64,000 bases of DNA from Gammaproteobacteria bacterium (GTDB taxonomy: Bacteria > Pseudomonadota > Gammaproteobacteria > Eutrophobiales > Eutrophobiaceae): positions 1-64,000 of the forward strand of contig JAJFKL010000025.1 in the NCBI GenBank assembly GCA_021773235.1, written 5' to 3'. This document shows, in pieces, positions 1 to 64,000 of the stretch. Every line of letters starts with the position of its first letter. Positions within the stretch are counted from its first letter, which is position 1. The notes beneath the pieces are model-generated. The model was given only the letters and a program-made list of their open reading frames with translations. It was not told the origin of the DNA and ran no database searches. Made by a program: the position numbers and the translations under genes.

Positions 1-210
1 TGGATCTGCAAACATACTGTGATGTTGGCCTTTTATCTCATCCAGACTGTAATCAATCACACTCAGGAAATTATCGTTAGCCGTTATAATGGTACCGTCC
101 ATGTTAAATTCAATCACGCCCTGTGACTTACCAATCGCTGCAATTTGCCCGGCGTAATCAGCGTTACGAAGTTTTTCATCATTTGAATTAAATAACCCTA
201 GTATATTCAT
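1..210 (-). CDS. PAS-domain methyl-accepting chemotaxis protein, N-terminal fragment (runs off window)
   Basis: Start codon at 210 (minus); translation [70 protein letters not shown] is typical of PAS-MCPs. Confidence 0.75.
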
Positions 211-314
211 CTTCTTTCTCCTAAATACTTATTACATTTTAAAAGGCATGACATGCACTGTTTTGGAAACCGTTCTTTCTCTTCTTTTTTTCAATCGATG
301 CAGAAAACAAGACA

Positions 315-2513
315 TTAATGCACCGCCACATCGGCAGTCTGGGCAACCTGAATCAGTGACTGTACATCGATGATCATTGCAACTTCACCATTGCCGAGAA
401 TAGTGGCACCGCTAATACCTTTAAGGCCCTTGAAAACATCTCCGAGGGGTTTAATAACGGTTTGGTATTCACCCAATAATTCATTGACGATTAAACCGGT
501 TTTCTTACCGGCATAATTGGTAACGATGATGTTTTCTTTGTTTAATTTGTTATCACTATGACTGACGATATCGGCGTCATTAAATAATTCGCCGAGGCGT
601 ACATACGGTAATACTTCACCACGTAGGTTAATGAAGTTGCTATCGATATAAGTATCACTGTCTGTTTGATATTCAATACACTCATCAACCATATCCAGTG
701 GTATGACATAGGAATTTTGGCCGACGCGTGTAAGAAAACCATCAATAATAGCCAGTGTCAGTGGCAGTCGAATACTGAAAGTTGTTCCAGCCCCCGGCGT
801 ACTATCAACATCGACTTGTCCACGTAAGGCATCAATATTGCGTCTCACCACATCCATTCCAACGCCACGACCGGATATATCAGTCACTGCATCAGCTGTG
901 GAAAAACCGGGTTCGAAGATCAGTTTATTAATTTCCTTATCACTCAGATTATGATCCGGTTTAATTAATCCTCGTTCTAACGCCTTGCTCAAAATCTTTT
1001 CTTTTGACAAACCATTTCCATCATCGCTTATAGTGATTACGATACTGCCAGAATCATGAACGGCATTGAGTTTAAGTGTGCCTTTTGCAGGCTTGCCTTT
1101 TTCACGGCGTTGTTCCGGCATTTCAATACCATGGTCAAGAGAGTTACGTACCAGATGCATGAGCGGATCAGCGATCTTGTCGATCACGATCTTATCCAGT
1201 TCAGTATCACCACCATTAATAATCAGATCGATATCCTTGCCCAGATTACGGCTGACTTCACGGACAACGCGGCGGAAACGGCTAAAGGTTGTGCCAATCT
1301 CGACCATACGCAGATTTAATGCAGTATCACGGATTTCCTCTACTAAATGAGATAGCGCAGCGGTAGTTTCTATAAGGTCACCACCTTCTGCCTGGCGCGC
1401 AGTGGCTTCGGTATTAGCACTGGCAATGACCAATTCACCAACTAGGTTAATCATTTCTGAAAGCTTTTCTGCGCTGACACGGATGGATTGTTTTTCTTCC
1501 GCCTTTTTGACAGTGGTCTGTTGTTGCTTATCCAATGCTGCCTGCACAACTTTGGTTTCAACCACCCCTTGTTCAACGACGACTTCACCCAGTGGATGCT
1601 CTTTTCCTATGTGACCATCGTCTTGTTGACGTTCTTCGTTTTGTACAGCGAGTGCTTCTTCAAGTTCGCGCTTGGTTAAAACACCCGTCATAGTCAGGAT
1701 ATCACCAATACGGAGATCTTCTTCTGGTAGTGATTTAATTAATTCGATGTATCGATCGATATGGCTATTTGGTGGCAAGATATGGATAACACAATCTTCC
1801 TGAACAAATTCAAAGACGCCTTCAATGTCTTCCTTACGTGCTTCACTCTTCAAATCGATTTCAAATCCCAGATAGCAACTTTCAGGATCCATATCATGTG
1901 CATCAGGCAAATCATCATAGAGTGTTGTCAGGCTGACTATGTCACCGATTGTTTGTAGATAACGCAGAAATGATTGAGGATCCATTCCCATACGCAAAAC
2001 ATCCTGACCAAAACGCAAAGAGATGTGCCAGTTATCACTGGCAATGTGCTTACTATCATCAACAATAGGATTAGAGATATCCATTTCTGTCGCATCAATT
2101 TGTGACTCTTCTTCTTCCTGATTATTTAGAAACTGTCCAAGGTCATCATGCAGCTTGACACCCTTTGCTTTACTTTCTTCATTCAATCCTGGTGAACCGT
2201 TTAATGCATCATCAACCAGCAGTGAAATATGATCTCGACTATCAAGAAATAATGTCGTCAGTGTATCGTTTAGTTTTATTTCACCATCGCGTAAACGACC
2301 CATGACACTTTCTGCCTGATGAGTGAAGCTAACAACATCATCAAAGCCAAATAAGCCTGAGGCTCCTTTTATCGTATGGACTGCCCGGAACAATTCATTA
2401 ACGAGATCATTGTTGTCTGGTTCTGCTTCAAGCTGTAATAAAATATCTTCTACACTTCCTAATAACTCATGTGATTCTTCTTTAAAGGCTTGTAGTCCCG
2501 GATCCATATCCAT
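315..2513 (-). CDS. cheA: Chemotaxis histidine kinase CheA
   Basis: Hpt motif HTIKGASGLFGF, HATPase boxes (LVRNSLDHGIE, GRGVGMDVVRRNI), C-terminal CheW-like domain. Confidence 0.95.
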   Translation of the reverse strand: MDMDPGLQAFKEESHELLGSVEDILLQLEAEPDNNDLVNELFRAVHTIKGASGLFGFDDVVSFTHQAESVMGRLRDGEIKLNDTLTTLFLDSRDHISLLVDDALNGSPGLNEESKAKGVKLHDDLGQFLNNQEEEESQIDATEMDISNPIVDDSKHIASDNWHISLRFGQDVLRMGMDPQSFLRYLQTIGDIVSLTTLYDDLPDAHDMDPESCYLGFEIDLKSEARKEDIEGVFEFVQEDCVIHILPPNSHIDRYIELIKSLPEEDLRIGDILTMTGVLTKRELEEALAVQNEERQQDDGHIGKEHPLGEVVVEQGVVETKVVQAALDKQQQTTVKKAEEKQSIRVSAEKLSEMINLVGELVIASANTEATARQAEGGDLIETTAALSHLVEEIRDTALNLRMVEIGTTFSRFRRVVREVSRNLGKDIDLIINGGDTELDKIVIDKIADPLMHLVRNSLDHGIEMPEQRREKGKPAKGTLKLNAVHDSGSIVITISDDGNGLSKEKILSKALERGLIKPDHNLSDKEINKLIFEPGFSTADAVTDISGRGVGMDVVRRNIDALRGQVDVDSTPGAGTTFSIRLPLTLAIIDGFLTRVGQNSYVIPLDMVDECIEYQTDSDTYIDSNFINLRGEVLPYVRLGELFNDADIVSHSDNKLNKENIIVTNYAGKKTGLIVNELLGEYQTVIKPLGDVFKGLKGISGATILGNGEVAMIIDVQSLIQVAQTADVAVH

Positions 2514-2515
2514 TG

Positions 2516-2857
2516 TTACACTCCCTCTGTTGTATTATTGCTAGTTGCAGTTGGTGCAAGCCAATCTTGTAGCTGATACAAATCGAGTAAATCACAGACC
2601 TGTTCATTACAGCCTGATAATTGAATGCTTTGTTCTTCTTGAGCAGCCTTTCTTTTCAATTGCAGTAAAAGTTGAATGCCGGCAGTGTCGATTTCGTTAA
2701 CTGAAGTCATGTCTACTTCAAACCCCTTAAAATCATCAACAAACGCCAACAGGGATTCATGTGATTCTGCCGCGTTGTATATAGTCAAATCACCATCAAT
2801 TTTGAGAAGGCAACGGCCGCTGCGTTTATTCGATCCTTTTAGCTTTGTAATATTCAT
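2516..2857 (-). CDS. STAS-domain protein (chemotaxis-associated)
   Basis: STAS-like translation (FEVDMTSVNEIDTAGIQLLLQLKR), located between cheA and cheY. Confidence 0.85.
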   Translation of the reverse strand: MNITKLKGSNKRSGRCLLKIDGDLTIYNAAESHESLLAFVDDFKGFEVDMTSVNEIDTAGIQLLLQLKRKAAQEEQSIQLSGCNEQVCDLLDLYQLQDWLAPTATSNNTTEGV

Positions 2858-2870
2858 TACGAAGTTATCC

Positions 2871-3239
2871 TCAAGGCATTACTAACTTGGAAACAGCATC
2901 AAGCAGTTTGGGTGGTTGAAAAGGTTTAACGATCCAGGCCTTGGCACCAGCGGCCTTGCCTTCTGCCATTTTACTTTGTTCGGATTCAGTGGTGAGCATA
3001 CAAATGGGAACAAACTTATGCTCAGGCAATTTCTTTATTTCCTTAACAAAAGTAATCCCATCCATATTGGGCATATTGACATCACTGACAATGAGGTGGA
3101 TTTTTTTACCGTTGACTTTACTCAGCGCGTCTTTTCCATCACATGCCTCAATAACATCATACCCAGCGCCTTTAAGGGCTGTGCCGACAACTGTTCGTAC
3201 GGCTGATGAATCATCAACTACCATAATTGTTTTACTCAT
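2871..3239 (-). CDS. cheY: CheY-like response regulator
   Basis: Receiver domain MVVDDSSAVR, SDVNMPNMDG, KPFQPPKL. Confidence 0.92.
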   Translation of the reverse strand: MSKTIMVVDDSSAVRTVVGTALKGAGYDVIEACDGKDALSKVNGKKIHLIVSDVNMPNMDGITFVKEIKKLPEHKFVPICMLTTESEQSKMAEGKAAGAKAWIVKPFQPPKLLDAVSKLVMP

Positions 3240-3249
3240 AATCGTTTCC

Positions 3250-4467
3250 TCAAAAAAAGTTTACTTCGCCTTCTTGTGCATTAGTTTCTGTTGTTACTTC
3301 CCCAGTTAGTGTCTGGTGATTATTACGCTCATCTGCAGTGGTATAGTTATGCTCTAATTCCTGAAGCCATTGGCTAGCATCAACCGGCATTAACGCTTCA
3401 TCATTACTCCAATCATTTTTTGCAGTGCTTAATTTCTCGGTAAACATGTCCAGATTCTCTTTGACATGCTCCATGATCTGACCAATGCGATCCTGAAACT
3501 GAAGGGCATTTAATGCTTCGTAAATTTGTTCACGAATCGTTTCGCTGGTATCAATAAGCAGTTGTGAAGACTCTCTAGCTGCTTGCACTGACATATCATG
3601 TTTTGAATTAACTTCATTAATTATTAACTCGGCATTATTGACCAACTCTTCTTCATGTTTTGTTGTTGTCTCTGTTGTTTTTAATGTTTGTGAAATCTTG
3701 TGATGGATCGAATTGGCCTGAGCGATCATTTCGTTACCAATTTCCTCAGATGTATTAGCCAATTTACGAACTTCATCAGCAACAACAGAAAACCCCCGCC
3801 CTGATTCACCGGCACGAGCCGCTTCGATTGCAGCATTCAGCGCCAACAAATTGGTTTGTTTTGCAATGTCACCGACGTTTCGTGCCATCGATTCAAGTTG
3901 CTCCATAAAAGGTTCCAGGCCTTGTACCTCTAACAGCATGTTTTTCTTTATTTCCAATACCGATTTTAATGATGCTGATACGGAATTAAGTTGATCTTTT
4001 ATATTGTCTGTATCGACGCCAGTTTGCCCCTGATCATTATTACCACTGGCGAGTGACATGCTTTGTTGCAGCCCTTCTACTATGGAGGAGAACATCAAAG
4101 TGATACGGGTCATCTCTTCATCAAGTTGCTGATTGGATGTGCCTATTTGCTTTGACCAGAGTGGGAATGTTTGTTGACAAACTGTATCAAGACCCGTCAA
4201 ATATTGATCTTCAGCACAATTGTCGATTATTTGATTCTGTTCGCTTGCCTGTTTCCAGATTTCTTTATATCTGGCACGCAAGATACGAACATTGTAAAAC
4301 CCTATAACAAACCCAAGTACAATAAGGCCTGTCGCAAACAATATTTTTATTAATAGCGTTGAATTTATAAAAAGAAGCATTGCTGCAAGAACAGCAATAA
4401 CTGCAGGACCAAATTTAATTTTGGCGTTACCGACTTCAAAATCGAATAGATCTGAATTCTTAATCAA
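3250..4467 (-). CDS. Methyl-accepting chemotaxis protein
   Basis: Signalling hairpin [38 protein letters not shown]-terminal TM segments. Confidence 0.92.
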
Positions 4468-5124
4468 TTGTACTTACCTCATATTGAGTATTGCTTTTTT
4501 CTGTTTTCCATTCCCCATAGGCAACAATTTTCCGTTAAGACAATTCTATTGCCACTTATTTCCTTGCGATGTCTTAAGTTAACGACATAAGCCAAATTTA
4601 CTTAATATAAATTTTAAAATATTTAAATGCATGTATTGTGCCAATGATTTTCTTATGCAAGTTCGCATTAAGTTACTATCTCTTAATGATTGAAAATCTA
4701 CAGGTCAGTAAGAATTCATAAAAATCCTGAGCATGGATCGTTCGAAAAGATTGGGGAATGTGAAGTTTGCCCTAGGTATAAATTTTCAACGCGGCTCTAT
4801 CGTTTTGAAAATTCTTAATATAATTGATTAGTACCGTACTTGAAATTGCATCCTCGAACGCTGTTGCAGACGCTTTTCTACTTCATCCGTCCTTGGCGTC
4901 GAGCATCAAGCATCTACACCATTCATGGCGGTAATGGGCGGTGCATACTATCTGCAAAACGGGTTAATTAATATTCCTCTATTCAATATGAGTTTTACTC
5001 TCATACCTCCACAAGATATCCCTGTCAAAAAAGCGTCACGGTTTGGGTTCGAAAAAGATAATTGATGGCAATTAATTCAGAACGTCTTAACTGCTGCTGA
5101 TACTGCGTTTATTCTTAGCGTTGT

Positions 5125-6303
5125 TTAGAAAACATCACCCGGTACACGCACCCAGCCTTCCATAAGAATCCGGGCACTGCGACTCATGATTACTTTGGTC
5201 GCCGTCCATTCACCCTCTATCTGAGCGGCCTCGGCACCGACTCGCAGGGTACCCGAAGGGTGTCCGAAGGTAACCGCGTTTCGCTCACTACCACCAGCGG
5301 CGAGGTTCACCAGCGTGCCCGTAATTGCTGCTGCAGTACCAATAGCCACAGCAGCGGTACCCATCATGGCATGATGTAATTTACCCATAGATAGCGCACG
5401 AACATTCAAGTCGATATCTGCAGCGTTTATTTTTTTTCCGCTAGAAGCAACATAGTCAGTAGGCATAGCTACAAAAGCGACCTTGGGCGTGTGCTGCCGA
5501 CCTGCTGCTTCTTCAATATTTTCAATCAGACCCATACGCACTGCACCGTAGGCTCGAATGGTTTCGAACATAGTAAGCGCCTTGTCATCATTGTTAATCG
5601 CATTTTGCAATTCTGTTCCTTTATATGATATGTCTTCCGCATTTAGAAAAATGGTCGGTATACCGGCATTAATCATAGTAGCCTTGAATGTGCCAACACC
5701 CGGCACTTCTAAATCATCTATTAAGTTTCCGGTAGGAAAAATGGCACCTTCACCGTCGGCAGGATCCATAAACTCGATCTTTACTTCCGCCGCAGGGAAG
5801 GTCACACCATCAAGTTCAAAATCACCGGTTTCCTGTACTTCACCATTAGTTATAGGGACGTGGGCGATAATGGTCTTTTTGATATTGGCCTGCCAGATAC
5901 GAACGATAGCCATACCGTTCTCTGGGAGTCGACTAACGTCAACCAGGCCATTACTGATGGCAAAGGAACCTACCGCTGCAGTCAGGTTGCCACAGTTACC
6001 ACTCCAATCGACAAAGGCCTTATCAATGGCCACCTGACCAAACAGATAATCGACATCATGATCCGGTTGACTGGTTTTCGACAGAATTACTGTTTTACTG
6101 GTACTGGAGGTCGCACCTCCCATTCCATCGGTATGTTTTCCGTATGGATCCGGGCTGCCGATCATGCGTAATAAGAGGGCATCGCGCGCAGCACCCGGCA
6201 CCTGTGCCGATTCTGGCAGGTCTTCAAGATTAAAGAACACGCCTTTGCTGGTGCCACCACGCATATAGGTAGCGGGGATCCTGATCTGGGGTACATGGCT
6301 CAT
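5125..6303 (-). CDS. prpF: 2-methylaconitate cis-trans isomerase PrpF
   Basis: PrpF family translation (RIPATYMRGGTSKGVFF); adjacent to acnD. Confidence 0.93.
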   Translation of the reverse strand: MSHVPQIRIPATYMRGGTSKGVFFNLEDLPESAQVPGAARDALLLRMIGSPDPYGKHTDGMGGATSSTSKTVILSKTSQPDHDVDYLFGQVAIDKAFVDWSGNCGNLTAAVGSFAISNGLVDVSRLPENGMAIVRIWQANIKKTIIAHVPITNGEVQETGDFELDGVTFPAAEVKIEFMDPADGEGAIFPTGNLIDDLEVPGVGTFKATMINAGIPTIFLNAEDISYKGTELQNAINNDDKALTMFETIRAYGAVRMGLIENIEEAAGRQHTPKVAFVAMPTDYVASSGKKINAADIDLNVRALSMGKLHHAMMGTAAVAIGTAAAITGTLVNLAAGGSERNAVTFGHPSGTLRVGAEAAQIEGEWTATKVIMSRSARILMEGWVRVPGDVF

Positions 6304-6317
6304 GTATTTTCTCCTGC

Positions 6318-8924
6318 TTAAGCCGCGTTAGATTCAAGGAAGTCTTGTGCAAAACGTTGCAGGACACCGCCTGCTGCATACACATGTACTTCTTCGGCAG
6401 TATCAAGACGACAGGTTACAGGTATTTCAACAATTTCCCCGTTGGCTCTATTCATCACGACCGTCAGGGCTGCTCCTGGAGAGATCTCACCATTCACATC
6501 GTAAGTCTCTGTCCCATCGATACTATAAGTATTACGATTTTCACCTGTCTTGAACTCCAGCGGTAAGACTCCCATGCCTACCAAGTTTGTACGGTGGATT
6601 CGTTCAAAACCTTCAGCCACAATGACTTCCACTCCGGCCAAGCGAACACCTTTGGCAGCCCAGTCTCGTGAAGATCCCTGACCGTAGTCAGCACCGGCGA
6701 TAATGATCAACGGTTGCTTTCGATCCATATAGGTTTCAATGGCCTCCCACATACGACTCTCTTTACCTTCTGGCTCGATGCGGGCCAAAGAGCCCTGCTT
6801 CACTTCCCCATTCTCGTCATGACACATCTCGTTTAACAATTTCGGATTAGCAAAAGTTGCACGCTGTGCTGTGAGGTGATCACCACGATGGGTTGCATAA
6901 GAATTAAAGTCTACTTCTGGCAGTCCCATCTTATCCAGGTAAGCACCGGCAGCACTGTTCAACATGATCGCATTGGAAGGCGACAGATGATCGGTTGTTA
7001 TATTATCGCCCAGCACCGCTAGTGGACGCATCCCTTTCATAGTGCGTTCGCCTGCTAGCGCGCCTTCCCAATAAGGCGGACGACGGATATAGGTACTCTG
7101 GGGTCGCCAGTCATATAACGGGCTTTCGGCTGCTTCTGCCTTACCCAGATCGAACATGGGAATGTAGACCTGATTGAACTGTTCAGGCTTAACACTCTCT
7201 TTAACTATCGCATCAATCTCATCATCGCTAGGCCAGATATCTTTCAGCGTCACCGGGTTACCATCCTTATCTTTACCCAATAGATCTTTTTCGATATCAA
7301 AACGTATGGTACCGGCAATGGCATAGGCCACCACTAGTGGTGGTGATGCAAGAAATGCCTGCTTGGCATAAGGATGGATGCGTCCGTCAAAGTTGCGGTT
7401 ACCCGACAAGACGGCAGTTGCGTACAAGTCACGGTCTATAACTTCTTTCTGAATATCAGGATCCAGTGCACCACTCATACCGTTACATGTAGTACAGGCA
7501 AAAGCGACGATACCAAAGCCAAGCTTTTCCAACTCAGGCAGCAGTCCCGATTCTTCCAGATACAGTTGGACGACCTTGGAACCTGGTGCGAAAGAAGATT
7601 TAACCCAAGGCTTACGAATTAGACCCAGTTCATTGGCTTTACGTGCTATCAATCCTGCAGCTACCATGTTGCGCGGGTTACTGGTATTGGTGCAGGAAGT
7701 AATCGCCGCGATAATCACCGCGCCATCTGGCATTTTACCTTCTGCCTCTTCAGCATTTGCCTTGTCGAGCCCCACCGCGATACCACGTGATTCGAGATCC
7801 GAAGTCGGTAAACGTCGATGTGGATTTGATGGTCCCGCCATATTGCGACATACCGTCGACAGATCAAACTTCAGTACACGTCCATATTCAGCTTGTTTAA
7901 GTTCATCAGCCCACAGGCCAGTTACTTTGGCGTAGTTTTCTACCAATGCGACCTGCTCTGGTTCACGACCGGTAAGTTTTAAATAATCGATGGTCTGCTC
8001 GTCAATATAGAACATACCTGCGGAAGCACCATATTCCGGTGTCATATTTGAAATTGTGGCACGGTCACCAATGGTCAATCCCGCGACGCCTTCACCAAAG
8101 AATTCTAGATAGGCGGAAACCACTTTCTCGTTACGTAGAAATTCGGTTATTGCCAACACAATATCCGTAGCCGTTATACCTGGCTGACGCTTACCGGTAA
8201 TATTGACACCGATAATCTCAGGCAAGCGCATCATGGAAGGACGACCCAGCATAACTGTTTCGGCTTCAAGGCCTCCAACACCGATAGCGATGACACCTAA
8301 AGCATCAACATGCGGGGTGTGACTGTCGGTACCGACACAGGTGTCAGGATAAGCCACACCATTACGTGACTGAATAACCGGCGACATCTTTTCCAAATTA
8401 ATTTGATGCATGATGCCATTACCGGCGGGTATGACGTCTACGTTTTCAAACGCCGTCTTGGTCCACTCGATAAAGTGAAAACGATCTTCGTTACGACGGT
8501 CCTCGATGGCACGATTTTTTTCAAACGCATCTGCTTCAAAACCACCGTGTTCAACGGCCAGAGAATGGTCAACGATCAATTGTGTAGGTACCACTGGGTT
8601 AACCTTGGCCGGATCACCACCTTGATCTGCAATCGCATCACGCAAACCAGCTAGATCGACTAGCGCTGTTTGTCCCAAAATATCATGACAAACCACACGT
8701 GCTGGATACCATGGAAAATCTAAATCTTGCTTACGTTCGATGAGCTGATTCAGCGAGTCTGTCAGCGCAGACGGTTCACAACGGCGCACAAGCTGTTCGG
8801 CCAAGACTCGGGACGTGTAAGGTAAACTCGCATACGCACCTGGCTTAATTGCTTCAACAGCTCCACGGGTATCGAAATAATCCAGGTCAGAATTAGGCAA
8901 GGGTTTACGGTAATCGGTATTCAT
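6318..8924 (-). CDS. acnD: Fe/S-dependent 2-methylcitrate dehydratase AcnD
   Basis: Aconitase-superfamily translation; N-terminus MNTDYRKPLPNSDLDYFDTRGAVEAIKPGAY typical of AcnD (start refined from ORF 9002 to 8924); next to prpF. Confidence 0.9.
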   Translation of the reverse strand: MNTDYRKPLPNSDLDYFDTRGAVEAIKPGAYASLPYTSRVLAEQLVRRCEPSALTDSLNQLIERKQDLDFPWYPARVVCHDILGQTALVDLAGLRDAIADQGGDPAKVNPVVPTQLIVDHSLAVEHGGFEADAFEKNRAIEDRRNEDRFHFIEWTKTAFENVDVIPAGNGIMHQINLEKMSPVIQSRNGVAYPDTCVGTDSHTPHVDALGVIAIGVGGLEAETVMLGRPSMMRLPEIIGVNITGKRQPGITATDIVLAITEFLRNEKVVSAYLEFFGEGVAGLTIGDRATISNMTPEYGASAGMFYIDEQTIDYLKLTGREPEQVALVENYAKVTGLWADELKQAEYGRVLKFDLSTVCRNMAGPSNPHRRLPTSDLESRGIAVGLDKANAEEAEGKMPDGAVIIAAITSCTNTSNPRNMVAAGLIARKANELGLIRKPWVKSSFAPGSKVVQLYLEESGLLPELEKLGFGIVAFACTTCNGMSGALDPDIQKEVIDRDLYATAVLSGNRNFDGRIHPYAKQAFLASPPLVVAYAIAGTIRFDIEKDLLGKDKDGNPVTLKDIWPSDDEIDAIVKESVKPEQFNQVYIPMFDLGKAEAAESPLYDWRPQSTYIRRPPYWEGALAGERTMKGMRPLAVLGDNITTDHLSPSNAIMLNSAAGAYLDKMGLPEVDFNSYATHRGDHLTAQRATFANPKLLNEMCHDENGEVKQGSLARIEPEGKESRMWEAIETYMDRKQPLIIIAGADYGQGSSRDWAAKGVRLAGVEVIVAEGFERIHRTNLVGMGVLPLEFKTGENRNTYSIDGTETYDVNGEISPGAALTVVMNRANGEIVEIPVTCRLDTAEEVHVYAAGGVLQRFAQDFLESNAA

Positions 8925-9037
8925 ATTATCTACTCTCAATTTTGGGGTTTTTACTACTTTCATACGCCCGCTCAGCAATTGCTGAGTTAGAAGGATGAAC
9001 ATTTTCAGATATTTCTGTGTTCATAAGCAAACGGCCA

Positions 9038-9112
9038 TATTGTCGACATATCACCGATAAAAGTAGATTGTTATGCCTATATTACCTGATTTTTAATCAC
9101 TATTGTCGACAT
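9038..9112. promoter_or_regulatory. Twin operator-like repeat TATTGTCGACAT upstream of acnD
   Basis: Identical 12-mers at 9038-9049 and 9101-9112, 63 bp apart, each with TGTCGACA palindrome core. Confidence 0.55.
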
Positions 9113-9168
9113 TTTCTGTAGTCTGGGAAGGTCGAGGAATTGTGATGTTCTGATTTACAATACTCAAT

Positions 9169-9255
9169 TGGTGCCGATGGGCGGACTCGAACCGCCACGG
9201 GATTTCTCCCACTACCCCCTCAAGATAGCGTGTCTACCAATTCCACCACATCGGC
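9169..9255 (-). tRNA. tRNA-Leu (anticodon GAG), CCA encoded
   Basis: Minus strand GCCGATGTGGTGGAATTGGTAGACACGCTATCTTGAGGGGGTAGTGGGAGAAATCCCGTGGCGGTTCGAGTCCGCCCATCGGCACCA; long variable arm, TTCGAGTCC T-loop, 7-nt anticodon loop TTGAGGG. Confidence 0.95.
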
Positions 9256-9270
9256 TATATAAACTATTGA

Positions 9271-9651
9271 TTATTGTGCGGGTAAGCTTGGCAGGTCTGA
9301 ATCCAGTTGATCGCTTTGTTCTTCAATAGCCGCAGGCATATCTTGTTCTAATACTTGCTGTTCCATCACAACCCCAGGCTGATCTAATAAACTCGTTGGT
9401 GCTTCTTGAATATTTTGTGTCGCAAGATAAGCAAGTAACAGGCTATTTGCTAGAAAGACAAACGCCAGTCCTGCTGTCAGTTTCGTTAAGAAACTTGCTG
9501 AGCCTGAGCTACCAAATACAGTTGATGATGAGCCGCTACCAAAAGCTGCACCCGCATCCGCACCTTTACCGTGTTGGATCAGAATGAGTCCAATCAGTGC
9601 AACTGCGACAAGCACTTGTAATACAAATAATAATGTTTGTGTTGATTCCAT
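9271..9651 (-). CDS. secG: Preprotein translocase subunit SecG
   Basis: SecG translation LIGLILIQHGKGADAGAAFGSGSSSTVFGSSGSASFLTK; next to tpiA. Confidence 0.95.
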   Translation of the reverse strand: MESTQTLLFVLQVLVAVALIGLILIQHGKGADAGAAFGSGSSSTVFGSSGSASFLTKLTAGLAFVFLANSLLLAYLATQNIQEAPTSLLDQPGVVMEQQVLEQDMPAAIEEQSDQLDSDLPSLPAQ

Positions 9652-9660
9652 TAGTTTTAC

Positions 9661-10419
9661 CTACCTCACAGAGTGACAGATGGTAAGGAAGTCTTCTGCG
9701 ACGAGTGATGCCCCGCCAATTAGACCTCCATCAATATCTGCTAATTCAAAAAGTTGTTTCGCATTATCCGCTTTAACACTGCCGCCATAAAGAATCCTGA
9801 CGCCTTCTGCGGTTTCATGATCATGTCTTGCCAGACGTAATCGTATAAATTCATGTACTTCTTGTGCTTGTTCTGGTGTCGCTGTCACACCTGTTCCTAT
9901 CGCCCAAACTGGCTCGTAGGCAATCACGGCCTGTTTGAATGCTTGAATACCCGCCAAATCAATTACAGCATCCAATTGTCTGGCTATGACCTCTTCTGTT
10001 GTGTTCGCTTCGCGCTCTTCTAGCAGCTCACCTATACATAATATAGGTATCATGCCGTTTGCCTGCACAGCAACAAACTTCTCAGCTACCCGAAGGTCAT
10101 TTTCGCCATACAGCGTTCTACGCTCTGAGTGGCCCACAATCACATAGTCACATGCAAAATCCTTCAGCATGGCCGGAGCAACTTCTCCGGTAAAAGCACC
10201 ACTATCCATATGCGACACATTTTGCGCCCCTAATTGAATTTCCGTTTTTTCAATTGCTCTACCCAATTCTTGGATATACACATATGGAGGGCAAATAAGT
10301 ACTTCTGCTTTCGTCTCCTTGGAAACCCCTTGGGATATCGTGTCAACGAGCCCACCCATACTCTCCAGTGAACCGTTCATTTTCCAGTTGGCTGCGACCA
10401 AAGGTCTGCGTCCTGACAT
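9661..10419 (-). CDS. tpiA: Triosephosphate isomerase
   Basis: AANWKMNGS, VIVGHSERR, AYEPVWAIGTG, LYGGSV motifs. Confidence 0.97.
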   Translation of the reverse strand: MSGRRPLVAANWKMNGSLESMGGLVDTISQGVSKETKAEVLICPPYVYIQELGRAIEKTEIQLGAQNVSHMDSGAFTGEVAPAMLKDFACDYVIVGHSERRTLYGENDLRVAEKFVAVQANGMIPILCIGELLEEREANTTEEVIARQLDAVIDLAGIQAFKQAVIAYEPVWAIGTGVTATPEQAQEVHEFIRLRLARHDHETAEGVRILYGGSVKADNAKQLFELADIDGGLIGGASLVAEDFLTICHSVR

Positions 10420-10493
10420 TGTCTGATCGCCCTATAGTAAAAGGCCGCAAAGGTTACAGAGTGGGCGACACGAAATCAATATATTCCCCTATT

Positions 10494-11150
10494 TTATTCG
10501 GTAAATGCCTCTAACGGTGCCTCAATTATGCAATGCAGACAACTCGGCTCTCCAGAACACTTCTCTTTCGCATGCCGAACGATGAGCGCATGGTATTCAT
10601 TATATAGGGCAACATTCGGCATCAATGCTGATTCAAACCCTTGGCGCAGCTGTTCATAAGGCTCATCACCATTAATCAAGCCCAATGCTTTTAATATTCG
10701 CCGCGTATAGGTATCAATCACAAAAACTGGTCGCTCGAAGGCATAAAGCAGGATGTCATCCGCTGTTTCTGGGCCGATTCCGTTAACTTCCAATAGGCGC
10801 TGACGTAAGTCTAGGTTACTGAGTTGCTGTAATCCTTTGAATCGTCCTGCATCGACAAACCATTTTGTGTAATTTTTAAGCCGTTGTGACTTTACATTAA
10901 AGTATCCTGACGGATAGATTAGCTCTGCCAGTTTGTTATCGGCCAACGCAATAATAGAATGTGTATTTAATGCATCAGCTTGTTTAAGATTCTGAATTGC
11001 TTTTTCAACATTTTTCCAAGCTGTATTCTGCGTCAGAATAGCGCCGACCATGATTTCAAAAGGTGTTTCTGCAGGCCACCAATACTGAGTGCCATAGGCA
11101 TTGGATAAACGATTATATAATTCTTCGAGCTGCTTACGATTAAAACTCAT
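10494..11150 (-). CDS. Endonuclease III-like HhH-GPD DNA glycosylase domain protein
   Basis: MVGAILTQNTAWKNVEKAI, LLEVNGIGPETADDILLYAF, FVIDTYTRR. Confidence 0.88.
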   Translation of the reverse strand: MSFNRKQLEELYNRLSNAYGTQYWWPAETPFEIMVGAILTQNTAWKNVEKAIQNLKQADALNTHSIIALADNKLAELIYPSGYFNVKSQRLKNYTKWFVDAGRFKGLQQLSNLDLRQRLLEVNGIGPETADDILLYAFERPVFVIDTYTRRILKALGLINGDEPYEQLRQGFESALMPNVALYNEYHALIVRHAKEKCSGEPSCLHCIIEAPLEAFTE

Positions 11151-11184
11151 TGTATTGCCGTCTCTGTAAAGACAAGTGAGTCTA

Positions 11185-11946
11185 TTATTTTTGTCTTTTC
11201 TTTGTATCTGTATCTACGTTTGTGGCTTCTTGTAAGGCCTTGATTTCATTTTCTTCAAGACGCCAGTGTTGTCCCACCCGTTTCTTGCGTGGCAAGATAT
11301 AAGGTCCGAACCGGGTTCGTATCAGTCGTGTTACCTGAAAACCCTGAGACTCCCACAAACGACGTACTTCACGGTTACGCCCCTCCATAATCACAACGTG
11401 ATACCAATGGTTTGCACCTTCACCACCTGAGTCGACAATATCAGTAAACTTCGCCATGCCATCTTCAAGTTCGACGCCATTGCGTAATGCCTGTAACTGT
11501 CCTTTATCCGCTCGCCCAAAAATACGCACGGCATATTCACGTTCTATCTGGCTAGAGGGGTGCATCAATTTATTAGCCAAGCTTCCATCCGTGGTAAACA
11601 ACAATAACCCTGTTGTATTCATATCCAGTCGACCGATATTTATCCATCGGCTATCTCTTAATCTAGGTAGATTTCTGAATACGTTATCACGTCCTTTTTC
11701 ATCTTTACGCGTACAGACTTCACCCGCGGGTTTGTAGTAAGCAATAACCTTTGGTTTAGACTCACGTTGTTGATGCAGTCGAATTTGGCGGGAGTTTATA
11801 ACGATACGATCTTTGTGATCGATTTGTTGGCCAAGAATTGCCAATTTGCCGTTAACGGTGATCTTACCGTCTCGAATAAGAGCTTCTATTTCACGCCTAG
11901 AACCATGACCAGCATTGGCTAAAACTTTCTGAATTCGTTCAGTCAT
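11185..11946 (-). CDS. rluB: 23S rRNA pseudouridine synthase RluB-type
   Basis: S4 N-terminus (RIQKVLANAGHGSRREIE) and NIGRLDMNTTGLLLFTTDG; next to scpB. Confidence 0.9.
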   Translation of the reverse strand: MTERIQKVLANAGHGSRREIEALIRDGKITVNGKLAILGQQIDHKDRIVINSRQIRLHQQRESKPKVIAYYKPAGEVCTRKDEKGRDNVFRNLPRLRDSRWINIGRLDMNTTGLLLFTTDGSLANKLMHPSSQIEREYAVRIFGRADKGQLQALRNGVELEDGMAKFTDIVDSGGEGANHWYHVVIMEGRNREVRRLWESQGFQVTRLIRTRFGPYILPRKKRVGQHWRLEENEIKALQEATNVDTDTKKRQK

Positions 11947-11962
11947 AACAATATATTAATTA

Positions 11963-12104
11963 GCCACAGAGGGCACAGAGAGTAAAAATAAATATCAGTT
12001 TAAGTGATTAAATAAGATGTAAAAAAACCCACAAAAAACCAAAAACACAATACGTACTAACAGAAAAAACTTAACACCTCTGTGTACTCTATGCCCTCTG
12101 TGGC
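11963..12104. repeat. Inverted-repeat-bounded intergenic element (CACAGAG family), copy 1
   Basis: Left end GCCACAGAGGGCACAGAG, right end CTCTGTGTACTCTATGCCCTCTGTGGC; lies between rluB and scpB. Confidence 0.75.
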
Positions 12105-12128
12105 TTTTAATAAATGATCATTAGACTT

Positions 12129-12971
12129 TCAAGCAGAGAAGGGAATTACCTTTGCACCCTCTTCTGAATCGTCTTCATCATTTGCTTCTTCACTAGTGGC
12201 AGCTACTTTAGATTCTTGATCGTTTTCCGATCCATTAGAAATTGATTCGACTACAAGATCTTCATCTTCCGTAGTTACTTCATCAGGTATTTCTGCTGCT
12301 GACTCTTCAATCGCTTCAGGCTCAGAATCAATCGAATCATCATCCGATGGTTCAACATTCTTAATATCATCTTTTGCTTTTTCAGCTGCTGACTTCGCGT
12401 CACCTTCCAAGGCTTCAAAAAGATCCGGGTTGATTGAATCAAAGTCCTTTATGTCTGCCAATGCAGGAAGATCCGATAATTTCTTAAGATTAAAATAATC
12501 AAGAAATGCCTTGGTTGAGACTAATAACTCCGGCTTTCCAGGAACATCACGATGGCCAACACCTTTGATCCATTCACGCTCAAACAAGGTTTTAATGATT
12601 GTGCCGCTAACACTAACACCTCGAATTTCTTCTATCTCTCCGCGTGTGATTGGTTGTCGATAGGCAATGATTGCCAAGGTTTCAAGTAATGCACGCGAAT
12701 ATCGAGGCGGACGTTCATCAAATAAATGATTGACCCATGGAGCGAATTCATCTCGCGCCTGTACGCGAAAACCACTGGCAATTTCAGCCAATTCAATTCC
12801 ACGCCCCGAATAATCTTGTTGTAATTCTTCAAGTGCCGCACGAATATCATTGCGTTCGGGTTGTAATGTTTGTTCGCTCTCAAACAAATTTAATATTGAT
12901 GCAATGCTAAGTGGTTTTGTAGAAACCATCAAAGCTGCCTCGATAATGTTTTTAATTTTTTCCTGACTCAT
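12129..12971 (-). CDS. scpB: Segregation and condensation protein ScpB
   Basis: LETLAIIAYRQPITRGEIEEIRGVSVSGTIIKTL; overlaps scpA; acidic C-terminal tail. Confidence 0.93.
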   Translation of the reverse strand: MSQEKIKNIIEAALMVSTKPLSIASILNLFESEQTLQPERNDIRAALEELQQDYSGRGIELAEIASGFRVQARDEFAPWVNHLFDERPPRYSRALLETLAIIAYRQPITRGEIEEIRGVSVSGTIIKTLFEREWIKGVGHRDVPGKPELLVSTKAFLDYFNLKKLSDLPALADIKDFDSINPDLFEALEGDAKSAAEKAKDDIKNVEPSDDDSIDSEPEAIEESAAEIPDEVTTEDEDLVVESISNGSENDQESKVAATSEEANDEDDSEEGAKVIPFSA

Positions 12972-13777
12972 GATGCTGCCTTAACATAAATTGGTCCGTT
13001 GTCTTCGTTTTGTACAAGTTGAATTAATGAATCCTTCACAAGCTGTAATATGGCTAATAGTGAAACAATCACACCACCCCGGCCTTCTTCAACACTGAAC
13101 AATTCTTCAAAATCAGTAAAGGTATCCGGATTTACCTTATCCAATACTATTCCCATGCGTTCACGAACAGACAAGGCCTCGCGGCTAACCATGTGATGCG
13201 TATACATCTCAGCACGTTTTATTACCTCTGCAAACACACGTAAGATTGATTCCATGGAAACTTCTGGCGGCTTTTGATCTATCTTGCGTCCGGGGAATTC
13301 TGCAACAGTTGCAAACAAATCACGCTCATAGCGCGGCAACTCGTCAATTTTCTCTGCGGCTTGTTTGTAGCGTTCGTATTCTTGTAAACGCCGGATTAAC
13401 TCTGCCCTTGGATCGTCTTCCTCCTCGTCTTCCGTATGACGTGGCAATAACATCCTGGATTTAATTTCGGCCAGCATTGCTGCCATCAACAGATACTCAC
13501 CTGCTAATTCGAGTTGCAGGGTTTCCATCAAATCGATATACGACATGTACTGTTCGGTTATTTTCGCTAACGGAATATCGAGAATATCGAGATTTTGCTT
13601 TTTAATAAGATATAACAATAAATCGAGTGGCCCCTCAAATGCTTCAAGAAAGACTTCCAATGCATCGGGTGGGATGTATAAGTCTTTCGGCAATTCCGTT
13701 ACCGGCGCACCCTGCACCAGAGCAAACGGCATTTCATCTTGACTGGTCTTGGTTGTTTCGATTTCTTCGTTCATCAT
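12968..13777 (-). CDS. scpA: Segregation and condensation protein ScpA
   Basis: FEGPLDLLLYLIKKQNLDILDIPLAKITEQYM. Confidence 0.95.
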   Translation of the reverse strand: MMNEEIETTKTSQDEMPFALVQGAPVTELPKDLYIPPDALEVFLEAFEGPLDLLLYLIKKQNLDILDIPLAKITEQYMSYIDLMETLQLELAGEYLLMAAMLAEIKSRMLLPRHTEDEEEDDPRAELIRRLQEYERYKQAAEKIDELPRYERDLFATVAEFPGRKIDQKPPEVSMESILRVFAEVIKRAEMYTHHMVSREALSVRERMGIVLDKVNPDTFTDFEELFSVEEGRGGVIVSLLAILQLVKDSLIQLVQNEDNGPIYVKAAS

Positions 13778-13797
13778 TTATTTAGAGGCTTTAGTGC

Positions 13798-15009
13798 TTA
13801 TCGGTAAATAAGCCCCATAGAATCCCGGACTTCTTCCAGGGTTTCCCGAGCAATATCACGTGCGGCCTCGCATCCATCAGCAATAATACCGCGAACTGTC
13901 TCTGGGTCATTCATATATTCATTAGCGCGTTCTCGAATGGGTTGTTGTTCCTTCAAGATAGCCTCGATCAACGGCTTTTTACAGTCGAGGCAACCTATTT
14001 TAGCATTTGTGCAGCCATCAACGACCCAATTTTTCAGATCATCATCAGAATAGACCTGATGCAGATTCCATACAGGACACTTACTGGGCTCACCAGGATC
14101 AGTTAGCCGGACTCTGGCCGGATCAGTGGGCATGGTTCTTAACTTTTCTTCAACTACACTGGGGTTCTCTCGTAAAGAAATCGTATTGCCATAGGACTTG
14201 GACATCTTTTGTCCATCTAAACCCATCATTTTTGCGGCCGGTGTTAACAGAGCCTGAGGTTCTGGAAATATCGCCTTACCAACCCCATCTAGATAACCCG
14301 ATAGACGTTCACGATCACCGATACTGATATTCTGCTGTGATTCAAGTAAGGCCCTTGCCTTTTCCAATGACTCAGATTCGCCCTGTTCTTGATAACTGCG
14401 GCGTAAATCATGATATAGCCGGGCATTTTTTTTACCCATCTTTTTGATCGCGGCCTCTACTTTCTCCTCAAAATCATGTTCACGTCCGTACAAATGATTG
14501 AAACGTCGTACCACTTCCCGCGCTAACTCGACATGCGAGACTTGGTCTTCGCCAACGGGAACATGCCCCGCTTTATACATAATGATATCGGCTGTTTGTA
14601 ATAACGGATAACCAAGAAACCCATAGGTCGTCAGATCCTTATTGGATAATTTTTCTTGCTGGTCTTTATAGCTTGGCACTCTTTCCAACCAACTTAGAGG
14701 TGTACTCATACCGAGCAAGAGCTGTAATTCCGCATGCTCAGGTACTCGAGATTGAATAAATAACTTGGCTGCTCCCGGGTTAACGCCGACGGCAAGCCAG
14801 TCGATAACCATATCCCAGACACTTTTTTCAATTATTGAAGGGTCTTCATACTCCGTTGTCAGTGCGTGCCAATCTGCAACAAAAAAGAAACACTCATATT
14901 CCTGTTGTAAATCCAGCCAGTTTTTAAGAACACCGTGATAATGACCTAGATGCAGTTGACCTGTCGGGCGCATGCCGGACAAGACGCGCTGTTTACCAGT
15001 TGTAGACAA
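13798..15009 (-). CDS. trpS: Tryptophanyl-tRNA synthetase
   Basis: SGMRPTGQLHLGHYHG (HIGH) and KMSKSYGN (KMSKS). Confidence 0.96.
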   Translation of the reverse strand: MSTTGKQRVLSGMRPTGQLHLGHYHGVLKNWLDLQQEYECFFFVADWHALTTEYEDPSIIEKSVWDMVIDWLAVGVNPGAAKLFIQSRVPEHAELQLLLGMSTPLSWLERVPSYKDQQEKLSNKDLTTYGFLGYPLLQTADIIMYKAGHVPVGEDQVSHVELAREVVRRFNHLYGREHDFEEKVEAAIKKMGKKNARLYHDLRRSYQEQGESESLEKARALLESQQNISIGDRERLSGYLDGVGKAIFPEPQALLTPAAKMMGLDGQKMSKSYGNTISLRENPSVVEEKLRTMPTDPARVRLTDPGEPSKCPVWNLHQVYSDDDLKNWVVDGCTNAKIGCLDCKKPLIEAILKEQQPIRERANEYMNDPETVRGIIADGCEAARDIARETLEEVRDSMGLIYR

Positions 15010-15102
15010 TCAACAACCTCCTGTGGTCGTTTTGATAAGGGGGACGTAATAAAAGAAACGCATTATACCCAGACTGCCAAGTCGTGACAGAATTTTGTAG
15101 GG

Positions 15103-15726
15103 TTAATTTAGAGCTAAATCACCAAGGCCCAGACCTTCTCGCAATATAACTGGCTCATCACCCGTCATATCAAGGATTGTCGTAAAATCCATGCCGCCTG
15201 CTTCGCCATCGATAATCAAATCGACTTGCTTGCCTATCTTTTCATCGATGACATCAGGCTCAGTCTCTGGCAGGCCTTCATTGGGTAATACTAGGCTAAT
15301 ACTGATCATCGGCTCGCCGAGGGCGGACAATAAGGCCAGAGATATTGGGTTATTTGGGATACGAATACCTATCGTTTTTCGTTTTGGATGCTGTAATCGT
15401 TTTGGTACGTCTCGTTTTGCCTGCAAAATGAAAGTATACGGTCCTGGCGTCATTGATTTCATCATGCGAAAGGCAGAATTGTTAACTGAGGCGTAGGATG
15501 CTATTTCAGAAAGATCACGGCAAAACAGCGTCATATTTTGATCTGCGGGTATTTGGCGTAGTTTCCGAATCCGATCCAAAGCTGTTTTTTCACCCAGACA
15601 ACAACCCAACGCATATGATGAGTCAGTAGGATAGACGATAACGCCACCTTGGCGAAGAATCGATACCGATTGAGACACTAACCTCGCCTGAGGGTTTTCA
15701 TTATGTATTTTAAAATATTGGGCCAT
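15103..15726 (-). CDS. Sua5/YciO/YrdC family protein
   Basis: GGVIVYPTDSSYALGCCLGEKTALDRI; GPYTFIL; KTIGIRIP. Confidence 0.9.
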   Translation of the reverse strand: MAQYFKIHNENPQARLVSQSVSILRQGGVIVYPTDSSYALGCCLGEKTALDRIRKLRQIPADQNMTLFCRDLSEIASYASVNNSAFRMMKSMTPGPYTFILQAKRDVPKRLQHPKRKTIGIRIPNNPISLALLSALGEPMISISLVLPNEGLPETEPDVIDEKIGKQVDLIIDGEAGGMDFTTILDMTGDEPVILREGLGLGDLALN

Positions 15727-15787
15727 ATATGTGGTCAGATAAAAATTAGGTTATGATTGTAGGCACATCCAACTTCCGTATTGATTC

Positions 15788-16369
15788 ATGAAATTCCTGT
15801 TTGATTTTTTCCCTATTGTTGCATTCTTTATAGCGTTCTATATCCCTGAAGATAGAGAACAAGGTATCTACCTGGCGACATACACCATTATGGTGGCAAC
15901 GTTTCTTCAGATTTGTCTCTATTGGTTGTTATATAAGAAATTTGAAAAAATGCATTTAATCACATTTGTTGTGGTTATTATAATCGGCAGTCTTACTATT
16001 TATTTTCACGATGAAAGATTCATCAAGTGGAAACCGACTATCATTAACTGGTGCTTTGCAATTGCCTTAGTTGTAAGCCATTTTGTTGGTGATAAAACAC
16101 TGTTTCAACGAATGATCAATATGGCGGAAGATAAACTCATATTACCCAATCACGTTTGGCGAAATATAAATATGAGCTGGGCGATATTTTTTACCTTTAT
16201 CGGTTTTGTTAACCTCTATGTTGCCTTTAATTTTAGTACTGAATTTTGGGTCAACTTTAAAGCTTGGGGTATGACTTTATTAAACCTGACATTTCTAATG
16301 GGAATGGGTGTTTATATGTATAAATATATTAAAGAGCCAGAACCAGATTCAAAATCACAGGAAGAATAG
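15788..16369 (+). CDS. yciB: Inner membrane protein YciB / septation protein A family
   Basis: Start [19 protein letters not shown] and [24 protein letters not shown]; adjacent to yciI. Confidence 0.93.
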
Positions 16370-16371
16370 AC

Positions 16372-16677
16372 ATGTATTACGCAATAATTAGTCAAGACGT
16401 TGAAAACAGTCTTGATAAAAGATTGAGCGCTAGACCAGATCACGTTTGCCGTTTACAAGAATTACAGGGTGAAGGACGCTTGTTAATCGCCGGACCACAT
16501 CCACATATCGACAGTGAAGACCCGGGCCCTGCCGGGTTTAGCGGCAGCTTGATTGTGGCTGAATTTGATTCGCTAGAGTCAGCCCAGGCATGGGCGGATG
16601 CAGATCCTTACATTGCCGCCGGAGTATATGAAAACGTCGTTGTTAAACCTTTCAAGAAAGTATTTCCCAGTGCCTGA
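16372..16677 (+). CDS. yciI: YciI family protein
   Basis: [23 protein letters not shown]...; downstream of yciB. Confidence 0.92.
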
Positions 16678-16945
16678 ATCTGATCGCATAGAAATGATAC
16701 GTCATTGTATCGAATCCGAACTAGCTCCTTCAGCGCTTGAAATTATCGATGAATCGCATATGCATGCCGGACATAGTGGTCATAGCGGTGCTGGACACTT
16801 TAAGGTTAAGGTTGTCTCAGCTAAATTTAACGGGCAGCTTCCTCTTGCACGTCATCGCATGGTCTATGCAGCTGTAGACAGTTTAATGCCTGCTGAAATT
16901 CATGCCCTTAGTATTGATGCTATTGCATCCAACGAAATTGATTAA
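16670..16945 (+). CDS. BolA family protein
   Basis: GTG start at 16670 overlapping the yciI stop; [33 protein letters not shown]...[25 protein letters not shown]. Confidence 0.92.
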
Positions 16946-16947
16946 CA

Positions 16948-17772
16948 GTGTCTACTTCAACAAAACCTTTTTTAAAATGGCCTGGAGGGAAATACCGTTT
17001 AATAGACCGCATTAATAAAAGGTTAGATTCTGGCAAGCGTTTAGTTGAACCTTTTGTCGGCTCTGGTGCCGTTTTTTTAAATACCAATTATGACCGTTAT
17101 TTATTGGCAGATACAAACCCTGATCTGATTAACCTCTATAATCAACTAAAACAGGATGGTCAGACTTTTATTGATTATTGCCACACATTCTTTACACCTG
17201 AAAATAATTCAGAATCAATTTTCTACGCGTTCAGGAAACAATTTAATTCAACCAAAGATATAAAATTAAAATCTGCATTATTCATTTACCTGAATAGGCA
17301 CTGTTACAATGGTCTTTGCCGATACAATGCCAGTAACGAATTTAACTCCCCGTTTGGTCGATACAAAAAACCCTATTTCCCTGAAAAAGAAATGCAGTAT
17401 TTTCATCAAGAAGCAAAAAAAGCCAAGTTTATTCATGCTTGTTTCAAAGACACCATGAAAAAAGTAAAAACTGGAGATATTGTGTATTGCGATCCTCCTT
17501 ATGCACCACTATCAAAAACGGCATATTTCACCGATTACTTTTCAGGCGGTTTTGGCTGGGCTGAACAAATAGAATTGGCAAAGTGGGCCACCAAACTATC
17601 TAAACGTGGCATACCCGTTATCATCTCAAATCATGATACTGATAACACACGAACACTCTATAAAGATGCAGGAGCAAAAACGGAAGGTTTTCAAGTTCGC
17701 AGAACTATAAGCTGCAATGTTAATAAACGAAATAAAATTGGAGAAATACTGGCTGTATTCCAGCCCTCTTAA
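16948..17772 (+). CDS. dam: DNA adenine methylase (Dam, GATC-type)
   Basis: KPFLKWPGGKYRL, LVEPFVGSGAVFLN, catalytic DPPYAPLS, GTG start. Confidence 0.93.
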   Translation: MSTSTKPFLKWPGGKYRLIDRINKRLDSGKRLVEPFVGSGAVFLNTNYDRYLLADTNPDLINLYNQLKQDGQTFIDYCHTFFTPENNSESIFYAFRKQFNSTKDIKLKSALFIYLNRHCYNGLCRYNASNEFNSPFGRYKKPYFPEKEMQYFHQEAKKAKFIHACFKDTMKKVKTGDIVYCDPPYAPLSKTAYFTDYFSGGFGWAEQIELAKWATKLSKRGIPVIISNHDTDNTRTLYKDAGAKTEGFQVRRTISCNVNKRNKIGEILAVFQPS

Positions 17773-17855
17773 ACTTAAAAAGTTTGATTATTTTCGGTAT
17801 TAAACAACCTCTCGCTATTACTTACCACCCAATGAAATTGGGAATCCACCACAAA

Positions 17856-17869
17856 TTGATCTAGATCAA
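17856..17869. promoter_or_regulatory. Perfect FNR-type binding site TTGATCTAGATCAA
   Basis: Exact match to TTGATNNNNATCAA, 167 nt upstream of an fnr-type gene; contains two GATC sites. Confidence 0.8.
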
Positions 17870-18035
17870 TTCAATTATTTTCACATTTTGATACTTTTAA
17901 TTGGATATTGATATACCAGCCTATTGACCAAAAGAGGTGTTAAATAAAATATTTTAATCTTTCTTATATGAAACAGAGCAGTAGCAGCTAAGCAGGGATA
18001 GTATTTAGCACTATCTATTCCATAGCGAAAATTAG

Positions 18036-18761
18036 ATGCCTTTATTGCAAATTCAAATGAAAGAATTATCGTGTACTAAATGCCTGCTTAAGAACTTGTG
18101 TATTCCAAAACATTTAAAAGCTGCTGATTTCAAAGAATTTGAGGACATTATTAAACATTCTCACACCTTGAATCGAGGAGAGCATATTCACCATCAGGAC
18201 GAACCAATAAATTCATTGTTCATTATTCGCTCTGGTTCAGTTAAGCAATATGTCTCTCGAAACAATAACGAAGAACAAATTCTTGATTTTTTTCTGCCAG
18301 GTGAACTTATCGGCCTTGATTCATTCAACATGCCATTTTATGGTAATTCGGTTATTGCATTAGAAAGCACAAGTTATTGCACCCTGCCATTATCCAAGTT
18401 TAAAAGCTTATATGAGAAAATGCCCATTCTACAGGAGGCGATGCTTAATCTGATGAGCAAGACAATCTCGTCAGAAAAGGAGATGTTACTAAGTGCATGT
18501 AATAAATCAGCAGATGCACGCTTTGCCACATTTCTATTAGGTTTATCTAGGCGCTACTCAACTTTGGGATATCCCGAAAATCAAATACATTTATCAATGT
18601 CACGACAGGAAATGGGAAATTACTTAGGTCTAACAAGTGAAACCGTGAGTCGCATCATTACTCGATTTCAAAATGACAAGCTTATTTCTGTAAATCAAAA
18701 GGACATAAATATACCTAATATGACTAAATTCGAGAATGTTTGCACAAGCATCTGCCATTAG
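18036..18761 (+). CDS. fnr: FNR-type Crp/Fnr family transcriptional regulator with [4Fe-4S] cysteines
   Basis: C-x2-C-x5-C at N-terminus (CTKCLLKNLC), internal Cys (SYCTLP), recognition helix LTSETVSRIITRFQ. Confidence 0.92.
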   Translation: MPLLQIQMKELSCTKCLLKNLCIPKHLKAADFKEFEDIIKHSHTLNRGEHIHHQDEPINSLFIIRSGSVKQYVSRNNNEEQILDFFLPGELIGLDSFNMPFYGNSVIALESTSYCTLPLSKFKSLYEKMPILQEAMLNLMSKTISSEKEMLLSACNKSADARFATFLLGLSRRYSTLGYPENQIHLSMSRQEMGNYLGLTSETVSRIITRFQNDKLISVNQKDINIPNMTKFENVCTSICH

Positions 18762-18951
18762 TATTCCCACAGAACACCATTTAAATTGACCAATTTACAC
18801 ATAGCCTAATTCGATATCAGATCAAGATTATCACCTGCCTAGCAATCTCCAATATTAATAATATTCTTCATTGCAGGAATTCTAATATCACTTAGAATGC
18901 CCATCATTATCCACCACCCGTGAAGCACCAATCGTAATTGGTGTATATGTA

Positions 18952-20082
18952 ATGAATAACTGTCTCAACCTTACAAAAGAATTAATTAATCGACAATCTG
19001 TCACTCCTGAAGATGCGGGGTGTCAGCAGTTGATTGCTGAACGTCTGGAAAAACTAGGATTCAAGTCAACACACTTGCGTTTTGATGACGTCGATAATCT
19101 CTGGATCACCCACGGTGATACTGGGCCCTTGTTTGCCTTTGCCGGCCATACTGATGTCGTACCAACAGGCCCAATCGAAGAATGGAAAACTGATCCTTTT
19201 AATGCGGAAATAATTGACGGTATGCTTTATGGCCGTGGCGCAGCTGACATGAAAGGTGGAATTGCTGCAATGGTCGTAGCTGCCGAACAATTTGTAGAAA
19301 AAAATCCTAATCACAATGGCATAATTGCTTTTCTTATCACTAGTGATGAAGAAGGCCCTGCTATTAATGGCACTAGAAAAGTCATTGAATATTTGAATGA
19401 CAATGATATCAAGATTGATTGGTGTGTCGTTGGTGAACCTTCTAGCGATAAACAATTAGGTGATGTAATTCGCATCGGTCGTCGCGGTTCGTTAAATGGC
19501 ATATTAACGATTAAAGGTATACAAGGGCATGTCGCTTTTCCAGAACTTGCCGAAAATCCAATCCATCGTGCCAGTGCATTCCTATCAGAAATATCATCAA
19601 TCGAATGGGACCAAGGTAATGATTCTTTTCCGGCTACCTCTTTTCAGATATCAAATATTAATGCCGGTACTGGTGTTGAAAATGTTATTCCCGGTTCAGT
19701 AAAACTGTTATTTAATTTTCGTTTTTCAACTGAACTCACTGAAGATGATTTAAAATCAAAAATCACCGCATTATTAGACAAGCATAATCTGAATTACGAT
19801 CTTCAGTGGAAGCTATCAGGACATCCATTTTTAACCAGCACGGGCAAACTGGTCGATGCCACTTGTGAAGCAATTAAAATTGTTTGTGGTATTGAAACGG
19901 ATTGTTCTACTGGCGGCGGCACATCAGATGGTCGATTCATTGCACCCACAGGTGCAGAAGTCATTGAACTTGGCGTGAGTAATGACACTATTCATAAAAT
20001 TAATGAATGCGTCAAAGTCGATGATCTGGATACATTAACAAACATTTATACTCATATTCTTGAGCAATTACTTAAAGATTAA
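18952..20082 (+). CDS. dapE: Succinyl-diaminopimelate desuccinylase
   Basis: [36 protein letters not shown]. Confidence 0.96.
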
Positions 20083-20086
20083 AAAA

Positions 20087-20593
20087 ATGATAGAAAAATT
20101 TATAGAACGCACTTTATTTTCCAGTCGCTGGTTACTTGCCCCGATTTATCTTGGCTTATCATTCGCGCTTATTGCTTTGGCCATTAAATTCTTTCAGGAA
20201 TTAATCCATACATTTACCGATGTCATTACGATGAGTGAAGCCGATCTGGTTCTGTCCATTCTTTCAATGATTGACATGTCATTAGTTGGTAGTTTGATTG
20301 TGATGGTCATGTTCAGTGGTTATGAAAACTTCGTATCCAAAATTGACCTTGAAGAGGGAGATGAAAAATTGGATTGGCATGGCAAACTAGATGCTGGGAC
20401 ATTAAAACTGAAAGTCGCGGCATCTATTGTCGCCATTTCATCCATTCATTTATTACAAAAATTTATGGAAGTCAGTCAAATACCTGATAATAAGTTAATG
20501 TGGTATGTGATCATTCATATGACATTCGTTTTTTCAGCTTTATTACTCGCTTATCTTGATAAAATGGCATTTGCCAGTCATCGAGAACATTAA
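20087..20593 (+). CDS. YqhA/UPF0114 family membrane protein
   Basis: Start refined to ATG 20087; [24 protein letters not shown]. Confidence 0.88.
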
Positions 20594-20610
20594 TTAAATA
20601 ATTTAGACAT

Positions 20611-20640
20611 AAAAAAACCCCGCTTTATGCGGGGTTTTTT
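20611..20640. terminator. Bidirectional Rho-independent terminator
   Basis: AAAAAAACCCCGCTTTATGCGGGGTTTTTT between convergent genes. Confidence 0.93.
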
Positions 20641-20667
20641 ATTTACTTCTTTTTAAGTTACGACAAA

Positions 20668-21990
20668 TTATTTTTCATCAAACTGTGCTTCTTCAGTAGA
20701 ACCCGTTAATGCCGTTACAGAAGATGCGCCGCCTTGAATAACGGTGGTAACATCATCAAAGTATCCCGCACCCACTTCTTGTTGGTGAGATACGAAAGTA
20801 TAACCGCGTTCACGACCTTCAAATTCAGGCTCTTGAACCATTTCGGTGTAGTGCTTCATGCCTTCGCCTTGTGCATAGTTATGTGCAAAGTCAAAAGTAC
20901 GGTACCAATTCAAGTGAATACCAGCCAATGTAATGAATTGGAACTTGTATCCTAGTGCAGACAAGTCTTCCTGGAAGCTAGCAATTTGTGAATCACTCAA
21001 GTTCTTCTTCCAGTTGAAAGATGGTGAACAGTTATAAGACATCAACTGACCAGGAACAGCTGCTTGTACGGCTTCTGCAAATTCACGCGCATAGCCAATA
21101 TCAGGTGTACCGGTTTCACACCAAACCAAATCAGCGTATGGCGCGTAAGCAACACCGCGGCTAATAGCTTGTTCCATACCATTTTTAACACGGTAAAAAC
21201 CTTCAGGAGTACGATCACCAGTAAGGAATGGCTTATCATTTTCGTCAAAGTCACTGGTTACCAGATTTGCAGCTTCAGCATCGGTACGAGCCAAAACAAT
21301 AGTAGATGTGCCCATAACGTCAGCCGCCATACGAGCAGCGGTTAATTTTTGTACTGCTTCCTGAGTTGGAACCAATACTTTACCACCCATGTGACCACAC
21401 TTCTTAACAGCAGCAAGTTGATCTTCAAAGTGAGCGCCAGCAGCACCAGCAGCAATCATGTTCTTCATTAATTCAAACGCGTTCAAAACACCACCGAATC
21501 CGGCTTCAGCGTCAGCTACGATAGGCAGGAAGAAATCAATAGCTTCTTCTTCAGATAATTTGCCATCAGCAATATTTTTCCATTGGATTTCATCAGCACG
21601 TTTAAAGGTGTTGTTGATACGACGAACCATCGTTGGAACAGAATCGTATGCATACAAAGATTGATCCGGATACATGGTTTCAGAAGTATTACCATCAGCA
21701 GCAACCTGCCAACCTGACAGATATACAGCTTCTAGACCGGCTTTAGCTTGTTGCATAGCCTGACCCGCAGTAATCGCACCAAAAGCGTTCACATAGCCTT
21801 TTTTAGAAGTACCATTCACTTTTTCCCAAAGTTTTTCCGCACCTCTTTGTGCAAGCGTATGCTCAGGCTGGACACTACCGCGAAGACGTACGACGTCTTC
21901 AGCACTGTAATCACGTTTAACATTTGCCCAACGTGGGTTTGTTGCCCAGTCTTTTTCTAAATCTTTAATTTGTTGTTCTCTACTGCTCAT
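20668..21990 (-). CDS. aceA: Isocitrate lyase
   Basis: Catalytic [14 protein letters not shown] signature; full-length ICL translation. Confidence 0.95.
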
Positions 21991-22149
21991 GGGAATTTCC
22001 TCCTGCTAAATAGTTAGACGAGTCGTTCAAAACAGACTCTGATCCCAATGTTTTCAAATTCACCAAAACCGTACTAAGTATGGCGCTAAATTTTAGGGAC
22101 GCTAAAAATAATGAGATCTCTACTATTTAGCAAGCTAATTATGTTAATA

Positions 22150-22170
22150 ATTAGTATTAATAATACTAAT
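22150..22170. promoter_or_regulatory. Perfect 9-3-9 palindrome in the aceA/LysR intergenic region
   Basis: ATTAGTATT AAT AATACTAAT, 22 bp upstream of the LysR start. Confidence 0.6.
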
Positions 22171-22192
22171 ACTTAAACTATAATAATGACTT

Positions 22193-23167
22193 ATGAGCCG
22201 TTTCTACTATAAACAAAATCGCCTGAAACAATTGAGAGCATTTTGTTATGCCGCACAACTGAAAAGCATGTCCAGAGCGGCTGAACAAATGTTTCTCAGT
22301 CAGCCATCTATTTCGCTTTTAATTCAATCACTTGAAAAGGACCTAGGGCAACGTTTATTTGATAGAAAAGGTCCTAAAATTGATCTAACAACGGAAGGCA
22401 CAACACTATTTGAAATGTCTCTCCCTTTGGTTGAAGGGCTAGAAACCCTGCCAGAAAGCTTTTTAGAAAAGTGCAAACAATCCGTCATAGGCAGCCTCAA
22501 TATTGCCGCCGTCGAGGCAATCATCCTCTATACCTTGCCAGATATCATCAAACGCTACACAGAGTCATTCCCGGATATTCATATTAAGCTCAATAATTGT
22601 GCTGCGGCAATTGGTGTTGAAAAAGTGCGTAATGGCGAAGTTGATTTTGCTATTGGCTCAACTCTTAACGTCCCTGATGACGTCGCTTATTTACCAATTT
22701 ACACATTTGAGCCTGTTTTAATCACCCCAATCGGTCATCCACTGGCGTCAAAAAAGCAGCTAAATATGCATGACATTAGCCAATATGGTTTGATTTTATC
22801 ACCGCAACATATGTCTACCTGGCAAATGGTTGATTTGGTGTTTAAACAATATAATGTTGATTACAAAGTAAATTTAGAAGCGGGTGGTTGGGAAGTGCTC
22901 AAGAAATACGTAGAAAATGGTCTAGGCGTATCGATAGTCACGGATATTTGTCTATCGGGTAATGAAAGACTAGAGCGAGTGCCATTAACACAGTTTTTCC
23001 CGAAAAGGACCTATGGTTTATTTCTGCGTAAAGGCAAGGTCCTATCCCCAGCCGCGCGTGAATTTATTCAATGTATTGACCCACAAGCACTGGAGCAGTT
23101 TAGAACCGAGGAAAGCCGTAAGCAAAAAAACACAGAACTTGATATTCAACCAAGAGTCACAATATAA
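22193..23167 (+). CDS. LysR-family transcriptional regulator (divergent from aceA)
   Basis: HTH LRAFCYAAQLKSMSRAAEQMFLSQPSISLLIQSLEKDLGQRLFDR. Confidence 0.93.
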   Translation: MSRFYYKQNRLKQLRAFCYAAQLKSMSRAAEQMFLSQPSISLLIQSLEKDLGQRLFDRKGPKIDLTTEGTTLFEMSLPLVEGLETLPESFLEKCKQSVIGSLNIAAVEAIILYTLPDIIKRYTESFPDIHIKLNNCAAAIGVEKVRNGEVDFAIGSTLNVPDDVAYLPIYTFEPVLITPIGHPLASKKQLNMHDISQYGLILSPQHMSTWQMVDLVFKQYNVDYKVNLEAGGWEVLKKYVENGLGVSIVTDICLSGNERLERVPLTQFFPKRTYGLFLRKGKVLSPAAREFIQCIDPQALEQFRTEESRKQKNTELDIQPRVTI

Positions 23168-23298
23168 GTAATGGCACAAATTATGCCTAAGTAAATATAG
23201 AAAAAATTACTTGAAAGTGACTATGAGAAGGTATCATTATTAGCACAAGAGATTATGAGTAAAGATGCATACATTAAATTTACAAGAGTTAAATAGAT

Positions 23299-23619
23299 AT
23301 GTCAGACAAAGCTGACAACACTTTTGATGATGACTTGGCAGTTGAAGAAGCCAAGCCAAGAGTCAAACGACCTCCACTATTTAAAGTCGTTTTGCTAAAC
23401 GATGACTACACACCAATGGATTTCGTTGTGCATATTCTGGAAGTGTTCTTTTCGGTTGATCGAGAAAACGCGACCCGCATCATGCTAGAAATTCATACAA
23501 GCGGTAAAGGTGTATGTGGCGTATTCACCCATGAAATTGCAGAAACAAAAGTCTCACTGGTTAATGATTACTCTCGAGAAAATCAACACCCACTCCTTTG
23601 TATAATGGAAAAAGCCTGA
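23299..23619 (+). CDS. clpS: ATP-dependent Clp protease adaptor ClpS
   Basis: [21 protein letters not shown]; next to clpA. Confidence 0.97.
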
Positions 23620-23622
23620 TAG

Positions 23623-25908
23623 GTGACTCATATGCTTGATAAAGAACTAGAACAAACATTAAATAATGCATTTAGAGAAGCAAGAGAACAGCGCCATGAA
23701 TTTATGACCGTTGAACATCTTCTGCTTGCCTTACTTGATAATATGTCTGCCACTAATGTACTCAAAGCTTGTGGCGCAAACCTGAATAGTCTTCATAGTG
23801 ATCTAATAAGTTTTATTCAAGAAAACTCCCCAATCATAGAAGATGACGATGATCGCGATACACAGCCCACATTAGGTTTTCAACGGGTATTACAACGTGC
23901 CGTTTTTCATGTGCAATCTTCTGGCAAAAAAGAAGTGACCGGCGCAAATGTATTGGTCGCTATCTTTGGCGAACGTGAATCACACGCTGCTTATTTTCTA
24001 AGCCAACAAAATGTCGCTCGCTTAGATGTTGTTAATTACATTGCGCATGGCATCGCCAAGATAAATGATGAACACGATAATGAAGAGAACGTAAACGATA
24101 TCGAAGACGGCTCAAGTCAAGATGACTCTTCTGAGAGCCCGCTTGAGAAGTATGCTGTAAATCTTAATGAAGAAGCCATGCAAGGCAAGATTGACCCGCT
24201 TATCGGTAGACAAATTGAAGTACAGCGCACAATCCAGATACTTTGCCGTCGTCGCAAGAACAATCCTTTGTACGTTGGTGAAGCGGGTGTTGGTAAAACT
24301 GCTATCGCAGAAGGCTTAGCGAAACTAATCGTTGATGGTGATGTGCCTGAAGTCTTATTAGACTCTGTCATTTACTCACTTGATTTAGGCGGTTTATTAG
24401 CTGGAACAAAATACCGAGGTGATTTTGAGAAACGCTTGAAAGGTGTCATCAATCAATTGAAAAAAGAAGAAGGCTCTGTCCTATTTATCGATGAGATTCA
24501 CACAATAATTGGTGCAGGTGCTGCATCAGGTGGTGTGATGGATGCATCGAATATTATCAAACCTGTATTAGCCTCTGGCGATTTGAAATGTATCGGTTCA
24601 ACTACCTATCAGGAATATCGAGGTATCTTTGAAAAAGATCGCGCGCTTGCACGACGTTTTCAGAAAATCGATGTGGCAGAACCTTCAATTGATGAAACAG
24701 TGAAAATCCTAGAAGGATTAAAATCGCGCTTCGAAGAACATCACCAAATTCGATATACCCATCAAGCATTACGCACTGCTGCTGAATTAACTGAACGTTA
24801 TATTAATGACCGTCATTTACCTGATAAGGCCATTGATATCATCGATGAAGCTGGCGCAGCTCAACAATTGGTTGCTCCTTCTAAAAGAAAGAAAACCGTC
24901 GGTGTGAATGATATTGAAAATATCATTGCCAAGATTGCCCGTATCCCAGCGAAGACAGTGTCATCTTCTGATAAAGATGTTATTCGGAAACTTGAGCGTA
25001 ATCTTAAGATGGTTGTGTTTGGCCAAGACGAGGCCATTACTACATTATCGAATTCAATTAAGATGTCACGTTCTGGCTTGGGCAATCCAAATAAACCAAT
25101 AGGTAATTTTCTTTTTGCTGGCCCAACAGGTGTTGGTAAGACAGAGGTCACGCGTCAGCTTGCGATACAAATGGGTGTTGAATTGGTCCGTTTTGATATG
25201 TCTGAATACATGGAACGCCATACTGTTTCAAGATTGATAGGTGCACCTCCTGGTTATGTTGGTTTCGACCAAGGTGGCTTGTTGACTGATGCTATTAACA
25301 AACAACCACACTGCGTATTATTACTCGATGAAATAGAGAAAGCGCACCCGGACGTGTTTAATATCCTCCTGCAAGTATTTGATCACGGCACACTAACCGA
25401 TGCTAATGGTCGTAAATCAGATTTCCGTAATGTCATCATAGTCATGACCACTAATGCGGGCGCGGATCGAATGAGTCGCGCTTCAGTAGGTTTCACAACG
25501 CAAGACCATACTGGTGATGCTATGGCAAGTATCAAACAGATGTTCAGCCCTGAATTCCGTAATCGACTAGATGCCATAATTCAATTCAATGCACTGGACA
25601 AACGCACCATTGCGAATGTCGTCGATAAGTTCTTGATTGAACTCGAGGCACAACTCGACGAGAAGAAAGTCACTGTTGATGTGACAGAAGAAGCGCGTGA
25701 ATGGCTAGCAGTTCACGGTTACGACAAGATCATGGGCGCACGCCCTATGGCACGATTGATTCAAGAAAAGGTAAAACGTGCCTTGGCTGAAGAGCTCCTG
25801 TTCGGCGAACTAGAGCACGGTGGAGATGTTGTTATTACTATTGAAAACGACGATATTGCCGTCGAAATAAAAGAAGACGCAGAAGAAGAATTAGAAGGCG
25901 CTGTTTAA
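23623..25908 (+). CDS. clpA: ATP-dependent Clp protease ATP-binding subunit ClpA
   Basis: Two AAA+ modules (GEAGVGKTAIAEGLA; GPTGVGKTEVTRQLA). Confidence 0.97.
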   Translation: MTHMLDKELEQTLNNAFREAREQRHEFMTVEHLLLALLDNMSATNVLKACGANLNSLHSDLISFIQENSPIIEDDDDRDTQPTLGFQRVLQRAVFHVQSSGKKEVTGANVLVAIFGERESHAAYFLSQQNVARLDVVNYIAHGIAKINDEHDNEENVNDIEDGSSQDDSSESPLEKYAVNLNEEAMQGKIDPLIGRQIEVQRTIQILCRRRKNNPLYVGEAGVGKTAIAEGLAKLIVDGDVPEVLLDSVIYSLDLGGLLAGTKYRGDFEKRLKGVINQLKKEEGSVLFIDEIHTIIGAGAASGGVMDASNIIKPVLASGDLKCIGSTTYQEYRGIFEKDRALARRFQKIDVAEPSIDETVKILEGLKSRFEEHHQIRYTHQALRTAAELTERYINDRHLPDKAIDIIDEAGAAQQLVAPSKRKKTVGVNDIENIIAKIARIPAKTVSSSDKDVIRKLERNLKMVVFGQDEAITTLSNSIKMSRSGLGNPNKPIGNFLFAGPTGVGKTEVTRQLAIQMGVELVRFDMSEYMERHTVSRLIGAPPGYVGFDQGGLLTDAINKQPHCVLLLDEIEKAHPDVFNILLQVFDHGTLTDANGRKSDFRNVIIVMTTNAGADRMSRASVGFTTQDHTGDAMASIKQMFSPEFRNRLDAIIQFNALDKRTIANVVDKFLIELEAQLDEKKVTVDVTEEAREWLAVHGYDKIMGARPMARLIQEKVKRALAEELLFGELEHGGDVVITIENDDIAVEIKEDAEEELEGAV

Positions 25909-25920
25909 GGCGCCTTCTAA
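25891..25920. terminator. Putative hairpin terminator overlapping the clpA stop, between convergent clpA and argA
   Basis: TTAGAAGGCGC-tgtttaag-GCGCCTTCTAA, 11-bp perfect stem; no clear U-tract. Confidence 0.5.
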
Positions 25921-27246
25921 TTAGAGATTTAATTGTTTTACCAACGCCTTTGAATTGCGTTGATAGTTATAGATTTCCTGCTTTTCCAGCGGCAGTGAAC
26001 TGATCTCAGTTTCAACAAAACCTCTTTCTATAAACCAATGCTCTGTTTGTGTGGTTAAAGCCAATAATGTCTTTGTGCCATTACTTAGCGCAAGTGCTTC
26101 TATGGTTTTGTACAGCATTTCACCCATAGATTGATTTTGATAATCAGGATGCACGACCACGCATGCCAGTTCCATCACTTTTTCTTTTGGATAATCATGT
26201 AATGCCGCACAAGCGATAACGGTGCCATCACGCACCAACACAATGTAATCATCAATATCAACTTCAATCTTATCCAGTGAACGTTCCACAAGTATCCCTT
26301 GTTGCTCCAAGGGTTCGATCAATTCATAAATACCGGCAATATCATTTACTGTAGCCTGACGAATAGTATCGTAAGGTGTACTTGTTAATAATGTCCCTAC
26401 TCCATCAAGTGTAAAGAGTTCTTGCAAGAGACCACCATCAATATTTTGATCAACATAATGAATGCGTTTAACACCAGACTCACAGGCCTTGATGCCTTGT
26501 GCTAATGCGGTTTCAGGTGTCTCATCGATATTCTTTGTACCATCAGCACCAAGCCTGCTTATAGCTTCTTTACAGGTAAGCTGTCTAATTGTTTCTCCGT
26601 TATCATCTTTCAATATTTTAGAATTATTAAACATGATGAGTTTATCCGCCGCCAGATCAATAGCAACTTGAGTCGCGACTTCAATTGAGCTGAGATTAAA
26701 GACCTCACCCGTAGTCGAATAGCCCAATGGGGTTATCAATACTATTTCACCAGCTTCAAGCCGAGTGTTAATAGTTTCTTTTTCTATGCTTCTAACCCTG
26801 CCCGTAAGATTAAGATCAACACCATTAAGAACGCCATAAGGTCTACCCGTTACGTAATTACCAGAGGCAACCTTGATGGCAGAGTCTGCCATCGGCGAGT
26901 TAGGTAATCCCATAGATAACAATGCTTCAATTTTGATTTTTACATCGCCGACTGCTTGCGTCACGCTGCTGATTGAAGCTTCATCGGTGACACGTAAAGC
27001 ACCGCAGTATTCTGGCGTAACATTTCTTTCTTTTAATAAGTTATCTATCTGCGGTCTTGCACCAAAGACAATAACCAGTTTAATCGCCAAACTGTTAAGT
27101 AAGGCTAAATCATGAATCAAATGTGAAAAACCATCAGACGCAACAACATCACCACCCATTTGCAAAACAAATGTTTTGCGCGTGTGTGCGTGTATATATG
27201 GAGCGGCGCCTCTAAAGCACTCTACAAAAGCGTTTTTATCATCCAT
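25921..27246 (-). CDS. argA: Amino-acid N-acetyltransferase (N-acetylglutamate synthase)
   Basis: AAK-like domain plus C-terminal GNAT; VECFRGAAPYIHAHTRKTFVLQMGGD. Confidence 0.94.
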   Translation of the reverse strand: MDDKNAFVECFRGAAPYIHAHTRKTFVLQMGGDVVASDGFSHLIHDLALLNSLAIKLVIVFGARPQIDNLLKERNVTPEYCGALRVTDEASISSVTQAVGDVKIKIEALLSMGLPNSPMADSAIKVASGNYVTGRPYGVLNGVDLNLTGRVRSIEKETINTRLEAGEIVLITPLGYSTTGEVFNLSSIEVATQVAIDLAADKLIMFNNSKILKDDNGETIRQLTCKEAISRLGADGTKNIDETPETALAQGIKACESGVKRIHYVDQNIDGGLLQELFTLDGVGTLLTSTPYDTIRQATVNDIAGIYELIEPLEQQGILVERSLDKIEVDIDDYIVLVRDGTVIACAALHDYPKEKVMELACVVVHPDYQNQSMGEMLYKTIEALALSNGTKTLLALTTQTEHWFIERGFVETEISSLPLEKQEIYNYQRNSKALVKQLNL

Positions 27247-27274
27247 TATTGTTTTTCACTATATTATTGGTTCG

Positions 27275-28441
27275 CTACTTTGATTCACAAAAATGATTAA
27301 GCATCTTTGACAAGATGTTAATCATCGGTTCAATTCTATTGATCTGTAAATATTCATTCGGTTGGTGAGCGACATCAATATCACCCGGGCCGAGGATAAC
27401 GGTCTCTATGCCCATGCCATTAAAAAAGGGTCCCTCTGTACCAAACGCGACCGATTCTGAAGCATGGTTTGTCAATTTTTCACTTAGCGTTATTATCTCA
27501 CTGTTCTTTGACGTCTGCATCGGCGGAATACCATCAAACATTGCATTAAACTCAACTTTTAAACCCGATGCAGCCAATGTCCCCTGAACTATGTTTCGTA
27601 ATTTTTTATTCAATTCTTCAAGTTTCATTCCCGGCAACATTCTTAAATCCAGAGATAATTCACAACTGGCACAAATACGGTTCGGACTATCACCACCATG
27701 TATTCTGCCAAAATTCATTGTTGGAACCGGTATTTTAAAATCTTCATTTATGAATTCAGATTGCAATTCATCACGCCATTCACGCAAGGCAGCAATAACA
27801 TCATGCATACCTTCGAGTGCGCTATTACCTAAGTTTGGATCACTAGAGTGTCCCGAACGCCCTAGTATCTGAATTTCTTCAATAATAATCCCTTTATGCG
27901 TGTGTATTGGTTTCAGTCCTGTCGGCTCACCAATAACACAATAACGACCTGACACTTTATTCTGGTCTTGTATTAGTCTCGCACCTGACATGGTGCTTTC
28001 TTCATCAGCCGTTGCGACAATGGTAATTGGATTACTAAATTTAGTATCGGCAAGTCTTTCCAGCACTTCAAGAATGATGGGGAAAAAGCTCTTCATATCT
28101 GCCGTACCCAATCCATAGTAGCAATCGTTCTTCCTGGTTAAAGTAAATGGGTCCGTATCCCAGCCACTTAAATCATATGGCACGGTGTCTGTGTGACCGG
28201 ATAAAACAATACCTCTATCATTCCCGTCCTGACCTTCTCCCTTCTTGGCGATTAAATTACATTTTTCTGGATTGTCGCTTACAGGCATGATTTCGCAGGC
28301 GAAACCAAGCGCATCGAACCAATTCGCTAGTGCATCAATGACATTGCGATTACTCATATCATGAGCAGGGTCGATACTGCTAACCGAGGGCAAACGGATT
28401 AATTCCGCAAAGCAGTCTTCAAATTTTGGTGTTTTTCTCAT
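27275..28441 (-). CDS. argE: Acetylornithine deacetylase
   Basis: M20 peptidase motifs [23 protein letters not shown]; next to argA. Confidence 0.92.
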
Positions 28442-28528
28442 CTTGTTATCTTTTTTTATACTTTATATAGCTACGTGCCTATTGTATTCTATCGCACCTT
28501 TGCTAACCGACTGAAATGTAATTTAAAA

Positions 28529-30208
28529 ATGGCTAATAAACTCAACAAATACTCAACCATCATAACCCAGCAAAAATCCCAAGGCGCTTCCCAAGCCATG
28601 CTTTATGGCACCGGAATGACCGAAGCCGATATGGACAAGGCTCAGGTGGGTATCTCCAGTGTCTGGTACGAGGGAAATACCTGCAATATGCATTTGAATG
28701 ACTTGGCTGCCAAAGTCAAAGAAGGTGTCAGCAAAGCAGGACTCATCGGTATGCGCTTCAACACCATCGGCGTTAGCGACGGTATTTCTAACGGTACTGA
28801 TGGCATGAGTTATTCATTACAGTCACGAGACATAATCGCGGATTCCATTGAAACAGTAATGGCAGCGCAATGGTACGACGCCAACATTTCTATTCCCGGT
28901 TGTGACAAAAATATGCCCGGTTGCGTTATTGCAATGGGACGCCTCAATAGACCATCGCTCATGGTATACGGCGGCACGATCAAACCGGGTCATCATAAAG
29001 AACAAAAACTGGATATTATCTCTGCCTTTCAGGCCTACGGTGAATTTATCGCTGGCAGTATAAGTGATGATGAACGCATGGAAGTGGTCAAGAAATCTTG
29101 CCCTGGCCCAGGTGCATGCGGTGGTATGTATACCGCCAATACCATGGCCTCTGCTATTGAAGCGCTGGGTATGTCACTCCCCTATTCTTCTTGTACTCCG
29201 GCGGTTGATCCTGGAAAAGAAGAAGAATGTTTAAGAGCGGGCGAAGCAATTAAAAACTTATTAGAAAAAGATATTAAACCGCGTGACATTATGACGCGTG
29301 AAGCGTTTGAAAATGCAATGGTGATTATTATTGCACTCGGTGGTTCAACCAATGCCGTTTTACATTTGATCGCCATGGCGCGTGCTGTCGATGTAGATTT
29401 AAGCCTTGATGATTTTCAAACCGTTAGTGATCGTATACCTTTCATTGCTGACTTAAAACCGAGTGGTCAGTATGTAATGGAAGACTTACACAACATCGGT
29501 GGTGTCCCTGCAGTCATGAAATATCTGTTGGAAAACGGTTTAATCAATGGTGACTGCTTAACCGTTACCGGTAAAACAATCAAAGAAAACTTGTCTGATG
29601 TTCCCGGCCTGAAAGAAGGTCAGGAAATTATTACGCCTTTGGATAAACCGATTAAAGATTCAGGTCATATCCGAATTCTAAAAGGTAACTTTGCGCCGGA
29701 AGGTTCTGTTGCCAAGATCACCGGTAAAGAAGGCTTAACTTTCACCGGCCCGGCTCGCGTGTTTGATTCCGAAGAAGATATGATCAAAGCGTTGGAAGAT
29801 AAACAAATTGAAAAAGGCAGTGTCATTATCATCCGTTACGAAGGACCGAAAGGCGGCCCAGGTATGCCGGAAATGTTAAAGCCAACTTCGGCTGTAATCG
29901 GTGCCGGTTTAGGTAAAGATGTTGCCATGATCACTGATGGCCGATTTTCTGGCGGTTCACATGGCTTTATCATTGGCCATGTTGCACCAGAAGCACAGGA
30001 AGGTGGCCCCATTGCCTTAGTTAAAGATGGCGACACAATAATAATTGATGCCAATAAAAATTCGATTGATGTTGATATATCCGATGAGGAAATGAATAAG
30101 CGTAAAAGCGAATGGACTATGCCTGCTTATAAGGCTACACGTGGAACTCTTTATAAATATATCAAGAACGTGAAATCAGCTTCGGAAGGTTGTGTCACTG
30201 ATGAATAA
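28529..30208 (+). CDS. ilvD: Dihydroxy-acid dehydratase
   Basis: [36 protein letters not shown]; start refined to MANKLNKYS. Confidence 0.95.
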
Positions 30209-30251
30209 AATCACTTAGCTGTTTTATTGATAAGCTATAATAAATAATACA

Positions 30252-30677
30252 ATGTCAGAATCAGAACCTCCCAAGATTGAAGTTCAAAAGAACAACCCAT
30301 TGCACGGCATTAAGCTTGAGGCATTGTTAACGGAGTTGTTAGAGCATTACTCTTGGGAAGATTTGGCCACTGCGATGAACCTCAATTGTTTCAAGAGTAA
30401 CCCCAGCATCAAATCAAGCTTGAAGTTCCTGCGCAAGACGCCTTGGGCTAGAGAGAAAGTAGAGGGGTTTTATCTTTATAAATACAAACGTCTACCGAGA
30501 CCTGATGACGAACAATATGAACTGCCCCCACGGGATAGAACTATTCCTCTTGATCAACAACCTGGCTCACCGGCTAAAATAATTGCAAAGAAGCCTGAAC
30601 AACGAGACATTCCCTCATCAAACGAGAGCCCAACAATACCGGAAAACGTTTGGGGGAATTGGAAAAAAGACTCCTGA
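30252..30677 (+). CDS. VF530-like DNA-binding family protein (DUF2132)
   Basis: [61 protein letters not shown]. Confidence 0.85.
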
Positions 30678-30878
30678 TAGCCTCATAAACAGGCAACGGT
30701 CTGTAACATGCTGCCTAATTACTCTCTGTGGCTGTTATGTGCCACATTTAATTTAATACTATTACCAACGTTCTGAATCTAGTCTGGTAAAAGCTCAATG
30801 ATTAAACAGTTTTTATAATATATATACTAACTATAATGCATTATTCAGTTAAGCTAATAATAACTACGGGGAATCATA

Positions 30879-31949
30879 TTGAGAGCTACAGATAAAACTC
30901 TACTCGAACAAATGCAAATCAATGATATTGAAATTTTGCGACGTATGGAGTTATTAGGTCTTGATAAAGCATCTCTGGATTTATTGGCAAAACAAAAATT
31001 GATTATTGAAGAAAGCATTGACACTATTGTTGATGAATTTTATGAAAAACAAACTGAGATAGATGAAATATCCTTGTTGATTGGAGATGCAGATACATTA
31101 CAACGATTACATACTGCACAGCGTAAATATATTATTGATCTATTCGCAGGCCATTATGATAGCGAATATGTAAATAATAGATTGCGTATTGGTCTGGTAC
31201 ATAAACGAATCGGTGTAGAACCAAAACTATACCTTTCAGCAGTAAGAACTCTAAAAGAAATTTTATTCAAGTCCTTGGAAAATATCATAGAAAATAAAAG
31301 TGAATTAAGCGAATCTTTAACCGCCCTTGATAAACTATTATATTTTGATACGACGCTTGTGTTTGATACCTATATTGATAGCCTCGTAGGAGAGATAGAA
31401 ACTGCTAAAAGAAAAGCAGAACTCTATGCAAAAAGCCTGGAAACAAAAGTCGCTGAAAGGACAAGGCAATTGGAGGATCAGGCAAAACAAGATCCACTAA
31501 CCGGCATATTCAACCCAAGAGCTATGCAAGAATCCCTCAGAAGAGAGCTTATATCAGCCAAAAGACGAAATACCATTCTTTCGGTGGTCTATTTTGATGT
31601 TGACAATTTTAAAAGTATTAATGACACGTTTGGACATATTGAAGGTGACGAAATTCTTAAATTTATAGCGACTTCTTTAACTAACTGCATCAGAGAAACT
31701 GATATACCGTGCCGCTATGGCGGTGATGAATTCTGTCTTATATTACCTGAGTGTGAAATTAAGGAGGCTCAATCTGTCTGCGGAAAAATAATAAAAAAAT
31801 TTAGTGATAAATACCCGGACTTTTCTATTAGCATAGGAATAGCGGAGACAGGCGGAGAAGATTATATTGATGCTGACCAACTCATTAAATCAGCCGATGA
31901 AAAGATGTATCTGGCGAAAAAGGAAGATGGTTCTAAAATAGTCATTTAA
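30879..31949 (+). CDS. Globin-coupled-sensor-like diguanylate cyclase
   Basis: TTG start; protoglobin-like N-terminal half (AQRKYIIDLFAGHYDSEYVNNRLRIGLVHKRIGVEPKLYLSAV) and intact RYGGDEF with RETD I-site. Confidence 0.87.
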   Translation: MRATDKTLLEQMQINDIEILRRMELLGLDKASLDLLAKQKLIIEESIDTIVDEFYEKQTEIDEISLLIGDADTLQRLHTAQRKYIIDLFAGHYDSEYVNNRLRIGLVHKRIGVEPKLYLSAVRTLKEILFKSLENIIENKSELSESLTALDKLLYFDTTLVFDTYIDSLVGEIETAKRKAELYAKSLETKVAERTRQLEDQAKQDPLTGIFNPRAMQESLRRELISAKRRNTILSVVYFDVDNFKSINDTFGHIEGDEILKFIATSLTNCIRETDIPCRYGGDEFCLILPECEIKEAQSVCGKIIKKFSDKYPDFSISIGIAETGGEDYIDADQLIKSADEKMYLAKKEDGSKIVI

Positions 31950-31996
31950 ACAGTATTCTGGAAGAAGCTTGCGTCAGTTGTTTAGTAAAGCAACCA

Positions 31997-32605
31997 TTAA
32001 CTCATTGAGCCACGATATTTTTTATAATACTTGATTACTTTTTTGACGTAGTTACGAGTTTCTTTATACGGTGGAATCTTATTGCCGTATTTTTTTACAG
32101 TACCTTCTCCCGCATTATAAGCAGCTAGTGCCAGCGTTAAATCATTTTTAAATAGCTTCAATAAATATCGTAAATAACGTGAACCGCCATAGATATTTTG
32201 TTTTGGATCACGCCGATTACTGACACCATATTGTTTTGCTGTTGCCGGCATTAATTGCATCAACCCTACTGCACCAGCACGCGAGATCGCATTTGGGTTA
32301 TAAGATGATTCAGCCGTAATAACAGCGTGTAATAGCGTGTGTGGGAGTTTGTACATCTTCGCGACACTTCTTATCGTTGGGTCAAACTTTCTCTGATTTT
32401 TTACCCAATTAAAATTCTTAGGTAATTTAGCTTCTTCCCAGCCTTTCCATGTTTTAACCAGTCGCTTGTATCCCGTATGAGTGGGTTTATCAGTCAGGAT
32501 GACACGGCCATGTTTATCGACATATTTATAGATATCCGCCTGACTCGGCATCGAAATAAGCGAGAAGATAAAAATAAAGACTAATGTAACTTTATTATTA
32601 GGCAT
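31997..32605 (-). CDS. Lytic transglycosylase (DUF4124 + SLT domain)
   Basis: ADIYKYVDKHGRVILTDKP; AESSYNPNAISRAGAVGLMQLMPATAKQYGV. Confidence 0.93.
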   Translation of the reverse strand: MPNNKVTLVFIFIFSLISMPSQADIYKYVDKHGRVILTDKPTHTGYKRLVKTWKGWEEAKLPKNFNWVKNQRKFDPTIRSVAKMYKLPHTLLHAVITAESSYNPNAISRAGAVGLMQLMPATAKQYGVSNRRDPKQNIYGGSRYLRYLLKLFKNDLTLALAAYNAGEGTVKKYGNKIPPYKETRNYVKKVIKYYKKYRGSMS

Positions 32606-32651
32606 GTGGTCTCAAATTAATTAAAGTATTTTTGAACTAATTTACTTAACT

Positions 32652-33152
32652 TTATAACAAATATAGAGTTATTTGAATAATTATCAATGCAAAAACGCCA
32701 GCAATAACGTCATCCAGCATGATACCAAAGCCACCATGCACCTTCTTGTCTGCTATTGATATAGGCCAAGGCTTAAGAATATCGAAAATCCTGAACAGTA
32801 TAAATCCTATTAAAATCCACACCCAGCTTTTTGGCACCATAAACATGGTAATAAAATAACCCACGATCTCATCCCAGACTATGCCGGGGTGATCATGGAC
32901 ATTCAGCGCTTTTGCCGTGTAATCACATAAAAAGACACCCACGATAAACGCCAAAGCAACTATGCCAAGATAAATCTTCCAATCCAGCACAGGAAATAGA
33001 ATAAATAGCACTACGCCAATTACAGTACCCATAGTACCGGGCATTTTTGGTGCAAGCCCACTGCCAAACCCGAGCGATAAACAATGAGCTGGATTTAAAA
33101 GCAATTTTACGGGAACTTGCGTTTTGGACTGCTTGTCCATAGATTCATTCAT
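32652..33152 (-). CDS. pgpA: Phosphatidylglycerophosphatase A
   Basis: GFGSGLAPKMPGTMGT; DHPGIVWDEIVGYFITM. Confidence 0.94.
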   Translation of the reverse strand: MNESMDKQSKTQVPVKLLLNPAHCLSLGFGSGLAPKMPGTMGTVIGVVLFILFPVLDWKIYLGIVALAFIVGVFLCDYTAKALNVHDHPGIVWDEIVGYFITMFMVPKSWVWILIGFILFRIFDILKPWPISIADKKVHGGFGIMLDDVIAGVFALIIIQITLYLL

Positions 33153-33190
33153 AGCGAAATACTAATCGATACCATTAAAATGTTAATGAT

Positions 33191-33571
33191 ATGCGTAATG
33201 TCCTTTTAAGTCTGCTACTTCTCTTAATACCGGCTATTAGTCTTGCGGGTGAAGCAGATGTATTATCTGCAGAAGTAGAACATATCGGTGGTGATCTTTA
33301 TCGTTTTAAAGTAACCGTACAACATAATGATGAAGGTTGGGAGCATTTCGCAAAAGCATGGGAAGTACTTAGCTCAGATGGTACAAAATTAGGTGCGCGC
33401 ATATTGCAACACCCACACATTAATGAACAACCGTTTACTCGTTCAATGACAGGCACTATTCCAAAACAGATTAATAAAGTGACCATACGAGCGTATGATC
33501 TAATACATGAATTTGGCGGAAAAAAATTAACAATAGATATTAACAAGGATAAACAAGATGACATTAACTAG
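33191..33571 (+). CDS. Small exported protein of unknown function
   Basis: Signal peptide MRNVLLSLLLLLIPAISLAGEA; no recognised domain. Confidence 0.75.
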   Translation: MRNVLLSLLLLLIPAISLAGEADVLSAEVEHIGGDLYRFKVTVQHNDEGWEHFAKAWEVLSSDGTKLGARILQHPHINEQPFTRSMTGTIPKQINKVTIRAYDLIHEFGGKKLTIDINKDKQDDIN

Positions 33572-34367
33572 AACACTACTCATTGCATGCACATTATTAT
33601 CATTAGTAACACTCAATGCACATGCTGATGGTCACGGACTCGATGCCGCAGTCAACGCTGCTAATAGAAGCGCCGAAAACAAAGCGCGTGATATCTATCG
33701 TCATCCAAAAGAAACATTACAGTTTTTTGATATAAGTCCTTCAATGAACGTACTGGAAATATTACCGGGCCGCGGTTGGTATACTGAAATACTTGCGCCC
33801 TACCTCGCTGAAAAAGGACACCTTACCGTTGCCAGTTTTGGGGCGAACCATAAGTCAAAATATCTGGCAAAAGTGCACAAAGACTTCGTAATGAAAGTAG
33901 ATGCCGAACCGAATGTCTATGGCAAGGTCGATGTTGTCTTATTTCAAGAAGATAGCTTCCTCAAAGCAATCCCCGATGCATCATTGGATATGGTGGTTAC
34001 TTTTCGCAATTCGCACAATTGGATCCGTTATGGTGGCATAGAAGAGATCTACGCTGCTTTTAGTCGTGTCTTGAAACCCGGTGGTATCTTAGGCGTTGTA
34101 CAACACCGTGCCGCTAAAGGTAGTGATCCAAAAGCGTCAGCTGAAAAAGGCTATATCCCGAAATCTTATTTAATTGATTTAGTGGAGAATCACGGCTTTG
34201 AAATGATCGGTTCATCTGAAATCAACGCCAACCCCAAAGACACCAGAGATCATCCTGAAGGTGTTTGGACACTACCACCAAGTTATCGTTTGAAGGATGT
34301 CGATAAAGAAAAATATACCGCAATTGGCGAAAGCGACCGTATGACTTTACGTTTTGTTAAAAAGTGA
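33558..34367 (+). CDS. Class I SAM methyltransferase-like protein with signal peptide
   Basis: MTLTRTLLIACTLLSLVTLNAHADGHG leader followed by VLEILPGRGWYTEILAPYLAEKGHLT. Confidence 0.82.
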   Translation: MTLTRTLLIACTLLSLVTLNAHADGHGLDAAVNAANRSAENKARDIYRHPKETLQFFDISPSMNVLEILPGRGWYTEILAPYLAEKGHLTVASFGANHKSKYLAKVHKDFVMKVDAEPNVYGKVDVVLFQEDSFLKAIPDASLDMVVTFRNSHNWIRYGGIEEIYAAFSRVLKPGGILGVVQHRAAKGSDPKASAEKGYIPKSYLIDLVENHGFEMIGSSEINANPKDTRDHPEGVWTLPPSYRLKDVDKEKYTAIGESDRMTLRFVKK

Positions 34368-34753
34368 ATGAAATAAACATTACAGCCAAGTTATTTTTAT
34401 TACTTGGCTCAGCGAATGCCGCGCTAGCCGTAATGCTCGGTGCCTTTGGTGCGCATGCACTGAAGGCACGACTTGATGTTAGTCTGTTGAAGGCCTATCA
34501 CACCGGCGTGGAGTATCACTTCTATCACGCCCTCGGGCTGATACTCGTCGGTGTTATTGCAATGAATTTACCCGCCAATATCTGGCTTAAAAGCTCAGGC
34601 TGGTCGATGTTTGTTGGCATCATTCTTTTTTGCGGCAGCCTTTACCTGATGAGTATTTTTAACCTACGTTGGCTAGGCATGGTTACTCCTATAGGTGGCT
34701 TACTATTTATTCTTTCCTGGGTAAGTCTTTGTATCGCTATCTTAAAAAATTAA
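34364..34753 (+). CDS. DUF423 family membrane protein (YgdD-like)
   Basis: GAFGAHALKARLDVSLLKAYHTGVEYHFYHALGLILVG. Confidence 0.92.
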   Translation: MNEINITAKLFLLLGSANAALAVMLGAFGAHALKARLDVSLLKAYHTGVEYHFYHALGLILVGVIAMNLPANIWLKSSGWSMFVGIILFCGSLYLMSIFNLRWLGMVTPIGGLLFILSWVSLCIAILKN

Positions 34754-34757
34754 ACCA

Positions 34758-35108
34758 ATGAATAAATTTGAAAAACCATTACTTATTTTACTCATCGTCT
34801 CATTCTATTCATCTTCATATGCAGGAGATTTAGAAGAACAGATCAATAAGGCCTGCCTGCGCCATGCCATATCGTTAGTGACAAAATTACAAACAGATGT
34901 AGTAAAAGACTTGAATCAGAATCAATCTGATCAGGCACTCAAGATCGCAACTGATTCTTGTCAGGCCTATTTAAATAAAGAATTTGCCGAAACAACAATA
35001 TCCAACAATGATTCAGACGATAAACAAACAGACTCACTCACAGAAAAGATACTGAGTGGTGAGGTAGTTAGAAAGGACGGCAATAAACGTTTATTGAAAA
35101 GACATTAG
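34758..35108 (+). CDS. Small exported hypothetical protein
   Basis: Signal peptide FEKPLLILLIVSFYSSSYAGD; no known domain recognised. Confidence 0.65.
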   Translation: MNKFEKPLLILLIVSFYSSSYAGDLEEQINKACLRHAISLVTKLQTDVVKDLNQNQSDQALKIATDSCQAYLNKEFAETTISNNDSDDKQTDSLTEKILSGEVVRKDGNKRLLKRH

Positions 35109-35126
35109 CTTTGTATTGTTCTATTT

Positions 35127-35444
35127 TTAACCTGACATCTGTACTAACTCAGACACCTCAAGTGAACCACCAATATCAAGAAATGGGCAAGCCTTAGCAC
35201 TTTCCAATGCAGATTCCATAGAATCCGCTTCAATGATTGTGTAACCAGACATCATCGTTGTACCGCCATCAGTAACACTACCGTCAGAATTTACAGTGCT
35301 CTTATCCTTAAGCGGGTTCATCGGACTAACTGCAGATTCACCCAACGAAGCAATCCACTCCATGTATTTCGAAAAATGTTGCTTCCTTTCTTCTGGGCTA
35401 GAGGGCTGATTGCCACCTAGATAAACAATTACGTATTGGGGCAT
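35127..35444 (-). CDS. YCII/DGPF-domain family protein
   Basis: Start refined to MPQYVIVYLGGNQ; TTMMSGYTIIEADSMESALESAKACPFLDIGGSLEVSEL. Confidence 0.82.
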   Translation of the reverse strand: MPQYVIVYLGGNQPSSPEERKQHFSKYMEWIASLGESAVSPMNPLKDKSTVNSDGSVTDGGTTMMSGYTIIEADSMESALESAKACPFLDIGGSLEVSELVQMSG

Positions 35445-35512
35445 TTTTTCTCCTTTTTTAGAATTTTGCGGGAAGTTATAAGTGTCGTTAAACCAGAATT
35501 CATAAATATATA

Positions 35513-35857
35513 CTAATTGTAAATAAGGAAATATGCAGTAAAAATTAGTGCTAACCAAACTACTATTACTGTCATGATTCCGAGTATCTTAAGTACAGAA
35601 TGATTGTCCTGTGTAGTGTTCCCTGATATTAATGCGGCTTCTGCTTTGACTTCTTCCGGGGTTAGCTTCATCACAATACCGTAGGCTATTGGGATTAATA
35701 TGATTTCATCGAGCAGTCCAATAACGGGAATAAAGTCGGGGATGATATCTATTGGACTAATGATGTAGGCCAAAGTCAGGATGACAATTGCTTTTGCATA
35801 CCAAGGCGTGCGTTTGTCACGCATTGCTGATATCAATAAGGCAATCTTTTCTGTCAC
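35513..35857 (-). CDS. YkvA/DUF1232 family membrane protein
   Basis: PWYAKAIVILTLAYIISPIDIIPDFIPVIGLLDE. Confidence 0.92.
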   Translation of the reverse strand: MTEKIALLISAMRDKRTPWYAKAIVILTLAYIISPIDIIPDFIPVIGLLDEIILIPIAYGIVMKLTPEEVKAEAALISGNTTQDNHSVLKILGIMTVIVVWLALIFTAYFLIYN

Positions 35858-37548
35858 GTTTTATATAAAGGCTCCAACTTCCCCTTCACAACTACTGACT
35901 GCTTATTATCGAAAGACTGTGATTCAAAACTTTTTAAGAAGCTTGTTCCATCCCATTCTGTTGCTGAACTTCCATAGAGACAATTATTAAGCTCGTCCAG
36001 CTTAACCATAAAACCTTCATCGCTGTATTCTTTTAGCGTATTAAGATTATTAATGTTTTTATCTGTCCAATGACCCTTTGCCCAGTCTAGCAAGGCTTGT
36101 TGGGTTAGTTTTGGTTCATTATTTTTACAGGCTTGTTGTATTTTCTTTAGATTTTTGCGGTCAGAGATATTTTCTTCTGCTTTAGTATCAGTAACAGAAT
36201 TACTACGCTTACTTTTCCAGAAGAGAATTACTGTTAATAGCCACAGCACAAGCAAGAACAAACTCACCCATCTCCAAATGGGTTCTTCTTTAGTTAACAC
36301 CATTGGTGCTAAATTATTTTGTTCATTATTTTCTGATTCAGTTGCTGTAGCCTGATCTAATGTTCCCTGTTGCTTAATAACATTATCTACTGGTACTGGA
36401 GCGGTACTACTCTCGATGTGAATATTGCGTTCAGGCAAGTCTGCAACTTCCATTTTGTCGGTCTCTGTATTCCACCAAGGAATTTTGATCGCGGGTAAAG
36501 TGAAATCACCACCTTCCGTTGGGATTATCGCCATCTTGTCACGTCGAACACCAATATAACCATCCGCATTATTCGATTCGTCAAACTCTGGTTGATCAGG
36601 GTACTGCTTGAGAGTGTCTGGTAAGTGACTCTTTATTTCAGGTAAATGACTTGCCGCCAGACCATTTGCTTTCAGCGTCAAGGTACGTGTTGTCGCTTCA
36701 CCTTGTTCCAGCTTTGATGGATCGACTGACCATTGTTCTTCAATAGTTAGTTGATTGGCTGGTAACCAGGTATCTCCCGTAAAAGAATCCGGAATAGGTT
36801 TTACATTTATTTCTACTGGCTTGGAGCGCCTTACAACTGATGTTGGTTGATTAAATCGATCGAAACTAAAAAAACCACCCGTGCCACCCGTTTGCCCCTG
36901 GAAGACGATAGGTTGAATGGTCATTGGCCCACTACTTTGTGGAAAGATAACGTATTGACGTTCAATGACTACGTAACGTTTACCATTACGTTGTGTTTCA
37001 AAACTGCTGTCTTCTCCAAGCTTGTTGATTACCGCCTGCCCGCCTGTAACTTCGGGTTCAGATAGACTGGCATTATTGGTTACTATTGCACGATACAACC
37101 TGACAGTATAAACAAGCTGCTCCTGTACATAAGGCGACTTCGTATTTACTTCAACATCGAGAAAAATATTATCCGTGCTACTGCCCTTTGTTGTTGGTGA
37201 CCCAGCAAGAACATTGATAGAAAGTGGTCTGGTTAACTCTTTATCAAATCGTATTGAAGGAATCCCTAAGGTTCCTGTTTTGTTCGCGATAAGAGTAACA
37301 ATCCACATTTGTGTATAACTTATTTTGCCATTGGTAATTTGTGTATTACTGCGATGGCGCGTATCGAGCACCGTAAATGAGTTAGTTAATGAGCTAAAAT
37401 CTGGTTTCGCATCAACCTTCTGATCACTTTCAAAGATAAGATGAAATGATTCATCGACCACGACAGGGTCTCGATCTACTTTAACTGTTATTTCTGCCAT
37501 GAGTAGTTGGCTAAATATTAATAACAATAATGTAAAAATAATTTTCAT
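35854..37548 (-). CDS. batD: BatD family protein (oxygen tolerance)
   Basis: Signal peptide, then ITVKVDRDPVVVDESFHLIFES; next to BatA/B; start refined to exclude the upstream repeat. Confidence 0.88.
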   Translation of the reverse strand: MKIIFTLLLLIFSQLLMAEITVKVDRDPVVVDESFHLIFESDQKVDAKPDFSSLTNSFTVLDTRHRSNTQITNGKISYTQMWIVTLIANKTGTLGIPSIRFDKELTRPLSINVLAGSPTTKGSSTDNIFLDVEVNTKSPYVQEQLVYTVRLYRAIVTNNASLSEPEVTGGQAVINKLGEDSSFETQRNGKRYVVIERQYVIFPQSSGPMTIQPIVFQGQTGGTGGFFSFDRFNQPTSVVRRSKPVEINVKPIPDSFTGDTWLPANQLTIEEQWSVDPSKLEQGEATTRTLTLKANGLAASHLPEIKSHLPDTLKQYPDQPEFDESNNADGYIGVRRDKMAIIPTEGGDFTLPAIKIPWWNTETDKMEVADLPERNIHIESSTAPVPVDNVIKQQGTLDQATATESENNEQNNLAPMVLTKEEPIWRWVSLFLLVLWLLTVILFWKSKRSNSVTDTKAEENISDRKNLKKIQQACKNNEPKLTQQALLDWAKGHWTDKNINNLNTLKEYSDEGFMVKLDELNNCLYGSSATEWDGTSFLKSFESQSFDNKQSVVVKGKLEPLYKT

Positions 37549-37600
37549 TTCTATATGAAGCTTTATATCTAGCATACTATCTTTTCCTATAAACAATATT

Positions 37601-37672
37601 GCCACAGAGTACACAGAGAAAAACTGGCAAAATTCTTGTTTTATTCTCTGTGTACTCTGTGCCCTCTGTGGC
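37601..37672. repeat. Inverted-repeat-bounded intergenic element (CACAGAG family), copy 2
   Basis: GCCACAGAGTACACAGAGAA ... TTCTCTGTGTACTCTGTGCCCTCTGTGGC between batB/C and batD. Confidence 0.75.
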
Positions 37673-37682
37673 TTTATATAAA

Positions 37683-39521
37683 TTACCAATATTTTTCATT
37701 GCTTGATGACTGCCTTCTTTGTTGTTGGTATTGATATTTAAATTTACGTCTTAATAATCCAGAGGGATCATCAGGGATACGGCGCAACCATTGCTCTGTT
37801 GCCTGTTGTTCTTCATCGAGTTCTTTTTCTTCTTGCGTAGAGGCTTGCGCCTGCTCTTGTTCTTCCTCTTCTTTGTCGCCAGATTCTTTTGCTTGTTGCT
37901 CTTGCTTCTCTTGTTCAGATTGTTGCTGTTCTTCTGATTCTTGTTGTTTGCCGTCTTGTTGCTGCTCTGAACTATTTTGTTCTTCTTGTTGCTGCTGCTC
38001 CGACTGTTGTTCTTCGGAGTTTTCTTGTTTATCTGATTCTTCCTGGTCTGTTTTTTCTTGGTCTGACTCTGATTGCTGTTCTTTTGACTCTGAGTCTTCT
38101 TTTTGTTGCTGATCCGACTGCTCGTCTGATTTCTGATCTGAATCAGATTGTTGTTGCTGTTGTTTCTCCAGTTCCTTTTTAATCAAGTCACGGTTAAATA
38201 TCGCATCTTCGTGTTCTGGTTTGCTCTCCAGAACCTCATCATAGGCAGCAATGGCATCTTCAAAGCGTCCCTGTTTTGCCATGGCATTGGCTCGATTATA
38301 AATACTGCGCGTATCCTTTTGTTCATTCAATAGTTCTTCAACTGTTTCAAAATCACCTTTACGATAATTTGCCGCTGCTTTCCATTCCTTATTGTTAAAT
38401 AACTCAGAAGCTAGCTCAGTCTGTTCACTATTAAGGGCACGCATCGCCTGCTGATTGTTATTTAACCACAGGTCGTCCCATTCAAATGCCATAGCATTTT
38501 CAGGAACCTGTATAAGGACACAAAGAAATAATGCTAGATAACCTCGGCGAAACCCAAAGGCAACGATAGGCAGGATTAATAATATTAACCAAGGTCCAAA
38601 TTCGCGCCATCGATCAGTTTCGAATTGAGATTTCGTTTCATTGGTTTTTTCAAAACCGCTATTAAATAGACGATTGAGCCGTTCTATATCGCTATCGCCT
38701 AACTGACTTGTTTCATAATATCCTCCACCCGAACTCGCCATTATTCGGAGGGCGCCTTGATTTAACTTCGGAACCACTATCGTCCCGGCTTTATCTTTTA
38801 GAAAGCCACCATCACCTAGTTTCACAGGGGCACCTTCATCTGTACCTACACCCAATATAGAGACCTTATACCCACGTCGGTTTGTTTTACTAAAATATTT
38901 CTCAAACTGTCTATCGACTTCATCTGTGACTAGCAATATATGCCCTTCACTGTTACCTGCTTGCTTTAATAATTCTGCGGCTTTTTCCATGGCAATATCA
39001 ACATTACTTCCGGGTGCAGGCATAATCTGTGGTGTCAGTGCAGTAAGCTGAGATTTAATCGTTTTAATATCATCTGTTAACGGTGTTACCGTAAAGGCAT
39101 CACCTGCATAGACAATCAATGCCGTCTGCCCTTCTTGTCTTAGATCCAGGAGATCAGAGATCTTGAACCGTGCACGTTCAAGTCGACTCGGTTTAATATC
39201 ATCGGCATACATTGAGTAAGAAAGGTCCATCGCAATCACAAGTGCGGACTCTTTTTCAAATACGGGTTCCGGCAAGCGTTCCCAGCTTGGTCCGGCCAGT
39301 GCAAATATCATTAACAAACTGACAAAGCCAAACAATGAAATGTTGGTGTATTTTTTTGCACCCGTTCTACCCACTAATATATACGGCAATAGCGCAGGAT
39401 CGCAGACACTCTCCCAATGCTTATTGACCAAATGTCGTTTAGCCAGCGTCCACATGAGAATTATCAGCGGTATAAGCGCAATAAACCAATAGGGTCGAAT
39501 GAAATGAAATTCAGACAGCAT
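37683..39521 (-). CDS. batB: BatB/BatC-type VWA + TPR protein with Q/E/S-rich linker
   Basis: VWA MIDAS VIAMDLSYSM, TPR region, low-complexity linker, terminal WLRRIPDDPSGLLRRKFKYQY. Confidence 0.9.
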   Translation of the reverse strand: MLSEFHFIRPYWFIALIPLIILMWTLAKRHLVNKHWESVCDPALLPYILVGRTGAKKYTNISLFGFVSLLMIFALAGPSWERLPEPVFEKESALVIAMDLSYSMYADDIKPSRLERARFKISDLLDLRQEGQTALIVYAGDAFTVTPLTDDIKTIKSQLTALTPQIMPAPGSNVDIAMEKAAELLKQAGNSEGHILLVTDEVDRQFEKYFSKTNRRGYKVSILGVGTDEGAPVKLGDGGFLKDKAGTIVVPKLNQGALRIMASSGGGYYETSQLGDSDIERLNRLFNSGFEKTNETKSQFETDRWREFGPWLILLILPIVAFGFRRGYLALFLCVLIQVPENAMAFEWDDLWLNNNQQAMRALNSEQTELASELFNNKEWKAAANYRKGDFETVEELLNEQKDTRSIYNRANAMAKQGRFEDAIAAYDEVLESKPEHEDAIFNRDLIKKELEKQQQQQSDSDQKSDEQSDQQQKEDSESKEQQSESDQEKTDQEESDKQENSEEQQSEQQQQEEQNSSEQQQDGKQQESEEQQQSEQEKQEQQAKESGDKEEEEQEQAQASTQEEKELDEEQQATEQWLRRIPDDPSGLLRRKFKYQYQQQRRQSSSNEKYW

Positions 39522-40528
39522 TACGCTTCACCTCGCGCATTAACTACTCCCGAGGAATGTCGCAGCATAATCACAATGCACATCAATACTAATGCGATAG
39601 CTAATGGCCAATAAAATAACGCTGTTTGTGGTCTGAATCGTTGCACATCTTTTTCTATTGGTTCTAGCTCATCCAACAAGGCATAGATCTGCTCTAGTTG
39701 TTCCGTGTCTCTCGCACGAAAATATCGTCCACCTGTTTTATCTGCAATCGCACTTAAGGTTTTTTCATCAAGATCTGCGGAGGGATTTACACGTCGCGAG
39801 CCAAAGATTGAGCGCACGATCATTTCGTCTGCGCCGATACCAATCGTATAGATCTTCATATTTTCGCGTGCAGCTAATTCCGCTGCTGCGAGCGGCTCGA
39901 CTTCACCTGCCGTATTTGCACCATCGGTTAAGAGTATAAGTACACGACTTTTTTCATCTTGATCACGTAATCGCTTAACGGCCAAGCCAATCGCATCACC
40001 AATTGCCGTAGACTTTCCCGCCAAACCTATGGCCGATTCATACAACAATGTCTTAACGGTTAAACGATCAAAGGTTAATGGTGTTTGCAAATAGGCCTGT
40101 TCACCAAACAGAATTAACCCAAGCCGGTCTCCTACGCGCCGTTCAACAAATTCACCAGCAACATATTTGGTTGCCGTGAGTCGATTAACGCGTTCCTTAT
40201 CTATAATAAAATCTTCCTCTTCCATACTGCCGGACAGATCAACTGCCAACATCAGATCTCGTCCACTTATGGGTATATCAATAAAATCACCTAGCCATTG
40301 CGGACGCGTCGCCGCAGTGACTAAGCAACACCATGCAATAATAGCCATCCAGATCAATCGCCGTTTAACATCGACATGATGTCCATCATGAGAATGCGTG
40401 CTGAACTCAGCCAGAAAAGGAACGCGTAGTGCAGCTTCATTCACCACTTCAGCAGGCTGTAATACAAATCGAATGATTATTGGTAGTGGTAATAACGCTG
40501 CGATCCAGGGCCATTCGAAATGAATCAT
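39521..40528 (-). CDS. batA: BatA VWA-domain membrane protein
   Basis: LMLAVDLSGSMEEEDF, LLTDGANTAGEV. Confidence 0.92.
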   Translation of the reverse strand: MIHFEWPWIAALLPLPIIIRFVLQPAEVVNEAALRVPFLAEFSTHSHDGHHVDVKRRLIWMAIIAWCCLVTAATRPQWLGDFIDIPISGRDLMLAVDLSGSMEEEDFIIDKERVNRLTATKYVAGEFVERRVGDRLGLILFGEQAYLQTPLTFDRLTVKTLLYESAIGLAGKSTAIGDAIGLAVKRLRDQDEKSRVLILLTDGANTAGEVEPLAAAELAARENMKIYTIGIGADEMIVRSIFGSRRVNPSADLDEKTLSAIADKTGGRYFRARDTEQLEQIYALLDELEPIEKDVQRFRPQTALFYWPLAIALVLMCIVIMLRHSSGVVNARGEA

Positions 40529-41028
40529 TTCTTAGCCCTCTTGCGTTTACCAATTGACTCAATCCAGCTTGAGATCAAATCAATTAATTCATTGGTATTA
40601 AATTCCGGATCGGCTTGGTATGGCGCCTCAATCAGAACGCGGCCTACGCCATTATTGAATTCATTCTTAGCTGAATATTGATCTAAAAATTTCAACCACT
40701 CTTCCCCAGTCAATCCCGCAGACTCCTCACGAGGAAAGATACTAATACTCAAACGTCGAATTAATTCCGACAGTTCTTTTACCAGGTTTGATTTATCCTG
40801 ATTGATATTAAAGTCAGTTTTAATTCGTTCTAATTCTTGTATGGTCAGATACAGTGCTGATATCTTGTGATTACGATAACGTCGAATGAAATACATCGTT
40901 AATAACACAACGATGACGAGTAACAACATTAATGCCCACCATCCCGGTGCAAGTGGCCACCACGAAACAGGATCGGGCAAATGGATATCGCGCAGCGGCA
41001 AACTCGCTGGATCAGTGCCTTGCATCAT
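40525..41028 (-). CDS. DUF4381 domain-containing protein
   Basis: LRDIHLPDPVSWWPLAPGWWALMLLLVI, in moxR/bat operon. Confidence 0.87.
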   Translation of the reverse strand: MMQGTDPASLPLRDIHLPDPVSWWPLAPGWWALMLLLVIVVLLTMYFIRRYRNHKISALYLTIQELERIKTDFNINQDKSNLVKELSELIRRLSISIFPREESAGLTGEEWLKFLDQYSAKNEFNNGVGRVLIEAPYQADPEFNTNELIDLISSWIESIGKRKRAKK

Positions 41029-41954
41029 CTGGAACGAAGACCTTCTTTTATAACTTTTTCAGGGTCATCTTCCGTGCGGCAACAGAGATAATTCATGTGA
41101 CACGATCGTGCCGTCTTTATTAATAATTCTTTGTGTGCATTAAATTTATTGGTGTGGTCATCTATTAGCTTTTGATTATGTGTATCAAATTCCAGTTCTT
41201 GTTTTCCATTCGTAATACGATAATTTCCGGCCGGCGGCAAAAACTCTTCCAGCCAATCATAGATATGTACCATGACCACTTCATTATGCTGTCGCATACG
41301 AATAAGATGAGAGCGGCAATCTTCATCAAGCCCTCGAAAATCACTTAACAAGATGACCATGCTGCCGGGCTTTACCAATCGACGCAGATTGATTAATGAA
41401 TGCAATAAACCTTGTTGATTTTCTTCATTGCTACCGGGCTGTTGCCAACTGGGATGTTCGACCATATGTTTGATCAGTCTTAGTACTGCAGATTTCCCAC
41501 GTTGCGGTTTTAATTCATGATGAACCGTATCAGAAAATACGATGCCGCCAACGCGATCGCCTTGGCGTTGCGCAGTCCAGGCAAATAAACTCGCAAGTTC
41601 AGCGGCAATGACGGCCTTGAATTTACCGCGCGTCGCAAAAAACATAGGTGCACGAAAATCCACCCAAAGATGAACGGGGCGTTCGCGCTCTTCGCGAAAT
41701 AATTTTGTATGTGCTTTGCCCGTACGCGCAGTTACTCGCCAATCGATATTCCGAATATCATCACCGGGTTGATATAACCGTGATTCATCGTACTCCATAC
41801 CCCGTCCTTTAAAGGCCGATTGATAATCACCCGCTTGCAGCGCGCCAATTAATCCTGATTTAAGCGATAAACCACGACTCTTTTTACTCAAGGCAATCAA
41901 ACCTGCCGTTGTAATATTCGCCGGTGTTGGAATTTGTTCAGGTACTACAGACAT
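41025..41954 (-). CDS. DUF58 domain-containing protein
   Basis: GRGMEYDESRLYQPGDDIRNIDWRVTARTGKAHTKLFREERERPV. Confidence 0.94.
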   Translation of the reverse strand: MSVVPEQIPTPANITTAGLIALSKKSRGLSLKSGLIGALQAGDYQSAFKGRGMEYDESRLYQPGDDIRNIDWRVTARTGKAHTKLFREERERPVHLWVDFRAPMFFATRGKFKAVIAAELASLFAWTAQRQGDRVGGIVFSDTVHHELKPQRGKSAVLRLIKHMVEHPSWQQPGSNEENQQGLLHSLINLRRLVKPGSMVILLSDFRGLDEDCRSHLIRMRQHNEVVMVHIYDWLEEFLPPAGNYRITNGKQELEFDTHNQKLIDDHTNKFNAHKELLIKTARSCHMNYLCCRTEDDPEKVIKEGLRSR

Positions 41955-41965
41955 AACAATAATAC

Positions 41966-42928
41966 TCAGGGTACAGCGATACGTGATATTAACTCTGAGA
42001 TAACGGTATCGGTGGTAATTCCCTCTGCCTCCGCTTCATAATTTAAGATCAAACGATGACGTAACACTTCGTGAGCGACAGCTTGAACATCTTCAGGACC
42101 TACGTAATCACGTTGTTGTAACCATGCATGAGCACGCGCACATCTATCTAAGGTAATAGTCGCTCGTGGGCTGGCACCATATTGCAACCACTGATTAAGA
42201 TCCTCCCCATAGACACTTGAATTTCTTGTCGCGAGAACAATCTGTAATAAATACTGTTCAATATTATCTGCCATATAAAGTGACAAGACTTCATCACGAG
42301 CGGTAAATATATCTTGCTGTTTTACCGGTGTCATCGCCTCAGGCGCTGATGATTGTTTCGCTTCGGCTCTGGCCAACTTTAATATCCCGTGTTCTTCTTC
42401 AGCGCTGGGATAATCTATCGTCACATGCATCAGAAACCGATCCAGCTGTGCTTCGGGTAAAGGATAAGTACCTTCCTGTTCGATAGGATTTTGTGTTGCC
42501 ATCACTAGAAATAAGCCCGGCAAAGAATAGGTTTTCTTACCAACGGTTATTTGTCGCTCAGCCATTGCCTCGAGTAGCGCTGACTGCACCTTGGCCGGTG
42601 CACGATTGATTTCGTCGGCAAGCACCAAGTTATGAAACAAAGGACCTTGTTGGAAGACAAAACTGCCCTCTTGCTGGCGATAGATCTCGGTTCCGGTTAA
42701 ATCAGCGGGTAATAGATCCGGTGTAAATTGAATACGGTGAAAATCACCTTCAATCCCATCAGCCAAGACTTTAATCGCTCTGGTCTTCGCTAGACCTGGG
42801 GCGCCTTCTACCAGTAAGTGGCCATCGGCCAGTAAGGCGATTAATAAACGGTTAACCAGTTGTTCCTGGCCAATAATATGCTCTCCAATATAGGATTGGA
42901 GTCGATGAATTTCAGAAATGACAGACAT
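41966..42928 (-). CDS. MoxR-family AAA+ ATPase
   Basis: LVEGAPGLAKTRAIK, LADEINRAPAKVQSALLEAMAE, ATQNPIEQEGTYPLPEAQLDRF. Confidence 0.95.
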   Translation of the reverse strand: MSVISEIHRLQSYIGEHIIGQEQLVNRLLIALLADGHLLVEGAPGLAKTRAIKVLADGIEGDFHRIQFTPDLLPADLTGTEIYRQQEGSFVFQQGPLFHNLVLADEINRAPAKVQSALLEAMAERQITVGKKTYSLPGLFLVMATQNPIEQEGTYPLPEAQLDRFLMHVTIDYPSAEEEHGILKLARAEAKQSSAPEAMTPVKQQDIFTARDEVLSLYMADNIEQYLLQIVLATRNSSVYGEDLNQWLQYGASPRATITLDRCARAHAWLQQRDYVGPEDVQAVAHEVLRHRLILNYEAEAEGITTDTVISELISRIAVP

Positions 42929-43050
42929 ATAAAGCTCTTATTTTTGTATTAGTTGTTATTGACTATTAAATTCAGGGAAATATCCCTTAGATTCCATGAG
43001 AAAGGACGATGATCCTTAATAAACCCCGCTTGAGACATTGCCTGCAAGGA

Positions 43051-43346
43051 CGTAGGTATTTAGGTTTCGCCTAAAGCGCCTACTGTTGGCGTCAGAAACA
43101 AGAATCCTAACATTACATCCATGCAAATCGCCGCTCGAAAACATGTTCCAGACATTTTCTACCGCTTACATCCGTGTAAGCGTCTTGCGCGGTCACTTCG
43201 GACTCTTCGGCAACTGCTCCATGTGTTGCTCTACCTCCGGCACACCCCTCAAGGGGGTACCTAGGTCCATGCAGTCGTGTCCTCTCGTGACACTAATACA
43301 TCCTTGTATGTCGTCCTGCGCTCGCGGCATACATTACATCCATGTA
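43051..43346. repeat. Dispersed hairpin-repeat cluster, block A
   Basis: Hairpins GTAGG..CCTAC (43051-43082), GCTTACA-TCCG-TGTAAGC (43163-43180), ATACA-TCCT-TGTAT (43295-43308), TTACA-TCCA-TGTAA (43333-43346); spacer shared with blocks B and C. Confidence 0.7.
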
Positions 43347-43410
43347 AATAATATTTCATGTATTATCTCATTCAAGACAGATGTTTCAAAGTTTGTGAGG
43401 ACAATCCGCT

Positions 43411-44166
43411 ATGAAGGAAACACAAAATTTTGCCCAACGCGTAAGATCAGGGGATGTTTTATTCGGCACTCTAGTGAGCTTACCATCACCAGAGGTATGT
43501 GAATTACTTGCCAATGTCGGCTATGACTGGCTATTTATTGATGCAGAGCATGGTGCATTCAACCCACAACAAGCGCAATCCATGTTACAAGCAGCTGCAC
43601 CAACCCCTTGTGTCATTCGTGTTCCTGAAGGCGAATCAGTCTGGATTAAAAAGGCGCTGGATATAGGCGCTGCCGGTGTTATTGTCCCTCAGGTACATAA
43701 TTCAGCTCAGGCGAGTAAAATTATCAAACATTGCAAGTATGCACCTAGCGGCGATAGAGGTATTGGGATTGGTCGTGCGCACCAATACGGAATAGATTTT
43801 GAACGCTACCTTGAACACGCGAATAATGAGACTGCGGTGATATTGCAGGCAGAAAGTAGCTCCGCAGTAGAACATATTGATGACATTGTTAGTCTAAAAG
43901 GCGTTGATGCCATACTGATAGGTCCTTATGATCTTTCTGCAAGCTTGGGTATGCCTGGCGACATAAATCACCCTCTAGTTCAATCTGCCATAGATACAAT
44001 TATAAAAGCATGTCAAAAAGCTAAGGTGAGCATGGGATTTTTTGGTGTTAGTGCTGAAGCGGTATTACCTTATAAAGAACGCGGCTTTACTCTATTAACC
44101 ACCGGTGTAGATACGACATTCTTAATTAAATCAGCATCTGAAACACTCAAGGATATTCGTGGCTAA
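43411..44166 (+). CDS. HpcH/HpaI aldolase family protein
   Basis: YDWLFIDAEHGAFNPQQAQSML, GAAGVIVPQVHN, GPYDLSASLG. Confidence 0.9.
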   Translation: MKETQNFAQRVRSGDVLFGTLVSLPSPEVCELLANVGYDWLFIDAEHGAFNPQQAQSMLQAAAPTPCVIRVPEGESVWIKKALDIGAAGVIVPQVHNSAQASKIIKHCKYAPSGDRGIGIGRAHQYGIDFERYLEHANNETAVILQAESSSAVEHIDDIVSLKGVDAILIGPYDLSASLGMPGDINHPLVQSAIDTIIKACQKAKVSMGFFGVSAEAVLPYKERGFTLLTTGVDTTFLIKSASETLKDIRG

Positions 44167-44527
44167 AAAACCCATTATGAGCTTAGGCACTATCAACACA
44201 ATATTAAATACAGCACCTATAGTGATTCAGGGCGCGACACGCTTGATAAAGTTAATACGCGACCAAGGCAACGACAATAAACCTGAGGAAGAGATCCCTG
44301 AGACTATCGAAGGTATAAAAGAAGAAGTTGCGCGTCTTCATCAACGCCTGGATACGAATGACGAATCCAATGTCGAACAAATAAAATTGATTGAGGAACT
44401 TGCCCGGCAAAATGAATCGCTTGCAACGCAATTGAAAAGTACTGTTACCCATCTAAATAGAATTACCCTCCTTGCGATCATTGCCATAATTATATCGATA
44501 ATATGTCTTGTAGGCTTTATATCATGA
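44159..44527 (+). CDS. Coiled-coil protein with C-terminal TM helix, unknown function
   Basis: GTG start overlapping the upstream stop; coiled-coil EEEIPETIEGIKEEVARLHQRL..., C-terminal hydrophobic helix. Confidence 0.7.
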   Translation: MAKKPIMSLGTINTILNTAPIVIQGATRLIKLIRDQGNDNKPEEEIPETIEGIKEEVARLHQRLDTNDESNVEQIKLIEELARQNESLATQLKSTVTHLNRITLLAIIAIIISIICLVGFIS

Positions 44528-44556
44528 TGATTTTAACAGCATACTTATTCACACAG

Positions 44557-44603
44557 CCGCTACGGACTCCTGTCCTCTCGCGCCATACACTACATCCATG
44601 TAG
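44557..44603. repeat. Dispersed hairpin-repeat, block B
   Basis: CGGACTCCTGTCCTCTCGCGCCATACA followed by CTACA-TCCA-TGTAG hairpin (44590-44603). Confidence 0.65.
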
Positions 44604-44606
44604 ATA

Positions 44607-44915
44607 ATGAAGAAAGTTTATAGCAGTGACAATACGATAATGGCTGGACACGTTCATAGCCTATTGAAAGCTAATGAAATTGATTGCCATCTACGCAATA
44701 TGAATTTATCGGGTGGGATTGGTGAACTCCCCATCAATGAATGTTGGCCTGAGGTCTGGGTGAACGATGAATCAGACTATGCCTTTGCCAAACGCCTGAT
44801 AGACAACGTCCTTGCTGATGCTGAAAATCAAGGTGACTGGCAATGTCAGTGTGGTGAACTAATTGAAGGCCAGTTTGACGTTTGTTGGTCTTGTGCAACT
44901 GAAAGGTCTAATTGA
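44607..44915 (+). CDS. DUF2007-like putative signal-transducing protein with C-terminal Zn-ribbon cysteines
   Basis: KKVYSSDNTIMAGHVHSLLKANEIDCHLRN; C-terminal CQCGELIEGQFDVCWSC. Confidence 0.85.
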   Translation: MKKVYSSDNTIMAGHVHSLLKANEIDCHLRNMNLSGGIGELPINECWPEVWVNDESDYAFAKRLIDNVLADAENQGDWQCQCGELIEGQFDVCWSCATERSN

Positions 44916-44920
44916 TATAG

Positions 44921-45694
44921 ATGTATACTACTTGTCCCAAGTGCAAGCATGAGCGCCAAGCTGAAGAAAAGACAAATCCTGATATTTGCCCTGCCTGCGG
45001 TATAATTTTTTCAAAGTGGATGAAACAACAGTTTTCATCTCCAGAAACACAAAGGGCTACACGAAACAAGGTTAAAAATTCGGTTACTCCCGGATTAGTG
45101 AATATCATCAGTTCAAGTCTGTTTTTTGTTGAAGACAAAGTAAACCCCTTTGTTTTTTATGGACGAGCACTTCTTTTCATTGGCATAGCACTATGGGGAT
45201 GGCAGTTTATCAACATGGATTTTATTAATAACCCAATGGCTATCGGTAGTTCTTACATGCATCGCGTTAATCTTATTTTTCATGAGGCCGGGCATGTTAT
45301 CTTTATGCCGTTTGGCTGGTTCATGACAAAACTCGGTGGGACTCTAGGGCAATTATTAATGCCAGTAGTTGTCATGCTGACTTTTTTGATTAAAAGCAAA
45401 AACAACTTTGGTGCATCCGTTGGACTATGGTGGTTAGGACAAAGTTTTAAGGACTGTGCTCCTTATATAGATGACGCATTAGATCAAAAGTTAGTATTAT
45501 TAGGTGGTTTTACAGGTGCCGACAAACCGGGTTCACATGACTGGACTAATATTCTCTCGGAATTTGATAAGATTGATAAACACCGAGAAATAGCGACTAA
45601 ATTTGATAACATTGGAACAACCCTGATATTGATTGCTCTTGCATGGGGAGCTTATTTACTTTACAAACAATTTAAAAATCTTGATTCAATATGA
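44921..45694 (+). CDS. Zinc-ribbon membrane protein with M50-like HEAGH motif
   Basis: N-terminal CPKCKHERQAEEKTNPDICPACG; FHEAGHVIFMPFGWFMTKLGGTLGQLL in a hydrophobic context. Confidence 0.7.
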   Translation: MYTTCPKCKHERQAEEKTNPDICPACGIIFSKWMKQQFSSPETQRATRNKVKNSVTPGLVNIISSSLFFVEDKVNPFVFYGRALLFIGIALWGWQFINMDFINNPMAIGSSYMHRVNLIFHEAGHVIFMPFGWFMTKLGGTLGQLLMPVVVMLTFLIKSKNNFGASVGLWWLGQSFKDCAPYIDDALDQKLVLLGGFTGADKPGSHDWTNILSEFDKIDKHREIATKFDNIGTTLILIALAWGAYLLYKQFKNLDSI

Positions 45695-47139
45695 AATATT
45701 TCTGTTTAACCTTGAGAGGTCTTTTGCCTCACATCTTCTTTTGCATAACAATACTATTTAACAATCATGCTGCTGCTGATCACAGCGTTGAACACTTGCC
45801 TGCTACTGTCAACAAAGTTTTAGCAAAACACAAAATACCTAAAGATTCCTTGAGTCTTTTTATACATGAGTTTGATGCAAGCGATCCACTGGTTGCATTA
45901 AATATTGATACTCCTCGCAACCCTGCCTCTGTCATCAAGTTATTAACTACATATGCCGGACTTGATATTCTTGGCCCAAATTATAATTGGGAAACGCATG
46001 TTCATCTTGATGGGAAGCTCAATAACGGCACTCTTGATGGAAATTTAATCATTGAGGGTCGCGGCGATCCCTTCCTGGTCAGAGAAACATTTTGGCATTT
46101 ATTATTTACGCTACGCAATCGTGGCATACAACATATTAACGGAGACCTTCTTATTGACAATGAGCATTTTGAAGATGAGAACGGCTCACCCGCAGATTTT
46201 GATAATAAACCCTATCGGGTATACAACACTTTCCCTGATGCTGCATTGTTAAACTTTCGTGCACACCAATTTAACTTCATCCCCATGGACAAGAAGCTTC
46301 ATATCTACGCAGATCCGCCGGCTTCAAACCTGCAAATCAAGAATAAAGTAAAATTAGTTAAAGGAGCGTGCAAGGGAAAGCATCGACGATTAAAGTTTAA
46401 TGTAATTAAACAAGGCTCAGTCACCACAGTCGGGTTCAGTGGCAATTATCCTAAACGTTGTGGCAATCAAGAACTATTGCGCACCGTACTACCCAATGGC
46501 GATTATATCTTTGGTGTCTTCAAGGCATTATGGGAAGACATGGGGGGCACTATTAATGGAAAATATGGTGAAACGAGTATTGATGACAATAATCCATTTT
46601 ATATTGTACCGTCAAAACCATTGAGTGAAATCATTACCTATATCAATAAATACAGTAATAATGTAATGACCAGACAATTGTTACTGACTATTGGTAAAGA
46701 GAAATATAATAATTCCGGAAACAAGCTTGCAGGGAGAAAGGTAATCTCTGAGTGGTTGCAGGGCATCGGTATCTCTGCCCCGGATTTAATCATTGAAAAT
46801 GGTTCCGGTCTATCTCGTAGTGCTCGAATCTCCGCCCGTACGCTGGCGATGATGTTACAACATGCACTACAAAGTCCTTATCAACCAGAATACTTTTCAT
46901 CACTCCCCTTAGTCGGTATTGATGGAACTGTACGCAAACGACTTAAAGGCATTATCCCACCAGGCAATGCCCGCATAAAAACTGGCATAATTGACAATGT
47001 CAGATCTATGGCAGGTTATGTTAAGAGCAAGAACAATAAAAATTATATTATTGTCTCATTACAAAATTATAAGGGCATACAAAATACAACTGGGACATTG
47101 GTTCAGAACGAGATATTGAAGTGGTTATATAAACAGTAA
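45691..47139 (+). CDS. dacB: D-alanyl-D-alanine carboxypeptidase/endopeptidase (PBP4, DacB)
   Basis: PASVIKLLT (SxxK), YSNNVMTRQLL (SxN), RIKTGIIDNVRSMAGY (KTG). Confidence 0.93.
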   Translation: MKYFCLTLRGLLPHIFFCITILFNNHAAADHSVEHLPATVNKVLAKHKIPKDSLSLFIHEFDASDPLVALNIDTPRNPASVIKLLTTYAGLDILGPNYNWETHVHLDGKLNNGTLDGNLIIEGRGDPFLVRETFWHLLFTLRNRGIQHINGDLLIDNEHFEDENGSPADFDNKPYRVYNTFPDAALLNFRAHQFNFIPMDKKLHIYADPPASNLQIKNKVKLVKGACKGKHRRLKFNVIKQGSVTTVGFSGNYPKRCGNQELLRTVLPNGDYIFGVFKALWEDMGGTINGKYGETSIDDNNPFYIVPSKPLSEIITYINKYSNNVMTRQLLLTIGKEKYNNSGNKLAGRKVISEWLQGIGISAPDLIIENGSGLSRSARISARTLAMMLQHALQSPYQPEYFSSLPLVGIDGTVRKRLKGIIPPGNARIKTGIIDNVRSMAGYVKSKNNKNYIIVSLQNYKGIQNTTGTLVQNEILKWLYKQ

Positions 47140-47148
47140 ACTCTAAGC

Positions 47149-49629
47149 CTAAATAACCTTTTTCACATTAAATGAAGAAATAAACTCTAACGGCGCTGGC
47201 ATACCAATACCGTAGCCTTGTGCATAATCGACCCCAATACTCCTAAGTTTTTCTAAAATTGCATCGTCTTCTACAAACTCGGCTATTGTCTTTTTACCCA
47301 TAACATGACTTATTTCATTGATTGACTTTACCATTGCAAAATCAATGGGGTCATCAACGATATCTTTGACAAACATCCCATCGATCTTTAAAAAGTCTAC
47401 AGGTAAATTTTTCAAATAAGCAAACGAAGAAACACCACTACCAAAATCATCCAGCGCAAACAAACAGCCCATACCTTTTAAAGTGATAATGAATTCCATC
47501 GCATTATTCAGATTTGCAATTGCTGCAGTTTCAGTAATCTCAAAACACACTTTGCTTGTATCTATTTTTGTTTCTTTCAACTTATTTATTACATAGGCTC
47601 GAAACTGATCATCACCAAGGTTTTGTCCAGATAAATTTATACTACAAAATGATATAGGTTCATCTGTTACAGATATATCTTTGAGCCAATGAAACGCAGA
47701 ATTCAGAACCCAACGGTCCAATTTAGATATTAGATTATATCGCTCAGCCGCAGGTAAAAATGCTCCGGGAGGAATTATGGCGCCGGCTTCATCTTCCATT
47801 CGTAAAAGCAATTCATAATGAGTGGTTTCAGAACTCTCAATATTCATAATTGGTTGTGCATATAAATGAAAGCGGTGTTGTTCGAGAGCACTATTAATTC
47901 TTGTTACCCATTGCATGTCACCATAACGCTTCGCGAAGGAAGTGTCTTTTTCGTGATAAAGGTGCACCCGGTTACGTCCTGATTCTTTTGCTGCATAGCA
48001 AGCAGCATCAGCCTGTTTTAGTATTTCAGTAATGTTATTAATTGACATGTTGATAGGTGAAACACCAATGCTAGCACCGATACTAAATGCCTGATCTCCC
48101 CAGGCAAAGCGGAATTCTTCCACTGCTTCACGTATTACATTAGCAACACGCATTGCTTGTTTTATATTACAATGTTCCATCAACACTCCAAATTCATCAC
48201 CACCAATTCTTGCTAAAGTGTCACGCTGCCTTATCTTATCTTCCATGATATTTGCAATTTGATGAAGCAACTCATCACCCGCAGTATGGCCACAAGTGTC
48301 ATTAACAATTTTGAACTGATCCAAATCTATATATAATATCGCATGCTCTGATCTTTCTTCTTCTACATGATCCAACACTCTAGCAAGACGCCTTTCAAAC
48401 TCTCTTCTGTTAACTAGTTCAGTAAGCGCATCATGACTAGCCTGATAAGATAATTCATCTGAAAGATTATGTGCTTCTGTAATATCTTGTACTTGTGCTA
48501 TTGCATATAAAAAGTCATTATTAATGTCTCGTACAGATGAAACATTCAACAAACCCCAAATGATTTTTCCAGATTTATGTATATATCTTTTTTCCAATTG
48601 ATAATGTGATAATTTTCCCTGTACTAATTTAAAATGCTGATCAACACTCAAGCTCACATCATCTAAAAATGTCAATTCCTTAAACAAGGTACCAACAAGT
48701 TCTTCCTGTTTGTAACCCAACATATTACAAAGCGATTGATTCACTTGGCTGATACTGTGATCTTTTTTGACTAACGCCATGCCAATTGCTGCACTATAAA
48801 ATGCACTTCTGAACCTTACCTCACTGTCTTCCAGTCTTTCCTGCGTCCTTACCCTTTCTGATATTTCAGTATTAAGTTCTTCATTTCTAAGCTTGACCTC
48901 AGCAGTTCTTTCCTCAACAAGTGACTCTAGATTCTCATCTCTTTCCTGGATGTGTTCCAGCATTTCATTAAAATCTTCAGTTAATTCTCCGAGCTCATCA
49001 TCATCGTAAATTTTTGCCCTGATTTTATAATCTTTCTCTTCACTAACCTTTTTAGCTATATCTGCAAGGTGATGTATTGGTACATAGATAAGACGTTGCA
49101 TACGTCCAGATAGAATAACTGCTATTCCTAATGAAATGACCATCACAATTAAGGAAATAATAAAAAAATATATAAACCTTTCAGTTATTTCATGCTTACT
49201 AGCTGAAACTAATACCGTGCCTATAGTCTTGTCATTGTAAACGACAGGAACTCTTACATTAATCAAATCTAAACTGATATGGTCCCTGTGAATATCTACA
49301 ATGTATTTTTCATCGTACTCATTGTTATGATAATGAACAAAATTATTACCATCAGTCAAAAGTACTTCAGCAGCCACAATTGATGAGTCATGCGCCAAAG
49401 AACTTACTATCTCATTACCTGAGTCATAATCATTGAACAATATTGCAGTAGATATATTGTCACGAACTATCTTTGCATGAGTCTCAAGATCATTCTTGAG
49501 CACTGATCTCAGTGTATATATGTCATGCGCCAGAAAAACACCTATAGCAATTAATAGAGCAAGAGCAGTGGTAATTGTTATAATAGCGGCCAGTTTACGT
49601 TTGATTGAATATGATGAGAATATATTCAT
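47149..49629 (-). CDS. Membrane HAMP-PAS-GGDEF-EAL protein
   Basis: N-terminal TM segments, HAMP, PAS, ARIGGDEF with RQRD I-site, EAL domain (ELLLRM variant; DDFGSGVSSFAYL). Confidence 0.93.
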   Translation of the reverse strand: MNIFSSYSIKRKLAAIITITTALALLIAIGVFLAHDIYTLRSVLKNDLETHAKIVRDNISTAILFNDYDSGNEIVSSLAHDSSIVAAEVLLTDGNNFVHYHNNEYDEKYIVDIHRDHISLDLINVRVPVVYNDKTIGTVLVSASKHEITERFIYFFIISLIVMVISLGIAVILSGRMQRLIYVPIHHLADIAKKVSEEKDYKIRAKIYDDDELGELTEDFNEMLEHIQERDENLESLVEERTAEVKLRNEELNTEISERVRTQERLEDSEVRFRSAFYSAAIGMALVKKDHSISQVNQSLCNMLGYKQEELVGTLFKELTFLDDVSLSVDQHFKLVQGKLSHYQLEKRYIHKSGKIIWGLLNVSSVRDINNDFLYAIAQVQDITEAHNLSDELSYQASHDALTELVNRREFERRLARVLDHVEEERSEHAILYIDLDQFKIVNDTCGHTAGDELLHQIANIMEDKIRQRDTLARIGGDEFGVLMEHCNIKQAMRVANVIREAVEEFRFAWGDQAFSIGASIGVSPINMSINNITEILKQADAACYAAKESGRNRVHLYHEKDTSFAKRYGDMQWVTRINSALEQHRFHLYAQPIMNIESSETTHYELLLRMEDEAGAIIPPGAFLPAAERYNLISKLDRWVLNSAFHWLKDISVTDEPISFCSINLSGQNLGDDQFRAYVINKLKETKIDTSKVCFEITETAAIANLNNAMEFIITLKGMGCLFALDDFGSGVSSFAYLKNLPVDFLKIDGMFVKDIVDDPIDFAMVKSINEISHVMGKKTIAEFVEDDAILEKLRSIGVDYAQGYGIGMPAPLEFISSFNVKKVI

Positions 49630-50171
49630 TTATCCGCACCAACAATTTTAGCTATCCGTAATAACTTTGAACTAATCTTCAATCCATTCTTTTTTGCAGA
49701 GCCTATATTTATAGCGACACGTAATTTATTGTCTCGAACAAAATATTCGATCATCCCTCCATCGCTAATAAAACCCTCCATATCACTGACCAATAAAGTA
49801 TTTCCATCCAATAATATTTGTTTTATATTTTTCGAATCATAATCAATGCGACTAATAAAAAGGATCTGACAATTTTTCGCCTCTTCGTTTGTTATATTCT
49901 TTATTATTTTTATTTTCCTACCTTTTACATCATCGCCCTCTATATCATTTATGTGCTTATTAATTTCTGTTATTCCGTTAATACAAATATTGAAATTATT
50001 TTTTTCATTAAAAGATGACTCAGGCCATTCAACAAAATTAGAAAAGTGAAGCAGGTAAACAGCCATAAATTTGCCTTGCCGATCCAGGGCATCTTGTTCA
50101 TTTGCACACACGGAAAACGTAAAAACCGTTCCTAATAACAATGCAAATAATTTTCTATTTATCTGTTTCAT
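49626..50171 (-). CDS. YfiR family protein
   Basis: FMAVYLLHFSNFVEWP; GGMIEYFVRDNKLRVAINIGSAKKNGLKISSKLLRIAKIV. Confidence 0.9.
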   Translation of the reverse strand: MKQINRKLFALLLGTVFTFSVCANEQDALDRQGKFMAVYLLHFSNFVEWPESSFNEKNNFNICINGITEINKHINDIEGDDVKGRKIKIIKNITNEEAKNCQILFISRIDYDSKNIKQILLDGNTLLVSDMEGFISDGGMIEYFVRDNKLRVAINIGSAKKNGLKISSKLLRIAKIVGADK

Positions 50172-50194
50172 AAAAATAATTTATTTAACTGCCA

Positions 50195-52219
50195 TTAAAA
50201 CTGCCATTGCAGTTTTGCAAAAATGCCTCTTTGAATTTGCGTATTTGGGATAGTAAGGATCTCACCGGAAAATTCCTGACGTGAATTTTCAATCAGGTTT
50301 TGACCTATCACAGATAATTTCAGATTATTAATAGGTGTCCAGCTAAGTTGAATATTCATACTGACATAGTCATTAACATTCAAATCAGGTAACTCATCGA
50401 CATAGCGAATCCAGGTATCCAACTGAATATCTTCCGAAAACGAATACAAGGATCGCAAAGACAATTGATGATGAGGACTACGTCCTTCTTGAGCTTCAGG
50501 GCTGCTGCTAGTAATACCTTGGGCAGCATGCATATGTAAATCAAAATAACTATACGTACCTTTTAATGTTAACTTCGGATGTATATTCCACTCGTTAGTT
50601 AATTCAATACCATAACTTTCCGCATCCATTTCACGTTTTATACTAAGCGGTATTACGAGATGTGCCGGTGCTGGTGTGGTTTCCAGAAATGCGGTTCCCC
50701 TTTCAAACATAGTCAGATCTTTGTATTTGTTATAAAAGAGTGCGAGATCAAAAAAATAGTTATTATTAATTTTTGCTCTATAACCAAGCTCATAAGCAAT
50801 CACCTCTTCCGGTTTCCTTTGTTTCGACCCAATTACTGATACCACCCGAGGTGGAGTACCCGAAATAACCGTCGTATCAACTCTGACACTTTCTGTACCG
50901 CGATCCGTTATGCGTAAACCTCGGGATACCGCTCCCCAGAACATATGGTTTGCAATTGGTGTCCATCGAAATCGTGCATTGGGTTGATATTCAAAACCGG
51001 TAAAATCGTTATGCTCAAATTTGGACCCCATGATCAAATGTAGCTGACCATCGAATAAGGCAATATCATCCTGAAAGAATGCTGTGTATAAAGGAGAGGT
51101 ACGTTCTCTTGGACTAATTCTTAAACCAAAAGAATCTGCGTGAATTTCATCCCGGTTTAACCGATAACCAGTACCCCAAATAATCGAATGTTGTTTATTC
51201 CAGTTAAATTGATGTTTGATATCAAGATCAAAAATATCATTATCAAATTCAATTGTTATGCCGTCTTTTCTAATAACATGATCATAATAGGCTTGAATTT
51301 CCAGACTGTTATCAGAATTGAAATCATGTTGCCAACGAGCAAGTAGGTTATAACCTTCCAATTCATCGCTAGCCAAAGTATTTACTGAAAAAGGTGCCAT
51401 TAATGAGAGCTTAGAAAATTCTTTGTTTGAGGAGCCAGTATAAATGTCACCTTGTAATGTAATATTATCGCGTGATGCGTTTGACCAATCGAGCCTAAAA
51501 CCAGCCTGACTTAGATCTCTACCCCCAAATGTCCCATTACCCGACAAATCGAGCAATTGATCACGATCCGCATGCTTGGCATAAAGCCGATAATACATAT
51601 CATCATTTAATTTGCCCCCATAACGCCCAGAGGCCAATGCCTTAAGTTCTGTCCCGATACCCGTAGTTAATAAACCACCCTGAGTCTCACTGGCCTTTTT
51701 GGTAATGATATTGATCACACCGTTCATGGCATTACCACCCCAAATGGCCGTTGCTGGTCCGCGTATCACTTCAATACGATCAATATCTTCCAACACGGTA
51801 TCTTGTGTATCCCAATATACGCCTGAAAACAATGGTGTATAAACTGTCCGTCCATCCATAAGAACAAGTAACTTGTTAGCGAAACGACCATTAAACCCGC
51901 GAGATGATATTGCCCATTTTTGAGAGTCTATTTGTGCTACTTCGATGCCTGGAGCCATACGCAATGCTTCAGGAATGCTGGTCACACCAGAACGTTTTAT
52001 ATCTTCATTTGATATCACAAACACTGCTGCTGCTGTATCTAATAGCTTCTGTGGTTTACGAGACACCGATGTCACTACAACATCAAGTTCACTGAATTGC
52101 TCAAGGCTGAGTTGGCTCAATTCCTTTAGACTGTCGGCGTGTCCTCCTTGACTAGAAACAACTAAACAAAGAACAAATATAAAATTAATTCTTTTCATAT
52201 TTGTCGAACTCATGATCAT
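50195..52219 (-). CDS. TonB-dependent receptor
   Basis: Plug domain (VTSVSRKPQKLLDTAAAVFVISNEDIKRSGVTSIPEALRMAPGIEV) and beta-barrel ending LQWQF. Confidence 0.95.
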   Translation of the reverse strand: MIMSSTNMKRINFIFVLCLVVSSQGGHADSLKELSQLSLEQFSELDVVVTSVSRKPQKLLDTAAAVFVISNEDIKRSGVTSIPEALRMAPGIEVAQIDSQKWAISSRGFNGRFANKLLVLMDGRTVYTPLFSGVYWDTQDTVLEDIDRIEVIRGPATAIWGGNAMNGVINIITKKASETQGGLLTTGIGTELKALASGRYGGKLNDDMYYRLYAKHADRDQLLDLSGNGTFGGRDLSQAGFRLDWSNASRDNITLQGDIYTGSSNKEFSKLSLMAPFSVNTLASDELEGYNLLARWQHDFNSDNSLEIQAYYDHVIRKDGITIEFDNDIFDLDIKHQFNWNKQHSIIWGTGYRLNRDEIHADSFGLRISPRERTSPLYTAFFQDDIALFDGQLHLIMGSKFEHNDFTGFEYQPNARFRWTPIANHMFWGAVSRGLRITDRGTESVRVDTTVISGTPPRVVSVIGSKQRKPEEVIAYELGYRAKINNNYFFDLALFYNKYKDLTMFERGTAFLETTPAPAHLVIPLSIKREMDAESYGIELTNEWNIHPKLTLKGTYSYFDLHMHAAQGITSSSPEAQEGRSPHHQLSLRSLYSFSEDIQLDTWIRYVDELPDLNVNDYVSMNIQLSWTPINNLKLSVIGQNLIENSRQEFSGEILTIPNTQIQRGIFAKLQWQF

Positions 52220-52616
52220 TTCCTCACATGAAATTTAAAAAGATGTAATCCATGACAGCACATCGTCATGCATTGCTTGTTAATTGTGGGAATAAACTGA
52301 TAGGTGTCTGCGTTGAACGCATTAGCGTAAACATTATTATTTGCTAATCGTAACTCAACAAATACTCGAACCAATAATCTATTAAAATCCCAGATACTCA
52401 TCATTTATACTTATAATTAGTGCTTATCATTCTTATTGAGCGATAAGTTTTATTACTAACAGAGCAAAATTAATGCCATCGAATAGTGAGGTAGAAATTT
52501 ATAATTAATGCCTTGGATAACCAGAGACAATATAAATGTAAGCTATTGATATTTAATGCATAAATTATTATTCTGTTTCAAATCAAGATAGAAGAAACAA
52601 ATGGATGGGAACTTAA

Positions 52617-52883
52617 CTCTGGATAAAGAATTTCCATATTCTTGGCGCTATTTTGTTTCTGGGAAATATTATTGTCACTAGCTGGGGGAAATTAATGGTG
52701 AATCGCACTCGTGACCTAAGAATAATTACCTTTTTTCAACGTGAGGTCGCATTAACGGATTACGTGTTCACACTGGGTGGAGTACTGACAATTTTGATGA
52801 GCACTTTTGCACGAGCCATCATCCACTACATAGCTTATCTAAAATCAAATAGATCTTACGTGGATCGGTTTTTTATATTTTAA
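52617..52883 (+). pseudogene. Possible truncated DUF2269-like membrane protein remnant
   Basis: Frame reads LWIKNFHILGAILFLGNIIVTSWGKLMVNRTRDLRIITFFQREVALTDYVFTLGGVLTILMS then diverges; no ATG start, in-frame TAA just upstream. Confidence 0.4.
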
Positions 52884-54250
52884 TTATATAGATCTGCTTT
52901 TTCTAAATAACCACTCCATGCAAACCAATAAGCGATATGTCCGGGAAGTCGAGAAAGGTTTTCACCTTCGGGGCCAATTAATGCCTGTTCAGTAACTTTC
53001 CAAACTTTTCCTTCCTGTTTAATTGTCGTTAATTCTGGAGAGTCTTTACTAAACTTACGACCTTCAGAACGATAAGCTCTCACTGTCCGAGTATCTGCAT
53101 CGCCAATAATGACCAATTGAATCACGCCAACACGATCATTGATTACTTTGCCATTTGAAAATGCTGTTAATGGCCAAGCTTTCTCTGCTCCTGTTAAGCG
53201 TAAACCAAAAACCTGATCTTTCGGGTTGAGTCGCTTGTCGTTTGTTGGCGCAGGGAACATAAGCTTCGGACTGTTAAAATATCTACTGTATGCACTGCCA
53301 GGCTTGTAGTCTCTTCGAAAACCAGTATCAAGAGATAATACTTTCGTCGTTGGGTGCTGTTTTTTCCATTGTCCCCAAGTTGTCGTAACGACAGGCAATA
53401 TCTTTAGCTCGATACCGGAACCCGTCAATTCACCAACCACAGGGCGGCCAGTAAATTGATTCCATAGTGAATGTGTTTGTTGGTCATACATCAACTTATT
53501 TGATCGGTATAAAAAACCTGAGGAACCAAACACAAAATGCTCATCACGTCCTTCAACACGCGTATCAAACAAAATACCGGATCCGCACAAGGTGCAATAA
53601 GCTAATGAAACGGGTACACCACCAATTACATCATTAAACATTTCATGCCAATCCATAATACGATAAGGATAAGCACGTACATCACCATTAATCTCTACAC
53701 CGAAAACAGATTCCGTATCGGTTAAAAATGTTGCTTCGTTTGCATCAATAAAATTTGGATTGGTTAAGGCAGGTATCCCATCTTTTTCGACTCCTCCCCA
53801 AAGAACCTCGTCAATTCCAATTTCATGTTTAACATCCGGATAAATAAAAACTTCAAAATTGGGATCGAGATTTTGGAATAGTTCTGATTTAAACGTTGTA
53901 TAACCATCAAAAGGTTTAATTTCCGGATGCGCTTGTAACCATGTCATCCATTTAAACCAATCATTCACATAGCTTTCTTCGGTAAAATGATGCAACAAGT
54001 CGGCTATATCACCACCGGGATCTCCGATAAAACGCATAGCATTAATTAAAGCGGCGACGACATCAGGGTTATCTCTTTCACGCAGCCAAGCTACTGATTG
54101 CCTACGAACTTCTATGGATTCTACAAATAATAGCCTTACATGAGAGCCAACGTCATTACTATTTGAGACAGTCTCTTGTTTATCGACTCCAAGGCCATAC
54201 ACGCCATTGAACATGAATAACAATGAAAACAACAATAAGATTTGTTTCAT
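52880..54250 (-). CDS. DUF3179 domain-containing protein
   Basis: GDVRAYPYRIMDWHEMFNDVIGGVPVSLAYCTLCGSGILFD; FGSSGFLYRSNKLMYD. Confidence 0.93.
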   Translation of the reverse strand: MKQILLLFSLLFMFNGVYGLGVDKQETVSNSNDVGSHVRLLFVESIEVRRQSVAWLRERDNPDVVAALINAMRFIGDPGGDIADLLHHFTEESYVNDWFKWMTWLQAHPEIKPFDGYTTFKSELFQNLDPNFEVFIYPDVKHEIGIDEVLWGGVEKDGIPALTNPNFIDANEATFLTDTESVFGVEINGDVRAYPYRIMDWHEMFNDVIGGVPVSLAYCTLCGSGILFDTRVEGRDEHFVFGSSGFLYRSNKLMYDQQTHSLWNQFTGRPVVGELTGSGIELKILPVVTTTWGQWKKQHPTTKVLSLDTGFRRDYKPGSAYSRYFNSPKLMFPAPTNDKRLNPKDQVFGLRLTGAEKAWPLTAFSNGKVINDRVGVIQLVIIGDADTRTVRAYRSEGRKFSKDSPELTTIKQEGKVWKVTEQALIGPEGENLSRLPGHIAYWFAWSGYLEKADLYN

Positions 54251-54393
54251 TTAACTCCCTCTTAATATCTCTCTAGTTTATTTTAGAGTGATAATCAGAA
54301 GTTAGTTCAACCTAAAGGCATGATACTGATACTTATATTCCTGAATGTACTGATATATCTTGATAATCAATTACAAAAATAAAATATTTCTAA

Positions 54394-55488
54394 CTATTCT
54401 TGATAAACAGGGAAGTCAGCATAGCCTTCTTCAGAGGGTGCATACCAGATTTCCGTTGGGGCTTCTTCAGCAATCGTCCAATCATTTTCAAAACGTTCGA
54501 CTAAGTCCGGATTGCTTATATATGGACGACCGAATGCAATTAAATCGGCATGCTTATTTGCGATGGCTTGTTCTGCAGTTTTTTGGTTATAACCACAGTT
54601 ACCCATTAACGGTCCTTTGAAAACCTCACGTATATCTGACAGCGTCATGGCTTCACCAAGCTCATGAAAACCAAACGCCAAACCATCCATGACATGCAGA
54701 TAGGCTAATGAAAAATTATTTAGTTGTTCAGCAACAAAGGTAAATTGATCGCGGAAATCAGCCGACCCCATATCATTAAACACCCCATTGGGTGCAAGCC
54801 GCACTCCAATTCTATCGACAGACACTTCGGCCATTACTGCTTGCAATATTTCATCAAGAAAACGATATCGATTTGGGATGCTGCCACCATAATTATCTGT
54901 GCGCTCATTAGTCTTCGATTGTAAAAATTGATCAATCAAATAACCATTTGCACTATGTATTTCTACGCCATCAAAACCGGCTTGCATTGCACGTCTGGCA
55001 GCTTTTTTATAATCATTTACTGTTTCCTTAATTTGTTCAACTGTCAGTGCCGCAGGTGTTTCGTAATGTTCTTTACCCTTTGGAGTTTGAATATACTCGC
55101 CATCTAATTTAATCGCAGAAGGTGCAACTGGCAGTTCACCATTATGAAAACTACTATGTGATGCGCGACCGCAATGCCACAATTGTAAAAACATTGTGCC
55201 ACCCGCCTCATGTACAGCATCTACGACTTGTTTCCATCCTTGCACCTGTTCATCGTTATAGATGCCAGGGGAGTCCATCCAGCCTATGCCTTGTTTTGAT
55301 ATAACGGTTGCTTCTGAAATGATCAAGCCTGCAGATGCGCGCTGACTATAATAGTCCGCCATCAATGCATTAGGGATTCGGTCACTGCCTGCTCGGCCTC
55401 GTGTTAATGGTGCCATTACGATTCGATTTTTTAATTCTAATGTCGTGTTTATTGAGACTGGCTTTAATAATGGGCTGGCTTTACTCAT
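54394..55488 (-). CDS. Old Yellow Enzyme family alkene reductase, paralogue 1
   Basis: MAPLTRGRAGSDRIPNALMADYY; GFDGVEIHSANGYLIDQFLQSKTNERTDNYGGS. Confidence 0.94.
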   Translation of the reverse strand: MSKASPLLKPVSINTTLELKNRIVMAPLTRGRAGSDRIPNALMADYYSQRASAGLIISEATVISKQGIGWMDSPGIYNDEQVQGWKQVVDAVHEAGGTMFLQLWHCGRASHSSFHNGELPVAPSAIKLDGEYIQTPKGKEHYETPAALTVEQIKETVNDYKKAARRAMQAGFDGVEIHSANGYLIDQFLQSKTNERTDNYGGSIPNRYRFLDEILQAVMAEVSVDRIGVRLAPNGVFNDMGSADFRDQFTFVAEQLNNFSLAYLHVMDGLAFGFHELGEAMTLSDIREVFKGPLMGNCGYNQKTAEQAIANKHADLIAFGRPYISNPDLVERFENDWTIAEEAPTEIWYAPSEEGYADFPVYQE

Positions 55489-55646
55489 TTAAATACTTCC
55501 TTAATTGAGGATTGATTACTCCAAGAATTGCAATACATATACGCTATTGTATCTGTTTTTATTAACCCGTGTTAGTTAAGGGAATGCGACAAAGTCATCA
55601 ATGCAACTTCTTGTTTGAAATATTACTAAATAACTATTTAATGAAA

Positions 55647-55664
55647 ATACACTTCCTTGTGTAT
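55647..55664. repeat. Short hairpin ATACACTTCCTTGTGTAT
   Basis: Perfect ATACAC/GTGTAT arms; same form at 57276 and 57421. Confidence 0.55.
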
Positions 55665-55706
55665 CGATATTTAATCTAAGAGACTATCCCTAAGAGGAGG
55701 TTTTAC

Positions 55707-56147
55707 TTAATTCCAGCTTTGTAACTTAATTTTCCAGCTACCATCTTTCTGCCTTTCAAACACATTGGTAATGTTTCCTTTCAGCATAATCGCGTCACCG
55801 TTAGTATCAATCCGAGTAACTTCCCAAAGGCCGGTTTCATACGCAGTGTCACCTTTAATATCTAAATCGACATTCGAAATGGTATATTGCTTCATACCGA
55901 CTTCTCTCAGACTAAGTAGATAAGTGCTTATTGCTGACGGGCAGTCAAGGATCTCGCTACTAGGTGGAAAGACCATGGCATTTTCGGTATATAAGGCCAT
56001 TAATGCATCAGTTTTACCCTGACCGAAACTCATCGCCCATTTGGTTATGAGCGCTTCAATATCCGTACTATCTGCCGTATGAGAAACGGCAAGGTTTGAG
56101 CTCATAGACAATATTGATAACATAATCAATGTGTTAAGTGTTTTCAT
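55707..56147 (-). CDS. Exported DUF4440/SnoaL-like protein, paralogue 1
   Basis: Signal peptide; KWAMSFGQGKTDALMALYTENAMVFPPSSEIL ... FERQKDGSWKIKLQSWN. Confidence 0.85.
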   Translation of the reverse strand: MKTLNTLIMLSILSMSSNLAVSHTADSTDIEALITKWAMSFGQGKTDALMALYTENAMVFPPSSEILDCPSAISTYLLSLREVGMKQYTISNVDLDIKGDTAYETGLWEVTRIDTNGDAIMLKGNITNVFERQKDGSWKIKLQSWN

Positions 56148-56183
56148 TGTTAATCACTCCTGTTAATAATTAATCGTTAAAGA

Positions 56184-56209
56184 ATTTGTGCGTTGCAACA
56201 AATATAGGT
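56184..56209 (-). promoter_or_regulatory. Conserved upstream box of DUF4440 paralogue 1
   Basis: ATTTGTGCGTTGCAACAAATATAGGT; 25/26 identical to 57951-57976. Confidence 0.6.
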
Positions 56210-56221
56210 ACGATAGACCCA

Positions 56222-56245
56222 ATAAACAAGGCTATTTCTGTTTAT
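56222..56245. promoter_or_regulatory. Putative LysR operator ATAAACA-N10-TGTTTAT
   Basis: 7-bp inverted arms, 10-nt spacer, 39 nt upstream of LysR start; same geometry in paralogous region. Confidence 0.65.
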
Positions 56246-56284
56246 AGACTTATTCCAAATAGGAAAGAATAGAACTTCAAAACA

Positions 56285-57232
56285 ATGGATAGATTAACAA
56301 GCATGAATGTGTTTGCCGCTGTCGCCAGGCTCGGCAGCTTCTCTGCTGCTGCAGAAGAACTCGATATATCAAATGCAATGTGTTCAAAATACATTAGTAA
56401 TCTTGAAGACAATCTCGGCGCAAGATTACTTAATAGAACTACGCGACAACTGAGCCTGACGGATGTCGGTAGTGCTTATCATAATAAAATTATCGACATC
56501 CTCACAGAAGTAGAAGCAGCGGAACAGTGTGTGTCTGAACTACAAAACAATCCCGTCGGGATATTACATATCATGTCACCGCCATCTTTTGGTTCTTTTC
56601 ATATCGCTCGTGCGATTAAAAATTATAAAAAGAAATACCCTGAAGTCGAAATCGAACTGATCATGTCAGACGATTTTGAAAACCTGGTGGATCTGGGTGT
56701 GGACCTTGCCTTTCGTGTCGGGGAACTGGAAGATTCCAGTGTTGTTGCTTTAAAACTATCTTCCAGTCGATTGATCGTTTGTGCCTCTCCAGAGTATCTG
56801 AAAGATAACGGTACACCTCAAATCCCAGGTGATTTAAATGATCACGTTTGTATGAGTGTGAGCAACAACCTGATCTTTTCACCCCAATGGACATTTAATG
56901 CCGATGGCATAGAGACAACGATTGATACCAGGACTAATTATTTAAAATCAAATCAAGCCGACTCCCTTCGCGTCGCCGCAATCAATGGTAGCGGATTGGT
57001 ACAGCTTCCCACCTACATGGTCGGGCTCGATATTCAAGCCGGGAGACTCAAACCGGTATTGGAAGACTATGAACCCGAACCATTACCAATCAATCTGATC
57101 TATGCACACCGTAAACACGTGTCTATAAAGATCAGAAGTTTTGTCGACTACATGAAAGATTATTTTGAAACCCCACCTTATTGGGATAAATGGATGTTTG
57201 AAAAAAGTAAGAGTTTAAAAAATAATTCTTAA
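56285..57232 (+). CDS. LysR-family transcriptional regulator, paralogue 1
   Basis: MDRLTSMNVFAAVARLGSFSAAAEELDISNAMCSKYISNLEDNLGARLLNRTTRQLSLT. Confidence 0.94.
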   Translation: MDRLTSMNVFAAVARLGSFSAAAEELDISNAMCSKYISNLEDNLGARLLNRTTRQLSLTDVGSAYHNKIIDILTEVEAAEQCVSELQNNPVGILHIMSPPSFGSFHIARAIKNYKKKYPEVEIELIMSDDFENLVDLGVDLAFRVGELEDSSVVALKLSSSRLIVCASPEYLKDNGTPQIPGDLNDHVCMSVSNNLIFSPQWTFNADGIETTIDTRTNYLKSNQADSLRVAAINGSGLVQLPTYMVGLDIQAGRLKPVLEDYEPEPLPINLIYAHRKHVSIKIRSFVDYMKDYFETPPYWDKWMFEKSKSLKNNS

Positions 57233-57275
57233 AGAGATTGATTTTGAAATAAGGCGTTAATAGAAAAGTTAAAAC

Positions 57276-57293
57276 ATACACGTCCTTGTGTAT
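57276..57293. repeat. Short hairpin ATACACGTCCTTGTGTAT
   Basis: ATACAC/GTGTAT arms. Confidence 0.55.
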
Positions 57294-57344
57294 AAAATAT
57301 TCATCCCCTCCTATCCCTAAGATGAAAACCTAATACTAATTCCA

Positions 57345-57412
57345 ACTCTGAAAACCAATCTTTCAGCTACCGTTATTTTGTATTTCCAAAACAAAGGTAT
57401 TAATCGTGTTTA
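57345..57412 (-). pseudogene. Remnant of DUF4440 gene 3' end (partial duplication)
   Basis: AATTCCAACTCTGAAAACCAATCTTTCAGCTACCGTTATTTTGTATTTCCAAAACA closely matches the 3' end of the intact gene at 57483. Confidence 0.65.
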
Positions 57413-57420
57413 CTAAAAAT

Positions 57421-57438
57421 ATACACGTCCATGTGTAT
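57421..57438. repeat. Short hairpin ATACACGTCCATGTGTAT
   Basis: ATACAC/GTGTAT arms. Confidence 0.55.
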
Positions 57439-57482
57439 CGAAAATTCATCCAAGCTCCTATTACCAAGATGAAAGTCTAAAG

Positions 57483-57923
57483 CTAGTTCCAACTCTGGAG
57501 TTTGATCTTCCAGCTACCGTCATTTTGTCTTTCCAAAACGTTTGTGATATTTCCGTCAAGTTTGATTTCCTTACCATCAGTACCAATCCGAACGGCTTCC
57601 CAAAGCTCTGTTGAATACGCGGTATCGCCTTTTACTTGCATATCAACATTAGAAATAGAATATGTTTTAAAGCCGACTTCCCTCAAATCATCTAAATAAG
57701 TAGTAATGGCTATGCGTCCTTCCAAAATTTCACTGCTGGGTGGAAATACCATTGCATCCTTGGTGTATAAGGTGGCTAAGTCCGTTGTGTTACCATTATC
57801 GAAATTGCTAGCCCACAAGGAATCAAGCATTTCTAAGTCAGCGCTTTCCAGTGTGTTTGAGGCTGCATAACTTGAATTTAATGATAATATTGATAATAAA
57901 ATCAGATATTTAATATTTTTCAT
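57483..57923 (-). CDS. Exported DUF4440/SnoaL-like protein, paralogue 2
   Basis: Start refined to MKNIKYLILLSILSLNSSYAA; TLYTKDAMVFPPSSEILEGR ... LERQNDGSWKIKLQSWN. Confidence 0.85.
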   Translation of the reverse strand: MKNIKYLILLSILSLNSSYAASNTLESADLEMLDSLWASNFDNGNTTDLATLYTKDAMVFPPSSEILEGRIAITTYLDDLREVGFKTYSISNVDMQVKGDTAYSTELWEAVRIGTDGKEIKLDGNITNVLERQNDGSWKIKLQSWN

Positions 57924-57950
57924 GATTGATGCTCCTGTTAATAAATGTGT

Positions 57951-57976
57951 ATTTGTGCGTTGCAAGAAATATAGGT
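57951..57976 (-). promoter_or_regulatory. Conserved upstream box of DUF4440 paralogue 2
   Basis: ATTTGTGCGTTGCAAGAAATATAGGT. Confidence 0.6.
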
Positions 57977-57988
57977 GCTATCATCCGC

Positions 57989-58012
57989 ATGAACAACAGT
58001 GGTTTTGTTCAT
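57989..58012. promoter_or_regulatory. Putative LysR operator ATGAACA-N10-TGTTCAT
   Basis: 7-bp inverted arms, 10-nt spacer, 38 nt upstream of LysR start. Confidence 0.65.
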
Positions 58013-58050
58013 GAACTCATTCCAAAAAGGACATAATCAGGTGCATATCA

Positions 58051-58977
58051 GTGGATAGGTTAACTAGCATGAGAGTATTTGCCGCAGTCGCCAGGCTTGG
58101 AAGCTTTGCGGCAGCGGCTGAAGAACTGGATATTTCAAACACCATGTGTTCAAAATTCATCCGTGATTTAGAAAGCAACCTTGGTGCAAGGCTTATCAAC
58201 AGAACGACCAGGCAACTGAGCCTTACAGAAGTGGGAAGTACTTATCATGAAAAGGTTATCGACATACTGACTGAAGTTGAAGAAGCAGAGCAATGTGTAT
58301 CAGAATTACAAAATGAACCCGTCGGGACATTGCGTATTATGTCCTTGCCTTCTTTTGGTTCTTTCCATATTGCTAGAGCAATTAAAGGTTATAAACAACA
58401 AAACCCAAAAGTCGCCATCGAATTAAACCTTTCAGACGATTTTGATAACCTGGTAGATAAAGGTATGGACCTTGCTTTTCGAGTCGGTGAACTTGAAGAC
58501 TCTAGTGTTGTCGCATTAAAAATATCATCAAGCCGATTGATAGTTTGTGCTTCACCGGAATACCTAAAAGAGAATGGCACGCCACAAACGCCGGACGATT
58601 TACAGGATCATATTTGTTTGGTTACGTCCAACAACGTCATCTTCACGCCACACTGGTCATTTAATTTAGATGGCGTAGAAACAGCATTTGATATTAAGAG
58701 TAACTATTTAACATCGAATATTGCCGATTCACTTCGTGTTGCCGCATTAAATGGCAGCGGCTTGATACAGCTACCCTCTTACATGATTGGTCTTGATATT
58801 CAATCAGGCAGACTCATGCCGGTATTAGAAAAGTTTGAACCTAAACCATTACCAATCAACTTGGTCTATGCGCACCGCAAACATATGTCTGTAAAAATCA
58901 GAAGCTTTGTCGATTACATGCAAGGTTATTTTGAAACACCTCCCTATTGGGATAAATGGATGTTTGAAGGTAAGTAA
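58051..58977 (+). CDS. LysR-family transcriptional regulator, paralogue 2
   Basis: GTG start; MDRLTSMRVFAAVARLGSFAAAAEELDISNTMCSKFIRDLESNLGARLINRTTRQLSLT. Confidence 0.94.
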   Translation: MDRLTSMRVFAAVARLGSFAAAAEELDISNTMCSKFIRDLESNLGARLINRTTRQLSLTEVGSTYHEKVIDILTEVEEAEQCVSELQNEPVGTLRIMSLPSFGSFHIARAIKGYKQQNPKVAIELNLSDDFDNLVDKGMDLAFRVGELEDSSVVALKISSSRLIVCASPEYLKENGTPQTPDDLQDHICLVTSNNVIFTPHWSFNLDGVETAFDIKSNYLTSNIADSLRVAALNGSGLIQLPSYMIGLDIQSGRLMPVLEKFEPKPLPINLVYAHRKHMSVKIRSFVDYMQGYFETPPYWDKWMFEGK

Positions 58978-59004
58978 ACCTGCATTGTTGTGCAATGGAA
59001 CATA

Positions 59005-61353
59005 TCAAACCTTAAACTGACTCAGCATCATTTGCACATTATTCGATAACATTGCCAATTCATTACTGGCACTGCTAATTTGATCGACACCAGTTGCATT
59101 TTGTTCCGACACTGAACTTATGTTGACAATGTTACGATTCACTTCTTCAGCAACATAACTCTGCTCTTCTGCAGCAGAAGCTATCTGCGCATTCATCGCA
59201 TCAATTTCAGAAACTTTTTTGGCAATATCCTGAAGAACCTGTCCAGTTTGTTTAGATTTTTCTACGCTTTCAACCGCCTGTTTCTTTCCTTCTTCCATCA
59301 CGACTACTGCTTGCTTAGACTGAGTCTGTAATTTATCAATGATGTCATTAATTTCCTGAGTTGACTCCTGAGTCCGACCAGCCAACATTCGCACCTCATC
59401 GGCCACAACTGCAAAACCACGACCCTGTTCACCTGCACGCGCAGCTTCTATTGCAGCATTTAGTGCAAGTAAGTTTGTTTGTTCTGCTATTCCTTGAATC
59501 ACTTCAAGTACAGCACCGATATTTTCGCTCTCTTGCTCAAGACCATCGATTACATCTGCTGCCCCATTAACACGCTCAGCAAGCGCATCAATAGTGACTA
59601 TAGTCTCCTGTACAACTTTGCTGCCATTTGCTGTTTCAGCATCTGCACTACGAGCCGCATCGGCACCACTTGCAGCACTTTTAGCAACATCGGTAACTGT
59701 CGCTGCCATTTCATTCATTGCGGTTGCAACTTGTTCTGTTTCACTACGTTGCTGCACAATACCCTCCTTTGATTGCGATGTGACAACTGACAGTTCTTCA
59801 GATGCAGTAGCAACTTGTTCTGTTGCCTTAGTAAATTCTTGTAAAGTCACCCTGAATTTTTCTATTACTGTATTTATTGCGGTTGCCAATTTAATTGAAA
59901 TCGGATTTCCATTTGCAGAAATTGGCTTGGTCAAATCAGCATTACCTTCTTCCATTCCTGCTGCCAACACTTCAAGAGATTCGACTGCTGTTTCAATCGG
60001 TTTAATAATCATGCTCGCATATAATCTACCAACACCAGAGGCCGCAATAATCATTACGATCAGACAAACAAGCGACCAATATTGAATTCGCTGAGTGAGA
60101 GCCTCTACTGCTGCAAATGCTTCAGATTCATCAATTTCACTTAAGATAGACCAGTCTAAACCTTTAATATTAAGAGGTGCATAAGCCGAGAGTACAGAAA
60201 TGCCACGGTAATCGGGAAAAATATCAAAGCCACTTCTGTCTGCAAGTGCAGCATCAGCACCCTGTGACTTAATCGGTTGTAATCCTATCGTTGTACCCGT
60301 ATTTTCAATTGCATTTACAATGTTGCTTGCTACACCAGTAGATTTTAATAATTGCAAATACGCGGATTTGTCTTCTATCAAAAAGCGGCCCATGCTGCGC
60401 ATCTTTGAATCTTGTCCTATAAGATAAGTTTCACCGGAGTTACCGAGACCAACAATATTCCAATCTTCCTTGTACGTCATGATGTCGTTGATACGATCAA
60501 TTGGCATTTGAAAAATTAATATGCCAATTTTTTTCCCCTTATCAAAAATAGGTGAGGCAATAAACGCTGCAGGTGATTCATAAGATGGTGTATACGGTGA
60601 GAAATCAGTTAGAGCATAGAAATCTGGGCCATCGCCTTCATTAACTTTTCTGAATACTTCGCCAATACCACTATTTGCAAATGGACCATCAATTAACGAT
60701 GTAGCAAAATCAATCTCTTTAAAAACAGAATAGACGATGTTACCTGTCTCGTGGTCAACTAGAAAAATATCGTAATAACCAAAACGCTGCATAAAATCGT
60801 GAAACTGTGGGTGATATTTCTCGTGTAGATCAGAATAATTAGATTGCTCATTTGCTCGAATTAAATTGTCTTTTTCCCCCAAAGAATATTGGTTTTCGGC
60901 CATGTAATGATATTGAAGATTTATACCTTCATTGCTTACATTATGACTAATATTCGATACATCAACTGACACATCTGGATTCTTTTCTTTGTAGGCAGTA
61001 AGGAATTGATTTCTTAAATAATCATGGACTAGAGGTTTTGTTTCACGATCGGATTGAATATTAATGTCACTGCTGTAATTTTTAAATCCCTCTTTAAAGC
61101 CCAACATTGAGTCAATGGTCATTTGATCATTCGAAAAACTTAAGACCTGATTTTTAAGTAACTTGAAATAACTTTCAATTTCAATTTTTTTCGTTGAACG
61201 CAGGGCTATCAATTTTTCTTTCGCCTGCTCTTGGATTGCCTGGCGCCCACTATCGATAGATAGCCAACCTATTACGCTCGCTATAATTAAAGCAGGGATC
61301 ACCCCCAAAAGTGCGGAGGTGATCACCAATTGAGTCTTCATTTCTAATTTCAT
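59005..61353 (-). CDS. Methyl-accepting chemotaxis protein with Cache-like periplasmic domain
   Basis: Large periplasmic region between TM helices, [50 protein letters not shown]; start refined to MKLEMKTQ. Confidence 0.94.
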
Positions 61354-61625
61354 TTTATCTCTCCCTGAGAAAGTACGAAGTTCCATCTTCAAAATTATGC
61401 TATGAATTAGTCAGGGTAACGGCTAACTGTGCTTTCACTGAATACGTAATTATGGTGATTTTTAATAAGGTTAGACGTACCCAATAAAGAGTACATAACA
61501 CGACTGGCCAAATAGGTTAAAACATCACAAGTAACTGTAATTGCTTAATTTATTTTAATTTAGCACTGATTTTCTAGAATTGAGAATGCTGAATATATCG
61601 ACACGATCACACTTTTGCCAACAAA

Positions 61626-61642
61626 ATGTTGCGGCGCAACAT
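61626..61642. promoter_or_regulatory. Phasin promoter palindrome ATGTTGCGGCGCAACAT
   Basis: Perfect 8-1-8 palindrome 8 nt upstream of TATAAT (61651-61656). Confidence 0.75.
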
Positions 61643-61693
61643 TAAAAACGTATAATATTTCTCAACTAAATTTAAACCTTTTGGAGACGAACC

Positions 61694-62002
61694 ATGACGA
61701 CACATTTAGATAAAATGTTCGAACCAATTAAAGAATTGAACGAACTGACATTCAAGACAATGCAAGAAATATCTACCATTCAGCTACAATCATTTCAAGA
61801 TAACGCCAAAATAGGTATGTATGCATTAAATACAGCAACTGATGTTAAAGACTATGACTCTTTTAAAAACTATCTGGAAAGCCAAGTTGCTGTGACACAG
61901 TATGTCTCAGATACTGTCGCTGTTGATGTTAATGATATTCATGAAGTTGGAAAATCATTTGCTAACGAAGCAAAAGAAGTAGTTGAGAAATCAATTATCT
62001 AA
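61694..62002 (+). CDS. Phasin-family protein, paralogue 1
   Basis: MFEPIKELNELTFKTMQEISTIQLQSFQDNAKIGMYALNTATDVKDYDSFKNYLESQVA, phasin-like. Confidence 0.82.
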   Translation: MTTHLDKMFEPIKELNELTFKTMQEISTIQLQSFQDNAKIGMYALNTATDVKDYDSFKNYLESQVAVTQYVSDTVAVDVNDIHEVGKSFANEAKEVVEKSII

Positions 62003-62030
62003 TAATTGAGTCCGCTTAATACTAATCACA

Positions 62031-62057
62031 AAACCGCTCTTTTGAGCGGTTTTTTTT
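62031..62057 (+). terminator. Rho-independent terminator after phasin 1
   Basis: AAACCGCTCTTTTGAGCGGTTTTTTTT. Confidence 0.93.
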
Positions 62058-62177
62058 AACTTACAGCAAGCAAATTAACCACCTAAAATAGATAATATGA
62101 GATACAAATTCATCACCTCAAGACCTAGAACAGCTATTTTTACTAATATATTCAAGTAGATATGAATTATATATTTT

Positions 62178-62194
62178 ATGTTGCGTCGCAACAT
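62178..62194. promoter_or_regulatory. Phasin promoter palindrome ATGTTGCGTCGCAACAT
   Basis: Perfect 8-1-8 palindrome 8 nt upstream of TATAAT (62203-62208). Confidence 0.75.
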
Positions 62195-62246
62195 ATTTGG
62201 CGTATAATAAGCTCCAATGTTTAAATAAATTATTTGGAGAAATACA

Positions 62247-62561
62247 ATGGATAACACATTCGAAAAACTGGTAGCACCGATTAAAGAACTTAATGAATTG
62301 GCCTTAAAAAGCATTGAAGAAATTACCGCAATCCAAATTAAGACCCTTCAGGAAAATGCGAAGATTAGCGTTGAATCACTAAAATCTGTAAACGAGATCA
62401 AAGACCTTGATTCTCTACAAGGTTACTTGTCTAACCAGGTTGAAGTTGCACAAAGCGTATCTACTCATGCAGTAGAAGATGCACAAGAAATAGCCAAATT
62501 AGGTGAATCTTATGCTACCAACGTAAAGAAGATTGTTGAGAAATCAGTACCTACTGCTTAA
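62247..62561 (+). CDS. Phasin-family protein, paralogue 2
   Basis: EKLVAPIKELNELALKSIEEITAIQIKTLQENAKISVESLKSVNEIKDLDSLQGYLSNQVEVAQ. Confidence 0.84.
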   Translation: MDNTFEKLVAPIKELNELALKSIEEITAIQIKTLQENAKISVESLKSVNEIKDLDSLQGYLSNQVEVAQSVSTHAVEDAQEIAKLGESYATNVKKIVEKSVPTA

Positions 62562-62585
62562 TCTAGACTTCATAAGTTGGAATTA

Positions 62586-62612
62586 AAAACCGCTCCCACG
62601 AGCGGTTTTTTT
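62586..62612 (+). terminator. Rho-independent terminator after phasin 2
   Basis: AAAACCGCTCCCACGAGCGGTTTTTTT. Confidence 0.93.
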
Positions 62613-62725
62613 ACGTCCATGGATGGACCGTATGTCGCGAGAGGACACGACTACATGGATGTAGGAGATAGAGTAACGCCGGGAGCAGTTACCGAGGAGT
62701 CCGAAGCGACTAGCACAGGAACCTA
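62612..62725. repeat. Dispersed hairpin-repeat, block C (opposite orientation to A and B)
   Basis: CTACA-TGGA-TGTAG hairpin (62651-62664); reverse complement carries CTTCGGACTCCTCGGTAACTGCTCC and TCGTGTCCTCTCGCGACATA shared with block A. Confidence 0.7.
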
Positions 62726-62762
62726 ATATATCAGGCTTCTTATTCTAGCCAACCCAAAGCGA

Positions 62763-63863
62763 CTAAGCTGCCTCATAAGTCGGAAAATCAGCTAAACCAT
62801 CTTCTCTAGGTGTCCACCATAGCTCTACATCTGCCTCGGGCGCTAGCGGCCAGTCATTTCTATAACGTTCTACCAGATCCGGGTTACTGATATAAGGTCG
62901 TCCAAAGGCAATCAGGTCAGCTTTGCCATCGGTAATAGCTTTTTCCGCAGTCTCTTGTGTATAACCACAATTACCCATTAACGGACCATCAAATACCTGA
63001 CGGAATTCATCCAGCGTCATTGGCTCACCCAATTCATGAAAACCGAATGCCAGACCATCCATGACATGTAGGTAGGCCAAACCATACTGGTTTAACTGTT
63101 GCGCGACATAGGTAAAGGACTCTCGAAAATCTGCTGAACCCATATCATTAAACACGCCGTTAGGTGCCAAGCGGACCCCGACGCGTTCTGCCGGTACCTC
63201 CTCAGTAACAGCCTTAATCACTTCATCTAACATACGATATCTTTTTTCGATACTGCCACCGTATTCATCGGTACGCTGATTGGTACGCGACTGTAAAAAC
63301 TGGTCGAGCAGATAACCATTCGCACTGTGTACTTCAACACCATCAAAACCGGCCTGCATCGCACGCTTCGCAGCATTCCTGTAGTCCAGTACCGTTTGCT
63401 TAATCTCGTCAATGGTGAGTGCATGCGGGGTTTCGTATTCTTCCTTACCATTTGGCGTATGGATCTCATCGCCATTTATTTTGATTGCAGAAGGTGCAAC
63501 CGGTAATTCACCATTGTCATGAAAACTGGTGTGCGAAGCTCGGCCCATATGCCATAACTGTAGAAATATAAGGCCACCTTCAGCATGAACCGCATCAACG
63601 ACCCGTTTCCAACCCTGCATTTGCTCATCGTTATAGATGCCCGGTGAGTCGACCCAACCTCTGGCAATCTTCGACACCACCGTCGCTTCGGTAATGACCA
63701 AACCTGCCGAAGCACGCTGCCGGTAGTACTCAGCCATCAGCTCATTCGGGATTCGATCTTTACCAGCACGTGCACGCGTTAACGGTGCCAGTACAACACG
63801 ATTTTTTAATTGTAATGATTCATTCAAAGAAAATGAATTTAACAATGGACTATCTATACTCAT
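62763..63863 (-). CDS. Old Yellow Enzyme family alkene reductase, paralogue 2
   Basis: VLAPLTRARAGKDRIPNELMAEYYRQRASAGL; GFDGVEVHSANGYLLDQFLQSRTNQRTDEYGGS; closely similar to 54394-55488. Confidence 0.94.
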   Translation of the reverse strand: MSIDSPLLNSFSLNESLQLKNRVVLAPLTRARAGKDRIPNELMAEYYRQRASAGLVITEATVVSKIARGWVDSPGIYNDEQMQGWKRVVDAVHAEGGLIFLQLWHMGRASHTSFHDNGELPVAPSAIKINGDEIHTPNGKEEYETPHALTIDEIKQTVLDYRNAAKRAMQAGFDGVEVHSANGYLLDQFLQSRTNQRTDEYGGSIEKRYRMLDEVIKAVTEEVPAERVGVRLAPNGVFNDMGSADFRESFTYVAQQLNQYGLAYLHVMDGLAFGFHELGEPMTLDEFRQVFDGPLMGNCGYTQETAEKAITDGKADLIAFGRPYISNPDLVERYRNDWPLAPEADVELWWTPREDGLADFPTYEAA

Positions 63864-63924
63864 GAAAATTTTTCCTTATTAACAATTTGTTGGTTGAATG
63901 TACTGTCACTTCAACTACTCGATG

Positions 63925-64000
63925 TTAAACAGTTACCACGATCTTACCTTTTTGCTTGTTTGTTTCCATAAAGCGTTGTGCCTCTACAATCTCGTCTAAG
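63925..64000 (-). CDS. C-terminus of a probable zinc-type alcohol dehydrogenase/quinone oxidoreductase (runs off window)
   Basis: Minus-strand translation LDEIVEAQRFMETNKQKGKIVVTV* typical of MDR-superfamily C-termini. Confidence 0.65.
   Translation of the reverse strand, partial: LDEIVEAQRFMETNKQKGKIVVTV

Follow-up and report, generated by a model that had tools for sequence, protein, structure and literature searches.

The window (the whole stretch of 64,000 nucleotides that was analysed) carries two tandem copies of a cassette in which a DUF4440/SnoaL-like gene on the minus strand is paired with a divergent lysR gene on the plus strand (Table 1). Both regulators, LysR A and LysR B, possess an N-terminal HTH_1 domain and a C-terminal LysR_substrate domain that score over the Pfam cut-offs. 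The best NCBIfam model for the LysR is YafC, but its score of 241.5 bits against a cut-off of 470 means that this is not a YafC equivalog. Comparison with the PDB matched the LysR to the CrgA-type structure 3hhg (E=6e-48), which we take to be CrgA of Neisseria. The divergent lysR/DUF4440 pair seen in the window recurs among genus relatives and in further genera of the same family, with the DUF4440 gene as the putative target of the regulator. An old yellow enzyme (N-ethylmaleimide reductase-like) gene adjoins the cassette at 54394-55488; the same neighbour was observed in several genus relatives, some of which carry a second copy on the opposite side.

Table 1 Genes, inverted repeats and predicted control elements of the duplicated cassette
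Feature	Position	Strand	Remarks
DUF4440/SnoaL-like protein A, divergent partner of lysR A	55707..56147	-	Divergent pair recurs in relatives
Predicted -10 of DUF4440-A, TATATT	56201..56206	-	Consensus call
Inverted repeat A, ATAAACA-AGGCTATTTC-TGTTTAT	56222..56245	no strand	Predicted activation-site/-35 region
Predicted -35 of DUF4440-A, TTGTTT	56224..56229	-	Inside/at left arm; 17 bp from TATATT
Predicted main LysR box A, T-N11-A, TTCCAAATAGGAA	56253..56265	no strand	Aligns with TTGTTTC-N7-GAAACAA
LysR-type regulator A (CrgA/YafC-like)	56285..57232	+	Pfam HTH_1, LysR_substrate; NCBIfam YafC best, below cut-off; 3hhg
DUF4440/SnoaL-like protein B	57483..57923	-	ATG at 57923 is the homologous start; the listed TTG (57965) lies upstream of it
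Predicted -10 of DUF4440-B, TATATT	57968..57973	-	Consensus call
Inverted repeat B, ATGAACA-ACAGTGGTTT-TGTTCAT	57989..58012	no strand	Predicted activation-site/-35 region
Predicted -35 of DUF4440-B, TTGTTC	57991..57996	-	Inside/at left arm
Equivalent place of main LysR box B, TTCCAAAAAGGAC, imperfect	58020..58032	no strand	Alignment
LysR-type regulator B, GTG start	58051..58977	+	Pfam HTH_1, LysR_substrate

LysR A and LysR B share 79% identity, and the 87 bp surrounding the repeats align without gaps at 75% identity. Between the two cassettes lies a relic of a DUF4440 3' end (57308-57392; 80% identical to 57455-57539), a trace of the duplication. The sequence ATACAC-N6-GTGTAT, with a near-constant middle, lies past the stop codon of DUF4440 A, of DUF4440 B and of the truncated relic (55647-55664, 57276-57293 and 57421-57438). 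It is kept in most of the genus relatives examined, has no mismatch-free copy elsewhere in the assembly and no match in Rfam, and is perhaps a 3' hairpin or terminator.

Upstream of each lysR gene, in intergenic DNA of 137 bp (A) and 127 bp (B), stands an inverted repeat with 7+7-bp arms and an N10 spacer, located 39 nt from the ATG of lysR A (56285) and 38 nt from the GTG of lysR B (58051). Rechecking of the coordinates confirmed the earlier note's description of the arms, the spacer and the 38-39 nt to the LysR start; its description of an A/T versus G/C difference present in both arms was likewise accurate, although the term "co-varying" here covers one pair on one branch. Repeat B is the longer of the two, its full dyad (57988-58013) having 9-bp arms and an 8-nt spacer, CATGAACAA-N8-TTGTTCATG. 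Tandem duplication of the cassette makes equal arms, spacer and start distance expected by descent, so repeats A and B do not constitute independent tests; information can lie only in the differences between the two copies.

A pattern scan for ATRAACA-N10-TGTTYAT returned perfect matches in the window only at repeats A and B, and no other perfect inverted repeat of this kind was present when the whole assembly was scanned. With up to two mismatches, seven matches were observed in the window versus 2.0 expected. When the intergenic DNA was base-shuffled, a perfect 7-bp inverted repeat with a spacer of 0-20 arose in 26% of shuffles for A and 18% for B, and a 9-bp inverted repeat, as in repeat B, in approximately 1% of those for B. 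On its own, repeat A is ordinary and within chance, and repeat B is mildly unusual. Besides its two copies, TGTTYATRRACTYATTCCAAA had no other perfect or near match in the assembly, with three more at 3 mismatches. Since the assembly holds no further perfect inverted repeat or near TGTTYATRRACTYATTCCAAA match, a wider regulon using the same site was dropped as a candidate, and regulation looks local.

We compared the upstream regions of 35 LysR relatives, of which 14 belong to the genus (three A copies, three B copies and eight others) and 21 come from outside the genus or from a second LysR subfamily. A 59-bp block aligned without gaps over the 35 sequences; G071, being mis-oriented, was left out. 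In the protein tree, full support was obtained both for an A clade (G000, G009 and G003) and for a B clade, which comprises the same three genomes together with G006 and G010, where the B-type copy was the only one found; the remaining genus members fall in an unresolved fork. Among the 35 sequences, the three A and three B copies carried by G000, G009 and G003 are the only ones to form all seven pairs of the repeat. Pairing drops to 6/7 in G006 and G002, to 4 or 5 of 7 in the rest of the genus and to 2-4 of 7 in sequences beyond the genus set, and ACA...TGT is nearly fixed within the genus.

Promoters in the block were called by consensus, and distances from the predicted DUF4440-A start assume that it lies 7 nt past the -10, which predicts starts near 56194 for DUF4440-A and 57961 for DUF4440-B. 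A minus-strand TTGTNN-N17-TATATT (TTGCTA in two) was found in 14/14 genus sequences, and other DUF4440-linked members have N16 or N17 with TA-rich hexamers. Over or beside the predicted DUF4440 start sites lies ATTTGTGCGTTGCAA (56184-56198 and 57951-57965), the same in both copies and retained by most DUF4440-linked relatives. TTGTTTC-N7-GAAACAA, a dyad that includes T-N11-A, ranks first in the block both outside the genus and when all 35 sequences are taken together. Within the genus, the reported repeat is the more symmetric of the two, with 85% of its pairs formed versus 62% for the T-N11-A-type box. The box is centred at approximately -65 from the predicted start, on the side nearer lysR, and the repeat at approximately -39.5, which places the latter over the predicted -35/-10 of the putative target. 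A complete T-N11-A near -65 is present in A; its last A is a C in B and in several relatives, where the box is imperfect. The inverted repeat itself was rejected as the T-N11-A LysR box, its dyad being even (24 bp) and T-N11-A odd (13 bp). The main LysR box is likely a dyad other than the reported repeat, with its centre 25.5 bp away.

Reading promoters, binding and regulation from what was observed, namely the duplication, the alignment, its conservation and the broken pairs in relatives, we consider it probable that repeats A and B descend from one activation-site/-35 segment, belonging to a LysR-type divergent control region of the standard kind, and that tandem duplication of the cassette gave rise to the two. 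A LysR tetramer would probably anchor at the T-N11-A-type box, with its second dimer touching the reported repeat, which overlaps the predicted -35 of the DUF4440 gene. Through such binding lysR would be repressed, and the DUF4440 gene switched in response to an inducer. Two observations weigh against this reading: the greater symmetry of the reported repeat than of the box within the genus, and the 9-bp form of repeat B, which is improbable by chance and intact in three genomes. The earlier note had presented the repeats as paired LysR operators. What stands of this is that they probably lie within LysR-contacted DNA, in view of their activation-site place and the nearly fixed ACA...TGT; what falls is their independence, since the cassettes are duplicates.

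Alternatively, the dyad may be incidental, with the left arm retained because the -35s of two opposed promoters overlap there, the right arm retained because it belongs to the lysR promoter, and the symmetry itself without a role. We regard this as unlikely. It agrees with the wider family, where the left arm reads as a -35 on each strand (lysR, TTTACA-N16-TATATT; partner gene, TTGTAA-N17) and where no full pairing was seen outside the genus, and with repeat A being within chance; however, the genus strongly conserves TGTTCAT, the right arm, even though its lysR -10 has degenerated at the position used in the family, and a 9-bp dyad such as that of repeat B is improbable by chance.

The same upstream block is present in the second LysR subfamily (L056, L029 and L027), whose lysR gene is flanked by a dihydrolipoamide dehydrogenase-like gene and an acetyl-CoA acetyltransferase-like gene (names from translations). 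Several of its sequences keep a minus-strand promoter-like TTGTNN-N17-TATCTT, though no divergent gene is evident. Because promoter-like spacing also occurs in this subfamily, conservation of the left arm may reflect LysR contact and not a -35. That the block persists in such a setting also suggests autoregulation as its ancestral role.

A further reading takes the repeats as operators proper, selected for dyad symmetry, with the compensated position as a sign that LysR A and LysR B have come to differ in specificity. Several observations are consistent with it: the arms are perfect in 3/3 A and 3/3 B copies, the repeat is the best dyad of the genus block, and the dyad exceeds column permutations over the 14 genus sequences (p=0.013). 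However, the single co-varying pair traces to one branch. Its right side is T in the A clade and C in every other genus sequence, its left side is A, G or T within the genus, and the pair is mismatched in five of the eight genus sequences other than the A and B copies (T:C in G006, G011, G007 and G002; A:C in G010, where the left A is thus present and unpaired). With the left side varying freely, a match in the A clade would have had a sizeable chance of arising once the right side became T.

Statistics over the genus alignment point the same way, with 84.7% of cells paired versus 82.7% in shuffles. The one double-change pair was equalled in 336/500 shuffles; the three double-change cells were equalled in only 9/500, but all three are A-clade sequences and represent one event. 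Once the A and B copies are set aside, the repeat dyad of the eight remaining genus sequences was not above column-shuffled controls (p=0.22), and selection for pairing, which the earlier note had drawn from the two repeats, is not supported. When the paired pattern was sought in relatives, as that note had proposed, the arms were found not to stay paired at orthologous loci, an outcome that the note had named as refuting its claim.

Alignment of the recognition helix, also a check put forward in the note, gives a similar picture. Consistent differences between the A and B clades occur at positions 31 (A/T), 36 (Y/F), 38 (S/R) and 39 (N/D), as would be expected of regulators with diverged operators; yet single-copy orthologues mix these states independently of arm sequence, G001 combining A31 with the arm TTGAACA and G004 combining T31, Y36, S38 and N39 with ACGTACA. 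G006 and the B copy of G009 share the same recognition helix, yet the differing pair is T:C in the former and G:C in the latter, which is fully paired. Helix differences do not track the arms, and arm changes in orthologues neither stay paired nor follow helix changes. With the pair broken in five relatives and the helix of G006 identical to that of the G009 B copy, the sequences compared do not support a divergence of operator specificity between the two LysR paralogues, and operators proper appear quite improbable as an account of the repeats. The A/T versus G/C difference probably reflects drift at a weakly constrained arm position and not a change in specificity.

There is a slim chance that the duplication was followed by a gain of symmetry in the activation-site half of each operator, yielding lineage-specific dyads of 7 bp in A and 9 bp in B, in which case the two LysRs may favour different second-dimer sites, partly insulating the two DUF4440 genes. 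A role for the repeat as a leader RNA hairpin, into which the sequence of repeat B is able to fold, was rejected as extremely improbable because folding energies did not improve on those of shuffled sequences (z -0.4 and -0.8) and Rfam gave no match; moreover, repeat A is not predicted to form a hairpin, and the repeat is located in predicted promoter DNA.

Collectively, the locus offers a clean test case for the divergence of a duplicated LysR-type regulator together with its control region, with single-copy orthologues available for comparison. Matching inverted repeats within a tandem duplication are not to be counted as independent evidence.

Among known systems, the nearest sequence relatives of both LysRs in the PDB and NCBIfam belong to the branch of CrgA (Neisseria, PDB 3hhg), YafC and AaeR; unlike YafC and AaeR themselves, both fall well under the NCBIfam equivalog cut-offs. 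Bidirectional promoters of E. coli resemble the predicted arrangement in that two opposed promoters have DNA in common, but there the shared symmetric part has been described for the -10 region (PMC12825309), whereas the overlap here is predicted at the -35. LysR-type control regions span 50-60 bp in total, with a T-N11-A recognition site near -65 and an activation site over the -35/-10, and the divergent promoters of regulator and target are close or overlapping (PMC8407307); two to three inverted repeats have been described between divergent LysR and target genes (PMC5002191). The locus resembles these regions (PMC8407307; PMC5002191) in its divergent regulator-target pair, its conserved block of 50-60 bp, and its predicted T-N11-A-type box on the regulator side with a second dyad over the target -35, the two centres being 25.5 bp apart. 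It differs from them in the imperfection of the box within this genus and in the greater symmetry of the second dyad in the duplicated copies.
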